From: Pseudomonadota bacterium
GTDB taxonomy: Bacteria > Pseudomonadota > Gammaproteobacteria > Burkholderiales > Burkholderiaceae_C
Reading direction: 5' to 3'
Length of the DNA stretch: 54,324 bases
Assembly: GCA_021845965.1 (NCBI GenBank)
Contig: JAJZUZ010000006.1
Span: 3,478 to 57,801 of the forward strand
Below the pieces are notes generated by a model. That model had not been told where the DNA came from, did no database searches, and was given only the letters and a program-made list of their open reading frames with translations. Positions within the stretch are counted from its first letter, which is position 1. Each line of letters starts with the position of its first letter. Made by a program: the position numbers and the translations under genes. Below are positions 1 to 54,324 of the stretch, in pieces.

Positions 1-15
1 AACCCGCATGGATAT

Positions 16-92
16 TGGTCGGGGCGATACGATTCGAACGTACGACCCTCTGCTCCCAAAGCAGATGCGCTACCAGACTGCGCTACGCCCCG
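16..92 (-). tRNA. tRNA-Pro (anticodon TGG)
   Basis: The minus strand folds as a 77-nt tRNA. A 7-bp acceptor stem (CGGGGCG with CGCCCCG) is followed by a D-arm, an anticodon loop TTTGGGA with anticodon TGG at 56-58, and a T-arm with loop TTCGAAT. The 3' CCA is encoded in the DNA at 16-18. It decodes proline CCN codons. It lies upstream of aat in divergent orientation, with about 70 nt between them. All arms look intact. Confidence 0.97.
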
Positions 93-163
93 ACAAGCCG
101 CGTATTCTACCCGGGGGCCAGCGCCACCTCGTGCACGTGCCCCGCATGCGCTAAAGTTTTCAC

Positions 164-928
164 ATGCGCACGCGCCGTATCCCCCTCCCCTGGCTCGAAC
201 CTGGCGACGCCTTCCCCCCGGTCGAGCAGGCCTGGGCGCTCGACTCCGATGCGCCAGGCCTGCTGGCCGCTGGCGGCAGCCTGGACGTGGACACGCTGCA
301 ACAGGCCTACAGCCACGGCATCTTCCCCTGGTTCAGCGCCGGCCAGCCCATCCTGTGGTGGAGTCCCGACCCGCGCATGGTGCTCGAGGTGGGACGCTTT
401 CGCCTGCATCGGTCGCTGCGCAAGACCCTGCAGCGATTCCAATGCGATGCGAACTGTGAAATCCGTTTCGACTCGGCTTTCGAGCAGGTGATCCGGGCCT
501 GCGCCGGCAGTCCGCGTGAGGGTCAGAACGGAACCTGGATCGTGCCGGAGATGGTTCAGGCCTATAGCGACCTGCATCGCGCCGGCCACGCCCACAGCGT
601 GGAAACGTGGATCGATGGCCAGTTGGTCGGCGGGCTCTATTGCGTGGCGCTGGGCCGGGCGGTCTTTGGTGAATCCATGTTCGCGCGCGCCACCGACGCC
701 TCCAAGATTGCGCTGGCCGCGCTGGTGGCGTTCTGCCGCCATCACGGCATCGGGATGATCGACTGCCAGCAGAACACGCGGCATCTCGCCTCGCTGGGCG
801 CGCATGAGGTGCCGCGTGTGGACTTTTTGCGCCACATCGGGCGCGCTCAACTGCAACCGGCTCCGCGCTGGCAGTTCGACCCCCTATACTGGCGTGAACT
901 GACGACGGCCCCCGCGGAGTCAACGTGA
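164..928 (+). CDS. aat: Leucyl/phenylalanyl-tRNA--protein transferase
   Basis: This cytoplasmic enzyme transfers Leu or Phe from charged tRNA to proteins with N-terminal Arg or Lys, marking them for ClpAP by the N-end rule. The 254-residue product has the family signature: GLLAAGG near residue 32, then SHGIFPWF and WWSPDPR at about 50-70, and GGLYCVALG and FGESMF in the second half, followed by IDCQQ and HLASLGA. Length and motif order are normal. The ATG at 164 fits the family N-terminus. No clear Shine-Dalgarno precedes it, but TAAAGT at 152-157 could be a -10, which would leave almost no leader. The stop overlaps the GTG start of bpt, so the two N-end-rule enzymes are translationally coupled. 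Confidence 0.96.
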
Positions 929-1704
929 CGCACCTCAAGGACCTGCCCCTCCAGAGCCTGCAGTTCTATGCCACGGCGCCCTATCCGTGCAGCTATCTGG
1001 GCGGCCGTCTCGCGCGCTCGCAGGTGGCCACGCCCAGCCACCTGATCAACAACTCCACCTACTCCGGACTGGTGGCCCAGGGCTTCCGGCGCAGCGGCAT
1101 GTTCACCTACCGCCCCCACTGCGATGGCTGCCAGGCCTGCATTCCGCTGCGCGTGCGGGTCCATGACTTCCAGCCCACGCGCAGCCAGCGCCGCGCGTGG
1201 AAGCAGCACCAGCACCTGCAGGCACGCGTCTCGCGCCTGTGCTTCATCCCCGAGCATTACCAGCTCTACCTGCGCTACCAGAACGGCCGCCATGCGGGCG
1301 GCGGCATGGACCAGGACAGCATCGACCAGTACACCCAGTTCCTGCTGCAAAGCAGGGTCAACTCACGCCTGGTGGAGTTCCGCGAGCCGGCGGCTGAAGG
1401 TGCCCTGGGCGCCCTGCGCATCGTCTCCGTGCTTGACGTCCTGGATGACGGCATCTCGGCGGTCTACACCTTTTACGATCCGGACGCGGAGGCCAGCTAC
1501 GGTACCTACAGCATCCTCTGGCAGATCGAACAGGCGCTGCATCTGGGGCTTGCGCATGTCTATCTGGGCTACTGGATCAGCAACAGCCCCAAGATGAACT
1601 ACAAGGCCCGCTTCGTTCCTCACGAGTTGCTGATGGGCGGGCAGTGGGTGGTTCCGCACGGGGACGCCGGTCACCACGAACCAGAGCGCGATTTCACGAG
1701 ATAA
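925..1704 (+). CDS. bpt: Aspartate/glutamate leucyltransferase (Bpt)
   Basis: Bpt transfers leucine to proteins starting with Asp or Glu and complements the substrate range of Aat. The 259-residue product has the ATE-type N-terminal region: PYPCSYL near residue 20, then [10 protein letters not shown], then [13 protein letters not shown] near 70 with the clustered cysteines of the family. The C-terminal half has YLGYWI and MNYKARF. The GTG start at 925 shares four bases with the aat stop (GTGA), which supports both this start and an aat-bpt operon. Nothing is truncated. Confidence 0.95.
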
Positions 1705-1733
1705 AATAAGGGCACTGCTGCAGGAGAGTGCCC
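1702..1733 (+). promoter_or_regulatory. Candidate promoter and palindromic operator at the iclR-type gene
   Basis: TAAAAT at 1702-1707 is a plausible -10, though I see no convincing -35. A perfect 7-bp inverted repeat follows: GGGCACT at 1710-1716 and AGTGCCC at 1727-1733. The predicted transcription start falls inside it. The 10-nt loop contains the AGGAG ribosome site at 1722-1726, and the repeat ends one base before the ATG at 1735. It could be an autoregulatory operator, an RNA hairpin affecting initiation, or both. Confidence 0.5.
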
Positions 1734-1734
1734 G

Positions 1735-2526
1735 ATGAAGAAAAAAGATCCCGATGCCGTCACCACGCCCACCGTGCAGGTAATCGAGCGGATGTTCACG
1801 CTGATGGACGTGCTGGCTTCCCGCGAAGAAGCGATCTCGCTCAAGGAGATCAGCGAAAAGACCGGCCTGCACCCCTCCACCGCCCATCGCATCCTCAATG
1901 ACCTCGCCAGTGGCCGCTATGTTGATCGTCCACAACCGGGCACCTACCGGCTGGGCATGCGCCTGCTGGAACTGGGCAATCTGGTAAAGGCGCGCCTGAA
2001 CGTGCGCGATGCGGCCATCTCCCCGATGCGCGAGCTGCATCGCCAGATTCAGCAGCCGGTGAACCTCAGCATGCGCCAGGGCGACGAAATCGTCTACATC
2101 GAGCGCGCATACAGCGAACGCTCGGGCATGCAGGTGGTGCGCGCCATTGGCGGTCGCGCGCCGCTGCATCTGACCTCGGTGGGCAAGCTGTTTCTGGCGG
2201 CCGACGACCCTCAGCGTGTACGGTCCTATGCCACGCGCACCGGCCTCGCCGGCCATACCAAGAACAGCATCACCCAGCTGCCGGTCCTGGAGCGCGAGCT
2301 GACCAAGGTCCGCCAGTCTGGCGTGGCGCACGATGACGAAGAGCTGGAACTGGGCGTGCACTGCATGGCAGCCGGGATCCGCGACGATCAGGGCAAGCTG
2401 GTCGCGGGGCTGTCGATTTCAGCACCCACCGGCCGGCTGGACAAGGACTGGCTGCCCAAGCTGCAGACCATCGCCGACGAGATCTCGCGCATGCTGGGCT
2501 ACCAGCCGGGCGCCGAGAAACACTGA
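1735..2526 (+). CDS. IclR family transcriptional regulator
   Basis: The product is a 263-residue DNA-binding regulator. A winged helix-turn-helix occupies roughly residues 15-75, with ISLKEISEKTGLHPSTAHRIL as helices and YVDRPQPGTYRLG as the wing. A C-terminal effector-binding domain of GAF type follows; HLTSVGKLFLA near 145 and GLSISAPTGRL near 230 are typical IclR blocks. IclR proteins usually control catabolic operons in response to a small aromatic or organic acid. No such operon is adjacent, so target and ligand are unknown. The start is set by an AGGAG 8 nt upstream. The gene follows bpt by 30 nt but has its own possible promoter and an inverted repeat over its start. Confidence 0.93.
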   Translation: MKKKDPDAVTTPTVQVIERMFTLMDVLASREEAISLKEISEKTGLHPSTAHRILNDLASGRYVDRPQPGTYRLGMRLLELGNLVKARLNVRDAAISPMRELHRQIQQPVNLSMRQGDEIVYIERAYSERSGMQVVRAIGGRAPLHLTSVGKLFLAADDPQRVRSYATRTGLAGHTKNSITQLPVLERELTKVRQSGVAHDDEELELGVHCMAAGIRDDQGKLVAGLSISAPTGRLDKDWLPKLQTIADEISRMLGYQPGAEKH

Positions 2527-2546
2527 GAGGCGCCGCAGCGCCTCTC
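2525..2546. terminator. Convergent hairpin between the iclR-type gene and pbpG
   Basis: GAGAGGCGC (2525-2533) pairs perfectly with GCGCCTCTC (2538-2546) around a CGCA tetraloop. It starts inside the iclR-type stop codon and lies between two convergent genes. There is no clean T-run on either side, so it is a strong hairpin but an atypical intrinsic terminator. Confidence 0.55.
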
Positions 2547-2564
2547 CTTCGATCCAGCCGACCC

Positions 2565-3602
2565 TCAGAAGAAGACCGGCGACCTGGCGTCAGCCTGGTT
2601 CTGGGTGACGGGCACCGGCGCCTTGGCGGGGATGGTTTCCACCCAGCGACGCACACGTTCGGCATCACCCAGGCGGCTGAGCTTGCCGGCCGAATCCAGG
2701 AAGACCATGATCAGCTTGCGTCCCGCCACCTTGGCCTGCATGACCAGGCACTGGCCCGCCTCCGAGATGTAGCCGGTCTTCTGCAGACCGATCTCCCAGG
2801 TCGGGTTACGCACCAGACGGTTGGTGTTGTTGAACATCAGCTTGCGGCGACCCACAGCCACCTGATAGGCCGGCGACGTGGAGAACTCGCGCAGCAAGGG
2901 ATCTTCAGAAGCCACGTCTACCAGCAGCGCCAGGTCACGCGCGCTCGATTTGTTCTTGCTGGACAGACCCGTGGGTTCCACATACCGGGTATCGCTCATG
3001 CCCAGCAGCTGGGCCTTGGCATTCATCATCTCGACAAACACCTGCAGGCCGCCCGGGTAGGTACGACCCAGCGCATGCGCGGCGCGGTTTTCGCTGGCCA
3101 TCAGGGCCAGATGCAGCAACTCGCCGCGGCTCAGGGTCGTGCCGACGCGCAGGCGCGAACTGCTGAACTTCTCCGTGTCGACATCGTCCTGCGTGATGGT
3201 GATCATTTCGTCCAGCGACAGCTCGGCCTCGCTGACGAGCAGACCCGTCATCAGCTTGGTAAGGGACGCAATCGGCAGCACCGCATCTTCGTTCTTGCTG
3301 AGCAGGACCTCCTGGGTCTCCTGATCGACCACGAAGGCGACGCTGGAGCGCAGCGACAGCGGATCGGACACATTGTGCAGACCGGCTTTCATGCCATCCG
3401 AAGGACGTGCAGCGCGCACGTAGCGCGCCGCTGGGCGTCTTACATAAGCACGACGCTTCGCGTCGTAACTCGCCCTGGCTACCGGGCGCTTGGCACTGGC
3501 TTGCCCTTCCGGGCCGGCCATGGCGCTGGAATGAACAGCGACACCGAACAGCACCGCCAACGCTGCCGCCCAACCCGCGAAATATCGATGCAAATGGTTC
3601 AC
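2565..3602 (-). CDS. pbpG: D-alanyl-D-alanine endopeptidase (PBP7-like, peptidase S11)
   Basis: A low-molecular-weight penicillin-binding protein that cleaves D-Ala-mDAP cross-links in periplasmic peptidoglycan. All three active-site motifs of the S11 serine peptidases are present: SLTK near residue 110 (nucleophile Ser), SEN near 170 and KTG near 275. The N-terminus has a signal peptide (hydrophobic WAAALAVLFGVAV ending near AMA), followed by a basic linker. The 345-residue length suits the PBP7 group, which lacks the C-terminal amphipathic anchor of PBP5. Translation probably begins at GTG 3602. The gene lies downstream of leuA, but a hairpin with a T-rich tail separates them, so it likely has its own promoter. 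Confidence 0.92.
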   Translation of the reverse strand: MNHLHRYFAGWAAALAVLFGVAVHSSAMAGPEGQASAKRPVARASYDAKRRAYVRRPAARYVRAARPSDGMKAGLHNVSDPLSLRSSVAFVVDQETQEVLLSKNEDAVLPIASLTKLMTGLLVSEAELSLDEMITITQDDVDTEKFSSSRLRVGTTLSRGELLHLALMASENRAAHALGRTYPGGLQVFVEMMNAKAQLLGMSDTRYVEPTGLSSKNKSSARDLALLVDVASEDPLLREFSTSPAYQVAVGRRKLMFNNTNRLVRNPTWEIGLQKTGYISEAGQCLVMQAKVAGRKLIMVFLDSAGKLSRLGDAERVRRWVETIPAKAPVPVTQNQADARSPVFF

Positions 3603-3620
3603 CAGTCCAACCTTGCCGAA

Positions 3621-3653
3621 AGAAAAGGAGATGCCATCACTACCATGGCATCT
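3621..3653 (-). terminator. Intrinsic terminator after leuA / in the pbpG leader
   Basis: On the minus strand AGATGCCAT pairs with ATGGCATCT (9 bp, 7-nt loop) and is followed by CC and TTTTCTTT. It lies about 90 nt after the leuA stop and about 20 nt before the pbpG start. Termination of leuA is the simple reading. Control within the pbpG leader is possible. Confidence 0.7.
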
Positions 3654-3742
3654 GTTACAACAAGGTTAACCCAAAATGTGACGTTTAATCAAGCACTTGT
3701 GTGGTTTTTCTAAACAATCACTTACACCTTTACGTAGTAACC

Positions 3743-5281
3743 CTAGCCCTGCGCAGCCACCCGGTCCGCTTTGCTGTGCAACTTGTTGAGGGCACTCAGG
3801 TAGGCCTTGGCGGATGCCACCACGATGTCCGGATCGGCGCCGACACCGTTGACCACCCGACCGCTGTGCTGCAGCCGCACCGTGACCTCGCCCTGGCTCT
3901 CCGTCGAGCCGCTGATGGCATTGACGGAATACAGCACCATCTCGGCGCCGCTCTTGACGTGCGACTCGATGGCCTTCAGTGAGGCATCAACCGGGCCATT
4001 GCCGTCCGCCGCGCCATGCACCTCCTTGCCTTCAACCGTGAAGACGATGGCAGCGTGCGGCCGCTCCCCGGTCTCGCTGTGTTGCGCCAGCGAGACAAAG
4101 CCGTATTGCTCCTTCTCGCTCGTGACGCTCTCATCACTCACCAGGGCCAGGATGTCCTCGTCAAAGATCTCGCTCTTGCGATCAGCGAGCTCCTTGAACT
4201 TGGCAAAAGCCGTGTTGATCTCGGTCTCGGAATCCATCTCGATGCCCAGCTCCTGCAGACGTTGCTTGAACGCGTTGCGGCCGGAGAGCTTGCCCAGCAC
4301 GATCTTGTTGGCGCTCCAGCCCACGTCTTCGGCGCGCATGATCTCGTAGGTATCACGCGCCTTCAGCACGCCATCTTGGTGAATGCCGGACGCGTGGGCA
4401 AAAGCATTCGCCCCCACCACGGCCTTGTTGGGCTGCACCACGAATCCGGTGGTCTGGCTGACCATGCGGCTGGCCGGCACGATCTGCGAGGTGTCGATGC
4501 CGACGTCCAGCCCGAAGTAGTCGCGCCGCGTCCTCACGGCCATCACGATTTCCTCGAGGCTGCAGTTGCCAGCGCGCTCGCCCAGGCCGTTGATGGTGCA
4601 TTCCACCTGGCGGGCGCCACCAATCTTCACGCCGGCGAGGGAGTTGGCCACGGCCATGCCCAGGTCGTTGTGGCAATGCACGGACCAGACGGCCTTGTCG
4701 GAGTTGGGCACGCGCTCGCGCAGCGTCTTGATGAAATTGCCGTAGAGCTCGGGAATGGCGTAACCCACCGTGTCGGGGATATTGATGGTGGTAGCCCCCT
4801 CCTTGATCACCGCCTCGACCACGCGGCACAGGAAATCCATCTCGCTGCGATAGCCGTCCTCGGCACTGAACTCGACATCCGCCACCTGGTTGCGGGCGAA
4901 GCGCACGGCCAGCTTGGCCTGCTCCAGCACCTGCTCGGGGGTCATGCGCAGCTTTTTCTCCATGTGCAGCGGCGAGGTGGCAATGAAGGTGTGGATGCGG
5001 GCGCGGTTGGCGCTCTTGAGCGCCTCCGCGGCACGCGAGATGTCACGGTCGTTGGCACGCGACAGCGAACAGATCGTGGAGTCCTTGATCGCATTGGCGA
5101 TTGACTGCACTGCCTCGAAGTCACCGTTGGAGCTGGCAGCAAAGCCGGCCTCGATGACGTCCACCTTCAGGCGCTCGAGCTGGCGGGCGATGCGCAGCTT
5201 CTCGTCCTTGGTCATGGAAGCGCCGGGCGACTGCTCGCCATCGCGCAAGGTGGTGTCGAAAATGATCAGTTTGTCAGCCAT
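3743..5281 (-). CDS. leuA: 2-isopropylmalate synthase
   Basis: Catalyses the first committed step of leucine synthesis: acetyl-CoA plus 2-oxoisovalerate to 2-isopropylmalate. The 512-residue protein begins with the TIM-barrel signature [13 protein letters not shown] near residue 9. [13 protein letters not shown] near 200 holds the metal-binding histidines, and [13 protein letters not shown] follows near 230. The C-terminal quarter (after about 390) is the LeuA allosteric domain, where leucine feedback acts. Length is normal for the short LeuA class. The gene is monocistronic, between pssA and pbpG, and is preceded by a leader peptide and terminator that point to leucine-controlled attenuation. 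The 2-oxoisovalerate substrate comes from the ilv genes just upstream on the same strand. Confidence 0.97.
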
Positions 5282-5320
5282 TTCATGCTCCTGTTCGCCC
5301 GCAGGTTCAAAAGAACTTCC

Positions 5321-5358
5321 TAAAACAAAAGGCCCGCTGCGGGTGCATACGGGCCTTT
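5321..5358 (-). terminator. leuA attenuator terminator
   Basis: On the minus strand AAAGGCCCG (5358-5350) pairs with CGGGCCTTT (5336-5328), a 9-bp stem followed by TGTTTT. It sits between the leader peptide and leuA, where a leader terminator is expected. The 5' arm GCCCGT can instead pair with ACGGGC in the 3' part of the leader peptide reading frame (about 5393-5388), a candidate antiterminator that would be free when ribosomes stall on the leucine codons. Confidence 0.85.
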
Positions 5359-5376
5359 GTAAGGAATGTGCGCGCG

Positions 5377-5433
5377 CTACCGATTCCGCCCGTGTTGGCG
5401 TAGCAGAAGTAGCGTTAGCGCAAAGAAATTCAT
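5377..5433 (-). CDS. leuL: leuA leader peptide (attenuation)
   Basis: This is an 18-codon reading frame, [18 protein letters not shown], ending in TAG. Five of its 18 codons are leucine, four of them consecutive. Three are CTA, which should be rare in this GC-rich genome. A terminator hairpin begins about 19 nt after the stop and leuA about 96 nt after it. This matches classic ribosome-mediated attenuation: scarce charged tRNA-Leu stalls the ribosome and prevents terminator formation. The ATG has no Shine-Dalgarno. An extended -10 element ends 6 nt upstream, so the transcript may start at the ATG itself. The peptide is a sensor and needs no function of its own. Confidence 0.85.
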
Positions 5434-5439
5434 GCCGTC

Positions 5440-5448
5440 AATGTAGCA
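5440..5448 (-). promoter_or_regulatory. Candidate extended -10 of the leuL-leuA promoter
   Basis: The minus strand reads TGC followed by TACATT (5445-5440), an extended -10 form. A transcription start 6-7 nt downstream would coincide with the A of the leuL ATG. No good -35 is visible at 17 nt spacing, which extended -10 promoters tolerate. The position is inferred. Confidence 0.5.
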
Positions 5449-5488
5449 CAAATATGTGCGGCATCGATAGACGATCGCCATTCGCCCC

Positions 5489-6304
5489 TTAGTGATGCAG
5501 GCCACGCTCCTCCGGCTCATCCTTGGAGGTGCTGATCACGCTGACCGGCTGCCCCTTGAGCTTGCGCCAGACATAGACCACATAGCCGCTCAGGCCGTAG
5601 AGCACGAAGGCGCCAAACAATACGCTGGCGGGATCGATGGTGATCACGGCAAAGCCCAGCACGATCAGAATGACCACGGCAAAGGGCACGCTCTTCTTCA
5701 TGCTCAGGTCCTTGAAGCTGTAGAAGGGCACATTGCTGACCATCGTCAGCCCGGCGTAGAGCGCCAGCGCAAACATGATCCAGGGCACCCTGGCGCCCGC
5801 CACCTCGAAGTCGGTCATGATCCAGATGAAGCCGGTGACCAGCGCGGCGGCCGCCGGCGAGGGCAGGCCCTGGAAATAGCGCTTATCCACCACGGCCGTG
5901 TTCACGTTGAAACGGGCCAGCCGCAAGGCGGCGCAGGCACAGTAGACGAACGCCGCCACCCAGCCCCAGCGCCCCAGCCCCTTGAGCGCCCATTCATAGG
6001 CAATCAGCGCCGGCGCAGCACCAAAGGACACCATGTCCGAGAGCGAATCCATCTGCTCGCCAAAGGCGCTCTGCGTGTTCGTCATGCGCGCGACCCGTCC
6101 GTCCAGGCTGTCCAGCACCATGGCGCAGAACACCCCGATCGCCGCCAGGTCGAACCGGCCGTTCATGGCCATCACAATGGCATAGAAGCCGCCAAACAAG
6201 GCCGCGAGCGTGAAAAGGTTGGGGAGGACATAGATGCCCTTGCGGCGCTTGCGCACCACCACGGCTTCCTGTTCACCGGGACGCGACTCTGCACCATCAT
6301 GCAT
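5489..6304 (-). CDS. pssA: CDP-diacylglycerol--serine O-phosphatidyltransferase
   Basis: A membrane enzyme making phosphatidylserine from CDP-diacylglycerol and L-serine, the first step to phosphatidylethanolamine. The 271-residue protein has the CDP-alcohol phosphotransferase signature DGRVAR followed by GEQMDSLSD, near residues 68-88, with all the acidic metal-binding residues. A basic cytoplasmic N-terminus (about residues 1-25) precedes multiple hydrophobic helices. This is the PssA type II family, not the soluble E. coli enzyme. It lies between ilvC and leuA on the same strand. A strong terminator after ilvC means it probably starts its own transcript. Confidence 0.95.
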   Translation of the reverse strand: MHDGAESRPGEQEAVVVRKRRKGIYVLPNLFTLAALFGGFYAIVMAMNGRFDLAAIGVFCAMVLDSLDGRVARMTNTQSAFGEQMDSLSDMVSFGAAPALIAYEWALKGLGRWGWVAAFVYCACAALRLARFNVNTAVVDKRYFQGLPSPAAAALVTGFIWIMTDFEVAGARVPWIMFALALYAGLTMVSNVPFYSFKDLSMKKSVPFAVVILIVLGFAVITIDPASVLFGAFVLYGLSGYVVYVWRKLKGQPVSVISTSKDEPEERGLHH

Positions 6305-6388
6305 GCTGCACCTCCGCCACGTATCGACCCACGGCCAAAACCAGAATTCGAGTATCCATGAGCTGAAGTGTAAGCCAGCGCATGACCG

Positions 6389-6416
6389 AAAAAAAAGGCC
6401 ACGCGAGGGTGGCCTT
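6389..6416 (-). terminator. Intrinsic terminator of the ilvBHC operon
   Basis: On the minus strand AAGGCCAC (6416-6409) pairs with GTGGCCTT (6402-6395) around a 6-nt loop, followed by an unbroken run of eight T. It begins about 20 nt after the ilvC stop. This is a textbook rho-independent terminator. Confidence 0.93.
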
Positions 6417-6436
6417 GTATTGAGCGCGAACGCGGA

Positions 6437-7462
<1,026 letters not shown>

Positions 7463-7479
7463 CTAGGTAAAACTTGTGT

Positions 7480-7971
7480 TCAGACGCGCAGGATGCGCTC
7501 GCCGCGGCCGACGCCGCTGCTGCCGGTGCGCACCGTCTCGAGGATGGCCGTGCGATCGATGGCTTCCAGGAAGGCGTCGTTCTTGCTATGGTCGCCCGTC
7601 ATCTCGATGGTGTAGCTCTTGTCCGTGACGTCGATGATACGACCGCGGAAGATGTCGGCCATGCGCTTCATCTCCTCGCGCTCCTTGCCGACGGCACGCA
7701 CCTTGACCATCATGAGCTCGCGCTCGATGTAGGCGCCTTCCGTGAGATCCACGACCTTGACCACTTCGATCAGGCGGTTCAGGTGCTTGGTGATCTGCTC
7801 GATCACGTCATCGGAGCCCGTGGTCTGAATGGTCATGCGCGAGAGGCTCGGGTCCTCGGTCGGCGCCACGGTCAGGGACTCGATGTTGTAGCCACGGGCC
7901 GAAAAAAGGCCCACCACGCGCGACAGGGCGCCGGGTTCATTTTCAAGCAGAACAGCAATGATGTGTTTCAT
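7480..7971 (-). CDS. ilvH: Acetolactate synthase small (regulatory) subunit
   Basis: This regulatory subunit of acetohydroxyacid synthase binds valine for feedback inhibition and activates the large subunit. The 163-residue product starts with an ACT domain (MKHIIAVLLENEPGALSRVVGLFSARGYNIESL, broken here by position only) and continues with a second ferredoxin-like domain carrying RELMMVKV near 87. Length is typical of IlvH/IlvN. It follows ilvB by about 100 nt and precedes ilvC by 26 nt, so the three genes form one operon. Confidence 0.96.
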   Translation of the reverse strand: MKHIIAVLLENEPGALSRVVGLFSARGYNIESLTVAPTEDPSLSRMTIQTTGSDDVIEQITKHLNRLIEVVKVVDLTEGAYIERELMMVKVRAVGKEREEMKRMADIFRGRIIDVTDKSYTIEMTGDHSKNDAFLEAIDRTAILETVRTGSSGVGRGERILRV

Positions 7972-7996
7972 GTGATTCCTCTTTTCGTCGCCCTCC

Positions 7997-8018
7997 CCCG
8001 CACACGGTAATGCGCGGG
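7997..8018 (-). other. Hairpin in the ilvB-ilvH spacer
   Basis: CCCGCGCA (8018-8011) pairs with TGTGCGGG (8004-7997), 8 bp with one G-T, around a 6-nt loop. It has no T-run, so it is unlikely to terminate. It lies 26 nt before the ilvH start and could mark an RNA processing or stability site that sets the ratio of the two subunits. Confidence 0.4.
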
Positions 8019-8071
8019 CTCGGCGAACAATAGATTCGTCTTCGGTTTGTTTGAGCGGAATCGAGTGAACC

Positions 8072-9850
8072 TTACAGGTCCTCGGATCCCAGCAGCATTT
8101 CAGTGATGCCCTTGCCGGCCTGCACCATCGGGAACACGTTCTCCGTGGGATCGGTGCGGAAGTCCAGGAACACGGTGCGGTCCTTGAGCTTGCGCGCCTC
8201 GCGCAGCGCCGGCTCGACGTCCTGCGGTCGCTCGATCAGCATGCCGACGTGACCGTAGGCCTCGGCCAGCTTGACGAAGTTCGGCAGCGCGTCCATGTAG
8301 CTGTGACTGTAGCGGCCGGAGTATTCGATCTCCTGCCACTGGCGCACCATGCCCAGGTAGCGGTTGTTCAGCGACAGCACCTTGATCGGCGTGTTGTACT
8401 GCAGGCAGGTGGAGAGCTCCTGGATGCACATCTGCACCGAACCTTCGCCCGTCACGCAGAACACTTCACTCTCAGGCTTGGCCAGCTTCACGCCCATGGC
8501 GTAGGGGATGCCCACGCCCATGGTGCCCAGGCCGCCGGAGTTCAGCCAGCGGCGCGGCTCGTCGAACTTGTAGTACTGCGCCGCCCACATCTGGTGCTGG
8601 CCGACGTCGGACGTGATGTACACGTCGTCGTTGCGCGTCATGTTCCACAGCGTCTCGATCACGAACTGCGGCTTGATGACGTCCTTGTTGGCACGGTCGT
8701 ACTTCAGGCAGTCGCGCTTGCGCCAGCCTTCGATCGCTTCCCACCAGGCGCCCAGGGCGTTGGCATCGGGCTTGACCGGGCTTTCCTTGATCATGGCGAT
8801 CATCTCGGTCAGCACATCCTTGACGTCGCCCACGATCGGAATATCGACCTTGACGCGCTTGGAGATGCTCGACGGATCAATGTCGATGTGGATGATCTTG
8901 CGCTCGATCTGCGAGAAGTGCTTGGGATTGCCAATGACGCGATCGTCAAAACGTGCGCCAACCGCCAGCAGCACGTCGCAGTTCTGCATGGCGTTGTTGG
9001 CCTCGATGGTGCCGTGCATGCCCAGCATGCCCAGGAACTTGCGATCGGTGGCCGGGTAGGCGCCCAGCCCCATCAGGGTGTTGGTGACGGGATAACCCAG
9101 CATGTCGACCAGCGTGCGCAGCTCGGCCGTGGCATTGCCCAGCAGCACGCCGCCGCCGGTGTAGATGTAGGGGCGCTTGGCCGTCAGCAGCAGTTGCAGC
9201 GCCTTGCGAATCTGGCCCGCATGCCCCTTGCGCACCGGGTTATAGGAGCGCATGACCACCTCTTCCGGGTAGCCGGCATAGGGCACCTTCTTGAAGGAGA
9301 CATCCTTCGGAATGTCCACCACGACCGGACCGGGACGGCCGCTGCGGGCGATGTGGAAGGCCTTCTTCAGGGTCTCGGCCAGATCGTTCGCATCCTTGAC
9401 CAGGAAGTTGTGCTTGACGATGGGACGGGTAATGCCCACGGTATCGCATTCCTGGAAGGCATCCAGACCGATCGCAGCGGTGGGCACCTGACCGGTGATG
9501 ATCACCATCGGGATGCTGTCCATATAGGCGGTAGCGATACCGGTGATGGCATTGGTCACACCGGGGCCGGAGGTCACCAGCGCGACGCCGACGTCGCCGG
9601 TGGCGCGGGCATAGCCATCGGCCGCATGTACGGCCGCCTGCTCGTGGCGCACCAGGATGTGCTGAATGCTGTCCTGCTTGTACAGCGCGTCGTAGATGTG
9701 GAGGACGGCACCGCCAGGATAGCCCCAGAGGTACTTGACGCCTTCGGCCTGCAGGGCCTTGACCATGATCTCGGCGCCACGCAGTTCTTCGGTCTGGCCA
9801 CCCGCAGTCGCGGCCGCGGCAGACGTGATTTCAGCCTTGGAAATTTCCAT
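8072..9850 (-). CDS. ilvB: Acetolactate synthase large (catalytic) subunit, biosynthetic
   Basis: A thiamine-diphosphate and FAD enzyme joining two pyruvates, or pyruvate and 2-oxobutyrate. The 592-residue product has the N-terminal Pyr domain (GAEIMVKAL, then [14 protein letters not shown] near 42, with catalytic Glu in [17 protein letters not shown] near 70). The FAD-associated central domain and a C-terminal ThDP-binding domain follow, the latter with [13 protein letters not shown] near 467 and [13 protein letters not shown] near 495. The first 20 residues are an Ala/Thr-rich extension. As first gene of ilvBHC it is divergent from the sigma-factor operon, with about 285 nt between the two starts. 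Confidence 0.97.
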
Positions 9851-10001
9851 GATGAACCTTTGTGAATTTCTCTAACGAAAAACCTAGGGTGCTCCTTCGC
9901 AAACGCTTGTGGCATCGCGTCGGAACTTGAGATCAAGGACATGGGCGCCAAGGATAGCCGCGCCGGACCGTGACCCGTTTGCTTTGATTTGTGCAAGCCG
10001 C

Positions 10002-10032
10002 ATTATCGCACCGCAGCATATATATTGGGCAA
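10002..10032 (-). promoter_or_regulatory. Candidate ilvBHC promoter
   Basis: The minus strand reads TTGCCC (10032-10027), a 19-nt spacer, then TGC-GATAAT with the hexamer at 10007-10002. This is an extended -10 that tolerates the long spacing. The predicted untranslated leader is about 145 nt. I found no leader peptide with excess branched-chain codons and no terminator in it. The rest of 9851-10135 holds the start region of the divergent sigma operon, where CATAAT at 10062-10067 is a possible -10. Confidence 0.5.
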
Positions 10033-10135
10033 GCGGAACGAAAAATCACCCCAAAGTGACATAATCCGCCCCGAAACAGGTCGTCCAGACCGTACAAGAC
10101 CCGAGACTCCGAGCCGCGTCCGCTGCCTACTGCCC

Positions 10136-10702
10136 TTGGCCACCGAAAAAGAACTGTCCGACTTCCTGAAAAGCGTCGAGAAACGCGCTTTCAAGCGCTC
10201 GGTCTACCATGTGCGCAATGACGAGGCGGCGCTGGACATCGTGCAGGACAGCATGATGAAGCTGGTCGAGCATTACGGCCACAAGCCGTTGGGCGAGCTG
10301 CCCATGCTGTTCCAGCGCATCCTGTCCAATACCACCCTGGACTGGTTCCGGCGGCAAAAGACACGCAACGCCCTTTTTTCCAACCTCAGCGACTTTGAAT
10401 CAGGCGGTGAGGAGGGAGAATTCGACCTGTTGGAAAACCTCGACAGTTCCGAGGACACCGTCCAGGTGGAGAGTGCCGAAAACACCACCCAGCGCGCCCA
10501 GATCCTGCGGGAAATCGAGCTGGAGATCCAGGAACTGCCCCCGCGTCAACGGGAGGCATTCCTGATGCGTTACTGGGAGGAATTGGATGTGGCGGAGACC
10601 GCCGCCGCCATGGGTTGCTCGGAGGGCAGCGTCAAAACGCACTGCTCACGTGCCGTCCAGGCTCTTAACAAGGCCTTGAGAGCCAAGGGGATACAACTAT
10701 GA
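10136..10702 (+). CDS. ECF-like sigma-70 family RNA polymerase sigma factor
   Basis: An alternative sigma factor that directs RNA polymerase to a small regulon. The 188-residue product has region 2 at about residues 10-80 (NDEAALDIVQDSMMKL, then LFQRILSNTTLDWFRRQ). An acidic linker follows, then region 4 with LPPRQREAFLMRYWEELDV and the HTH ETAAAMGCSEGSVKTHCSRA near 150-175. Regions 1 and 3 are absent, as in ECF factors. I chose TTG 10136 because the family begins with a short xATEKELSDFL-like sequence; the same frame is open back to ATG 9989, which would add 49 residues unlike any sigma region. The stop overlaps the next gene (ATGA), tying it to a membrane protein that is the likely anti-sigma. 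Confidence 0.88.
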   Translation: MATEKELSDFLKSVEKRAFKRSVYHVRNDEAALDIVQDSMMKLVEHYGHKPLGELPMLFQRILSNTTLDWFRRQKTRNALFSNLSDFESGGEEGEFDLLENLDSSEDTVQVESAENTTQRAQILREIELEIQELPPRQREAFLMRYWEELDVAETAAAMGCSEGSVKTHCSRAVQALNKALRAKGIQL

Positions 10703-11142
10703 GAAACATGTCCGTCAACGCCCAGCTGTCCGCCCAGGACCGTTTCGGCCGCCAGGTGGCGGCCTGCTTGGACGCATCCGCAGACCAACTTCCCCACGAC
10801 ATCAGCGAACGGCTGCGCGTCGCACGGCTGCAGGCGCTGGGCAAGTTGCGGGAAGTACAGCTGCGGGCGAATGCCCCGGTCGCGGTCAACGGTGGGGTCG
10901 CCATTCTGGGCGGCGGCGATGACGGTCGCGGCCTCTGGCCCCGCCTGGTCGCGCTGATCCCCCTGATGGCCCTGATTGCCGGCTTGATTGCCATTTATAT
11001 CCAGGGGACCGACCAACTGGCCCAGGATCTGGCGGAGATTGATTCCGCCATCCTGACGGATGACCTTCCCCCCGACGCCTATGCCGATCCGGGCTTTGCC
11101 CAATTCCTCAAGGCCCGCATCGGGCAATTGCAGCAAGAGTGA
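10699..11142 (+). CDS. DUF3619 family membrane protein, candidate anti-sigma factor
   Basis: A 147-residue protein with a soluble N-terminal part (about residues 1-78), one transmembrane helix (LVALIPLMALIAGLIAIYI, about 83-102) and a short acidic C-terminus expected in the periplasm. I recognise the DUF3619 pattern: RFGRQVAACLD near the start, then RLRVARLQAL, the helix, and a tail ending in GFAQFLKARI. Its start overlaps the stop of the sigma gene. A single-pass protein encoded directly after an ECF sigma factor is the usual arrangement of an anti-sigma, but that role is inferred from position; I see no ZAS zinc motif (H-x3-C-x2-C). Confidence 0.82.
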   Translation: MRNMSVNAQLSAQDRFGRQVAACLDASADQLPHDISERLRVARLQALGKLREVQLRANAPVAVNGGVAILGGGDDGRGLWPRLVALIPLMALIAGLIAIYIQGTDQLAQDLAEIDSAILTDDLPPDAYADPGFAQFLKARIGQLQQE

Positions 11143-11152
11143 CCACGCCGTC

Positions 11153-11860
11153 ATGAGATCCACCGCCCGCACCCGTATCCGGACAGCAGCCAGCCTGCTG
11201 TCCGCCGCGTTGTGCGTCTTGTGCCTGCCTCTGGCGGCGGCCCCAGCGGAAGGAACGGCGGGCCAGACCGTGACAGGCCGTTCGCTCCACCGGCACGATG
11301 CGCCCGTGCGCAATGCCGTCGCCGCCCCAGGCAGCCCGAGCAAGCCCGCCTGGAAGGACCTCACGCCTGCACAGCAACAGGCCCTGCAGCCCCTGGCGTC
11401 TCATTGGGATCGCCTGGGCGAGGTACGCAAGCGCAAATGGCTCGTCATCTCCAAGAACTTCCAGACCCTGCCTGCGCAAGAGCAGGCCAAGATACACCGG
11501 CGCATGAGCAAATGGGCCACGCTGACCCAGCAGGAACGCATCGAGGCGCGCCAGAATTTCAAGGAAATCAAGGTCTTGACGCCGGAGCAGAAGGCCGTCC
11601 AGTGGGAGGCCTACCAGGCCCTGAGCGCCGACGAGAAGCGCAAGCTGGCAGCGCAGGCGCGCCGCACGGCGGGCGTGGCCACGGTCAAGCCAAGTGCCGC
11701 GGCCCGGCTCATCCCCGTTGCTTCGCGCAAGAAGCACGCGTCGGGCCCGCGCATGGCTGAGGCGGTTCGCCCGATCCAGCAAAACACGCTGCTCCCGCGC
11801 GTGGCGCCGGTTCGCACTGAACCCCAGCGTTCGCCCTATGAAGACGAGCCTGCGGAGTGA
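11153..11860 (+). CDS. DUF3106 domain protein, exported
   Basis: A 235-residue secreted or envelope protein. The start at ATG 11153 gives a clean signal peptide (basic STARTRIRT, then hydrophobic AASLLSAALCVLCLPLAAAPA). The mature part holds repeated W-x-x-L-T-P-x-Q-x-x-A-L-like segments (WKDLTPAQQQALQPL near 62, FQTLPAQEQAKIHRRMSKWATLTQQERIEAR near 95), which are characteristic of DUF3106. The C-terminus is basic and low in complexity. It is the third gene of the sigma operon, and its stop overlaps the start of the RDD gene. Function is unknown. Periplasmic sensing upstream of the anti-sigma is a possibility from context only. Confidence 0.83.
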   Translation: MRSTARTRIRTAASLLSAALCVLCLPLAAAPAEGTAGQTVTGRSLHRHDAPVRNAVAAPGSPSKPAWKDLTPAQQQALQPLASHWDRLGEVRKRKWLVISKNFQTLPAQEQAKIHRRMSKWATLTQQERIEARQNFKEIKVLTPEQKAVQWEAYQALSADEKRKLAAQARRTAGVATVKPSAAARLIPVASRKKHASGPRMAEAVRPIQQNTLLPRVAPVRTEPQRSPYEDEPAE

Positions 11861-12393
11861 GTCAGATTCCCTCCACGTCCGTCGGCACCGCCGCTGATAC
11901 GCCACACGCTCCGGCCACTCCCGGTCTGGGCCGGCGCATGGCCTGCTGGCTTTACGAGGGCGTGCTGCTCTTCGGCGTCGTCTTCATCGCCGACTACCTC
12001 TTCAGCAGCCTCTCGCAGACCCGCCACGCCCTCGACAACCGGCATCTCCAGCAGGCCTTCCTCTTTGTCGTGCTGGGCATCTATTTCGCCTGGTTCTGGT
12101 CCAGGGGACAGACCTTGGCCATGAAGACCTGGCACATCCGCGTGGTCGATGCTGCGGGCCGGCCGCTGACACAGCGTCGCGCCCTGTGGCGCTACGTGCT
12201 GAGCTGGTTGTGGTTCCTGCCGCCGCTGGCGGCTCTTGCCCCCTTCCCTCTCAGCGGGGCGGAAATCGCCGTCATCCTGCTGGGCTGGATTGCCGTCTGG
12301 GCGCTGCTGAGCCGCGTCCACCCGCAACAGCAGTTCTGGCACGACGTGCTGGCCGGCACCCGCCTGATTGACGTGCGCCCTGGACGCGGCTGA
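11857..12393 (+). CDS. RDD family membrane protein
   Basis: A 178-residue inner-membrane protein with the RDD fold: RRMACWLYEGVLLFGVVFIADYLF near residue 27, a second hydrophobic segment near 65-85, the GQTLAMKTWHIRVVD block near 87, and two more helices at about 115-150. The classical first Arg and two Asp are partly changed, as is common in the family. The GTG start at 11857 overlaps the preceding stop. RDD proteins are poorly understood; some act in Na+/H+ exchange. It closes the sigma-DUF3619-DUF3106-RDD operon. Confidence 0.85.
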   Translation: MSQIPSTSVGTAADTPHAPATPGLGRRMACWLYEGVLLFGVVFIADYLFSSLSQTRHALDNRHLQQAFLFVVLGIYFAWFWSRGQTLAMKTWHIRVVDAAGRPLTQRRALWRYVLSWLWFLPPLAALAPFPLSGAEIAVILLGWIAVWALLSRVHPQQQFWHDVLAGTRLIDVRPGRG

Positions 12394-12421
12394 CATCACG
12401 CCGCTGGGCGACAATCGGCGC

Positions 12422-12816
12422 ATGTCTGATCTGCACCCTCATCCATCCAACCCCCAGAAAGCACGCCGTGGCCTGAGCCGCATGTGGCATGCCTTGGGCT
12501 ATTCCATCGAAGGCCTGCGTGCCGGCTGGCATGAGACCGCCTTCCGGCAGGAAGCCATGGCCGCCCTGCTGTTGTTGCCGTTGTCCGCATGGCTGGGCCG
12601 TAGTTGGGTGGAGACGGCGCTGCTGGCGGGTTCCGTCCTCTTCGTGATGATCGTGGAGCTGCTCAACACGGGCATCGAGACGGCCATCGATCGCATCGGG
12701 CCGGAGTGGCATGACCTGTCCAAGCGCGCCAAGGACATGGGCAGCGCCGCCGTGCTGCTCAGCCTCGTGCTGTGTACCGGCGTCTGGGCAGCCGCCCTGT
12801 ACCAGAGGTTCGTTGC

Positions 12817-12820
<4 letters not shown>
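12422..12820 (+). CDS. dgkA: Diacylglycerol kinase (prokaryotic, trimeric)
   Basis: A small integral membrane kinase that phosphorylates diacylglycerol from lipid turnover back to phosphatidic acid with ATP. The 132-residue product has three transmembrane helices and the signature VELLNTGIETAIDRIG near residues 78-93 with the catalytic and Mg-binding glutamates, followed by AKDMGSAAVLLSL. The amphipathic N-terminal region is conserved (GYSIEGLRAGWHETAFRQE). I prefer ATG 12422 over the in-frame ATG 12368, which overlaps the RDD gene. Its stop overlaps the LOG start. Confidence 0.94.
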
Positions 12821-13787
<967 letters not shown>

Positions 13788-15473
13788 TCAAGCCCTGAAC
13801 TTGCTGGTAATAGGATAACGCCAATCCTTGCCGAAGCTCCGATGCGTCACGCGGATGCCGATCGGCGCCTGGCGGCGCTTGTATTCGTTGACCTTGATCA
13901 GCCGGGTCACCCGCTCGACGTCGGCGCGGGCATAGCCCTTGGCCACAATCTCGTCGATGCTCTCATCGTCCTCCATGTAGGCCTGCAGGATCGGGTCCAG
14001 CACCTCATAGGGCGGCAGGCTGTCGGAGTCCTTCTGGTCCGACCTCAGCTCGGCACTCGGTGGCCGGGTGATGATGCGCTCGGGAATCGGGCCCTCGCCG
14101 CGACCGTAAGGGTCGTGCGCATTACGCCAGTGGGCCAGCCGGAACACCGTGGTCTTGACCAGGTCCTTGATGACGGCGAAGCCGCCGGCCATGTCACCGT
14201 AGAGGGTGCAGTAGCCGGTGGCCATCTCGGACTTGTTGCCCGTGGTCAGAACAATACGCCCGCTCTTGTTGGATAGGGCCATGAGCAGGGTGCCACGGAT
14301 ACGGGCCTGGATGTTCTCCTCGGTCGCATCTTCGGGCAGGCCGCGGAACTCATGGGACAGGGCGGCCTTGAAGGATTCGAAGGTCGGCGTGATCGAGATC
14401 TCGTCATAGCGCACCCCCAGGCGATGCGCCATCTCGCGCGCATCAATCCAGCTGATGTCGGCCGTATAAGGGGAAGGCATCATGACGGCACGCACGCGCT
14501 CGGGGCCGAGCGCGTCCACGGCAATCGCCAGCACCAGGGCAGAATCGACGCCACCGGAGAGGCCGATGATGGCGCCGGGAAAGCCGTTCTTGCCCAGGTA
14601 GTCGCGCACCCCCAGTACCAGTGCGTCCCACAGGTCGGCCTCGGCGCTGCGCTCCGGCTCGATACGCCCGCCCACCCGCAGGCCATCCGGCGTACGCTCG
14701 ATCTCCAGGCTGAACAACTCCTCGACGAAGGATGGCGCGCGCGCCGCCGTGCTGCCGTCTGCGCGCAGGGCAAAAGAGTGCCCCTCGAACACGATCTCGT
14801 CCTGCCCGCCGACCAGATGGGCGTACACCAGCGGCAGCCCGCACGCCTGCGCGCGCTGGCGCATCATCTGCTCGCGCTCCATGCCCTTGCCGACATGGAA
14901 AGGAGAAGCATTGATCACGGCCAGCACCTCGGCGCCCGCTGCCCGCGTCTGCTGCGCCGGTGCCTCGAACCAGGCGTCCTCGCAGATCAGCAGGCCGATC
15001 TTGACGCGCGCGCCGGCTTCGCCGGCCTCGAAGACGCAAACCTCCTGCCCCGGCTTGAAATAGCGGCGCTCGTCAAACACCTGGTAGTTCGGCAGTTCAC
15101 GCTTGGCATAGCTGGCCACCACCCGCCCCTCGCACAGCACAGTGGCCGCGTTGTAGCTCGCCGGAACCGCGACCGAACGCGTGCGCAGCCGCGGCCCGTC
15201 CGCGGCGGCGGGATGCCCCACCACCACGGTCATGTCCTTTAACCCGGCCAGCTCCCGGGCTACCGTGTTCACGGCATCATCACAGGCGGCCAGGAACACC
15301 GGGCGCAGAAACAGGTCCTCGGCGGCATAGCCGCAGATGGAAAGTTCGGGGGTCAGCAGCAAGCGCGCGCCGGCCGCGTAGGCGGTACGCGCGGCGTCAA
15401 TGATCTTTTGTGCATTGCCGGCCAGGTCGCCAACGACAAAATCGAGCTGAGCAACGCAAACACGCAAAGTCAT
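13788..15473 (-). CDS. nadE: Glutamine-dependent NAD+ synthase
   Basis: Amidates nicotinic acid adenine dinucleotide to NAD+ with ATP and glutamine, the last step of NAD synthesis. The 561-residue product is two-domain. An N-terminal nitrilase-type glutaminase (residues 1 to about 260) carries catalytic Glu in TPELSICGY and Cys in LLICEDAWFE. A C-terminal synthetase domain has the P-loop GLSGGVDSALV near 290 and TGNKSEMATGY, then YGDMAGGFAVIKDL. The start is ATG 15473 (MTLRVCVAQLDFVVGDL). The frame stays open another 233 codons upstream, but that stretch is antisense to the neighbouring acyltransferase and unlike NadE. It is divergent, by 27 nt, from that neighbour, and cotranscribed with glnB. 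Confidence 0.95.
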   Translation of the reverse strand: MTLRVCVAQLDFVVGDLAGNAQKIIDAARTAYAAGARLLLTPELSICGYAAEDLFLRPVFLAACDDAVNTVARELAGLKDMTVVVGHPAAADGPRLRTRSVAVPASYNAATVLCEGRVVASYAKRELPNYQVFDERRYFKPGQEVCVFEAGEAGARVKIGLLICEDAWFEAPAQQTRAAGAEVLAVINASPFHVGKGMEREQMMRQRAQACGLPLVYAHLVGGQDEIVFEGHSFALRADGSTAARAPSFVEELFSLEIERTPDGLRVGGRIEPERSAEADLWDALVLGVRDYLGKNGFPGAIIGLSGGVDSALVLAIAVDALGPERVRAVMMPSPYTADISWIDAREMAHRLGVRYDEISITPTFESFKAALSHEFRGLPEDATEENIQARIRGTLLMALSNKSGRIVLTTGNKSEMATGYCTLYGDMAGGFAVIKDLVKTTVFRLAHWRNAHDPYGRGEGPIPERIITRPPSAELRSDQKDSDSLPPYEVLDPILQAYMEDDESIDEIVAKGYARADVERVTRLIKVNEYKRRQAPIGIRVTHRSFGKDWRYPITSKFRA

Positions 15474-15500
15474 GGCCGGCAGGAGTAGGGAAGGAAACGC

Positions 15501-16712
15501 TTGAGCACGAGCAATTATGTCATCCGGGTGCTGGACTCGCCGTTGGACCTCGATGCGGCGGCGTGGAACGCCTTGCTGGCCGCACAGGCTCATCCGACGC
15601 CGTTCATGCGGCACGAGTATCTGGCGGCCCTGCATCGCAGCGGCAGCGCCACCACCCAGACGGGCTGGACCCCCCGCTTCGTCCTGGTCGAGGATTTGGC
15701 CGGGCGGCTGCAGGCCGCTTGCCCGCTCTACCTCAAGAGCCATTCGCGCGGCGAGTATGTGTTCGACTGGTCGTGGGCCGACGCCTATCACCGGCATGGC
15801 CTGGACTACTACCCCAAGGCCCTGGTGGCGGTGCCTTTCACACCGGTCCCGGGCAGCCGTCTGCTGGCGCGCGATGCTCCGGCGCGGATGGCGCTGCTCG
15901 ACGCCGCGCTGGCGCTGTGCCGGGACCAGGGGCTGTCCTCGCTCCACCTGCTGTTTGGCAGTACGGCTGATGTTGCCGCCTGCCAGCACGCAGGCTTGAT
16001 GCTGCGCCATACCGTACAGTTCCACTGGAGGAACGGCACAGCACCTGCCGGCGGTATCACCGCACCCTATCGGGATTTCGACGATTTTCTCGCGGCACTG
16101 AGCCAGGACAAGCGCAAGAAGATCCGGCAGGAGCGGCGCAAGGTTGCGCAGGCGGGTGTCACATTGCGCCATGCACGCGGACCGGACATCCGCTCACAGG
16201 ACTGGGATTTCTTCTACCGCTGCTACGAGCGCACCTACCGCGAACATGGCAACCCGCCGTACCTGAACCGCGCCTTCTTCGAGGAAGTCGCAGCGACGCT
16301 GGCACCCCACTGGCTGCTGTTCGTCGCCGAGCACCAGGGGCGCCCCATCGCCAGCAGCCTGATCGCCATCAGCGACGCGGACGGCGCACCCGGCAGCGAA
16401 CGCGTCGCCTGGGGGCGCTACTGGGGCGCGCTGGAGCGCGTCGACTGCCTGCACTTCGAGGCCTGCTACTACAGCCCGCTGCAGTGGTGCATCGAGCACC
16501 AATACCAGCGCTTCGAGGGCGGTGCACAGGGGGAGCACAAACTGGCGCGCGCCCTGTTGCCCGTTCGAGCCGACAGCGCCCACTGGCTGGCGCATCCGGA
16601 CTTTGCCCAGGCGGTGCAGCACTTCCTGGACCGCGAAGGCCGGGGGGTTGAGAGCTATCTGGAGGAACTGGAACAGCACTCCCCCTTGCGCAGGGGGGAG
16701 GAAGCGGCTTAG
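15501..16712 (+). CDS. GNAT-fold acyltransferase of the COG3146/DUF482 type
   Basis: A 403-residue protein of the FemX/GNAT-like group often labelled peptidogalycan biosynthesis protein or GNAT N-acetyltransferase. Recognisable blocks are HPTPFMRHEYLAALHRSGS near 30, LYLKSHSRGEYVFDWSWADAY near 75, the basic KRKKIRQERRKV near 200, and C-terminal FEACYYSPLQWCIEHQ then FEGGAQGEHKLARALLPV, which are highly conserved in the family. The substrate has not been established. The start is TTG with AAGGAA 4 nt upstream. It is divergent from nadE with 27 nt between starts, so their promoters overlap the other gene's leader. Confidence 0.85.
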   Translation: MSTSNYVIRVLDSPLDLDAAAWNALLAAQAHPTPFMRHEYLAALHRSGSATTQTGWTPRFVLVEDLAGRLQAACPLYLKSHSRGEYVFDWSWADAYHRHGLDYYPKALVAVPFTPVPGSRLLARDAPARMALLDAALALCRDQGLSSLHLLFGSTADVAACQHAGLMLRHTVQFHWRNGTAPAGGITAPYRDFDDFLAALSQDKRKKIRQERRKVAQAGVTLRHARGPDIRSQDWDFFYRCYERTYREHGNPPYLNRAFFEEVAATLAPHWLLFVAEHQGRPIASSLIAISDADGAPGSERVAWGRYWGALERVDCLHFEACYYSPLQWCIEHQYQRFEGGAQGEHKLARALLPVRADSAHWLAHPDFAQAVQHFLDREGRGVESYLEELEQHSPLRRGEEAA

Positions 16713-16716
16713 CCGA

Positions 16717-17217
16717 TCAGGCCATGGCCGAAGCCAGCATGCCCATTTCGGCGTTGCTCATCATCGCTTCCATGTTCATCACGATGAGCATGCGTTCGCC
16801 GACGTTGGCCAGCCCCGTGATGAAGCGCGCATCCAGCGAGGTGTCGAACTGGGGTGCCGGCTTGATCATGTCGGCCGACAGCGTGACCACGTCGGAGACC
16901 GAATCCACCACCGCGCCGATCACCGTACCGCGCACATTCAGGATGATGACCACGGTGAACTCGTTGTACTCCACCTTGTCCAGGTTGAGCTTCATGCGCA
17001 GGTCGATGATGGGCACGATGACACCACGCAGATTGACCACCCCCTTGATGAAAGCCGGCGCATTGACCATGCGGGTCGGCTCCTCGTAGGAACGGATCTC
17101 CTGCACACGCAGGATGTCGATGGCGTATTCTTCCTTGCCCAGACGCAGGGTGAGGTACTGGCCGGAGTTTGCCGCGGCAGCCGGGCCGCCGGCACGGGTT
17201 TCACTGGTGGTTTGCAT
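16717..17217 (-). CDS. cheW: Chemotaxis coupling protein CheW
   Basis: CheW links chemoreceptors to the histidine kinase CheA. The 166-residue product has the SH3-like CheW fold: YLTLRLGKEEYAIDILRVQEIRSYEEPTRMVNAPAF (split here by position) across residues 23-58, then IKGVVNLRGVIVPIIDLR near 60, VRGTVIGAVVDSVSDV near 93 and ITGLANVGERMLIVMNMEAMM near 130. An AAGGAG 6 nt upstream fixes ATG 17217. No cheA, receptor or other che gene is within reach, so this is a solitary coupling protein that must serve an array encoded elsewhere. It converges with the acyltransferase, 4 nt apart. Confidence 0.93.
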   Translation of the reverse strand: MQTTSETRAGGPAAAANSGQYLTLRLGKEEYAIDILRVQEIRSYEEPTRMVNAPAFIKGVVNLRGVIVPIIDLRMKLNLDKVEYNEFTVVIILNVRGTVIGAVVDSVSDVVTLSADMIKPAPQFDTSLDARFITGLANVGERMLIVMNMEAMMSNAEMGMLASAMA

Positions 17218-17301
17218 GCGTGTTCTCCTTCCTGACAAGGATGGCAGGATCGTCTCGCGGACCATGATACACGGCACCGTCCGGCCGGTGTAGGGGCGAA
17301 A

Positions 17302-17318
17302 GGCCCGAAAAACGGGCC
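17302..17318 (-). other. Short inverted repeat in the cheW leader region
   Basis: GGCCCG and CGGGCC flank five T residues on the minus strand, and three more T follow. It lies between the ppa terminator and cheW. It may back up termination of ppa. Confidence 0.35.
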
Positions 17319-17337
17319 AATTCCGGCTGCCGGCCAG

Positions 17338-17372
17338 AAAAAAGCGCCTGCAGGCTTCGGCCGGCAGGCGCT
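17338..17372 (-). terminator. Intrinsic terminator of ppa
   Basis: On the minus strand AGCGCCTGC pairs with GCAGGCGCT (9 bp) with an inner GGC/GCC stem capped by CGAA, and a run of six T follows. It starts about 24 nt after the ppa stop. It is a strong rho-independent terminator. Confidence 0.92.
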
Positions 17373-17395
17373 CGTGATGGACAGTGCCCGGGTAC

Positions 17396-17935
17396 TTAAG
17401 CGGGGTTCTGCTTGTTGTAGGCGGCGATGCCGTCCATCACTTCCTTCTTGGCGGCCTCCGGGCCTTCCCAGCCCTTCACCTTGACCCACTTGCCCTTTTC
17501 GAGATCCTTGTAGTGCTCGAAGAAGTGCTCGATGGTCTTCAGGCGCATCGGGTTCAGGTCTTCGGGTTTCTGCCACTGGGTGTAGAGCGAGAGGATCTTG
17601 TCCGTCGGCACAGCCAGCACCTTGCCATCTTCGCCGGCCTCGTCTTCCATGCGCAGGATGCCGATGGGGCGGCAGGGCACCACGACGCCGGGAATCAGCG
17701 GCACGGGCGTGATCACCAGCACGTCCACCGGATCACCGTCGCCCGAGATGGTCTTGGGGACATAGCCGTAGTTGGTCGGGTAGTGCATGGCCGTGCTCAT
17801 GAAACGGTCCACGAAGATGGCGCCCGTTTCCTTGTCGACCTCGTACTTGATCGGGTCGGCATTCATCGGGATCTCGATGATCACGTTGAACGCGTCGGGA
17901 ACATTCTTGCCGGGGGTAACGTTGTCGAGAGACAT
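17396..17935 (-). CDS. ppa: Soluble inorganic pyrophosphatase (family I)
   Basis: Hydrolyses cytoplasmic pyrophosphate to phosphate with Mg2+, driving biosynthetic reactions. The 179-residue product has the family I signature: [25 protein letters not shown] (split by position) from residue 21, NYGYVPKT near 54, [10 protein letters not shown] near 65 with three metal-binding Asp, and [13 protein letters not shown] near 100. The C-terminus [13 protein letters not shown] is typical. It is divergent from hppA, which encodes a proton-pumping enzyme for the same substrate, and it ends at its own terminator. Confidence 0.97.
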
Positions 17936-18091
17936 CAGCTTCCTTCTGTGTTGCGGTATGTCAATAAAGGGATCGGTATTAACCCTGATTTTACTTGCTC
18001 TGCCCTGACGCCTCGCGAAAACAGCGGCTTTTCAGGCTACAGTCCGCCCGTTGGCCAATCGTCCTGTGCGACCGAAGTGGTTGAACGCGAC

Positions 18092-18136
18092 GAGGAAGCA
18101 ACGCATCGGTGGCTCCGCCCCCTGCGTTGCCACCTC
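18092..18136 (+). promoter_or_regulatory. Long hairpin in the hppA 5' leader
   Basis: GAGG (18092-18095) and GCAACGCA (18098-18105) pair with TGCGTTGC (18123-18130) and CCTC (18133-18136), separated by a 2x2 internal loop. An inner GGC-TCC-GCC stem caps it. It lies 31 nt before the hppA start, downstream of a possible -10 (TACAGT, 18038-18043). The T-run of a terminator is missing. A leader element controlling hppA is possible; no known riboswitch consensus was recognised. Confidence 0.5.
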
Positions 18137-18167
18137 TTCGCGATACAACGACACAGGAGAGATTGAT

Positions 18168-20237
<2,070 letters not shown>

Positions 20238-20260
20238 CAACGCCTCCCTGTGCCGGACCC

Positions 20261-20287
20261 GCCCGCGCCCGCCGCGGGCTTTTTTTT
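20261..20287 (+). terminator. Intrinsic terminator of hppA
   Basis: GCCCGCG (20261-20267) pairs with CGCGGGC (20273-20279) around CCCGC, followed by eight T. It begins 23 nt after the hppA stop. Confidence 0.93.
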
Positions 20288-20315
20288 GCCCCCCCGGGTA
20301 CATATCCGCTACACT
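20286..20315 (+). promoter_or_regulatory. Candidate promoter for the orphan gene at 20394
   Basis: TTGCCC (20286-20291) and TACACT (20310-20315) are separated by 18 nt. The -35 overlaps the end of the hppA terminator T-run, a compact arrangement. The predicted leader is about 70 nt. Confidence 0.5.
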
Positions 20316-20393
20316 GTAACGAGTCGTTGGCGGTCGACCCGGGGTACATCGGGCACAGGACGTGATTTCACCATCCCCTGGAGGGCAGACACC

Positions 20394-20927
20394 GTGTTCG
20401 ATTTTTTCAAGACATCGCGCGAGAAGGCCGGCCCGACGGACGTTGCGGCCGACGACAAGGATGCTGCCCGCCAGACTGGTGGCAGCGCGGGCAAGGCCCC
20501 CGAACCGCCCATTTCCAGCCGGGAATTGATACGCGTCGTGTTGCGCGACACACTGCGCAAGAACGGCATCCCGACCGACTGGATCGGCAGCCAGATCGCC
20601 TCGCGCGCCCAGGCTGGCCAGCCCATGACCCATCAGATCCAGCTGGTCATTCTCAAGTGGCATGAGGGGCTGCTGCGCTTCGCCCCCCTGCTGCAACAGC
20701 AGATCCTGCAAGCCCTGCAGCAGTTCGATCCCGCTTCCGACCACAGCGGCAACACCGTGCTATGGTCGTTTGCGCCCAACTGCGGCTGCCCCTACACGAC
20801 CCTGCCCGCCCCGAGCTACTGGAGCGCCTCGGCGGAAAAGCAGAAGTTTGACCTGCCGCCCACGGCGCGCAGGTTCCATGAAGTCGACGACGACTTTGCC
20901 ACCACCGTTCCCAGTGCCCTGGGTTGA
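20394..20927 (+). CDS. Hypothetical protein, unrecognised
   Basis: I do not recognise this 177-residue protein. The start is probably GTG 20394 (VFDFFKTSREKAG), because the earlier in-frame ATG 20250 lies before the hppA terminator and would put the hairpin inside the coding sequence. It has a charged, low-complexity N-terminus to about residue 40, then a helical part (SSRELIRVVLRDTLRKNGIP, then HQIQLVILKWHEGLLRFAPLLQQQILQAL). The C-terminus has a NCGCPYTTLPAP patch with two cysteines. There is no signal peptide or membrane helix. It is followed at 141 nt by a LuxR-type response regulator; a link is possible but not shown. The conserved-looking core and codon pattern suggest a real gene. Confidence 0.7.
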   Translation: MFDFFKTSREKAGPTDVAADDKDAARQTGGSAGKAPEPPISSRELIRVVLRDTLRKNGIPTDWIGSQIASRAQAGQPMTHQIQLVILKWHEGLLRFAPLLQQQILQALQQFDPASDHSGNTVLWSFAPNCGCPYTTLPAPSYWSASAEKQKFDLPPTARRFHEVDDDFATTVPSALG

Positions 20928-21068
20928 AGACCGGTCCAGCCTCCCTACCTGTCCCTGCGCGCCTACCGCCCCCGCACCAGCACCACGATGGCCTCCCATG
21001 CAACGCCCCGGCCGAGCCATGCCTCAGACCCGTCAGGCCGCCTCAAACGCCAGGCGCGGGATGGCAGT

Positions 21069-21713
21069 TTGAAGATACTGGTTGTCGACGATCATGCCCT
21101 GATCCGGGAAGGCCTGCGTCAGGTGCTGCGCGGCCTGGGTGACGAGATCGAGGTGCTGGAAGCCGGCTCGTGCGAGCGTGCCTTCGAGATCGCCGAGGAA
21201 GAACTGGACCTGGATCTGATTCTGCTGGACTACCACCTGCCGGACATGAACGGTCTGGAGGCGCTGGATGTGTTCGCGCGCGCGCATCCCGAGCTGCCGA
21301 TCATTGTGCTGTCGGGCTCCGTCAATCCGCGCGTCATGCAACAGATCATGGGCAAGGGCGCGGCCGCCTTTCTGACCAAAACCGGCATGAGCGAAGAGCT
21401 GCTGTCGGTCACGCGGCTGGTGCTGGCCGGCGGGGTACACACGCCTCCCCTGCCGGCGACCATGGCCAGCGACGGCACGCCCCCCCTGTTCACCCCGCGC
21501 CAGGAAGAAGTGCTGCAATTCCTGCTGGATGGCTACACCAACAAGGAGATCGGGCGACTGCTCTATCTCTCGGAGGAGACCGTGAAGAATCACGTCAGCT
21601 GCATACTGCGTGGTTTCGGCGTCACCACCCGCACCCAGGCGGTACTGGCCGCCAACCGGCACGGCTACGCCCGCTCCAACCGCCCTCGTCTGCGGTCAGA
21701 CGACCTCGCCTGA
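21069..21713 (+). CDS. LuxR/NarL-type response regulator
   Basis: A two-component transcription factor. The receiver domain spans about residues 1-120, with acidic pair VVDDH at the N-terminus, phosphoacceptor Asp in LILLDYHLPDMNG, Ser in IVLSGS and Lys in FLTKTG. The C-terminal HTH is of the LuxR class (FTPRQEEVLQFLLDGYTNKEIGRLLYLSEETVKNHVSCIL, split by position). TTG 21069 puts ILVVDD at the usual distance from the N-terminus (214 residues); ATG 20988 would add 27 residues of low-complexity sequence. The gene converges with the hybrid kinase operon, 40 nt between stops, and is the obvious output partner, though this is inferred from position. Confidence 0.9.
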   Translation: MKILVVDDHALIREGLRQVLRGLGDEIEVLEAGSCERAFEIAEEELDLDLILLDYHLPDMNGLEALDVFARAHPELPIIVLSGSVNPRVMQQIMGKGAAAFLTKTGMSEELLSVTRLVLAGGVHTPPLPATMASDGTPPLFTPRQEEVLQFLLDGYTNKEIGRLLYLSEETVKNHVSCILRGFGVTTRTQAVLAANRHGYARSNRPRLRSDDLA

Positions 21714-21753
21714 GACCGGCACCGGCTCGCACGTGGCGCCCGAGGCGTCGCGT

Positions 21754-23694
21754 TCAGACATCGACCGCCGGCGTACGGGTCAGCCGACGCATCAGCGTGC
21801 GCAGCTTGGCCGGACGCACCGGTTTGTGCAGCAGCGGTAGTCCGGCCTCCCGGCATGCCTGGATCAGTTCCGTATCCGTGTCGCCGCTCATCAGGCAGGC
21901 CGGCACGGGTCGCGCCAGCGCGGCACGCAGGCTTTGCAGGGACTGCAAGCCCGTCTCTCCCGCCCGCAGGCGGAAGTCGCTGAGGATGAGGTCCGGCTCA
22001 AAGCCGCCCTCAACCGTCGTCATGGCGCCCTGCAGACCTTCGACCAGCGCCACAGTACAGCCCCAGGAATCCAGCAGACCCCGCAGGGCCTGGGCCGACT
22101 GACGGTCATCCTCCACCACCAGCACGCGCAGGCCGCGCACGTCATCCAGCGGCGGCGCCTCGCTCACCGCCGCAAAGGCACCGGTGTTGCCGGCCACCGC
22201 CAGCGGCACCTCGATGCGAAAACGCGTTCCCTGCCCGGGAATGGAACACAGCTGCAACGGGTGTCCCAGCAGACGGGCCGTACGCTCAACGATGTTCAAT
22301 CCCAGGCCCAGGCCCTTGCTGCGATCGCGCTCGGGATTGCCGATCTGGTAGAACTCGCGGAAGATGTTCTGTTGATGCTCCGGTGCGATGCCGACGCCCG
22401 TGTCCCACACTTCAATCCAGACGTGGCTGCCACCGCGGCTGTGCCGGCAACCGACCAGCACGCCGCCCTGACCGGTGTAGCGCAAGGCATTGCTCACCAG
22501 ATTGAGCAGAATGCGATGCAGCAGGGTCGGGTCGCTCAGTACCCACAGGTGCGAGCCCCGCACGCGCAGGCGCAGCGCCTTGTCGGCCGCCACCGGCGAC
22601 AGGGCGCCGCGCAGCTGTTCAAACAAATGCGCCAGCGGGAACGGCTTGGAGTGCACCCGCACCGCATCGGCGTCCAGGCGCGAGATGTCGAGCAGGGCAT
22701 CGAGCAGATCCTGCATGGCCCGCACGGAGGCTTCCAGATTGGCGATGAGGTGGCGCGTCTCGCGGTCATGCGGCAGCTGGGCCAAGCGGGCGACGAACAT
22801 GCCTAGAGCGTGGATGGGCTGGCGCAGGTCATGGCTGGCCGCCGCCAGAAAGCGGGACTTGGCCAGCGTGGCCGTCTCGGCCTCCTCCTTCTTGGTGCGC
22901 AGCTCCGCGGTCGCCAGCGCCACCCGTCGCTCCAGCTCATCGCGCCCCTGCTGCAGGTGCTCGGCCATCTGGTTCAGGCCCGCCTGGAGCTCGCGCAAGG
23001 GGTCATTGGGCATGAGTACGCCGCGCACCGTCAGCTCGCCGCGCCCGATGCGTTCGATCATGTCCGATACGCGCAGGATCGGGCGGATCACCCCCTGGCC
23101 GATGCGCACCGCCAGCACGCCGCCAAACAGCAGCCCCCCCAGGGTCACGGCCAGACCGAGCATCAACATGTCGCGGCCGCGCGAGACCAGGGCCGCACGG
23201 GAGACCTCCAGCACCACATGCCCCAGCGGCGGTGCGGCCGCGTCACTGTCCTGCACCGCGTCGCGCCCGGCCTCGAACAGATCGTCCAGTCGCAACGGTG
23301 ACGGTGTCACCGCCTGCACCAGCAGATCGTTGCCACTGGTCGCATCCACCCACTGCTGCTCCTGTGTACCCAGCGCTGGCAGGCTGCCGTGGCGCCCCCG
23401 GCCGGCCGTGGCCAGCGCCTGCCCCTGGCCGTCGACGATCACCACCGAGACGACGTCCGGATCGCGCAACGCACTCGCCGCCACGGCCTGCAGGCTGCTG
23501 GTGTTGGCGGAGAACAGGCCATATTCACTGGCCGTGGCGAGCTGGCGAGCCAGCGAGCGCATGCGCTGCTGGTGGGCCGCGTCAAGGTCGGCGTAGCGCC
23601 CGGCGAGGAAGACCGTGGAAAGCAGCACCGCCACCAGGGTCACCGGCAGCAGCGCCGCCAACAGCATGCGGTCTCGGATATCGAACAGCCTCAT
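21754..23694 (-). CDS. Hybrid sensor histidine kinase with C-terminal receiver
   Basis: A 646-residue inner-membrane sensor. TM1 is at about 10-31, a periplasmic domain at about 32-175 resembling CHASE8 (SEYGLFSANTSSLQAVAASALRDPDVVSVVIVDGQG, split by position, near 57-90), and TM2 at about 176-197. HAMP follows, then a coiled coil near 245-280, then HisKA with His288 in ASHDLRQPIHAL. The ATPase domain has N402 in the N box, DTGVGIAP near 431 and GLGLGL near 461. The C-terminal receiver has VVEDD near 526 and phosphoacceptor Asp573. Its start overlaps the stop of the binding-protein gene (ATGA). By analogy with TorT-TorS and LuxP-LuxQ, that binding protein may present a ligand to this kinase. 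With a receiver but no Hpt domain, signal transfer to the convergent regulator needs explanation. Confidence 0.93.
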   Translation of the reverse strand: MRLFDIRDRMLLAALLPVTLVAVLLSTVFLAGRYADLDAAHQQRMRSLARQLATASEYGLFSANTSSLQAVAASALRDPDVVSVVIVDGQGQALATAGRGRHGSLPALGTQEQQWVDATSGNDLLVQAVTPSPLRLDDLFEAGRDAVQDSDAAAPPLGHVVLEVSRAALVSRGRDMLMLGLAVTLGGLLFGGVLAVRIGQGVIRPILRVSDMIERIGRGELTVRGVLMPNDPLRELQAGLNQMAEHLQQGRDELERRVALATAELRTKKEEAETATLAKSRFLAAASHDLRQPIHALGMFVARLAQLPHDRETRHLIANLEASVRAMQDLLDALLDISRLDADAVRVHSKPFPLAHLFEQLRGALSPVAADKALRLRVRGSHLWVLSDPTLLHRILLNLVSNALRYTGQGGVLVGCRHSRGGSHVWIEVWDTGVGIAPEHQQNIFREFYQIGNPERDRSKGLGLGLNIVERTARLLGHPLQLCSIPGQGTRFRIEVPLAVAGNTGAFAAVSEAPPLDDVRGLRVLVVEDDRQSAQALRGLLDSWGCTVALVEGLQGAMTTVEGGFEPDLILSDFRLRAGETGLQSLQSLRAALARPVPACLMSGDTDTELIQACREAGLPLLHKPVRPAKLRTLMRRLTRTPAVDV

Positions 23695-24623
23695 GAACCA
23701 CGCTCCAGACGACGCAGCCGCTCGGTCAATGAACGGGCGTCCAGTGTGAGCCCCAGTGATCGCGCCACGTGCTCGTTGACGCCGACCTCGAACTGCAAGG
23801 GATATTGCGGAACCCCCAGCGGCTGTCCCTGCAGCACGCCGCGCGCCAGCGCGCCGGCCTGCTCGCCGATCTGGGCCGGTGTGGAGTAGACCGCCAACAG
23901 CGCGCCGGCGCGCACATAGGCCGGCGAGAAGGCCATCATGGGCACCTGCGCGCGGAACGACGCCAGCAGGATATTCTGGATGCTCGTGCTGTTGTAGATC
24001 TGCGGATCAGCCATCGCCAGCAGCAGATCGGACTGGTCCAGTATTTTCTTGAGCCCGTTGAAGACCAGCTCGTTGGGCCGGACCACCGCGCCCACCACCT
24101 GCAGGCCCCGCGCCTGCGCCGCCGACTCCAGGAGCGCCTCATTGAACTGTGAATCCGGTCCCCACAACACCCCTACGCGGCGCGCCTGCGGCAGCGCCAG
24201 CCGCATCAGGTCCAGCTGCCGCCCCACCGGCTGATTGAGGTAGAGCGCGGTGAGCGTCGCACCCGCGCGGCGCCCCGCCTCGCGCAGCACGCGCTCGAAG
24301 CTCGCCCGCGGCAGGAGGGCGCAAAGCACGGACGTCGGCGTCGCGCTGCGCACCAGCGCTGCGCAGGCCTCGGTGCCGAGGGCGACGTAGAGGCGCGGAG
24401 AAACGCCGCGACGTTCTGCCAGTTCGGCCGGGGACAGCTGCAGCACGTCCCGCCGGGGCTCGCCCGGCCGGTTCAGTTCGCGCAGGATACCTTCGGCCGC
24501 CTCCTGGTAGGGCGCACTGCGGTCGCTGCTGACAACGGCGACGACCGGCTCGTCGGCCATGCACGCTGCCGCCAGGCCCGCGAGCAGCAGCAACAGCAGG
24601 AAAGGACGCAGGGCGAATTGCAT
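23691..24623 (-). CDS. Periplasmic ABC-type substrate-binding-like protein (COG2984-like)
   Basis: A 310-residue exported protein. It has a hydrophobic signal sequence (RPFLLLLLLAGLAAAC); the Cys at 21 could be lipidated, but the lipobox is weak. The mature part has the two-lobed fold pattern of TrpX/TyrX-like COG2984 proteins: VVAVVSSDRSAPYQEAAEGI at the start, RLYVALGTEA near 78, LPQARRVGVLWGPDSQ near 144, and AFSPAYVRAGALLAVYS near 230. No permease or ATPase gene is near. Instead it lies 5 nt after a TonB-dependent receptor gene and overlaps a hybrid kinase gene, so a sensing role in the periplasm is more likely than transport. The ligand is unknown. Confidence 0.88.
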   Translation of the reverse strand: MQFALRPFLLLLLLAGLAAACMADEPVVAVVSSDRSAPYQEAAEGILRELNRPGEPRRDVLQLSPAELAERRGVSPRLYVALGTEACAALVRSATPTSVLCALLPRASFERVLREAGRRAGATLTALYLNQPVGRQLDLMRLALPQARRVGVLWGPDSQFNEALLESAAQARGLQVVGAVVRPNELVFNGLKKILDQSDLLLAMADPQIYNSTSIQNILLASFRAQVPMMAFSPAYVRAGALLAVYSTPAQIGEQAGALARGVLQGQPLGVPQYPLQFEVGVNEHVARSLGLTLDARSLTERLRRLERGS

Positions 24624-24628
24624 GACGC

Positions 24629-26557
24629 CTAATTCTCGACCCGGAACATCACGTAGGCCTGCTGGTAAAAGCGCAGCGCGGGCATGAAATCCTGATAGGG
24701 TCCACCCAGGTTCTGCACCACGAACGACAGCTCCGCCGGTCGCCCGCCGAGGCGCAACGCCTTGGCCAGCCGGATGTCGGTACGGCGCACCGCAGGCTGC
24801 GCGCTGTCGGCTGCGGGAAACCAGCTCGCATCCGACTCGGAGTACATGACGCTGGCGCTATAGCCGGCCGGCAGGGTCTGCATCAGCATCAGGCCCTGCG
24901 TGCCATACGTATGGACCAGGTTGTCGCCCGTTGACTGGGTGCTGTCCAAGATGGACTGCGCATACACCAGCCGGGCGTCCTGCCACGGCCGCATGCGGAT
25001 CTGGTACTCGTAGCCACGTATCTTGAAATTCTCGCCATTGACGAAGTCGTTGGCCTGGTTGTCGTTGCCGCTGCCCGGCAGGCTATAGCTGGTGCTCTTG
25101 ATGTAGTCGGTCACGCTTTCCTCGAAGACGCGCACATCCAGACTGAAGTCATGTACCGGCAGCTGCGCCAGATAGCCGAGTTCGCGCGTTTGCACCTTCT
25201 CCGAACTCACGTTGCCGCGGGCCACATCGGTCGAATCCGCCAGCACGCCGCTGAGGTAATAGCGGACATTGCTGTACTTCTCGTAGGTGCTTGGCGGGCG
25301 GAAGGCCTGCGTCAGCCCGTAGCGAAGCGTGTGGCCCTCGGCCACACGCCAGTTCAGCATGAGGCGGGGGGCAACCTGCTCCCCGGCGATGCTGCTGCGC
25401 TCGTACAACGCACCCGCATTGAGCAACAGGGACGGGTGCATGCGCCATTCAGCATTGGCGAACACGCGGGCAAAGTCAGTCACGAAGGCGGCGCCGGTAT
25501 CGTACAGGGGGTAGGAGGTGATGGTCTCGCGCCGCAGTTCGCCCCCCCAGACGGTGCGCAGGGTCGGCGACAGGCGCACGGTATGCTGCAGCGACAGGTT
25601 GTCGTTGCTCGCCTGACCTCCAAACACGATCGTCAGGCTCGGCGCGGGCGCGTAGGGAAACTGGTCGCGCAAGACCTCGACCGTGTGCGAGGCCTGGAAC
25701 GCAATATCCTCGTCCGCGTTGAGGCTGCGCCGCCAGTCGAACTGAAGGTAGGAGGTGTCGATCCGGCGGGTCCGTGGTGCATTCCCGTCTTGCCCGGAAA
25801 AGCCCACACCGGCATCGACGAGCGTCTGTCCGGCGCGAAACTCCGCCGTGTCGCCGCCACCGGCGCGCACGTCCGCCCGCAGGTTGAAACGCTGCACCCG
25901 GTCGCCGCCGCTGGTGCCGCGCAGGCCGCTGTCGCTTCGTCCGTCGGCCGTGAGCCGGAACTGCGCGTCCTCGCTGCCCCATCCCAGCCGCACCAGACCA
26001 TCCTGGATGCCGTTATCGCCGCCCGCCACCTGCACGACACCACCCTGCGTGTCGGCCGGATCGCGGGTCACGATATTGATAGTCCCCAGAAACGCCCGCG
26101 CGCCGTAGGAGGCCGAGTTCGAGCCGCGATAGACCTCGATGCGTTCGATGTCCTCCAATGCCACGGTCTGCAGCCCGGGCCCGGTACTGCCGCGCAGATA
26201 GGTGGAATAGACCGAGCGCCCGTCCACCAGGATCTGCATGTGATTGGCATAGTCGCTGAGACTGAGGTGGTAGCTGCCTTGGGGGGTGTTGCTTTCAAAA
26301 GAACTGCTGACGCGAAAACCAGGCACAAAGCGCAAGAGGTCCGCCACGTCACGCGCGCCACTCATGCGGATCATTTCGCGGTCAATGATGGTGACCGCGC
26401 CCGGTAGCTCATCCAGCCGCTGTGGCAGACGCGAAACCGAAAGCACGACCGGCACGTCGGCGAGGTAATCCTTTTCAGAGACGGCCTCCGGCGTCTGGGC
26501 GGCGGCACCCAGGCACACCAACACGGGCATGCATTGCAGCAGTTTCTTGGTAGTCAT
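24629..26557 (-). CDS. TonB-dependent outer-membrane receptor
   Basis: An outer-membrane barrel for active uptake energised by TonB. The 642-residue product has a signal peptide ([18 protein letters not shown]) and a TonB-box-like VPVVLSVSR near 33. The plug domain spans about 40-160 ([31 protein letters not shown], split by position; later [40 protein letters not shown], split). A beta-barrel ends in the aromatic [13 protein letters not shown]. The start ATG 26557 gives the signal peptide; an in-frame ATG 26734 would not. It is the first gene of a three-gene operon with a periplasmic binding protein and a hybrid kinase. The substrate cannot be told from sequence; the barrel is small, of the BtuB/CirA size class. 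No cobalamin or metal riboswitch was recognised upstream. Confidence 0.92.
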
Positions 26558-26864
26558 GAAGAGACGAGCGGAATTTTCTGATACCCCTCCTCCCATTCTG
26601 CCTTGTGATCCGACGGTACCGACTCGCCTCGGGTGCCCGGAGGCGAAATCGGAAATTTTTGGCACGCGGCGCAAGGCGCCCTGTGGCGCCATGACACACC
26701 GCGGCAGGAAGGATTCGATGAATTCGCTGCGCATCCCGCGGAGCGCTGAGCATCGTGTCCGGAAGCTTCGAGGCTACCTTGGCCACCCGCCAGCGCCCAC
26801 CGAGCTGCCCCGACACCACTGCCCGTCCCGGGCAGGGGTATGCCGGCTGGGTCAAAATAGCGGT
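26558..26864. other. Divergent control region between the TonB receptor operon and moaA
   Basis: These 307 nt carry no convincing gene. A GGCGCC-CTGT-GGCGCC inverted repeat lies at 26675-26690. On the minus strand GGGAGGAGGGG lies about 25-37 nt before the receptor ATG, rather far for a ribosome site. I found no clear -35/-10 pair and no recognised riboswitch (cobalamin, FMN, TPP or molybdenum cofactor), though a diverged one would be hard to see by eye. Confidence 0.5.
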
Positions 26865-28016
26865 ATGTCCGAACGCGTCATCCCCCTGGTCGACCAGCGC
26901 ATCCCCACGCTGCAGGCGCCGGCCGCTGCCTTTGATCCGGCCTCCCGCATCGCGGCCACCGGCCTGCTGGCCGACCGCCTGGGCCGACCGCTGCGCGACC
27001 TGCGCATCAGTGTCACCGACCGCTGCAATTTCCGCTGCAGCTACTGCATGCCGAAGGAAATCTTCGACAAGGACTACGCCTACCTGCCGCACAGCGCCTT
27101 GCTGAGCTTCGAGGAGATCACGCGTGTGGCCCGCCTCTTCGCCGCCCACGGCGTGCGCAAGCTGCGCCTGACGGGTGGCGAGCCGTTGCTGCGCAAGAAC
27201 GTTGAAATCCTGATCGAACAGCTGGCTGCCCTGCGCACCGTCGACGGCGAGCCGCTGGACCTGACCCTCACCACCAATGGGTCCCTGCTGGCGCGCAAGG
27301 CCAGGGCCCTGAAGGCGGCCGGCCTGCAGCGCGTCACCGTCAGCCTGGACGGCCTGGACGATGCGGTGTTCCGCCGCATGAACGACGTCGACTTTCCCGT
27401 GGCCGACGTGCTCGAAGGCATCCAGGTGGCCAGGGAGGCCGGCCTGGGTCCGATCAAGATCAATATGGTGGTCAAGCGCGGCACCAACGAACAGCAGATC
27501 CTGCCCATGGCTCGGCATTTCCGCGGCAGCGGCATGGTGCTGCGCTTCATCGAGTACATGGACGTGGGCGCCACCAACGGCTGGCGCATGGACGAGGTCC
27601 TGCCCTCGGCCGAGGTGGTGAAGATGATCCACGCCGAGCTGCCACTGGTGCAGCTGGAACCCAGTGCGCCGGGCGAAACCGCCGAACGCTGGGGCTACGC
27701 CGATGCCACGGGCCGCCACGACCCCGCCCTGGGCGAGATCGGCGTCATCAGCAGCGTCACGCATGCCTTCTGCGGCGACTGCAACCGCGCCCGCCTGTCC
27801 ACCGAAGGCCGGCTCTACCTCTGCCTGTTCGCCACCCAGGGCCATGATCTGCGCACCCTGCTGCGCAACGGTGCCAGCGACGCCGACATCGAGTCGGCCC
27901 TGGGCCATATCTGGGCCGCGCGCGACGATCGCTACTCCGAACTGCGCGGGCAGATGCCTCCCGACAGCAGCCCGGGCCAGCCGCGTCGCGTCGAGATGAG
28001 CTACATCGGGGGCTGA
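26865..28016 (+). CDS. moaA: GTP 3',8-cyclase (molybdenum cofactor biosynthesis)
   Basis: A radical SAM enzyme that converts GTP to 3',8-cyclo-7,8-dihydro-GTP, the first step to molybdopterin. The 383-residue product has the SAM cluster motif CNFRCSYC near residue 55, [10 protein letters not shown] near 105, and the second cluster in CGDCNRARL with a further Cys in LYLCLF near 310-330. The start is ATG 26865 ([12 protein letters not shown]). The reading frame stays open upstream, but that part is not MoaA-like. It is the first gene of moaA-mobA-moeA. The 229-nt gap to mobA holds a repeat element. Confidence 0.96.
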
Positions 28017-28021
28017 GTTTG

Positions 28022-28189
28022 AAACACCCCCAGGCTGCGCGCACTGCGTGTCGCTCCATGCCCGGCGCCTACGCCACAGGCTCAGGCTCGTCGGCCTGTC
28101 CGAACCTGCGCAGGCAGGTTCGGAGCCGCCGGCCTCAGCCCCTCCAGGGGGCGACGCCAGCGGCCCGGCCGGGCCGGTTCCGCGGCGTC
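28022..28189 (+). repeat. Intergenic repeat element, copy A
   Basis: It begins 5 nt after the moaA stop. It reads AACACCCCC and GCTGCGCGC, then a perfect 10-bp hairpin CCGAACCTGC/GCAGGTTCGG (28100-28123), then CCCC-TCCA-GGGG, then a terminal hairpin: GACGCC (28153-28158) with GGCGTC (28184-28189), enclosing CCGGC (28165-28169), CGG and GCCGG (28173-28177). The same order of parts occurs at 48231-48330 on the other strand. I recall similar elements scattered between genes in Comamonadaceae, but have not searched. Confidence 0.7.
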
Positions 28190-28245
28190 TCCCGAATGGC
28201 GTAACCGCTGTCGATCTCTTGCTTCAGTCAAAAAGGAATCCTGCT

Positions 28246-28869
28246 TTGATCTCTCCGGCAGACATCACCGGCCTCATCCTCGCCGGCGGCCGCGGCAGCC
28301 GCATGGGCGGCGTGGACAAGGGCCTGCAGAACTTCAACGGCATGCCCATGGCCCTGCGTACCCTGCTGCGCCTGCAGATGCAGGTGGGCCAGGTCATCAT
28401 CAACGCCAACCGCAACCTGGCGGCCTATGAATCCTTCGGCGTCGAAGTCTGGCCGGATGTGCTGGCCGACTACCCCGGCCCGCTGGCCGGCTTCCTGACC
28501 GGCCTGGAACGTTGCGAGACGCCCTACCTGATCACCGTGCCGTGCGACTCGCCGCGCTTCCCGCTGGACCTGGTGGCGCGCCTCGCCGCGGCGCTGGAAC
28601 GCGAGCAGGCCGAGATCGCCATGGCGGCGGCGCCGGAACAGGATGATGACGGCCAGCTGCGCGTGCGCACCCAGCCGGTGTTCTGCCTGCTGCGTGTGGA
28701 GTTGCTCGAAAGCCTGACTCGCTTCACGCAGGGCGGCGGCCGCAAGATCGACGCCTGGACCGGCCAGCACCAGACCGTGGTGGTCCCGTTCACCGAAACG
28801 GGCGATGACCCGCTGGCCTTCGCCAACGCCAATACCCTCGCCGAACTCAAGCAGTTGGAAGATTCCTGA
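28246..28869 (+). CDS. mobA: Molybdenum cofactor guanylyltransferase
   Basis: Attaches GMP to molybdopterin to give the guanine dinucleotide form used by DMSO-reductase-type enzymes. The 207-residue product has the nucleotidyltransferase signature [21 protein letters not shown] near residue 7, with the GGxxxRMGxxK residues complete, and VPCDSPRFP near 98. The start is TTG 28246 with AAGGA upstream; an in-frame ATG 28048 lies inside the repeat element and is rejected. The gene ends 4 nt before moeA. Confidence 0.94.
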
Positions 28870-28873
28870 CGCC

Positions 28874-30139
28874 ATGAAGAGCATCGAACAGATTGCGGCC
28901 GAGCTGCAGGGTTATGACCCGCAGGCGCTGAGCGCCGCCGCCGTCAACGACTTCCTGGCGCAACTGGTCGGACCGGTCCGCGAAACGGAGGAGCTGGCCC
29001 TGTTCGATGCGCTGGACCGCGTGCTGGCGCAGGACGTGATCTCCCCCGTCAGCGTGCCGCCGCACGACAACTCGGCCATGGATGGCTGGGCCTTCAACGG
29101 TAGCCAGCTGCGCACCGACGGGCCGCTCACCCTCAAATCGGTCGGCACGGCATTGGCCGGCAAGGCCTGGCAAGGCGCGGTCGGCGCCGGCGAGTGCCTG
29201 CGCATCATGACGGGCGCCATCATGCCCGCCGGGCTGGACACGGTGGTACCTCAGGAATTCGTCAAGACCGACGCAGAGCTCATCACCATCCCGCCGGGCC
29301 TGCTGCGGGCCGGAGACAACCGCCGCCTCAAAGGCGAAGACGTCATGCAAGGCCAGGCCGCGCTGCGCCAGGGCACACGTCTGTCGCCAGCCGCCCTGGG
29401 ACTGGCCGCCAGCCTCGGCATTCCGACGGTCAAGGTCTGGCGTCGCCTCAAGGTGGCCTACTTCTCCACCGGCGACGAGATCCTCAGCCTGGGCGAGGCC
29501 CCGCGCGAAGGGGCCGTCTACGACAGCAACCGCTACACCGTGTTCGGCCTGCTCAGACGGATGGGCATCGAGGTGCTGGACTACGGCGTCGTAGGTGACC
29601 AGCCGGAGAGGCTCGAAGCCACCTTCCGCCAGGCGGCCGCCGAGGCCGACGCCATCATCACCAGCGGCGGCGTGAGCGTGGGCGAAGCCGACCACACCAA
29701 GACCATGATGCGCAAGCTGGGCGATGTGGCCTTCTGGCGCATTGCCATGCGTCCCGGCCGTCCGATGGCGGTCGGGCGCATTGGCAGGTCGGTCCTGTTC
29801 GGCCTGCCAGGCAACCCGGTGGCCGTGATGGTGACCTTCCTGGCCTTCGTGCGCCCGGCCCTGCTGCAGATGATGGGCTGCACCGCGGCGCCCCCGCCGC
29901 TGCTGCGTGCCCGCAGCCTGGAAGCCATGCGCAAGAAGCCGGGCCGCACCGAGTACCAGCGGGGCATCGTCACCCCGGCGTCCGACGGCACGCTGCAGGT
30001 GCGCACCACGGGCAACCAGGGCTCGGGCGTGCTCAGCTCCATGGTGCAGGGCAACGGCCTGATCGTGCTGCACCACGGCCAGGGCAGCGTGGCCGTGGGC
30101 GACGAGGTCGACGTGATGATGTTCGACGGCGTGATCTGA
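28874..30139 (+). CDS. moeA: Molybdopterin molybdenumtransferase
   Basis: Inserts molybdate into adenylated molybdopterin. The 421-residue product has the MoeA domains: PPHDNSAMDGWAF near residue 65, IMTGAIMPAGLDTVVPQE near 113, the MPT-binding core with STGDEIL near 198 and YDSNRY near 215, TSGGVSVGEADHTK near 262, GRPMAVGRI near 295, and the C-terminal domain IV. The start is ATG 28874, 4 nt after mobA. The moaA-mobA-moeA order makes a compact cofactor operon. No molybdoenzyme gene is in the window. Confidence 0.96.
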   Translation: MKSIEQIAAELQGYDPQALSAAAVNDFLAQLVGPVRETEELALFDALDRVLAQDVISPVSVPPHDNSAMDGWAFNGSQLRTDGPLTLKSVGTALAGKAWQGAVGAGECLRIMTGAIMPAGLDTVVPQEFVKTDAELITIPPGLLRAGDNRRLKGEDVMQGQAALRQGTRLSPAALGLAASLGIPTVKVWRRLKVAYFSTGDEILSLGEAPREGAVYDSNRYTVFGLLRRMGIEVLDYGVVGDQPERLEATFRQAAAEADAIITSGGVSVGEADHTKTMMRKLGDVAFWRIAMRPGRPMAVGRIGRSVLFGLPGNPVAVMVTFLAFVRPALLQMMGCTAAPPPLLRARSLEAMRKKPGRTEYQRGIVTPASDGTLQVRTTGNQGSGVLSSMVQGNGLIVLHHGQGSVAVGDEVDVMMFDGVI

Positions 30140-30154
30140 CGGCCGGCCCACTTG

Positions 30155-32686
30155 CTACCGGCGCCGGTACAGCGCGCGCAGCAGCTCGAACCACAGCAGA
30201 CAGGCCAGCGCAGCGGCCAGCGCCACCGCCAGCAGCGCCGGCGACAAGGGCGCCATGTGCAGTACCGCCGTCAGCGGCGGCCAGTACAGCGCCAGCGCCA
30301 GCAGCCCCAGCGTGACCCCGGTCACCGCCCACAACAGGTGGTTGGGAACGCGCAGCGACGCCAGCAGCCCGCGCGGCCCGGCGCGGTTGGACAGGATGAG
30401 TGCCAGATTGCCCAGCACCAGCGCCGCGAAGGCCAGGGCGCGCGCCTGTGGCTCGTCCAGTCGCGCCGTACCCCAGACGTAGGCGACCAGCACCGCTGCC
30501 AGCACGCCCAGGCCCTGCAGCACGGCCTGCACCAGCGTGCGGCCGGCGAACAGCGGTGCCTGCGGATCACGTGGGGGCACACGCATCACGTCCTCATCGG
30601 CCGGCTCGTTCTCGAACACCATGGCGCAGGCCGGGTCGATGGCCAGCTCCAGCAGCGCGATGTGCATGGGAAAGAGCACGATGGGCCAGCCCAGCAGCAA
30701 GGGCAGCAGGGCCATGCCGGCAATGGGCACGTGCACCGCCATGATGTAGCTCATGGACTTGCGCAGGTTGCCGAAGATGCGCCGCCCCTGCCGCACGGCG
30801 CGCACGATGGAGGCGAAGTTGTCGTCCACCAGCACGATGGCCGCGGCCTCGCGCGCCACGTCGGTGCCGCGTCCGCCCATGGCCACACCCACGTGGGCGG
30901 CCTTGAGCGCCGGGGCGTCGTTCACGCCGTCGCCCGTCATGCCCACCACGGCACCGGTGGCCTGCAGCGCCTGCACGATGCGCAGCTTCTGCGTCGGCGC
31001 GATGCGGGCGCAGATGCTGGCCGTGCGCAGCCGCTGCTGCAGATCGGCGTCCGAGAGCGCGTCCAGCTCGTCGCCATTGAGAACCTCCTCGGCCGGCAGG
31101 CCCGCCTGGCGGGCGATGGCGCGCGCCGTTACCGGATAGTCGCCGGTGATCATGACCACGCGGATACCGGCCTCGTGGCATTCGCGCACCGCCTGGGGAA
31201 TTTCGTCGCGCAGGGGATCGGCCAGGCCGAGCAGGCCGACGAACCCGAAGTCGAAGTCGTGCTCGCCGGCCGGCCACGGCGGCCCGGCATGGCGGGCCTG
31301 CGCCACGGCCAGCACGCGCAGGCCGCGCGCGGCCATGGCATCGGCGGCCGCCGCCACCGCGGCCCGGCGCCCGGCATCCAGGTGACAGAGGTCGACGATG
31401 GCCTCGGGCGCCCCCTTGGCGGCCACCACGTGCGGCCCGGCGCCCTGACCGTGCCACACATGGGCCATGGCACGCAACTCCGGCGTCAGCGCATATTCGT
31501 GCACCAGGGCCCAGTCGCGATGCAGGTGCTCGGTCTGCGCCAGGAACTGCTGCCCCAGCGCGTGGAAGGCCTGTTCCATCGGGTCAAAGGGGTCGATCCG
31601 GCTGGCGAGAATGGCGTACTCGACCACGGCGTGGAAATCCTCTTCCAGCACCGTGACACCCGCATCGATCGCCACATCCCGCCCCTGGGCGTGCAACTGC
31701 GCCACCCGCATGCGGTTGACGGTCAGGGTACCGGTCTTGTCCACGCACAGCACCGAGGTCGCACCCAGGGTCTCGATGGCCGCGATGCGCCGCGTCAGGA
31801 CCTGCTGGCGCGACAGGCGCCACGCCCCCAGGGCCGGCAGCACGGTCAGTACCACTGTGAACTCTTCCGGCAGCATGGCGATGGCCAGCGCAATGCCGGC
31901 CAGCAGGGCCTGCAGCCAGTCGCCGCGGGTGAGTCCATGCACCAGCACCAGCAACATGCAGAGCGCGAGCCCCAGGCCGGCCAGCCGGTGCACCAGCGTG
32001 CGGGTCTGGCGCCGCAGCGGTGATTCTTCGGCCTGCAGGGTCTGCAGGGCACGGCCGATCTGGCCCATCTGGCTGCGCGCACCGGTGGCACGCACCCGTG
32101 CCAGACCCTGGCCCTGGACCACCAGCGTGCCGGCATAGAGCGCCGCCGTCTCCTCCTGCCCTGGTGCGCGCAGCAGCCCGGCGCCGGCGCGCTTGCGCAC
32201 CGGCACGGACTCGCCGGTCAGCAGGGACTCGTCCAACTGCAGTTCGCCGCCGCTGAGCAGTTCGGCGTCGGCCGCCACCCGATCGCCCTCGGCCAGCACC
32301 ATGAGATCGCCACGCACCAGTTCCAGACCGGCGATGGTCTGCACCTGGCCATCACGGACCACCCGCGCGCGCGGGCTGGAGAGGTCACGCAGGGCCTGGA
32401 TGGCGCGTTCGGTCTTGCCTTCCTGGTACAGGGTGAGACCGATCACCACCAGCACCATCAGCGCCAGGCTCAGGCTCTCCTGCAGGTCACCCAGCAGCAG
32501 GTACAAGGCCGCGGCCGCCAGCAAAAGCGAGAACATCGGGTCGCGCACCGTCTCGCCCACGATGTGACGCCAGGTGCGCGCAGTGTCACCCGGCAAGGCG
32601 TTGGGGCCATCCTCGGCCAGGCGGCGTGACGCCTCAGCCGCGCTGAGGCCTGTGTCATTGATCGGGGGCGCTGTCATGCCGAGCAT
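30155..32686 (-). CDS. P-type cation-transporting ATPase, substrate unclear
   Basis: An 843-residue inner-membrane pump with all P-type motifs: actuator LTGES near 157-160, phosphorylated Asp316 in DKTGTLT, the KGAPE nucleotide loop, MITGD, and TGDGVNDAP. The layout (M1-M2, actuator, M3-M4, catalytic loop, M5-M10) is that of the P2 Ca2+/Na+,K+ type. The substrate sites are not canonical: M4 reads MLPEEF where SERCA has PEGL, and the M6 region reads ELAIDPACAMVFE. The ion is therefore uncertain. The start could be ATG 32686 or 32677. It follows the RND gene by 21 nt and may be cotranscribed with it. It converges with moeA, 15 nt apart. Confidence 0.9.
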   Translation of the reverse strand: MLGMTAPPINDTGLSAAEASRRLAEDGPNALPGDTARTWRHIVGETVRDPMFSLLLAAAALYLLLGDLQESLSLALMVLVVIGLTLYQEGKTERAIQALRDLSSPRARVVRDGQVQTIAGLELVRGDLMVLAEGDRVAADAELLSGGELQLDESLLTGESVPVRKRAGAGLLRAPGQEETAALYAGTLVVQGQGLARVRATGARSQMGQIGRALQTLQAEESPLRRQTRTLVHRLAGLGLALCMLLVLVHGLTRGDWLQALLAGIALAIAMLPEEFTVVLTVLPALGAWRLSRQQVLTRRIAAIETLGATSVLCVDKTGTLTVNRMRVAQLHAQGRDVAIDAGVTVLEEDFHAVVEYAILASRIDPFDPMEQAFHALGQQFLAQTEHLHRDWALVHEYALTPELRAMAHVWHGQGAGPHVVAAKGAPEAIVDLCHLDAGRRAAVAAAADAMAARGLRVLAVAQARHAGPPWPAGEHDFDFGFVGLLGLADPLRDEIPQAVRECHEAGIRVVMITGDYPVTARAIARQAGLPAEEVLNGDELDALSDADLQQRLRTASICARIAPTQKLRIVQALQATGAVVGMTGDGVNDAPALKAAHVGVAMGGRGTDVAREAAAIVLVDDNFASIVRAVRQGRRIFGNLRKSMSYIMAVHVPIAGMALLPLLLGWPIVLFPMHIALLELAIDPACAMVFENEPADEDVMRVPPRDPQAPLFAGRTLVQAVLQGLGVLAAVLVAYVWGTARLDEPQARALAFAALVLGNLALILSNRAGPRGLLASLRVPNHLLWAVTGVTLGLLALALYWPPLTAVLHMAPLSPALLAVALAAALACLLWFELLRALYRRR

Positions 32687-32707
32687 TTTGCGGCATCGGA
32701 CCTGCGC

Positions 32708-35700
32708 TCACGGGCGTGACGACCTGGCCGGCACGTCCTCCGGCGCGCCGGCCGCCTGCACCGGCCGCTTGTCGGCACCCGGCGCGTGCTTGCGCGCCAG
32801 CAGGGTGTACATGGTGGGCACCACGAAGATGGTGAGCACGGTGCCCAGCGTCATGCCGCCGACAATCACCCAGCCGATCTGGACACGGCTCTCGGCCCCG
32901 GCGCCACGCGACAGCGCCAGCGGTACCGCGCCCAGCACCATGGCTCCGGTGGTCATGAGGATGGGGCGCAGGCGCTGGCTGGCGGCCTTGATCACCGCCT
33001 CCAGCATGTCCATGCCCTGCTCGCGCATCTGGTTGGCGAACTCGACGATCAGGATGCCGTGCTTGGTGATCAACCCCACCAGCGTGATGAGACCGATCTG
33101 CGAATAGACGTTGAGCGAGCCGTTGCTCAATTTCAGCGCCAGCAAGGCACCAATCATGGACAGCGGCACCGACAGCATGATGACGAAGGGGTCGATGAAG
33201 CTCTCGAACTGCGCCGCCAGCACCAGGAAGATGAACAGCAGCGCCAGCACAAAGACGATGACCAGCGAACCCTGCGAACTCCTGAACTCGCGCGACGTGC
33301 CGTTGAGATCGGTGGTATAGCCCGGCTTGAGCACGCGCGCAGCGACCTGGTCCAGGTAGTCCAGCGCCTGGCCGAGCGAATAATCGGGCGCCAGATTGGC
33401 GGTGATGGTGACGGCGCGGCGCTGGCTGAAATGGTTGAGCTCGCGCGGCGCCACCGATTCGCGTACCGTCACCAGCGACGCCAGGGGAATCATGGTGTCG
33501 TTGCGGCCGCGCACGAAGATGCGCTCGATGTCGTCCGGCGTGTCGCGTCCGACCGACTGCGTCTGCACGATGACGTCGTACTGGTCGCCCTCCTTCTTGT
33601 AACGCGTCACCAGGCGGCCGCCCAGCATGGTCTCGATGGCGCGTGCCACCGCATCGACGCCGACCCCGAGGTCCGAAGCCTTCTCGCGGTTGACGTCGAT
33701 GCGCAGTTCCGGCTTGTTCAGGCGCAGATCCACGTCGGTGCCCTGGATGCCCGGATTCTTGGCGATCTCCTCGACAAACTGGCGCGCCACCTGGTTCAGG
33801 TCTTCGTAGCTCTCCGAGGTGAGGATGACGAAGTTGAGCGGCCGTTCGCGAAATCCCTGCCCCAGCGAGGGCGGCGTGATGGGAAAGGCGGACACGCCGG
33901 GCAGGGCATTGATCTTGGGCTGCATGTCGCGCGCCATCGCCAGCGTGGTGCGCTGCCGCTGGTCCCAGTCGACCGCCCGCATCGACACCGTGGCCTGGCT
34001 CACGGTCGGATTGCCCTCGACGACGAAGATGCGGTCGAACTCCGGGTACTGGCTGCCGATCCGCTCGATCGCACTGGCATAGCGATCGGTGTACTCCATG
34101 GTGGCGCCGTCCGGCGCGTTGACGACGTTGAGGATCACCCCTCGGTCCTCCAGCGGCGCCAGCTCGCTCTTCATGCCCGGGAGGATGGCCCAGATCGCCA
34201 GGCCGACACCGGCCATGACCAGCAACACCAGCCAGCGCATGCCCAGCACACGCCGCAGCAGACGCGCATAACCGTCGCTCAGCGCGGTCAGCGCGCGCTC
34301 CATCCAGCGGTCGAAGAACCAGGGCCGTGGGTTGTGACGCAGCAGGCGCGAGCACATCATGGGCGAGAGCGTCAAGGCGATGAAGCCCGAGACGAGCACG
34401 GCACCGGCCAGCGCCAGCGCGAACTCGACGAACAGGCGGCCCGTGCGCCCCGGCGTGAACGCCAGCGGCGCGTAGACGGCCGCCAGCGTCAGTGTCATGG
34501 CCACCACGGCAAAACCCACCTCGCGGGCACCCTGGATGGCGGCGCTGAACGGGTCCAGGCCCTCCTCGATATGGCGGTAGATGTTCTCCAGCACCACGAT
34601 GGCGTCGTCCACCACCAGGCCGATGGCCAGCACCAGGGCCAGCAGCGTCAGCGTGTTGACGGTGAAGCCGGCCACGGCCATCAGGGCAAAGGTGCCCACC
34701 AGGCTGACCGGGATGGTGACGATGGGGATGATGGAGGCCCGGAAGGTACGCAGGAAGACGAAGATCACCAGCGCGACCAGCACCACGGCTTCCAGGATGG
34801 TGGCGAAGACGTTCTTGATCGAGCGGTCGATGAAGACCGAGTTGTCGTTGGCCAGACTGACGGTGATGCCCGGCGGCAGGTCGGCGCGCAGCTTGGGCAG
34901 CATCGCGCGCACGCCCTGGCTGAGCTCCAGCGGATTGGCCGTCGCCTGCCGGATCACCCCCGTGGCAATCGCCGGCCGGCCGTTCAGGCGCACGGCGCTG
35001 CGCTCCTCGGCCGCCCCCTCCTCGATGCGTGCCACGTCGCGCAGCTTGACCGGAAAGCCGTTCACGGTCCTGATCACGATCTCGCCGAACTGGGCCGGCT
35101 TGATCAGGTCGGTGTTGGAGGTGACGGAGAACTCGCGCTGCCGGCTCTCGATCCGCCCCGCCGGCACTTCCAGGTTGCTGCGCCGGATCGCATCCTCGGC
35201 GTCCTGCGTGGTGAGCCGGTAGGCGGCCAGGCGGTCCGGATCGAGCCAGACCCGCATGGCGTACTTGCGCTCGCCGAAGATGCGCACGTCGGCGGCACCG
35301 GTCACGGTCTGCAGGCGCGGCTTGACGATGCGGTTGATCAGCTCGTTGAGCTGCAGCGCGCTGTGCGTGTCGCTGGAGAAGGCCAGCCAGATCACCGGGA
35401 AGGCGTCGGCCTCGACCTTGGCGATGACGGGCTCATCAATCGCCTGCGGCAGCTTGTTGCGCACGCGCGCGGTGCGGTCGCGCACCTCGGCGGCCGCGGC
35501 ATCGGCGTCCTTCTCCAGGCGGAAGCGCACCGTGATCTGCGCCTGCTCGGCGCGCGAGATCGAGGTGATGACGTCCACCGCGTCGATGCCGGCGATGGAG
35601 TCCTCCAGCGGCTTGGCCACCTGCGACTCGACCACCTCGGCCGAGGCGCCGGCGTAACGCACGGTGACGGTCACCACCGGCTCGTCGATCTTGGGATACT

Positions 35701-35806
35701 CGCGCACCGGCAGCTTGGTGAAGCTGACCGCGCCGATCAACAGCACCAGCAGCGACAACACGGTGGCAAACACCGGCCGGCGGATCGCGATCTCGGGCAA
35801 TTGCAT
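32708..35806 (-). CDS. RND efflux transporter, HAE1 family
   Basis: A proton-driven inner-membrane efflux pump of 1032 residues with two large periplasmic loops and 12 helices. It shows IRRPVFATVLSLLVLLIGAVSF in TM1, the paired Asp of TM4 in LVVDDAIVVLENIYRHIEEG near 405, and the essential Lys of TM10 in LVGLITKHGILIVEFANQ. VRRVREYPKIDEPV-like sequence near 35 is usual for the MexF/MdtB group; here it reads LPVREYPKIDEPV. The start at ATG 35806 (MQLPEIAIRRP) fits the family. It is 22 nt downstream of its membrane fusion partner. No outer-membrane channel gene is nearby, so it probably uses one encoded elsewhere. Confidence 0.95.
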   Translation of the reverse strand: MQLPEIAIRRPVFATVLSLLVLLIGAVSFTKLPVREYPKIDEPVVTVTVRYAGASAEVVESQVAKPLEDSIAGIDAVDVITSISRAEQAQITVRFRLEKDADAAAAEVRDRTARVRNKLPQAIDEPVIAKVEADAFPVIWLAFSSDTHSALQLNELINRIVKPRLQTVTGAADVRIFGERKYAMRVWLDPDRLAAYRLTTQDAEDAIRRSNLEVPAGRIESRQREFSVTSNTDLIKPAQFGEIVIRTVNGFPVKLRDVARIEEGAAEERSAVRLNGRPAIATGVIRQATANPLELSQGVRAMLPKLRADLPPGITVSLANDNSVFIDRSIKNVFATILEAVVLVALVIFVFLRTFRASIIPIVTIPVSLVGTFALMAVAGFTVNTLTLLALVLAIGLVVDDAIVVLENIYRHIEEGLDPFSAAIQGAREVGFAVVAMTLTLAAVYAPLAFTPGRTGRLFVEFALALAGAVLVSGFIALTLSPMMCSRLLRHNPRPWFFDRWMERALTALSDGYARLLRRVLGMRWLVLLVMAGVGLAIWAILPGMKSELAPLEDRGVILNVVNAPDGATMEYTDRYASAIERIGSQYPEFDRIFVVEGNPTVSQATVSMRAVDWDQRQRTTLAMARDMQPKINALPGVSAFPITPPSLGQGFRERPLNFVILTSESYEDLNQVARQFVEEIAKNPGIQGTDVDLRLNKPELRIDVNREKASDLGVGVDAVARAIETMLGGRLVTRYKKEGDQYDVIVQTQSVGRDTPDDIERIFVRGRNDTMIPLASLVTVRESVAPRELNHFSQRRAVTITANLAPDYSLGQALDYLDQVAARVLKPGYTTDLNGTSREFRSSQGSLVIVFVLALLFIFLVLAAQFESFIDPFVIMLSVPLSMIGALLALKLSNGSLNVYSQIGLITLVGLITKHGILIVEFANQMREQGMDMLEAVIKAASQRLRPILMTTGAMVLGAVPLALSRGAGAESRVQIGWVIVGGMTLGTVLTIFVVPTMYTLLARKHAPGADKRPVQAAGAPEDVPARSSRP

Positions 35807-35828
35807 GGCAGTTCCTCGACCGCGGGTC

Positions 35829-36956
35829 TCAGTTGGCGGGATGGCGCAGGTCCAGCACCTTGACCGCGCTGCCGTCACGCTGCAGGCGCTGCTGCCCGGC
35901 GGTCACCACGGTCTCGCCCTCCTTCAACCCGTCCACGATCTCGACCTGGCCCGGGCGGCGGATGCCAACCCTCACCTCCACCCGTTGCGAGACCAGGCTG
36001 TCCTTGTCCGCACCCGGCACGAGCTTGATGACGTACTGCCGGCCGCCCTGCGGCACGATCGCCTCCTCGGGCACCACACGCGCCTTGTCGCGCACGCCAA
36101 ACACGGTCGTCACCCGGGCGAACATGCCCGGGCGCAACAAGAGCTGCGTGTTGGCGATGCTGGCGCGTACGCCGATGGAGCGGCCGTTGGCATCGATCAG
36201 CGGATCCACCGCCTGCACCCGCGCCTCGAACTTGCGCCCGGGCAGGGCATCGAGCTCCACCACCGCCCGCTGCCCCGGCCGCACCTGGGTCTGGAAGCGC
36301 TCGGGCAGGCGGTAGTCCACGTACACCGTGTCGATGTCCTCCAGGTTGACGATGTCGGTACCGTCCTTCAGGTAGTCACCCACATTCACATTGCGGATGC
36401 CGGCTATGCCGTCGAACGGGGCAAGGATCTTCAGGCGCGCCGCCGTGGCCTGTGCCAGCGCCAGCTTGGCCTGCGCCACCTCCAGATTGGCCGCACTCTC
36501 GTCCAGCGAGCGCTGGCTGACGAAGTTCTGTGCCAGCAGCTCCTGGTTGCGCTTGTGGTTGGCCTGGGCAATCGACAGCTCGGCCTGGCTCTGCTTGACC
36601 TGGGCCTGCGGCAGCTGGTCGTCCAGCTGCACCAGCAACTGGCCCTTGCGCACGCGCTCGCCGTCGCGGAAATTCAGTTGCGTGATGCGGCCGCTGACCT
36701 CGGGGCGCAACACCACGCCCTGACGCGAGCGCAGGCTGCCGACCGCCTGTACGTCGTCGCTGAGCTTCATGACCTGCACGCGGCTCACTTCGACCGTCAC
36801 CGGGCGCGCCGCTGCGCCTGCTGCCGGCGCCTGGCCGCCCCCCTGGGCCGACACGGAGGCCGGGGACGCCGGCGCCTTCTGGTACCACCACGCGATGCCG
36901 GAGGCTGCCGCCATGCCTATGAGCGCGATTGCCGGATAGAGGAATTTCGATGCCAT
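35829..36956 (-). CDS. RND efflux membrane fusion protein
   Basis: The periplasmic adaptor joining the RND pump to an outer-membrane channel. The 375-residue product has an N-terminal membrane anchor (FLYPAIALIGMAAASGIAWWY) and no lipobox. A biotinyl-lipoyl-like segment follows (VSGRITQLNFRDGERVRKGQLLVQLDD, split by position), then a coiled-coil hairpin near 115-175, second lipoyl half LKILAPFDGIAGIRNVNVGDYL, and beta-barrel and membrane-proximal domains to the end. It is the first gene of the efflux operon. A palindrome lies 55-67 nt upstream, a possible operator, but no regulator gene is adjacent. Confidence 0.94.
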   Translation of the reverse strand: MASKFLYPAIALIGMAAASGIAWWYQKAPASPASVSAQGGGQAPAAGAAARPVTVEVSRVQVMKLSDDVQAVGSLRSRQGVVLRPEVSGRITQLNFRDGERVRKGQLLVQLDDQLPQAQVKQSQAELSIAQANHKRNQELLAQNFVSQRSLDESAANLEVAQAKLALAQATAARLKILAPFDGIAGIRNVNVGDYLKDGTDIVNLEDIDTVYVDYRLPERFQTQVRPGQRAVVELDALPGRKFEARVQAVDPLIDANGRSIGVRASIANTQLLLRPGMFARVTTVFGVRDKARVVPEEAIVPQGGRQYVIKLVPGADKDSLVSQRVEVRVGIRRPGQVEIVDGLKEGETVVTAGQQRLQRDGSAVKVLDLRHPAN

Positions 36957-36980
36957 GGACTCGTGTATTGCTCGGACCAC

Positions 36981-37023
36981 GCCCACCTGTGGGGTGGGCA
37001 AACAGCGGTCGACTGTAACAGTC
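36981..37023 (-). promoter_or_regulatory. Inverted repeats upstream of the efflux operon
   Basis: GACTGTAACAGTC (37011-37023) is a perfect 13-bp palindrome around one central base. A second inverted repeat, GCCCACC-TGTGG-GGTGGGC (36981-36999), lies between it and the membrane fusion gene. The first could be an operator for a TetR- or MarR-type repressor; the second could be a leader hairpin. No promoter hexamers are certain. Confidence 0.4.
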
Positions 37024-37100
37024 TCACCGCAATTCCGCATGCGCGTTAGCCCGGAAGCGCCGCGGATTCGCGACGCTTGGCACAATCTTTTGCGCGCCCG

Positions 37101-37550
37101 TCAGCGCCGGCCCAGGGCGTGCTCGACGCCGCGATTGGCCAGCGCGTCAGCGCGCTCGTTGCCCGGGTCACCGTCATGCCCCTTGACCCAGCGCCAGTCG
37201 ATCTTGTGCCCCGCGCCGGCCACGAGGGCATCGAGACGCTGCCACAAGTCCACGTTCTTGACCGGCTGCTTCGAGGCGGTCTTCCAGCCCTTGGCCTTCC
37301 AGCCCGCCAGCCATTCGGTAATGCCCTTGAGCACGTACTGGCTGTCCGCGTGCAGGATCACGTGGCAGGGGCGTTTCAGCGCCTCCAGCGCGTTGATGAC
37401 GGCCAGCAGCTCCATGCGGTTGTTGGTGGTCTCGCGCTCGCCACCATACATTTCCTTCTCCACGCTGCCCGATTTCAGCAGCACGCCCCAGCCGCCCGGG
37501 CCGGGATTGCCCTTGCAGGCGCCGTCGGTATAGATCTCGACCGTATTCAC
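37101..37550 (-). CDS. rnhA: Ribonuclease HI
   Basis: Degrades the RNA strand of RNA-DNA hybrids during replication and R-loop removal. The 149-residue product has the catalytic set: Asp in [17 protein letters not shown] near residue 9, Glu in TTNNRMEL near 48, Asp in HADSQYVL near 70, and the late Asp in [10 protein letters not shown] near 133. It also has the basic protrusion [18 protein letters not shown] 37550 overlaps the stop of the methyltransferase gene, so the two are coupled. Confidence 0.97.
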
Positions 37551-38338
37551 TCGTTGTTTTCCTTGATCGTCGGGCCGTGATTATGGCGGCGCACCAGCGG
37601 CACAGTGGCGGCCGCCTTGCCGTTGACGCGTTTCCAGACCGGCTCCAGCAGCCGCACGCCGTAGACGCGCTTGACGGCCACCATGAAATAGACCGCCCCG
37701 AAAAACGGCCACGAGCGTGTCCCTACGCGATCCATCCAGCGCCAGCGCCGCAGCCACTTCTCGCTGCCCAGCAGCGGCCGGTAGCAGCCATAGGCACCGG
37801 TCTCGATCTCCAGATCCAGCAGGTGCAGCCAGTCCCGCAGGCGCCGCGAGCCGATGAAATCCAGCTGTTGCGGCAACAGCGCGGTGCCGATGTTGAAGCG
37901 GCGGCAGAGTCGTTCGCGCTCCTGGCGCAGCCCCCACAGGCTGACCGGGTTGAAACCGCTCAGCACCACCCTGCCCCCCGGCACCAGCACACGCGCGACC
38001 TCGCGCAGCGTTCCGTGCGGATTGGGGTGGCTGTCCAGTGCGTGCGGCAGGGTGACGAGGTCCAGGCTGGCTTCGGGAAACGGCAGGGCCGCATAGTCGA
38101 GGCGCAGGTCCTCGCGGATCGCCCCTTGCGCAAGCCCTGTCTCGTGGCTCGTGGCCAGCCAGCGGTGCGGCATGCGATTGGCCTGCAGGGACCCGAGCGC
38201 CGGCAGACCCAGTTGCAGAGCGTGGTAGCCGAAGATGTCTACCACCGCCCGCTCGAACTGCTGTTGCTCCCACGCCAACAAGTACTGGCCGGCGGGGCTC
38301 TCAAACCAGTCCTGCAAACCTATAATTCCGTCATTCAT
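37547..38338 (-). CDS. SAM-dependent methyltransferase-like protein
   Basis: A 263-residue class I methyltransferase-like protein. The core shows [47 protein letters not shown] (split by position) from about residue 82 to 130, the UbiE/Methyltransf_11 pattern of motifs II-III. The N-terminal glycine-rich SAM loop is poorly conserved ([14 protein letters not shown] in place of a DxGxGxG motif), so SAM binding is not assured. The gene directly upstream of rnhA in many Burkholderiales encodes such a protein; its substrate is unknown. The start codon at 38338 overlaps the divergent gloB start codon in the four bases CATG. A longer start at 38371 is possible. Confidence 0.85.
38321..38326 (+). promoter_or_regulatory. 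Consensus -10 (TATAAT) just upstream of gloB
   Basis: TATAAT lies 10 nt before the gloB ATG, inside the divergent methyltransferase coding sequence. A start 6-7 nt downstream would leave a leader of only about 4 nt. No ribosome site precedes the ATG, consistent with a near-leaderless mRNA. No clear -35 is present. Confidence 0.55.
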
Positions 38339-39107
38339 GACCCTGCTTCCACTGCCCGCCTTCGACGACAACTACATCTGGATGCTGCATGACGGCCACC
38401 AGGCTCTCGTCGTCGACCCCGGTGATGAAGTGCCGGTGCTGCAGGCCCTGCAGGCCCAACACCTGCAGCTCAAGGCGATTCTAGTCACCCACCACCACGC
38501 CGACCATGTCGGTGGCGTGGACGAATTGCGCGCGGCCACCGGCGCGAGCGTCTACGGGCCCGCGGGCGAGGAGATGCCGGAGCCGCTGCAACGCATGGCG
38601 GGCGGCGACACCCTGCAGCTGCTGGGTCTGTCCTTCTCTGTGCTGGACGTGCCGGGCCACACCGCCGGCCACATCGCCTGGTACAGCTCCGGCGTCGACG
38701 GCCGGCCGCTGCTGTTCTGCGGCGACACCCTGTTCTCCGCCGGCTGCGGTCGCCTGTTCGAAGGCACGCCGGCGCAGATGCTGGCCTCGCTGGACCAGCT
38801 GGCCGCGCTGCCGGGCGACACCCGCGTGTGCTGTGCGCACGAATACACGCTGGGCAATCTGCGCTTCGCGCAGGCGGTCGAACCCGACAACGTGGCGTTG
38901 CAGCAGTACACACGCCAATGCGAGGCGCTGCGCGAACGCCAGCAGCCCACTCTGCCCTCCACCGTTGCGGTGGAGCGCGAGATCAACCCCTTCCTGCGCT
39001 CGCGCCACCGCGCCGTCGTGCAGGCCGTGCAGGCACGCGAGCCCACAGCGCGCGACGATGTCAGCGTTTTCGCCGCCCTGCGCGAATGGAAGAACCAGTT
39101 CCGATGA
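38337..39107 (+). CDS. gloB: Hydroxyacylglutathione hydrolase (glyoxalase II)
   Basis: Hydrolyses S-lactoylglutathione to lactate and glutathione, the second step of methylglyoxal detoxification. The 256-residue metallo-beta-lactamase-fold protein has the metal ligands THHHADHVGG near residue 53, the His of VPGHTAGHIAWY near 108, the bridging Asp in FCGDTLFSAGCGRLFEG near 128, and HEYTLGNLRFA near 166. The C-terminal substrate domain ends FAALREWKNQFR. The ATG at 38337 shares bases with the divergent methyltransferase start, and its stop overlaps the mltD start (ATGA). Confidence 0.96.
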   Translation: MTLLPLPAFDDNYIWMLHDGHQALVVDPGDEVPVLQALQAQHLQLKAILVTHHHADHVGGVDELRAATGASVYGPAGEEMPEPLQRMAGGDTLQLLGLSFSVLDVPGHTAGHIAWYSSGVDGRPLLFCGDTLFSAGCGRLFEGTPAQMLASLDQLAALPGDTRVCCAHEYTLGNLRFAQAVEPDNVALQQYTRQCEALRERQQPTLPSTVAVEREINPFLRSRHRAVVQAVQAREPTARDDVSVFAALREWKNQFR

Positions 39108-40615
39108 AATTGTTACCTTACGGCCTGCTGGCCGGCCTGTTCCTCGCGCTCGGCGGCTGCGCCTCCCTGCCCCCACCCGATGCCTCCTCTGTTCAAGCTG
39201 GCGCCACCCCGACGCAGGCGGTGCCGGCGGCAGCGCCAACCGCCGCAGTCCCCGACCACCAGCCCGAATACCCGAGTGGCAGCTTGACGCCGATCGCCGC
39301 GCACGAGCCGGCGCCGCGCAACGTGGCCACGCTGACCGCACCCAGCGACCTGTGGGAGCGCATCCGCCGCGGCTTCGCCATGCCCGACCTCGACAGCGAG
39401 CTGGTCGCCAGCCGTGAACAGTGGTATGCCGCGCGCCCGGACGAGCTGGCCAATATGGTGGAACGCTCGCGCAAGTACCTGTTCCACATCGTCGAGGAAC
39501 TGGAGCGGCGCAACCTGCCCACGGAGCTGGCGCTGCTGCCCTTCATCGAGAGTGCCTACAACCCGCACGCCTATTCGCGCGCCAAGGCGGCGGGCATGTG
39601 GCAGTTCATCCCCAGCACCGGCAAGCTCTACCAGCTCAAGCAGAATGCCTTCCGCGATGACCGGCGCGACGTGCTGGCCTCCACCCGTGCCGCGCTGGAC
39701 TACCTCGAAAAGCTCTACGGCATGTTTGGCGACTGGCATCTGGCGCTGGCCGCCTACAACTGGGGCGAGGGCAGTGTGGGCCGAGCCATCGCCAAGAACC
39801 AGCGTGCCAAGAAGGGCACCGGCTACCTGGACCTGAGCATGCCCATGGAGACACGCTTCTATGTGCCCAAGCTGCTGGCCATGAAGCACATCGTGGCCAA
39901 CCCGGATGCCTTCAAGGTCAAGCTGCCGGTGATCGACAACCACCCCTTCTTCGATACCGTCACCATCACGCGCGACATCGACGTCGCCCTCGCCGCCAAG
40001 CTGGCGGAGATCCCGCTGGAGGACTTCAGGGAGCTCAACCCCTCGTTGCACCGGCCCGTGATCCTGGCGGCGGGCACACCGCAGATCCTGCTGCCCTGGG
40101 ACAACGCCGACATCTTCCAGCGCAACCTGGATGCCTATGCCGGCTCACGCCTGTCCAGCTGGACAGTCTGGGTGGCCCCCACGACCATGAAGACGGCCGA
40201 AGCCGCCCGGCGCGTGAAGATGAGCGAAGCCGACCTGCGCTACATCAACAACATCCCGACGCACATGATCATCCGCGCGGGCTCCACGCTGCTGATACCG
40301 CGCCCGGCCGGCCTGGAGCGCGATGTGACCGAGCGTATTGCCGACAACGGCCAGCTCTCGCTCACGCCCGAAATGACCCTGCGCCGCATCGTGCTCAAGG
40401 CCGGCAAGAGGGATACGGTGCACACCGTGGCCCGTCGCTACGGTCTGCCCCCGGTCAAGGTGGCCGAGTGGAACAACGTCAGCACGTCGGCCAGCTTCAA
40501 GCCCGGCCAGCACATCGTGATCCACCGCTGGATGCCTGTGAACTCGGCCGCGCAGCGCCGCGCGCCCGTCCGCGCGGCCGCCAAGCGCGCACCCACGCGC
40601 CTGGCAAACCGCTGA
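39104..40615 (+). CDS. mltD: Membrane-bound lytic murein transglycosylase D
   Basis: A lipoprotein that cleaves the glycan strands of peptidoglycan to give 1,6-anhydromuramic ends. The 503-residue product begins with a lipoprotein signal (LLAGLFLALGGC, lipidated Cys near residue 17). The SLT domain has catalytic Glu in LALLPFIESAYNPHAYS near 148, then AAGMWQFIPSTGK and LALAAYNWGEGSVGRAI. The C-terminal part carries two LysM-like modules: a diverged one near 345-400 and a clearer one near 425-475 (KRDTVHTVARRYGLPPVKVAEWNNV, split by position). The tail is basic. It is translationally coupled to gloB, an odd functional pairing that is common in betaproteobacteria. Confidence 0.94.
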   Translation: MKLLPYGLLAGLFLALGGCASLPPPDASSVQAGATPTQAVPAAAPTAAVPDHQPEYPSGSLTPIAAHEPAPRNVATLTAPSDLWERIRRGFAMPDLDSELVASREQWYAARPDELANMVERSRKYLFHIVEELERRNLPTELALLPFIESAYNPHAYSRAKAAGMWQFIPSTGKLYQLKQNAFRDDRRDVLASTRAALDYLEKLYGMFGDWHLALAAYNWGEGSVGRAIAKNQRAKKGTGYLDLSMPMETRFYVPKLLAMKHIVANPDAFKVKLPVIDNHPFFDTVTITRDIDVALAAKLAEIPLEDFRELNPSLHRPVILAAGTPQILLPWDNADIFQRNLDAYAGSRLSSWTVWVAPTTMKTAEAARRVKMSEADLRYINNIPTHMIIRAGSTLLIPRPAGLERDVTERIADNGQLSLTPEMTLRRIVLKAGKRDTVHTVARRYGLPPVKVAEWNNVSTSASFKPGQHIVIHRWMPVNSAAQRRAPVRAAAKRAPTRLANR

Positions 40616-40657
40616 CCCCGCGTCTCCCGCCGGCGCCTCGGCCGCCCGACCACGAAC

Positions 40658-40674
40658 GGGCTCGGCCCGAGCCC
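40658..40674. terminator. Convergent hairpin after mltD
   Basis: GGGCTCG pairs with CGAGCCC around GCC, between the convergent mltD and lipoprotein genes. It lacks a T-run, so it is only a candidate terminator. Confidence 0.4.
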
Positions 40675-40688
40675 CCGGCACGCCGTCC

Positions 40689-41339
40689 TTAGCGCTTCAT
40701 ACCGCTGACGGGCTGTGCCAGCGATTTGCGCAGGTTCATGCCCTTGCCGAAGCGGCGCTGAAACTCGGCCTGGGCTGCAGCGTAATCGTCGCGCACCTCG
40801 ACGCGTGTCGTGGAGAAGAACTCATCGCGGTGGTAGCGGATGGTGCCGATATAGACCGCCTGGTCCGCAGGCCGCACGTCGACGCGGAACATGCCGTGCA
40901 GGGGGGCATTGGTATCCGCCGGCATCCCCGAGTTGCCGGACCGGACTTCAATCTTCGCGTACATCACGACCCACGACTTGAGGATGTAGAAAGGCTGGCT
41001 GGGATGCGCGACGAAAAAATGCTTGCCGAAAGGCGCGTTGATGCGCTGCGACAGGTCGCCCAGAGAGAGGCGATCCATCTCGCGCGGCTCGTCGCCCAGG
41101 ATCACCAAGGCGACGCGGTCGAGTTCGGCGTAGCGTTCGCTGAGCTTCTGCTCCCCGGGCGCCAGCGGTGGATCCAGCTCGATGCGCCCAACCAGCAATG
41201 TCTGGCCGGCCGGCACCTCTGCCGCGTTCTCCACCGGTTTGATGCGCGTGGCAGGCACGCACGCGACCAGCAGCAGGGCAGCAGCCAGCGCCGGCAAAAC
41301 CCGTACGGTGAAGCGTCGGAAGTCGGTCAAGCGCATCAT
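40689..41339 (-). CDS. Predicted lipoprotein, unrecognised
   Basis: A 216-residue exported lipoprotein with a basic N-terminus and a hydrophobic stretch ending in lipobox LLVAC. The mature part has strand-rich sequence: AGQTLLVGRIELDPPL, then KHFFVAHPSQPFYILKSWVVMYAKIEVRSG, then AVYIGTIRYHRDEFFSTTRVEVRDDY and AEFQRRFGKGMN. The same layout (LVGRI-type first strand, a vYIGTIRY-type strand, a helical A..EF..RF tail) recurs in the gene before it, so the two look like distant paralogs. The function is not known to me. The start ATG 41339 overlaps the stop of the upstream gene (ATGA). Confidence 0.75.
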   Translation of the reverse strand: MMRLTDFRRFTVRVLPALAAALLLVACVPATRIKPVENAAEVPAGQTLLVGRIELDPPLAPGEQKLSERYAELDRVALVILGDEPREMDRLSLGDLSQRINAPFGKHFFVAHPSQPFYILKSWVVMYAKIEVRSGNSGMPADTNAPLHGMFRVDVRPADQAVYIGTIRYHRDEFFSTTRVEVRDDYAAAQAEFQRRFGKGMNLRKSLAQPVSGMKR

Positions 41340-41902
41340 TTCCTGCCCAGCTCCGCGATACGGTTGCGCAGGCGCGCCTCCCACTGCGTGCCCTTGACCC
41401 AGTCCTCCCGCTGCAGCCGCTGCAGCAGCTCCAGTTCAGCCGGGGTACTGACACGCTCGAAGGCGAACTTGTCACCCTCGAAGAAGCCGGTCTTGACCTT
41501 GCGATAGCGATAGGACCCCATGAAGTAGATACCCGGCTTCTGGATGCGCACCGCCGTCTCGTTGCGGCCGTAGGTTGGGAACTGGTAGACATTGTTGCCG
41601 GCGAAGAAGCCCGAACCGCGCAGCGACGCCAACTGGTACGAGCCCGGCGGCAGATACGACTGGATCAGGATCTGGCCGTCCCCGTGGTCGATCACGCCCA
41701 TCTGCCAATACCCTTCCTGGCCCTGCGGCTTGAGCGAGGCACCCTGGACCTTGGTGGGCGCCTCGTCCATGTCCACGTAGGCGAAAACGAGGGAGTTGCT
41801 CGGATCGTTGGCGTCACGCTCGGGCCCGATATTGCCCGAACTGCACGCGCCCAGAAAGGCCGCGAATACCAAGAGACACAGACGCAGGAGCCGGATATGC
41901 AT
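41336..41902 (-). CDS. Predicted lipoprotein, DUF2846-like
   Basis: A 188-residue lipoprotein with signal LRLCLLVFAAFLGAC (lipidated Cys near 20). The mature domain resembles DUF2846-type beta-sandwich lipoproteins: SLVFAYVDMDEAPTKVQGASL, then QSYLPPGSYQLASLRGSGFF, then KPGIYFMGSYRYRKVKTGFFEGDKF. A C-terminal helix follows (LELLQRLQREDWVKGTQWEARLRNR). The start has GAGGAA 6 nt upstream. It is coupled to the next lipoprotein gene. Function unknown; the pair may be an envelope complex or work with an unlinked partner. Confidence 0.75.
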   Translation of the reverse strand: MHIRLLRLCLLVFAAFLGACSSGNIGPERDANDPSNSLVFAYVDMDEAPTKVQGASLKPQGQEGYWQMGVIDHGDGQILIQSYLPPGSYQLASLRGSGFFAGNNVYQFPTYGRNETAVRIQKPGIYFMGSYRYRKVKTGFFEGDKFAFERVSTPAELELLQRLQREDWVKGTQWEARLRNRIAELGRK

Positions 41903-41980
41903 GTTGTTCCTCGATGAAGGTGATTGGACTGAAAAGCAACGGAAACGCCGTGATGCGCGGTTGTGGTGCGGCCCGCCTCC

Positions 41981-43030
41981 TCACGCCTTGAAGCGGGCCT
42001 TGGCCCGAAGCGCAAACTGGTTGGTCCAAGTCCTGGCCAAGTCAATTTTCTCGACCTTGAGTCCGGTCTCGTAGCTGGCCAGCGCGCGCAGGGCCGTTCT
42101 GGCCCCATCCTCCGGAAATACGCCATCCACCGCGATGGCCTCGCGCACTTTCTCGAACGCGGCCAGGTACAGGCCGCGGTCCCCCAGGAGATAGGCCTCC
42201 GGCACGGTCTTGATGATGTCGCCCGGCCCCGCCGTCTGCAGCCACTTGAGTGCATGCACGATGGCATGGGTCAGCGCCTGCGCCGTATCGGGATACTTCT
42301 GCACAAACTCCAGCGGCGCATACAGGCAGCCAGCCGGCATGGGGCCACCGTAGACCTCACGCGTGCCCTTGAGCGTCCGCGCGTCGGCGATGATGCGCAC
42401 CTCGCCCTTCTGCTCCAGCAGGGTCATCACCGGGTCGCTGTTGCAGAGGGCGTCGATCTGTCCGGACCGCAGTGCGGCCAGGGCCCCGGCCGAGCTACCC
42501 ACGCCGATGTAGCTCACGTCTGCGGCCTTGAGCCCGGCCCGCGCGAGCGCGAGGCTGGCCATCATGTTGGTGGCCGAGCCCGGTGCGGCGACGCCGATCC
42601 GCCGCCCCTTGAGGTCGGCCAGGGACCGGTAATGCGGCAGGCTCCGTGCCGAAACGCCCAGCGCGATCTGGGGCGCGCGCCCCTGCAGCACAAAAGCCTG
42701 GAAGAACTGCCCCTTACCCTGCAGCTTGATGACCTGCTCGTAGCTGCCACTGACCACGTCGGCCGAGCCGCCGACCACGGCCTGCAGCGCGCGATCGCCC
42801 CCGCCGAAGTCGCTGATCTCGACCTCCAGCCCCTCGGCCCTGAAGTAACCCAGTTGCTCAGCCAGCGTCAGCGGCAGGTAGTGGAAAGAGGCCCTGCCTC
42901 CCACCGCGATGACCACACGCGGCTTCTCCAGCCGGCTCGATTGCGCCCGCAGCGCCGGCGCCCCCAGCGCCGAAGCGGCCAGCACCGCCCCAACGGAAAA
43001 CATGCGGCGATTGACGCCAGCTCCGGACAT
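41981..43030 (-). CDS. NMT1/THI5-like (TauA/SsuA-type) substrate-binding protein
   Basis: A 349-residue periplasmic binding protein of the nitrate/sulfonate/thiamine-precursor type. The signal peptide contains NRRMFSVGAVLAASALG, with a twin-arginine-like RRxF, so Tat export is possible. Family blocks are FHYLPLTLAEQLGYFRAEGLEVEISDFGGGDRALQAVVGGSADVVSGSYE (split by position) near 50-95, SLADLKGRRIGVAAPGSATN near 140 and LRSGQIDALCNSDPVM near 190. ATG 43030 has GGGGAG 7 nt upstream; ATG 43048 is also in frame. No permease or ATPase genes adjoin, so it is an orphan. It lies upstream of the lipoprotein pair on the same strand, 78 nt away. Confidence 0.87.
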   Translation of the reverse strand: MSGAGVNRRMFSVGAVLAASALGAPALRAQSSRLEKPRVVIAVGGRASFHYLPLTLAEQLGYFRAEGLEVEISDFGGGDRALQAVVGGSADVVSGSYEQVIKLQGKGQFFQAFVLQGRAPQIALGVSARSLPHYRSLADLKGRRIGVAAPGSATNMMASLALARAGLKAADVSYIGVGSSAGALAALRSGQIDALCNSDPVMTLLEQKGEVRIIADARTLKGTREVYGGPMPAGCLYAPLEFVQKYPDTAQALTHAIVHALKWLQTAGPGDIIKTVPEAYLLGDRGLYLAAFEKVREAIAVDGVFPEDGARTALRALASYETGLKVEKIDLARTWTNQFALRAKARFKA

Positions 43031-43085
43031 CCTTCTGCTCCCCTGCATAGACCGATTTCAGTTTGGGTGCAGGGTAACAAGACGC

Positions 43086-43123
43086 AAAAAAACCCGCATC
43101 GGGACACATCCCGAGCGGGTTTT
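43086..43123 (-). terminator. Intrinsic terminator after the MAPEG gene
   Basis: On the minus strand AACCCGC-TCGGGA pairs with TCCCGA-T-GCGGGTT around TGTG, with one bulged T, followed by a T-run. It begins about 22 nt after the MAPEG stop and probably ends the dnaX-ybaB-recR-MAPEG run. Confidence 0.92.
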
Positions 43124-43144
43124 CACCTAGGCCGTGCCCGGCGC

Positions 43145-43558
43145 TCAGCGGTAGCCGATGAACAGGATGGCGATGTTCACCGCGAAGCCGGCCGTCCAGA
43201 CGATGGAACGCGCCGTGCCCATGCCCGCGACATAGGCCATGATGTAGACCAGCCGCAGGAAGACAAAGAGAAAGGCCAGCACATCCAGCCGCGCCTGGTG
43301 GGCGCCGAGCTGGTGCGCGATGATCACCGCACCGATGAAGAAGGGCAGCGCCTCGAAGCTGTTCTGCTGCGCGGCGTTGGCGCGCGCGCGCCAATCGGTC
43401 TGCCGGGCCAGCCAGGCACGCGGATTGTCGTTGTCATAGCCGCCCTCGCGGCGGGCGATCTTGTACATGCCCGACTTGGCAATACCGGCGCAGACGATGG
43501 GCAACACCGCCGCGACCAGGACACACCAATACGCCAGGGTGAAACGGGCAAACATCAT
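43145..43558 (-). CDS. MAPEG family membrane protein
   Basis: A 137-residue inner-membrane protein with four hydrophobic helices and the MAPEG pattern: YWCVLVAAVLPIVCAGIAKSG, then YDNDNPRAWLARQTDWRARANAAQQNSFEALPFFIGAVIIA (split by position), where the NAxQNxFE block corresponds to the glutathione-binding region, and RLVYIMAYVAGMGTARSIVW near 100. Eukaryotic relatives are glutathione transferases or peroxidases; bacterial functions are mostly untested. It lies 72 nt after recR on the same strand and is closed by a strong terminator. Confidence 0.88.
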   Translation of the reverse strand: MMFARFTLAYWCVLVAAVLPIVCAGIAKSGMYKIARREGGYDNDNPRAWLARQTDWRARANAAQQNSFEALPFFIGAVIIAHQLGAHQARLDVLAFLFVFLRLVYIMAYVAGMGTARSIVWTAGFAVNIAILFIGYR

Positions 43559-43630
43559 GATGAAGGATCAGTGGGAAAGATCGTGGGCAGTAGACAGGTG
43601 ACGAGGCATTATCCCCGATGGCCACCCGTT

Positions 43631-44221
43631 TCAGCGCCGATCCACCAAGGCATGTGCAATCGTGCCCAGATCGACGTACTCCAGCTCGCTGCCGATGGGC
43701 ACGCCGCGTGCCAGCCGCGTGAACGCCACGCCGCGCGCCTTCAGCGCCTCGGCGATCACGTGCGCCGTAGCCTCGCCCTCGGCCGTGAAATTGGTGGCCA
43801 GGATGACCTCGCGCACCGCGCCGTCGCTGGCGCGCTCGAACAGCTGCCTGAGGCCGATGTCGCGCGGACCGATGCCGTCCAGCGGACTGAGCTTGCCCAT
43901 CAGGACGTAGTACAGGCCTTTGTAGGCCCCGGTGCGCTCCAGCGCCATCTGGTCGGCCGGTGTCTCCACCACACACAGCTTGCTGCTGTCGCGCGCCGGG
44001 TCCTGACAGGTCGCGCACACCTCGCTCTCGCTGAAGGTGTGACAGCGCGTGCAGTGGCGCACATTGGTGGCCGCCTCCTGCAGCGCGCGGGCCAGCAGCT
44101 GCGCGCCTTCGCGGTCATGCTGCAGCAGATGGAAGGCCATGCGCGAGGCCGACTTCACGCCCACGCCCGGCAAACGGCGCAGCGCCTGGATCAGGGCGTC
44201 GAGCGAGTGGGCGTCAGACAT
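43631..44221 (-). CDS. recR: Recombination mediator protein RecR
   Basis: RecR acts with RecO (and RecF) to load RecA on SSB-coated gaps. The 196-residue product has the N-terminal helix-hairpin-helix ([20 protein letters not shown], residues 13-32). A four-cysteine zinc finger lies near 57-72 (C-x2-C-x8-C-x2-C in [18 protein letters not shown]). The Toprim domain follows ([28 protein letters not shown], split by position, and [19 protein letters not shown] near 140). No Shine-Dalgarno is visible upstream of the ATG; a complex inverted-repeat element ends 18 nt before it. Gene order dnaX-ybaB-recR is the widely conserved cluster. Confidence 0.96.
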
Positions 44222-44239
44222 GGAAATAGGAAACGCAGC

Positions 44240-44349
44240 GCGGCGTTGCGAGCGGGCTCAGGGCAAGGCGCGGGTGTCAGGCCACCGGAACGGACTTGAG
44301 GTCCGTGAGGATGGCCTGAATGGGACCCGCAACGCCGCCATGAGCCCGC
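44240..44349 (-). other. Complex structured element between ybaB and recR
   Basis: This 110-bp element fills the ybaB-recR spacer. Complementary arms (plus coordinates): an 11-bp pair 44240-44250 with 44328-44338, a 9-bp pair 44252-44260 with 44341-44349, and a long hairpin with three stems, 44270-44275/44325-44330 (6 bp), 44277-44284/44312-44319 (8 bp) and 44290-44295/44301-44306 (6 bp). The first two pairs cross each other, and the 11-bp pair also competes with the outer stem of the hairpin. It could be a bistable mRNA structure, a small RNA, or a mobile repeat. No known family was recognised. Confidence 0.7.
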
Positions 44350-44359
44350 GCAGTAGCCG

Positions 44360-44692
44360 TCAGAAGGGGAATTTCATGCCGCCGGGGAGGCCTGGCATGC
44401 CTGCCGTCAGCTTGCCCATCTTCTCCTGGCTGGTCTCCTCGGCCTTGCGCACCGCGGCGTTGAAAGCGGCGGCCACCAGGTCCTCCAGCATGTCCTTGTC
44501 GTCGGCCAGCAGGCTGGGGTCGATGGTCACGCGCTTGACGTCGTGCTTGCAGGTCATGACGACCTTGACAAGGCCGGCACCGGACTCGCCGGTGACCTCG
44601 ATGGTGGCCAGTTCCTCCTGGGCCTTCTTCAGGTTGTCCTGCATGGCCTGGGCCTGCTTCATGAGGCCGGCAAGTTGTCCTTTGTTGAACAT
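44360..44692 (-). CDS. ybaB: YbaB/EbfC family nucleoid-associated protein
   Basis: A small dimeric DNA-binding protein of tweezer-like shape, conserved between dnaX and recR in most bacteria. The 110-residue product has the full pattern: [42 protein letters not shown] (split by position), then [36 protein letters not shown] (split), then the Gly/Met/Pro-rich tail [11 protein letters not shown]. The start ATG 44692 is 8 nt after the dnaX stop. The structured element follows 10 nt after its stop. Confidence 0.94.
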
Positions 44693-44700
44693 GTCTGTCC

Positions 44701-46629
44701 TTACGCTTGTGGATTGGAATTCGTATCGATGGGCTTGATGCTGCCGGGCACGATTTTCGCGCCAAAGTCGCGCATCATGGCCTGCACGAAGGGGTCTTCG
44801 TAGATCAGTTTTTCCGCCGCCTGCTGCCGCTCGGCGGCGGCCGCCGCATTGCGCCGCGCCGGGCTGTCGCTGACGCGCCCGATCTCCACCGCCAGCGTGA
44901 CGGCGTGGCCGGCCGCCTGCAGCGCGGCCTGCAGGCGCTCGCGTGCCGAAGGGGAATTCAGCGACTCGCGCTCCACGCGCAGCAGCCACTGGTCGCTGTC
45001 GCGCGCCACCAGCTGCGATTGCAGCGCCAGCTCACGCACCAGCGCCGTAATGGCCTCGGCCGCAATGAGCTGCTGCACGGTCAGGTGCCAGTAGGCCCCC
45101 TCTTCCGTCGGCACCAGCGGCGTGCCCGCCGCCGCGCCGGGCGCCGGCGCATCGACACGTGACTCCGGCGCCACACGCACCGGCACCGCCACCACCTGGG
45201 CCGCGGCCGGCGTGGCCGTCACCGGCGTCGCGGGGGGCACCGGACGCGCCGCGTCGACCACCGGCAGCACCTGGCCCGGCGGCTGGGCGGCGGGGCGCAC
45301 CGCCGCTGGAGCGCCCGCCGCGGGTCCGGCCGCGATCGGCCGCGCAGCCAACGGAGGCGCAGGTACTGCCGACGCGTTAGCGGGCACAGCGGCCGCGACG
45401 CGCGCGATGGGTGCGGGTGCTGCCACGAGAGCGGCAGGGGCCGCCAGCCGCAAAGCGGCCTGCGCCAGACCGTTGTCAGGCGATTTCAGTGTTTTTTTTT
45501 CCGCCGCGCCCGCAGGCCAGGCCCCGGGCTTGAACGCCAGCAGGCGCAGCAAGACCATGGTCAGGGCGGCGTATTCGTCGGGCGCCAGGCCCAGTTCGGC
45601 GCGGCCATGCAGGCACAGGCTGTACAGCAGCTGCGTCTCGTCGGCCGGCATCGAGGCGGCCAGGCGCGCGGTCTCGGCGGCCTCGGGGTCGCCGCCAGCG
45701 GCCGGTTCGGCCGCCTCCGGCACAGCCTGCAGCACCGCCATGCGCTGCAGCACCACGCTCATCTCCTCCAGCGTCGAAGCCGCGCTCAGGCCGTTGATGC
45801 GCAGCGTCTCGGCCGTCTCCACCACCGTCTTGCCGTCGCCGCGCGCCAGCGCGTCGATCAGCCGGAACACGTGCGAACGGTCCACGCTGCCCAGCATCTG
45901 GCGCACCGTGGCCTCCTCGAGCGTGCCGGAGCCAAAGGCAATGGCCTGGTCGGTCAGCGACAGCGCGTCGCGCATGGAGCCGCGCGCCGCGCGCGCCAGC
46001 AGGCGCAGCGCCTGCGGCTCGGCCGGCACCTGCTCGGCCGCCAGCACGCGCGTGAGGTGCTCCAGCACGGTCTCGGGCGCCATCGGCCGCAAGTTGAACT
46101 GCAGGCAGCGCGACAGCACCGTCACTGGCACCTTCTGCGGATCGGTGGTGGCCAGCACGAACTTGAGGTACTCCGGCGGCTCCTCCAGCGTCTTCAGCAT
46201 GGCGTTGAAGGCGGTGTTCGAGAGCATGTGCACTTCGTCGATCATGAAGACCTTGAAGCGGCCCTGCACCGGCTTGTAGACCGCCTGCTCCAGCAGCGCC
46301 TGGACCTCGTCCACGCCGCGATTGGAGGCGGCATCCAGCTCGGTGTAATCGACAAAGCGGCCGGCATCGATCTCGGTGCAGGCCTGGCAGACGCCGCAGG
46401 GCTGGTCCGTGATGCCGCCCTGCCCGTCCGCTCCCGTGCAGTTGAGCGACTTGGCCAGGATGCGCGAGACGGTCGTCTTGCCCACGCCGCGCGTGCCGGT
46501 GAAGAGGTAGGCATGGTGCAGGCGCTGCGTCTGCAGCGCGTTGCCCAGCGCCCGCACCACGTGCTCCTGCCCCACCATTTCGGTGAAGCTCTTCGGCCGG
46601 TATTTGCGGGCGAGCACGAGGTAGGACAT
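44701..46629 (-). CDS. dnaX: DNA polymerase III subunit tau (and probably gamma)
   Basis: The clamp-loader ATPase, and as tau the organiser of the replisome. The 642-residue product has domain I with Walker [10 protein letters not shown] near residue 45, a zinc-binding loop with clustered Cys (CGVCQAC), DEVHMLS and the SRC box LSRCLQF. Domains II-III run to about residue 370. An Ala/Pro-rich linker occupies about 380-510, and a C-terminal polymerase/helicase-binding region follows. At codons 377-380 nine consecutive A residues (45500-45492) fall exactly between domains III and IV. Both alternative frames stop within six codons, so a gamma form of about 380-384 residues is likely. It heads dnaX-ybaB-recR and is divergent from ffs. 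Confidence 0.96.
45476..45501 (-). other. Probable dnaX slippage/frameshift site
   Basis: Zero frame reads GAA-AAA-AAA-ACA. A -1 shift gives five codons (N-T-E-I-A) then TGA at 45478-45476; a +1 shift gives one His codon then TGA at 45488-45486. A-AAA-AAA is a legal tandem slippery heptamer, and nine A is also long enough for polymerase slippage. I see no close downstream stem-loop (the nearest, about 28 nt away, is GCCGC-TTT-GCGGC) and no upstream ribosome-binding stimulator, which favours transcriptional slippage. Confidence 0.7.
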
Positions 46630-46678
46630 GCAGCGATTCTACGGTGTGTGTCCAGCGGTCTTTTTCTTGTCTGTCGTC

Positions 46679-46706
46679 TTGAAGAAGCGCCCCCAGCCCT
46701 TACAAT
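46679..46706 (+). promoter_or_regulatory. Promoter of the 4.5S RNA gene
   Basis: TTGAAG (46679-46684), 16-nt spacer, TACAAT (46701-46706). A start 7-8 nt downstream matches the 5' end of the RNA at about 46714, which supports the assignment. Confidence 0.75.
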
Positions 46707-46713
46707 ACGAAGC

Positions 46714-46807
46714 GACGGGCCTTCCCGCATGGTGAAGTGGCCAACCGGGTCAGGTGGGGAACCAAGCAGCCCTAACTATGAATCCAGTGCCGGGGTCGAG
46801 GTCCGTC
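46714..46807 (+). ncRNA. ffs: 4.5S signal recognition particle RNA (small SRP RNA)
   Basis: The RNA core of the signal recognition particle, which binds Ffh and targets nascent membrane proteins. The conserved domain IV is recognisable: GGTCAGG, an apical loop GGGGAACC, then AAGCAGCCC. The ends pair (GACGG near 46714 with CCGTC near 46807, and adjoining bases) to give the long hairpin of the short bacterial type, about 94 nt. It has its own promoter and terminator and lies between dnaX and a flavoprotein gene. The apical loop is GGGGAACC, not the usual GGAA tetraloop context, within the variation I would expect. Confidence 0.9.
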
Positions 46808-46827
46808 ACCCCAACAAGCCAGGAACG

Positions 46828-46858
46828 AGGCCGCGCGCGCAAGCCCGCGGCCTTTTTT
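46828..46858 (+). terminator. Intrinsic terminator of ffs
   Basis: AGGCCGCG (46828-46835) pairs with CGCGGCCT (46846-46853) and is followed by a run of six T. The T-run abuts the stop codon of the convergent flavoprotein gene. Confidence 0.9.
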
Positions 46859-48174
46859 CATGCGGCGCGCTTCAGCCAGCGCACCGCACCCTCGCCAGCA
46901 CGCCTGCCACTGGCAAAGCAGGCCGTCAGCAGATAGCCGCCGGTCGGTGCTTCCCAGTCCAGCATCTCGCCGGCGCAGAACACGCCCGGCAGCGCCTCGC
47001 ACATCAGGTCCTCGTTCAGCACCTCGAACAACACGCCCCCGGCACTGCTGATCGCCTCGTCGATGGGGCGCGCCGCGACCAGTTGCAGCGGCAGGTCCTT
47101 GAGCGCCTTCGCCAGCGTGGCCGGGTCATGCAGCGCGTCCTTGCCCAGCACTTCGTACAGCACCGCCGCCTTGATGCCCTCGATGCCCAGCCGGCTCTTG
47201 AGATGACTGGCGAGCGAACGCGAGCCGCGCGGGTGGGAGACCTCGGCCAGCACGCGCTCCGGCGTCATGTCCGGCAGCAGGTCCAAGTACAAGGTGGCAT
47301 GCCCGGTACGGATGATCTCGTCGCGCAGCAGGGCCGACACCGCATAGATCAGGCTGCCCTCCACCCCCGTGGCCGTGGCGACGAATTCGCCCTTGCGTCT
47401 GAACGTTCGCCCCTGCGCATCCTTGAACAAGACCGCCACCGTCTTGAAGGGCTGGCCGGCATGGCGGCCGGCGAAATACGCACTCCAGCCGGTCGCCGGG
47501 GCCACCGCCTGCACCGGCACGGCCTGCCCGGCGGGCAGCACGGGCCGGGCTACCGCCACGTCAAAACCGCAATTGGCCGGCAGCAGCGGCGCCACGGCCA
47601 CGCCGCGTGCCGCCAGCAGCGGCACCCAGGCCCCGTTGGACCCCAGACGCGCCCAGCTGCCGCCCCCCAGCGCCAGCACCACGGCATCGGCGCGCACCTG
47701 CAACTCGCCCTGTGGCGTCTCGAAACGCAGCGCGTGCCCGTCTTCCGCCCAGCCGAGCCAGCGATGCCGCATGTGGAACTGCACGCCGGCCCCGCCCCGC
47801 TGCGGATGACGCAGGCGCTGCAGCCACGCCCGCAGCAAGGGGGCTGCCTTCATGTCCTTGGGGAAGACGCGGCCGGAGGTGCCGACGAAAGTCTCGATGC
47901 CCAGCTCGTGCACCCAGTCACGCAGCGCGGCCGGACCGAACGCGCGCAACAGGGACTCGATCTGGCGCCGCCGCGCGCCGTAACGCTCGCCAAAGCGGTC
48001 CTCCGGCTCCGAGTGGGTGAGGTTCAGCCCGCCTTTGCCCGCCAGCAGGAACTTGCGCCCCACCGAGGGCATGGCGTCATACAGGTCCACCACCACGCCG
48101 GCCTCGACCAGCACTTCCGCCGCCATCAGGCCGGCCGGCCCGCCGCCGATCACCGCCACTTTTTTGCTTTGCAT
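46858..48174 (-). CDS. HI0933/YhiN-type FAD-binding flavoprotein
   Basis: A 438-residue flavoprotein of the HI0933 family, often named aminoacetone oxidase family FAD-binding enzyme. The N-terminal dinucleotide fold reads KKVAVIGGGPAGLMAAEVLVEAG near residue 5. The family signature is GRKFLLAGKGGLNLTHSE near 40, with VLALGGGSWARLGSNG near 165. The C-terminal FAD block is PGVFCAGEMLDWEAPTGGYLLTACFASGRRAG (split by position), where TGGYN-like TGGYLL is conserved. The reaction is not established. ATG 48174 and 48183 are both possible; longer starts run into the repeat element. It converges with ffs and lies downstream of addA, with repeat copy B between them. Confidence 0.88.
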   Translation of the reverse strand: MQSKKVAVIGGGPAGLMAAEVLVEAGVVVDLYDAMPSVGRKFLLAGKGGLNLTHSEPEDRFGERYGARRRQIESLLRAFGPAALRDWVHELGIETFVGTSGRVFPKDMKAAPLLRAWLQRLRHPQRGGAGVQFHMRHRWLGWAEDGHALRFETPQGELQVRADAVVLALGGGSWARLGSNGAWVPLLAARGVAVAPLLPANCGFDVAVARPVLPAGQAVPVQAVAPATGWSAYFAGRHAGQPFKTVAVLFKDAQGRTFRRKGEFVATATGVEGSLIYAVSALLRDEIIRTGHATLYLDLLPDMTPERVLAEVSHPRGSRSLASHLKSRLGIEGIKAAVLYEVLGKDALHDPATLAKALKDLPLQLVAARPIDEAISSAGGVLFEVLNEDLMCEALPGVFCAGEMLDWEAPTGGYLLTACFASGRRAGEGAVRWLKRAA

Positions 48175-48230
48175 TTCAATCATCCAACGCGCCGGAGCGT
48201 GATGCCCCGGCCACGACACAGTCCAGGCCA

Positions 48231-48330
48231 GGGGCACCATGGAACCGGCTTGGCCGGGCCGTCGGTGCTACCCCCCGCCCGGCGCAGGCGAGAGAGGGGG
48301 GAGACGCGCAGCGGCTCGGGGGGTGCTTTA
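48231..48330 (-). repeat. Intergenic repeat element, copy B
   Basis: Read on the minus strand it begins 6 nt after the addA stop: AAGCACCCCCC, GCTGCGCG, then CCCCCC paired with GGGGGG (48301-48296 with 48276-48271), then the terminal hairpin. In that hairpin GCACC (48268-48264) pairs with GGTGC (48238-48234), enclosing CCGGC, CAA and GCCGG. The order of parts, the CGGCCCGGCC and GCCGGTTCC boxes, and the position after a stop codon match copy A at 28022-28189. The outer stem sequence differs but pairing is kept. Confidence 0.7.
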
Positions 48331-48336
48331 TCGTCT

Positions 48337-51300
48337 TCATTCCACCTCTTCCATGCCCCCGCTGGCGCTGAGGAACGCCGCGCGCACCGACTCGCCCGGA
48401 CAGGCTGCCTGCACCGCCGCACGATAGTCGCGCAGTTGCCCCGACAGTTCGTCCCGCGCCTGTGGTTGCGCGGCGGACTTGTAATCGAGCACCCACCAGC
48501 TGCCGTCGGTACGGCGCACCAGCCGGTCGATGCGGCGCACGCTGCCCTGCACCGTCACCGGCACCTCGTTGCCCTGCCACGCGATCTCCGCGCTGCGCCA
48601 GGCCCAGGCGCCCTGCCCCTGCAGGATGCGCAACGCCATGGCGGCCGCCTGGCGGGCCTGTGCCGCGTCGAGACCAAACTCGCTGGCCGCGCGCTGCACC
48701 TGTTCCGCGCTCCAGTCCTGCGCGTCCAGCGGCGCCCATTCCAGCAGCCTGTGCATGGTCTGCCCGATCAGGGCGTCGGGCGTCGGCGGTGCCACCACTG
48801 CGGACTTGCGCAGGCTGCCGGTGGCGTCGATGGTCGGCAAGACTGGCAGCGTGATGGCTACGGCCTCCTGCGAAGCGCGCGCGGGGCGCACCGGAGGATC
48901 CGCGGACACCTCCGCCGGCTGGCACAAGGCCTGCAGGCGCAACCACCAGCTGCCCTCACTGCCGCGATGGGGCTGCACCGCCGACAGCGCCAGCCGTCGT
49001 TGCGCCCGGGTCAGCGCCACATAGAGCGCATTCAGCTCCTCGCGCTGCCGTTCCTGGCGCTCGGCATCCATCGCCTCACGCGCACTGGGCGGCAGGCGGC
49101 TCTCGCTGGCGAGAAAGACGAAACGGCGCGGTGCCTCGGCCTCACCGGGCCAATCCAGCAGCACACTCATGGTCTGCGCGCGCGGGGCCGGCGCATCGGT
49201 GTCCAGCAGAAGCACCAGCGGAGCCTCCAGCCCCTTGGCACCGTGCACCGTGAGCAGCCGCACTGCGTCGGCATCGGCCAGCGTGGGCGCGGCCACGCCG
49301 CCGGCCTTGAGTGCACGCACAAAGGCGTAAGGCGTCGCGTAACGCGCGCCATCCACCTGCAACGCCGCCGCCAGCAGGGCCTGCAGATGGACAAGCACGC
49401 CCGCACGCGAGGTTTGCGGTGCCGCGGCCACAAAGCGCGCCAGCACATCGCCGTCCTCATAGATCGCGTCCAGCGCATCGTGCGGCGGCAGCGTGTCGAC
49501 CCACTGCTTCCAGCGCAGCAGGGTCGGCCCGACGTGCTGCAAGGAACCGGACCATCCTGCGCCCTGCAACAGCTCGAACCACGGGCGACGCTGCGTGCGC
49601 TGGCGCAGCGCGAGCTCGATCAGCGCCTCGTCCGTGACACCGAACAGCGGCGACTTCAGGGCACGGGCCAGCGAGAGGTCGTGCGCCGGGGACACCAGGG
49701 CGTCCAGCAGGGCAACCAGGTCCTGCACTTCCGGCGCTTCGCCCAGATCGGTCTTTTCCGGCTGCTGGGCGGGGATGCCCAGTTCACGCAATTCGTCCTG
49801 CATCAGGGCCAGCCGCTCGCGCTTGCGCGCCAGCACCATCACATCGCGCGGGTGCAGCCCGGCACTGAGTTGCACCGCGATCCAGCGTGCCGCCTGCCGG
49901 CACTCCAGCGTGTGCAGGCGCTCCTCGGGGGTGACGCGCGGCACCGTCAGGCTGTCGCGCCAGCCTGCGTCGCCCTCGTCTTCCCCGGCGTCCTGCCGTT
50001 CCGGGCGCGGGATCTGCGGCAGGGCCAGCACGGCGCCGGCCTCTTCCGACTCGGTGGTATGCACCCGGAAGTCTTCGTACTCGCCCTGGCCCTGCGCCTG
50101 CCCCATGACCTCATTCACCAGCCCCAGCACGGCGGTGGCGTTACGGCGCGTGTGGTCGCAGCTGAGCAGCTCGCCACCGAGCTCGCGCACAAAGTCCTTG
50201 GCAGCGCGAAACACCTGTGGCTCGGCGCGGCGAAATCGGTAGATGCTCTGCTTGGGGTCGCCGACGATGAAAAGGCTGGGCGCCTGCGCGCCGCCGCCGC
50301 TGCCGGCGTAGCCGCTGAGCCAGGCATGCAGGGCCTGCCACTGCAGCGGATTGGTGTCCTGGAACTCGTCGATGAGCAGGTGGCGCGTGCGCGCGTCCAG
50401 CCGCTCCTGCACCCAGCCGCCCAGCACCGGATCGGCCAGCAGACGCAGCGCGGCACGCTCGACATCGTTCATGTCCACCCAGCCGCGCTCGCGCTTGAGC
50501 TCGGCGTACACGTCCACCAGCAGGCGCGCGAGTCGCGTCATGCGCTGCTGGTAGACCCAGGCCTCGTGCTGCTGCTGGGCCGCACAGAGGCGCTGCAACT
50601 CGGGCTCGGCCGCCTGCGCAGCCTCCAGCTTCTGCAGGTGCTGGGTCAGGCGGTCCTCGTCCTTGACGAAGAAGGCCGCGCGCAGGCGTGCCAGGGTCTG
50701 TTCGGCGGCGTCGGCCTGGTCCAGCAGCGCGTAGGCGTCGATCACCGCTGCCGCCGCCTTCTGGGGTGTCTTGTTCCTTTCCTGGCCCAGGGCACGGGCA
50801 CGTTCCAGCCAGCGCGCGCGCACCGCCGGTTCACTCAGCGCAGCGGCGGGAGTCGCCAGCCCTGTGAATTCCTTGTACAGCGCGGCGGCCGCCGGCACCG
50901 ACGCCTCCAGCACGCCGGCCGCATCCGCCAGCGCAAATTCCACGCGCCGGGCCAGCGCGGCCGCCAGCGCGCTCTCGGTCTGGCTGCGGCCATGCGTGGC
51001 AATCAGCGCCTCGTAGTCCCGTCTTGCCTCGGGATCACGCAAAAGCCGTGCCTGGAAAGGGCGCCACACCAGTTCGACCGCCTGCGCGTCGTTCTCCAGC
51101 AGTTCATAGGCCGTCGGCAGGCCCAGCTCCTCCAGCACCGAGAACGGCGCATTGCGCAGCAGCGCCGCGAACCAGCTGTGAAAGGTGCGGATCGGTACCG
51201 TGCGGCCCTGCGCCAGCAGGCGGGCATAGAGCGTGCGCAACGGCTCCACCAGTGCCGGTGCCTGCGCGGCATCCACGCCACGGATCAGCAGCTGCTCACG

Positions 51301-51576
51301 CAGGGTCGCATCGTCCGCGTGCGCGAACTCTTCCAGCCACTCCATCAGGCGCTGCCGCATCTCGCCCGCAGCCTTCTTGGTGAAGGTGATGGCCAGGATC
51401 TCCTGCGGCTCAGTGCCTTCGAGCAGCGCGCGCAGGATGCGCGACACCAGCATCCAGGTCTTGCCCGCGCCGGCGCAGGCTTCGACGGCGACATGGCGGC
51501 GGGGATCGCAGGCGATCTTGTAGAAGTCCTGCCGGCTGACGGGCTGCCTGTTGCGTTCGTAGGCGGGCGTGCTCAT
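48337..51576 (-). CDS. addA: Helicase-nuclease AddA (UvrD-like, exonuclease V subunit)
   Basis: The motor and 3'-strand nuclease subunit of the AddAB double-strand-break resection complex. The 1079-residue product has UvrD-type motifs: Walker A ACAGAGKTWML near residue 33, motif Ia TFTKKAAGEM near 64, Walker B LLIDEFQDTNPLQW near 405, motif III VGDPKQSIYRFRRAE near 438, LLTVHGAKGLEAP near 780, and ALTRAQRRL near 865. A C-terminal RecB-type nuclease has Asp and Lys in VLDYKSA and a following QLRDYRAAV near 1020-1045. The ATG overlaps the addB stop (ATGA). Confidence 0.95.
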   Translation of the reverse strand: MSTPAYERNRQPVSRQDFYKIACDPRRHVAVEACAGAGKTWMLVSRILRALLEGTEPQEILAITFTKKAAGEMRQRLMEWLEEFAHADDATLREQLLIRGVDAAQAPALVEPLRTLYARLLAQGRTVPIRTFHSWFAALLRNAPFSVLEELGLPTAYELLENDAQAVELVWRPFQARLLRDPEARRDYEALIATHGRSQTESALAAALARRVEFALADAAGVLEASVPAAAALYKEFTGLATPAAALSEPAVRARWLERARALGQERNKTPQKAAAAVIDAYALLDQADAAEQTLARLRAAFFVKDEDRLTQHLQKLEAAQAAEPELQRLCAAQQQHEAWVYQQRMTRLARLLVDVYAELKRERGWVDMNDVERAALRLLADPVLGGWVQERLDARTRHLLIDEFQDTNPLQWQALHAWLSGYAGSGGGAQAPSLFIVGDPKQSIYRFRRAEPQVFRAAKDFVRELGGELLSCDHTRRNATAVLGLVNEVMGQAQGQGEYEDFRVHTTESEEAGAVLALPQIPRPERQDAGEDEGDAGWRDSLTVPRVTPEERLHTLECRQAARWIAVQLSAGLHPRDVMVLARKRERLALMQDELRELGIPAQQPEKTDLGEAPEVQDLVALLDALVSPAHDLSLARALKSPLFGVTDEALIELALRQRTQRRPWFELLQGAGWSGSLQHVGPTLLRWKQWVDTLPPHDALDAIYEDGDVLARFVAAAPQTSRAGVLVHLQALLAAALQVDGARYATPYAFVRALKAGGVAAPTLADADAVRLLTVHGAKGLEAPLVLLLDTDAPAPRAQTMSVLLDWPGEAEAPRRFVFLASESRLPPSAREAMDAERQERQREELNALYVALTRAQRRLALSAVQPHRGSEGSWWLRLQALCQPAEVSADPPVRPARASQEAVAITLPVLPTIDATGSLRKSAVVAPPTPDALIGQTMHRLLEWAPLDAQDWSAEQVQRAASEFGLDAAQARQAAAMALRILQGQGAWAWRSAEIAWQGNEVPVTVQGSVRRIDRLVRRTDGSWWVLDYKSAAQPQARDELSGQLRDYRAAVQAACPGESVRAAFLSASGGMEEVE

Positions 51577-54110
51577 GGCGCTTCGCTCCCCGCGGCGGGC
51601 GATTCCTCATCCGCCCAGAAGTCCTTGCGGCACAGGCCGCGCGCGGCGCAGGTGTCGCAGACGGCGCCCTCGCCCAGCGCGGGCAAGCCGGCTCCCTGCG
51701 CAATACGCCCGAGGTCGCTCATGATCCCCTCGACCAGCGCATCGCGCACGGCCACGATGTCGGTCTGCTCGTAGGTCTTGCTCCCGTCGCGCTCCCCGAC
51801 ATTGACATACGCCGCGCGCAAGCGCCCCTCGGGCCGCAACGCCGCATAGAACGCCAGCTGCGTGTCCTCGTAGGGGTCCTTGATGCGCCGGCTGGTCGTG
51901 TCCCGCGGCTCGGTCTTGTAGTCGATCACCAGCAGCGTGCCGTCGGCCGCGCGATCGACGCGGTCCAGACGCCCGAACAAGGTCACGTCGCCCAGGGGCT
52001 GGCTCGCCTCGCGCTCGCCCTCCAGATAGCGCCAGCCCTCGGCCTCATGCTCCGCCAGCCACGCGAGATAGCCCTCGCGCACCTGCGGCCAGGCCGCGAG
52101 AAAGGGCAGAAACTCGTCTTCGGCCAGGCGCTGTTCCTGCGCCACGGCCTGCGCCGCGGCATCGAGCTGTGCACGCCGGCGCGCTGGATCGGCGCTGTCA
52201 AGCCCGCCGTGAAAGCGCTGCAACACGGCGTGCAGCCAGAGGCCGAAGTCACGCTTGTCGAGTTCGCCCTCGATCTCCTCCATCTCCTTGAGCCCGAGCT
52301 GGCGCAGGGCGAAGTAGCGGTAGGGACAGTGCCGCAGATCCTGGTAGGCGCTGGCCGACAGGCGCGCCACGCCGAGCTGCGGCGCGGCCGGTGCCGGCCG
52401 CTGCACCGGCGCGGGCGGCACCCGGCGCTGGTCGCGCGGATCGGCCGCCTGGCCGTCACCGCGCGCCAGCCGGATCTCCTGCACCAGCGGGCTCGGCAAC
52501 AGGGGCTCGCCGCCCTCGTCGCTGCTGCGCCAGAGCAGGTCCACCTGGGGGGTGGCCAACGCGTCGCGCCAGGAGGCGCGCAAGGCCGCCGACAGCGCCT
52601 CGCGCGTCGGCAGCCCGAGCGCGGCACGCTGCGCTGCCGTCCAGGGCCCGGGCGGTTCGGGCGAAGGGTGGAGCCGCACCTCATCGCAGCCGGGGATGAC
52701 CACCGCGCCGAAGTGGCGGCCCAGCATCTGCGCCAGCGGCAAGATGACCGCCTGCTCCTGCGCCGGATACTCGGGCTTGAAACTCTGGGCTTCAAGTACC
52801 TGGTCCACCCAGCGCGTGAAATCGGCGAGACCCAGGCGCTGGCGGGACCACGGAGCCTCGGCCGGCAGCTTGCCCTGATCCAGCCGCAGCGCCGCCAGCA
52901 CGGCGGAACCGGCCACGTCATCCTGCAACCGCGCCCACTGGCCGCTGCGCTGCAACAGCTCGCGCAGGGCCGCCAGCCATTGCGCCAGCGTGCGCGTGCC
53001 CTTGAGCGTCTCGCGCAGGGCCTCCGTCTCGCCCAGCAGGGCCGCCAGCGCGGCGTCCCCCCGGGTATCCAGCGTCGCCGGCACCTGGCGCCAGGCGCGC
53101 TGCGGCGCCCGACGCAGCGCGGCTTCCAGCGCCGTCACACTGTCCGCGTCCAGCGCAGGTGCGTTCTTGAGCCAGTCCAGCACAGCGTCCGTGCTGGCGT
53201 TCCAGGCGCAGGCCCGCAGGGCGCCCATGACGTGCGCCCCCGAACGGCTGGTGGAAAGCTTCCAGCCGGTCTCATCCCGGATCTGCACGTCCTGGGCCGC
53301 AAGCATGGCGCGCACGCGGCGCGTCAGGGCACGGTCGGTCACCACCAGGGCCACGGGCGTCCGACCGGCCTGGATGTGTCGCAGCGCGCAGGCTGCGGCA
53401 CGCTGCGCCTCGTCCTGCGCGTCGCGGGCCCGGTGGAAGGCCGGTGCGGGGGTCATGGCCGGCACATCGCCTGGCGGCAGCAGCACCATGCGCTCGCGCC
53501 AGACCGCCTGCAAGGCAGCCAGCAGCGGATCGGGCTGGAAGCCGGGCACAGCGACGAGGCAGTCGATCGACTGGATCACGCGCGATTCGTAGAGCGGGTC
53601 CGTGGCGTAGGAAGAATTCGCCACCCAGGCCACCGCCACCTGGGCCACCGTGGCCTCCAGGGCCAGCGTCGTCGTGTCCATCCCGGTGAGCGCGGCGCTC
53701 CGCGCCCGCGCCGCCCAGGCGCCACGCTCGGCCGGCGGCAGGGCGGCCGCCAGCGGCGCAAGCTGCTGGGCCGCTTCAAGCAACAGCGCGGTCGCCGCCT
53801 CGGCACGCGCACCCTGCCCGGCCTGCTCCAGCAGCGTGCGGGCCGTGAGCACGTCCAGCGCCGGATCGAAACTGAAATCGGTCGGCCCCGGAACAAAACC
53901 ACCCAGGCTGCGGCACCAGTTCTGCGTGGTCTCGAAGCGTGGCGCGAAGCCGTCCGGCTGCTGCCGGGCCCACAGGCGCGCCAGCTGCGGCATCAGCTGC
54001 GCATAGGGCAACAGGACCACGGTGCGCGCGGGATGCGCATCCCGCGCCGCCATCTGAGCCCTGATGCCGGCAAGCCACTGTTGGCAACGAGAGTCCGAGG
54101 TTTCTGTCAC
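51573..54110 (-). CDS. addB: AddB-like PD-(D/E)XK nuclease/helicase-related subunit
   Basis: The partner of AddA in break resection and Chi recognition. The protein is 845 residues if GTG 54110 is used (VTETSDSRCQQWLAGIRAQ); ATG 54140 or 54215 are alternatives, the last overlapping the divergent trxA start. The N-terminal two-thirds is a degenerate helicase scaffold with no Walker A, as expected for this subgroup. The C-terminal RecB-type nuclease has GLWLHAVLQRF, GRLDRVDRAADGTLLVIDYKTE (split by position) with Asp and Lys, and DTQLAFYA. Cysteines in LRHCPYRYF and in the terminal CDTCAARGLC give the four ligands of the AddB/Cas4-type iron-sulfur cluster. Confidence 0.88.
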   Translation of the reverse strand: MTETSDSRCQQWLAGIRAQMAARDAHPARTVVLLPYAQLMPQLARLWARQQPDGFAPRFETTQNWCRSLGGFVPGPTDFSFDPALDVLTARTLLEQAGQGARAEAATALLLEAAQQLAPLAAALPPAERGAWAARARSAALTGMDTTTLALEATVAQVAVAWVANSSYATDPLYESRVIQSIDCLVAVPGFQPDPLLAALQAVWRERMVLLPPGDVPAMTPAPAFHRARDAQDEAQRAAACALRHIQAGRTPVALVVTDRALTRRVRAMLAAQDVQIRDETGWKLSTSRSGAHVMGALRACAWNASTDAVLDWLKNAPALDADSVTALEAALRRAPQRAWRQVPATLDTRGDAALAALLGETEALRETLKGTRTLAQWLAALRELLQRSGQWARLQDDVAGSAVLAALRLDQGKLPAEAPWSRQRLGLADFTRWVDQVLEAQSFKPEYPAQEQAVILPLAQMLGRHFGAVVIPGCDEVRLHPSPEPPGPWTAAQRAALGLPTREALSAALRASWRDALATPQVDLLWRSSDEGGEPLLPSPLVQEIRLARGDGQAADPRDQRRVPPAPVQRPAPAAPQLGVARLSASAYQDLRHCPYRYFALRQLGLKEMEEIEGELDKRDFGLWLHAVLQRFHGGLDSADPARRRAQLDAAAQAVAQEQRLAEDEFLPFLAAWPQVREGYLAWLAEHEAEGWRYLEGEREASQPLGDVTLFGRLDRVDRAADGTLLVIDYKTEPRDTTSRRIKDPYEDTQLAFYAALRPEGRLRAAYVNVGERDGSKTYEQTDIVAVRDALVEGIMSDLGRIAQGAGLPALGEGAVCDTCAARGLCRKDFWADEESPAAGSEAP

Positions 54111-54156
54111 AATGCCGCAACTGTAGCCGCATTGCCACATCGAAAAGGAGCCCACT

Positions 54157-54324
54157 ATGGCCAGCGACCTCATCAAGCATGTTTCCGACGCCTCCTTTGA
54201 AAGCGACGTCCTCAAATCCAGCCAGCCGGTCCTGGTGGACTACTGGGCCGAGTGGTGCGGTCCGTGCAAGATGATTGCCCCGGTGCTGGACGAAGTGGCC
54301 AGCGCCTACCAGGGCAAGTTGCAA
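54157..54324 (+). CDS. trxA: Thioredoxin (5' part, runs off the window)
   Basis: The cytoplasmic dithiol reductase. The 56 visible codons include the active site in [18 protein letters not shown] near residue 29-46, with both cysteines of WCGPC. The usual length is about 108 residues, so roughly the first half is here. The start is ATG 54157 with AAAAGGAG 7 nt upstream. It is divergent from addB, about 46 nt between the chosen starts. Confidence 0.96.

Follow-up and report, generated by a model that had tools for sequence, protein, structure and literature searches.

Hot et al. (2011, PMC3110155) describe the beta-proteobacterial repeat element (BRE) as a GC-rich, mostly intergenic, dispersed repeat of 75–91 bp that forms tandem arrays, is suspected of mobility and has a connection with a small RNA; its hosts in Table 2 of that paper include Polaromonas, Rhodoferax and Acidovorax. 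YPAL (RU-2) of Yersinia has target duplications of 3 to 26 bp and empty sites (PMC2229807). ERIC (RU-1) is an intergenic hairpin MITE. A 2006 paper on YPAL is said to have noted a preference for sites just past stop codons.

Here we analyse the spacer between ybaB and recR in a 54,324-nt stretch of DNA (the window) from a draft genome of 2,995,228 bases (G000). The original prediction saw crossing inverted repeats in this spacer, which it took for a bistable RNA or a mobile structured repeat. We find that a non-autonomous MITE-like repeat of about 110–150 bp, which forms one long imperfect hairpin, very probably occupies the spacer as an old and trimmed copy, in which case an apparent riboswitch turns into a mobile element. 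The element resembles YPAL/RU-2 in being a long-hairpin repeat with target duplications and empty sites, and ERIC/RU-1 in being an intergenic hairpin MITE with a central stem that looks similar by eye. A sequence profile gave no match to ERIC, YPAL or RU-3, so homology to these families was rejected, and the covariance model described below (R1) gave no match in an ERIC locus (L231). We recognised no further paper as describing the element or a stop-codon rule in the literature searched, in which subscription journals are thinly represented.

Results

The genes dnaX, ybaB and recR are read in this order from the minus strand of the window, with dnaX upstream of ybaB. The upstream neighbour of the element is ybaB/ebfC (44360–44692, minus strand; NCBIfam TIGR00103, 113 bits) and the downstream neighbour is recR (43631–44221, minus strand; NCBIfam TIGR00615, 234 bits), leaving a spacer of 138 nt on the minus strand (44222–44359). 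A search with cmsearch and covariance model R1 finds a whole element copy at 44229–44367 on the minus strand (95 bits, E 8e-22), the next-best match in the window having an E of 0.21; R1 was built from 37 cross-family copies, the window copy among them, and the score of this copy is therefore partly by construction. The bounds originally predicted, 44240–44349, mark a real element, and the conserved unit is slightly wider.

The core of the element extends from CTACTGCGC to GCTCGCAACG (CTAC...ACG; 44244–44356, minus strand) and was defined by the alignment of the 37 copies (A2) with its covariation and by the orthologous set (A4). It consists of the nested hairpin, in which the unpaired positions at the foot (TACT / NAC) and close to the tip are conserved for the most part. 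The terminal inverted repeat of the window copy is trimmed to 4 pairs, the long outer arms having been lost. The TGA stop codon of ybaB (44360–44362, minus strand), located by sequence reading and by orthologous filled and empty sites, adjoins the element at its outer end and lies 3 nt ahead of the CTAC. On the other side, a 22-nt tail connects the core to the recR ATG (44222–44243, minus strand; sequence reading and orthologous loci). No Shine–Dalgarno sequence ahead of the ATG is visible in this tail, and recR starts 18 nt past 44240, in agreement with the earlier statement that it starts 18 nt after the element and has no visible ribosome site. A single weak terminator-like match with a 5-pair stem (44247–44232) overlaps the tail, and no promoter-like site was found.

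Folding energies of the spacer with its borders are −79.5 kcal/mol (z −4.32) for the plus strand and −81.2 kcal/mol (z −5.08) for the minus strand, and none of 200 dinucleotide shuffles folds as well on either strand, bearing out the claim that the inverted repeats exceed chance. The sequence does contain the 11-bp pair (GCGGCGTTGCG / CGCAACGCCGC) as well as the 9-bp pair (GCGGGCTCA / TGAGCCCGC), and the two cross; RNA folding confirms that the remaining arms nest into one long hairpin. These crossing arms, the orientation of the hairpin in the dnaX–ybaB–recR reading direction and a fold far stronger than that of shuffled sequences are what a two-state cis-regulatory RNA of recR would build on, in which the crossing arms switch folds and control recR translation. 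We consider such an RNA very unlikely on the evidence of three kinds that follows: sequence changes in the arms, related copies beside many unrelated genes, and patchy presence at the locus.

Compensatory changes separate the two folds. In the 37 cross-family copies, two-sided changes occur in 22 of the 29 pairs of the nested hairpin, and the covariation score is 0.522 versus 0.154 for shuffled alignments (0/500) and at most 0.109 when the structure is slid, the structure scored on A2 having itself been derived from A2. In the nine recR orthologs (A4), the nested hairpin scores 0.156 versus 0.080 shuffled (0/500); the paired changes there mostly show a 3-to-6 split, which may stem from two insertions and not from selection at the locus. 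In contrast, no pair of the 11-bp crossing helix is changed on both sides among the nine orthologs, and its score equals that of its shuffles. The perfect 11-bp pairing depends on a change seen, among the nine, in the window genome only (CGCAACG), the other eight reading CGCTACG (five), CGCGACG (two) and CGCTAAG (one). At the foot, TACT or TGCT lies unpaired opposite TAC, GAC or AAC; these bases are largely conserved across copies, as are the unpaired ones near the tip. The nested hairpin covaries and the crossing pair does not, and the crossing or bistable fold was rejected as having no support across the nine orthologs.

The repeat is dispersed. Searching the spacer against its own genome with blastn gave 17 rows at E ≤ 1, of which ten reach E ≤ 2e-6, and a full copy matches 20 of 41 relatives (own genome included) with up to 27 matches each, the outcome originally named as the mark of a dispersed repeat, with relatives at unrelated loci in the own genome and in others. 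The element is present in 18 of 25 genomes of the window's genus and in at least 44 of 300 genomes of its order, the own genome being counted in both. Matches to R1 at E ≤ 1e-6 number at least 55 in G166, at least 37 in G044 and at least 25 in G164; these and the 44 of 300 are lower bounds because at most 150 candidates were scored for the former and two per genome for the latter. A copy on a plasmid of Comamonas odontotermitis (L017) lies between the genes for a 3-hydroxyacyl-CoA dehydrogenase and a thiolase, and a plasmid search using a G067 copy gave no match.

A pattern scan with the central stem extends the range further. Among the 119 stretches listed are Polaromonas, Rhodoferax, Acidovorax, Paucibacter and Roseateles, and also Candidatus Scalindua, Chlorobaculum, a Pedobacter MAG, two Bacillus genomes and others. 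Eleven non-Beta loci tested score 24.9–104.6 bits with R1; conservation of the stem in the distant examples is by construction, because they were found by an exact pattern on that stem, and the Pedobacter and Spirochaetaceae cases are MAGs that could be binning errors.

Presence at the ybaB–recR site is patchy. The recR locus was obtained for 22 of the 26 genomes of the window's genus, nine with the element, eleven without it and two (G012 and G015) in which the ybaB end was not found at the recR locus. In the nine filled loci the spacer is about 138–140 nt and recR starts with ATG; in ten empty loci 3–28 nt separate the ybaB stop from a recR GTG start (for example TGA TTC GTG), start codons and distances being read by eye, and G021 has no element by reading. 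The element occupies 4 of 17 loci in an Acidovorax genus, and wherever it is missing the two genes are mostly close together. On a recR tree of 36 rows, which leaves out G012, G015 and G021, presence and absence require five changes, of which well-supported branches force at least two. The conserved presence expected of a cis-regulatory RNA is therefore not seen (9/22 and 4/17), and this patchiness, together with the repeated changes on the tree, makes a conserved recR regulator unlikely.

Two other sites were also compared. Site 1 is filled in 2 of 14 genomes, and site 2, also in 14 genomes, is filled in three, reduced in four and empty in three, the remaining four falling outside the stretch examined. 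Filled, empty and internally deleted versions thus stand side by side among genomes at sites 1 and 2, and by eye several short versions could have arisen by deletion between short direct repeats in the hairpin.

Several features of MITEs are present. The unit is short, dispersed and multi-copy; empty orthologous sites exist at ybaB–recR, at sites 1 and 2 and in the Acidovorax genus; and the fuller copies carry terminal inverted repeats with arms of 17–21 bp, for example GAACTTGTGAATAAATC or CAGGCCGTTGAAAAACTACTG. In the CAGGCCGTTGAAAAACTACTG subfamily, 16 of 21 distinct copies are flanked by identical 4-bp sequences, as expected of target site duplications (TSDs), compared with a chance mean of 3.6 and maximum of 12 (0 of 10,000 permutations reach 16), and the left flanks of 16 of the 21 fit YTAR. 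This set comprises copies of G067, G044 and G164 and one of G166 in which both arms fit the pattern, identical strings being counted once. No TSD was seen at the window copy, and within the window's genus an exact 4-bp repeat at both ends is found by eye in six copies only (L019, L042, the second copy of L043, L047, L098 and L100; right arm ending CAAGTT). The combination of YTAR and a 4-bp duplication, an IS5-like target choice, may point to IS5-type transposition in this one subfamily, the family being assigned from the target alone; the CTGA of the window's genus does not fit YTAR. Together with the copies at unrelated loci, the patchy presence at ybaB–recR and the empty sites, the subfamily duplications support the second of the originally proposed readings, a mobile structured repeat.

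No transposase with matching ends was found by arm searches in the 16 and 20 places inspected, three of the 16 being without an end and one holding a run of N. Among the matches listed, arm pairs are mostly 40–260 bp apart or occur as single ends, and two wider pairs (about 1.5 and 1.9 kb) each consist of two MITE copies. In five of the 20 places (L210, L212, L221, L223 and L224), single ends have no partner in the bases read; these could border longer or autonomous elements.

A different enzyme would be at work if the element were of the REP/BIME type and mobilised by a RAYT (HUH) protein, a reading suggested by the CTAC at both ends (GTAG on the other strand), by the unpaired GTA(G)-like motif at the hairpin foot and by the PF01797 gene in 25 of the 26 genomes of the genus. 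That gene is a single copy in 22 of the 25 carriers, however, and element-free genomes carry it too. Furthermore, six RAYT loci contain no significant element match, so that the flanking repeats expected of this system are missing, and the four loci with flanks read show repeats of another sequence. Finally, TSDs are not expected for the RAYT (HUH) mechanism, yet one subfamily of the element has them. We regard this explanation as very improbable.

RAYT-like Y1 genes were seen at L129–L134, where the flanks read carry GGGGTCAGATTCCAATTA-type repeats.

Abutment on a stop codon, as at ybaB, recurs in the window's genus. The element begins at an in-frame TGA of the upstream gene in 30 of 30 copies tested, which represent 26 independent loci by left flank; upstream of the TGA the frame stays open, and its GC at the three codon positions resembles that of coding sequence. 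Genes were called by a rule on this GC rather than by annotation, which may miss genes in less GC-rich genomes. The offset of the TGA is identical in 27 of the 30 and within 2 nt in the other three. One copy per locus was taken from the 30 loci of the genus with the usual outer arms. Left out were L001–L003 (arms missing), L012 and L033 (variant), L034 and L035 (other arms), L018 and L041 (duplicates), L011 and L013–L016 (weak matches), and short or single-ended places. Of the non-coding CTGA sites in the window, 15 of 54 are stops, as are 5 of 11 CTGAG sites; from the latter, even a share of 0.45 per site gives about 1e-9 for 26 loci, the expected share resting on rough gene calls in one window. 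Orthologous empty sites have the stop codon without the element. In other genera an in-frame stop lies at a junction, on either side, in 14 of 40 copies only, and the rule is therefore not family-wide.

This position bears on the possibility that the element is a domesticated 3′-end or intercistronic RNA, spread by transposition and then kept because the transcribed hairpin would stabilise mRNA or take part in its processing, a role proposed for REP, ERIC and YPAL. The 3′-end position and fixed orientation in all 30 copies of the window's genus, the strong covariation with largely conserved unpaired bases, the cataloguing of the Rfam relative sX9 as an sRNA gene, and a shared intercistronic place behind a co-directional gene at L034, L035 and L052 (by eye), as at L017, would all suit it. 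However, insertion into a target that includes a stop codon accounts for the position with no function involved, the element is patchily present, and copies with most of the hairpin gone persist at the same site. We judge retention for an RNA function possible but rather doubtful, and favour the trimmed MITE-like copy.

An Rfam scan of the window gave no match to the element at the gathering cut-off. Rfam and ARAGORN do place an ilvH RNA (7973–8040, minus strand), a small SRP RNA (46714–46810, plus strand) and a tRNA-Pro (16–92, minus strand) in the window. The earlier statement that no described RNA family is known at this site holds for the window copy, which reaches 14.1 bits with RF02228 (sX9) against a cut-off of 44, and fails for three related copies that pass it: L203 (60.7 bits), L065/L202 (one copy, 55.2 bits) and the second copy of L043 (49.8 bits). 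Five other relatives score 35–41 bits and the first copy of L043 scores 29.5, L036, L226 and L260 give no sX9 row, and none passed in a separate set of 20 other loci. By the alignments, the 76-nt sX9 model spans the element from its apical stem to its right outer arm. It models one half and is catalogued as a Xanthomonas sRNA gene, whereas the element is a full two-arm dispersed hairpin with, in one subfamily, target duplications. This suggests that the sX9 'sRNA' is half of a transposable hairpin.

The enterobacterial pyrH–frr intergenic repeat, presumably the RSA repeat of E. coli, is up to 83% identical to the element over the central 59 nt, and its copy in E. coli K-12 scores 47.6 bits with R1. 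The central stem is matched in this repeat in 3865 of 5426 E. coli genomes. Its outer parts are unlike those of the element. Repeats of Comamonadaceae, of enterobacteria and of phyla farther away are linked by this one central stem.

BRE is the likeliest published relative, compared by description alone, and the element may be BRE itself and hence an already published family, an identity to which we give somewhat less than an even chance. As described in PMC3110155, BRE agrees with the element in its hosts (Polaromonas, Rhodoferax and Acidovorax), its GC-richness, its mostly intergenic dispersal, its occasional tandem arrangement (as at L244) and its link to a small RNA, a likeness of descriptions and not of sequences. 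It differs in length, 75–91 bp in that source versus about 110–150 bp here, and no Bordetella is among the 119 stretches listed by the central-stem scan. The BoxC triplex motif was also considered and rejected, its consensus in PMC4666352 being a different sequence. A GTTGGGC motif in addition prompted thought of a possible attC-like nature.

Discussion

The reading we prefer, a trimmed copy of a non-autonomous MITE-like repeat, suggests the following course of events. A DDE transposase supplied in trans would move the element into a target that contains a stop codon (CTGA, CTAA, TTAG or CTAG) and is duplicated on insertion. Because the target would contain the stop and be duplicated or retained, the upstream gene would keep its stop, and insertions between close co-directional genes would therefore survive, insertions at other positions presumably being selected against. 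The fixed orientation in the window's genus would follow from the asymmetry of the CTGA target. This offers a testable reason for hairpins collecting at gene ends, namely that the target itself is a stop codon.

At ybaB–recR, the insertion would have turned a closely spaced gene pair into one split by a 138-nt hairpin. If transcribed, the hairpin probably lowers or uncouples recR translation relative to that of ybaB, or is neutral, and the related genomes with and without it form natural pairs for measuring the effect of a 138-nt intercistronic hairpin on recR expression.

A broader proposal is that the element belongs to a cross-phylum hairpin family of Beta- and Gammaproteobacteria, Chlorobi, Planctomycetes and perhaps Bacillus, that in some lineages a factor recognising the end of a translated mRNA, and not a short DNA target alone, directs its insertion to in-frame stops in a fixed orientation, and that sX9 is one half of it read as an sRNA. 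We hold this proposal, taken as a whole, to be improbable.

Further observations concern the arrangement and variation of the copies. Tandem arrays occur at G102:C5:33739-34394, with five element matches about 140 bp apart, and at L244:2739-3149 (Curvibacter sp. HBC28), with three copies 137 bp apart. In another family, several genera have the element at a common position next to the start of a divergent gene (L055, L057, L060, L066, L072 and L073), with a flank reading GCGGCTTATCCCACA; this is apparently an old site and not a stop codon. In Bacillus chungangensis (L247:84-207), a central-stem copy adjoins the start of a 16S rRNA gene as located by Rfam. Candidatus Scalindua carries AT-rich versions (L292, L300, L302, L305 and L311) in which stems are replaced, CCTTG and ATCCTCACGTAC...GTACGTTCCGG (the latter being the search pattern) are kept, and long arms like GTGTTTGAAC are present. 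Longer or altered variants (L033, L101, L012 and L206) have a left arm that contains a further inner hairpin, which looks like the insertion of modules, and reach about 204 bp in L101 and 236 bp in L206.
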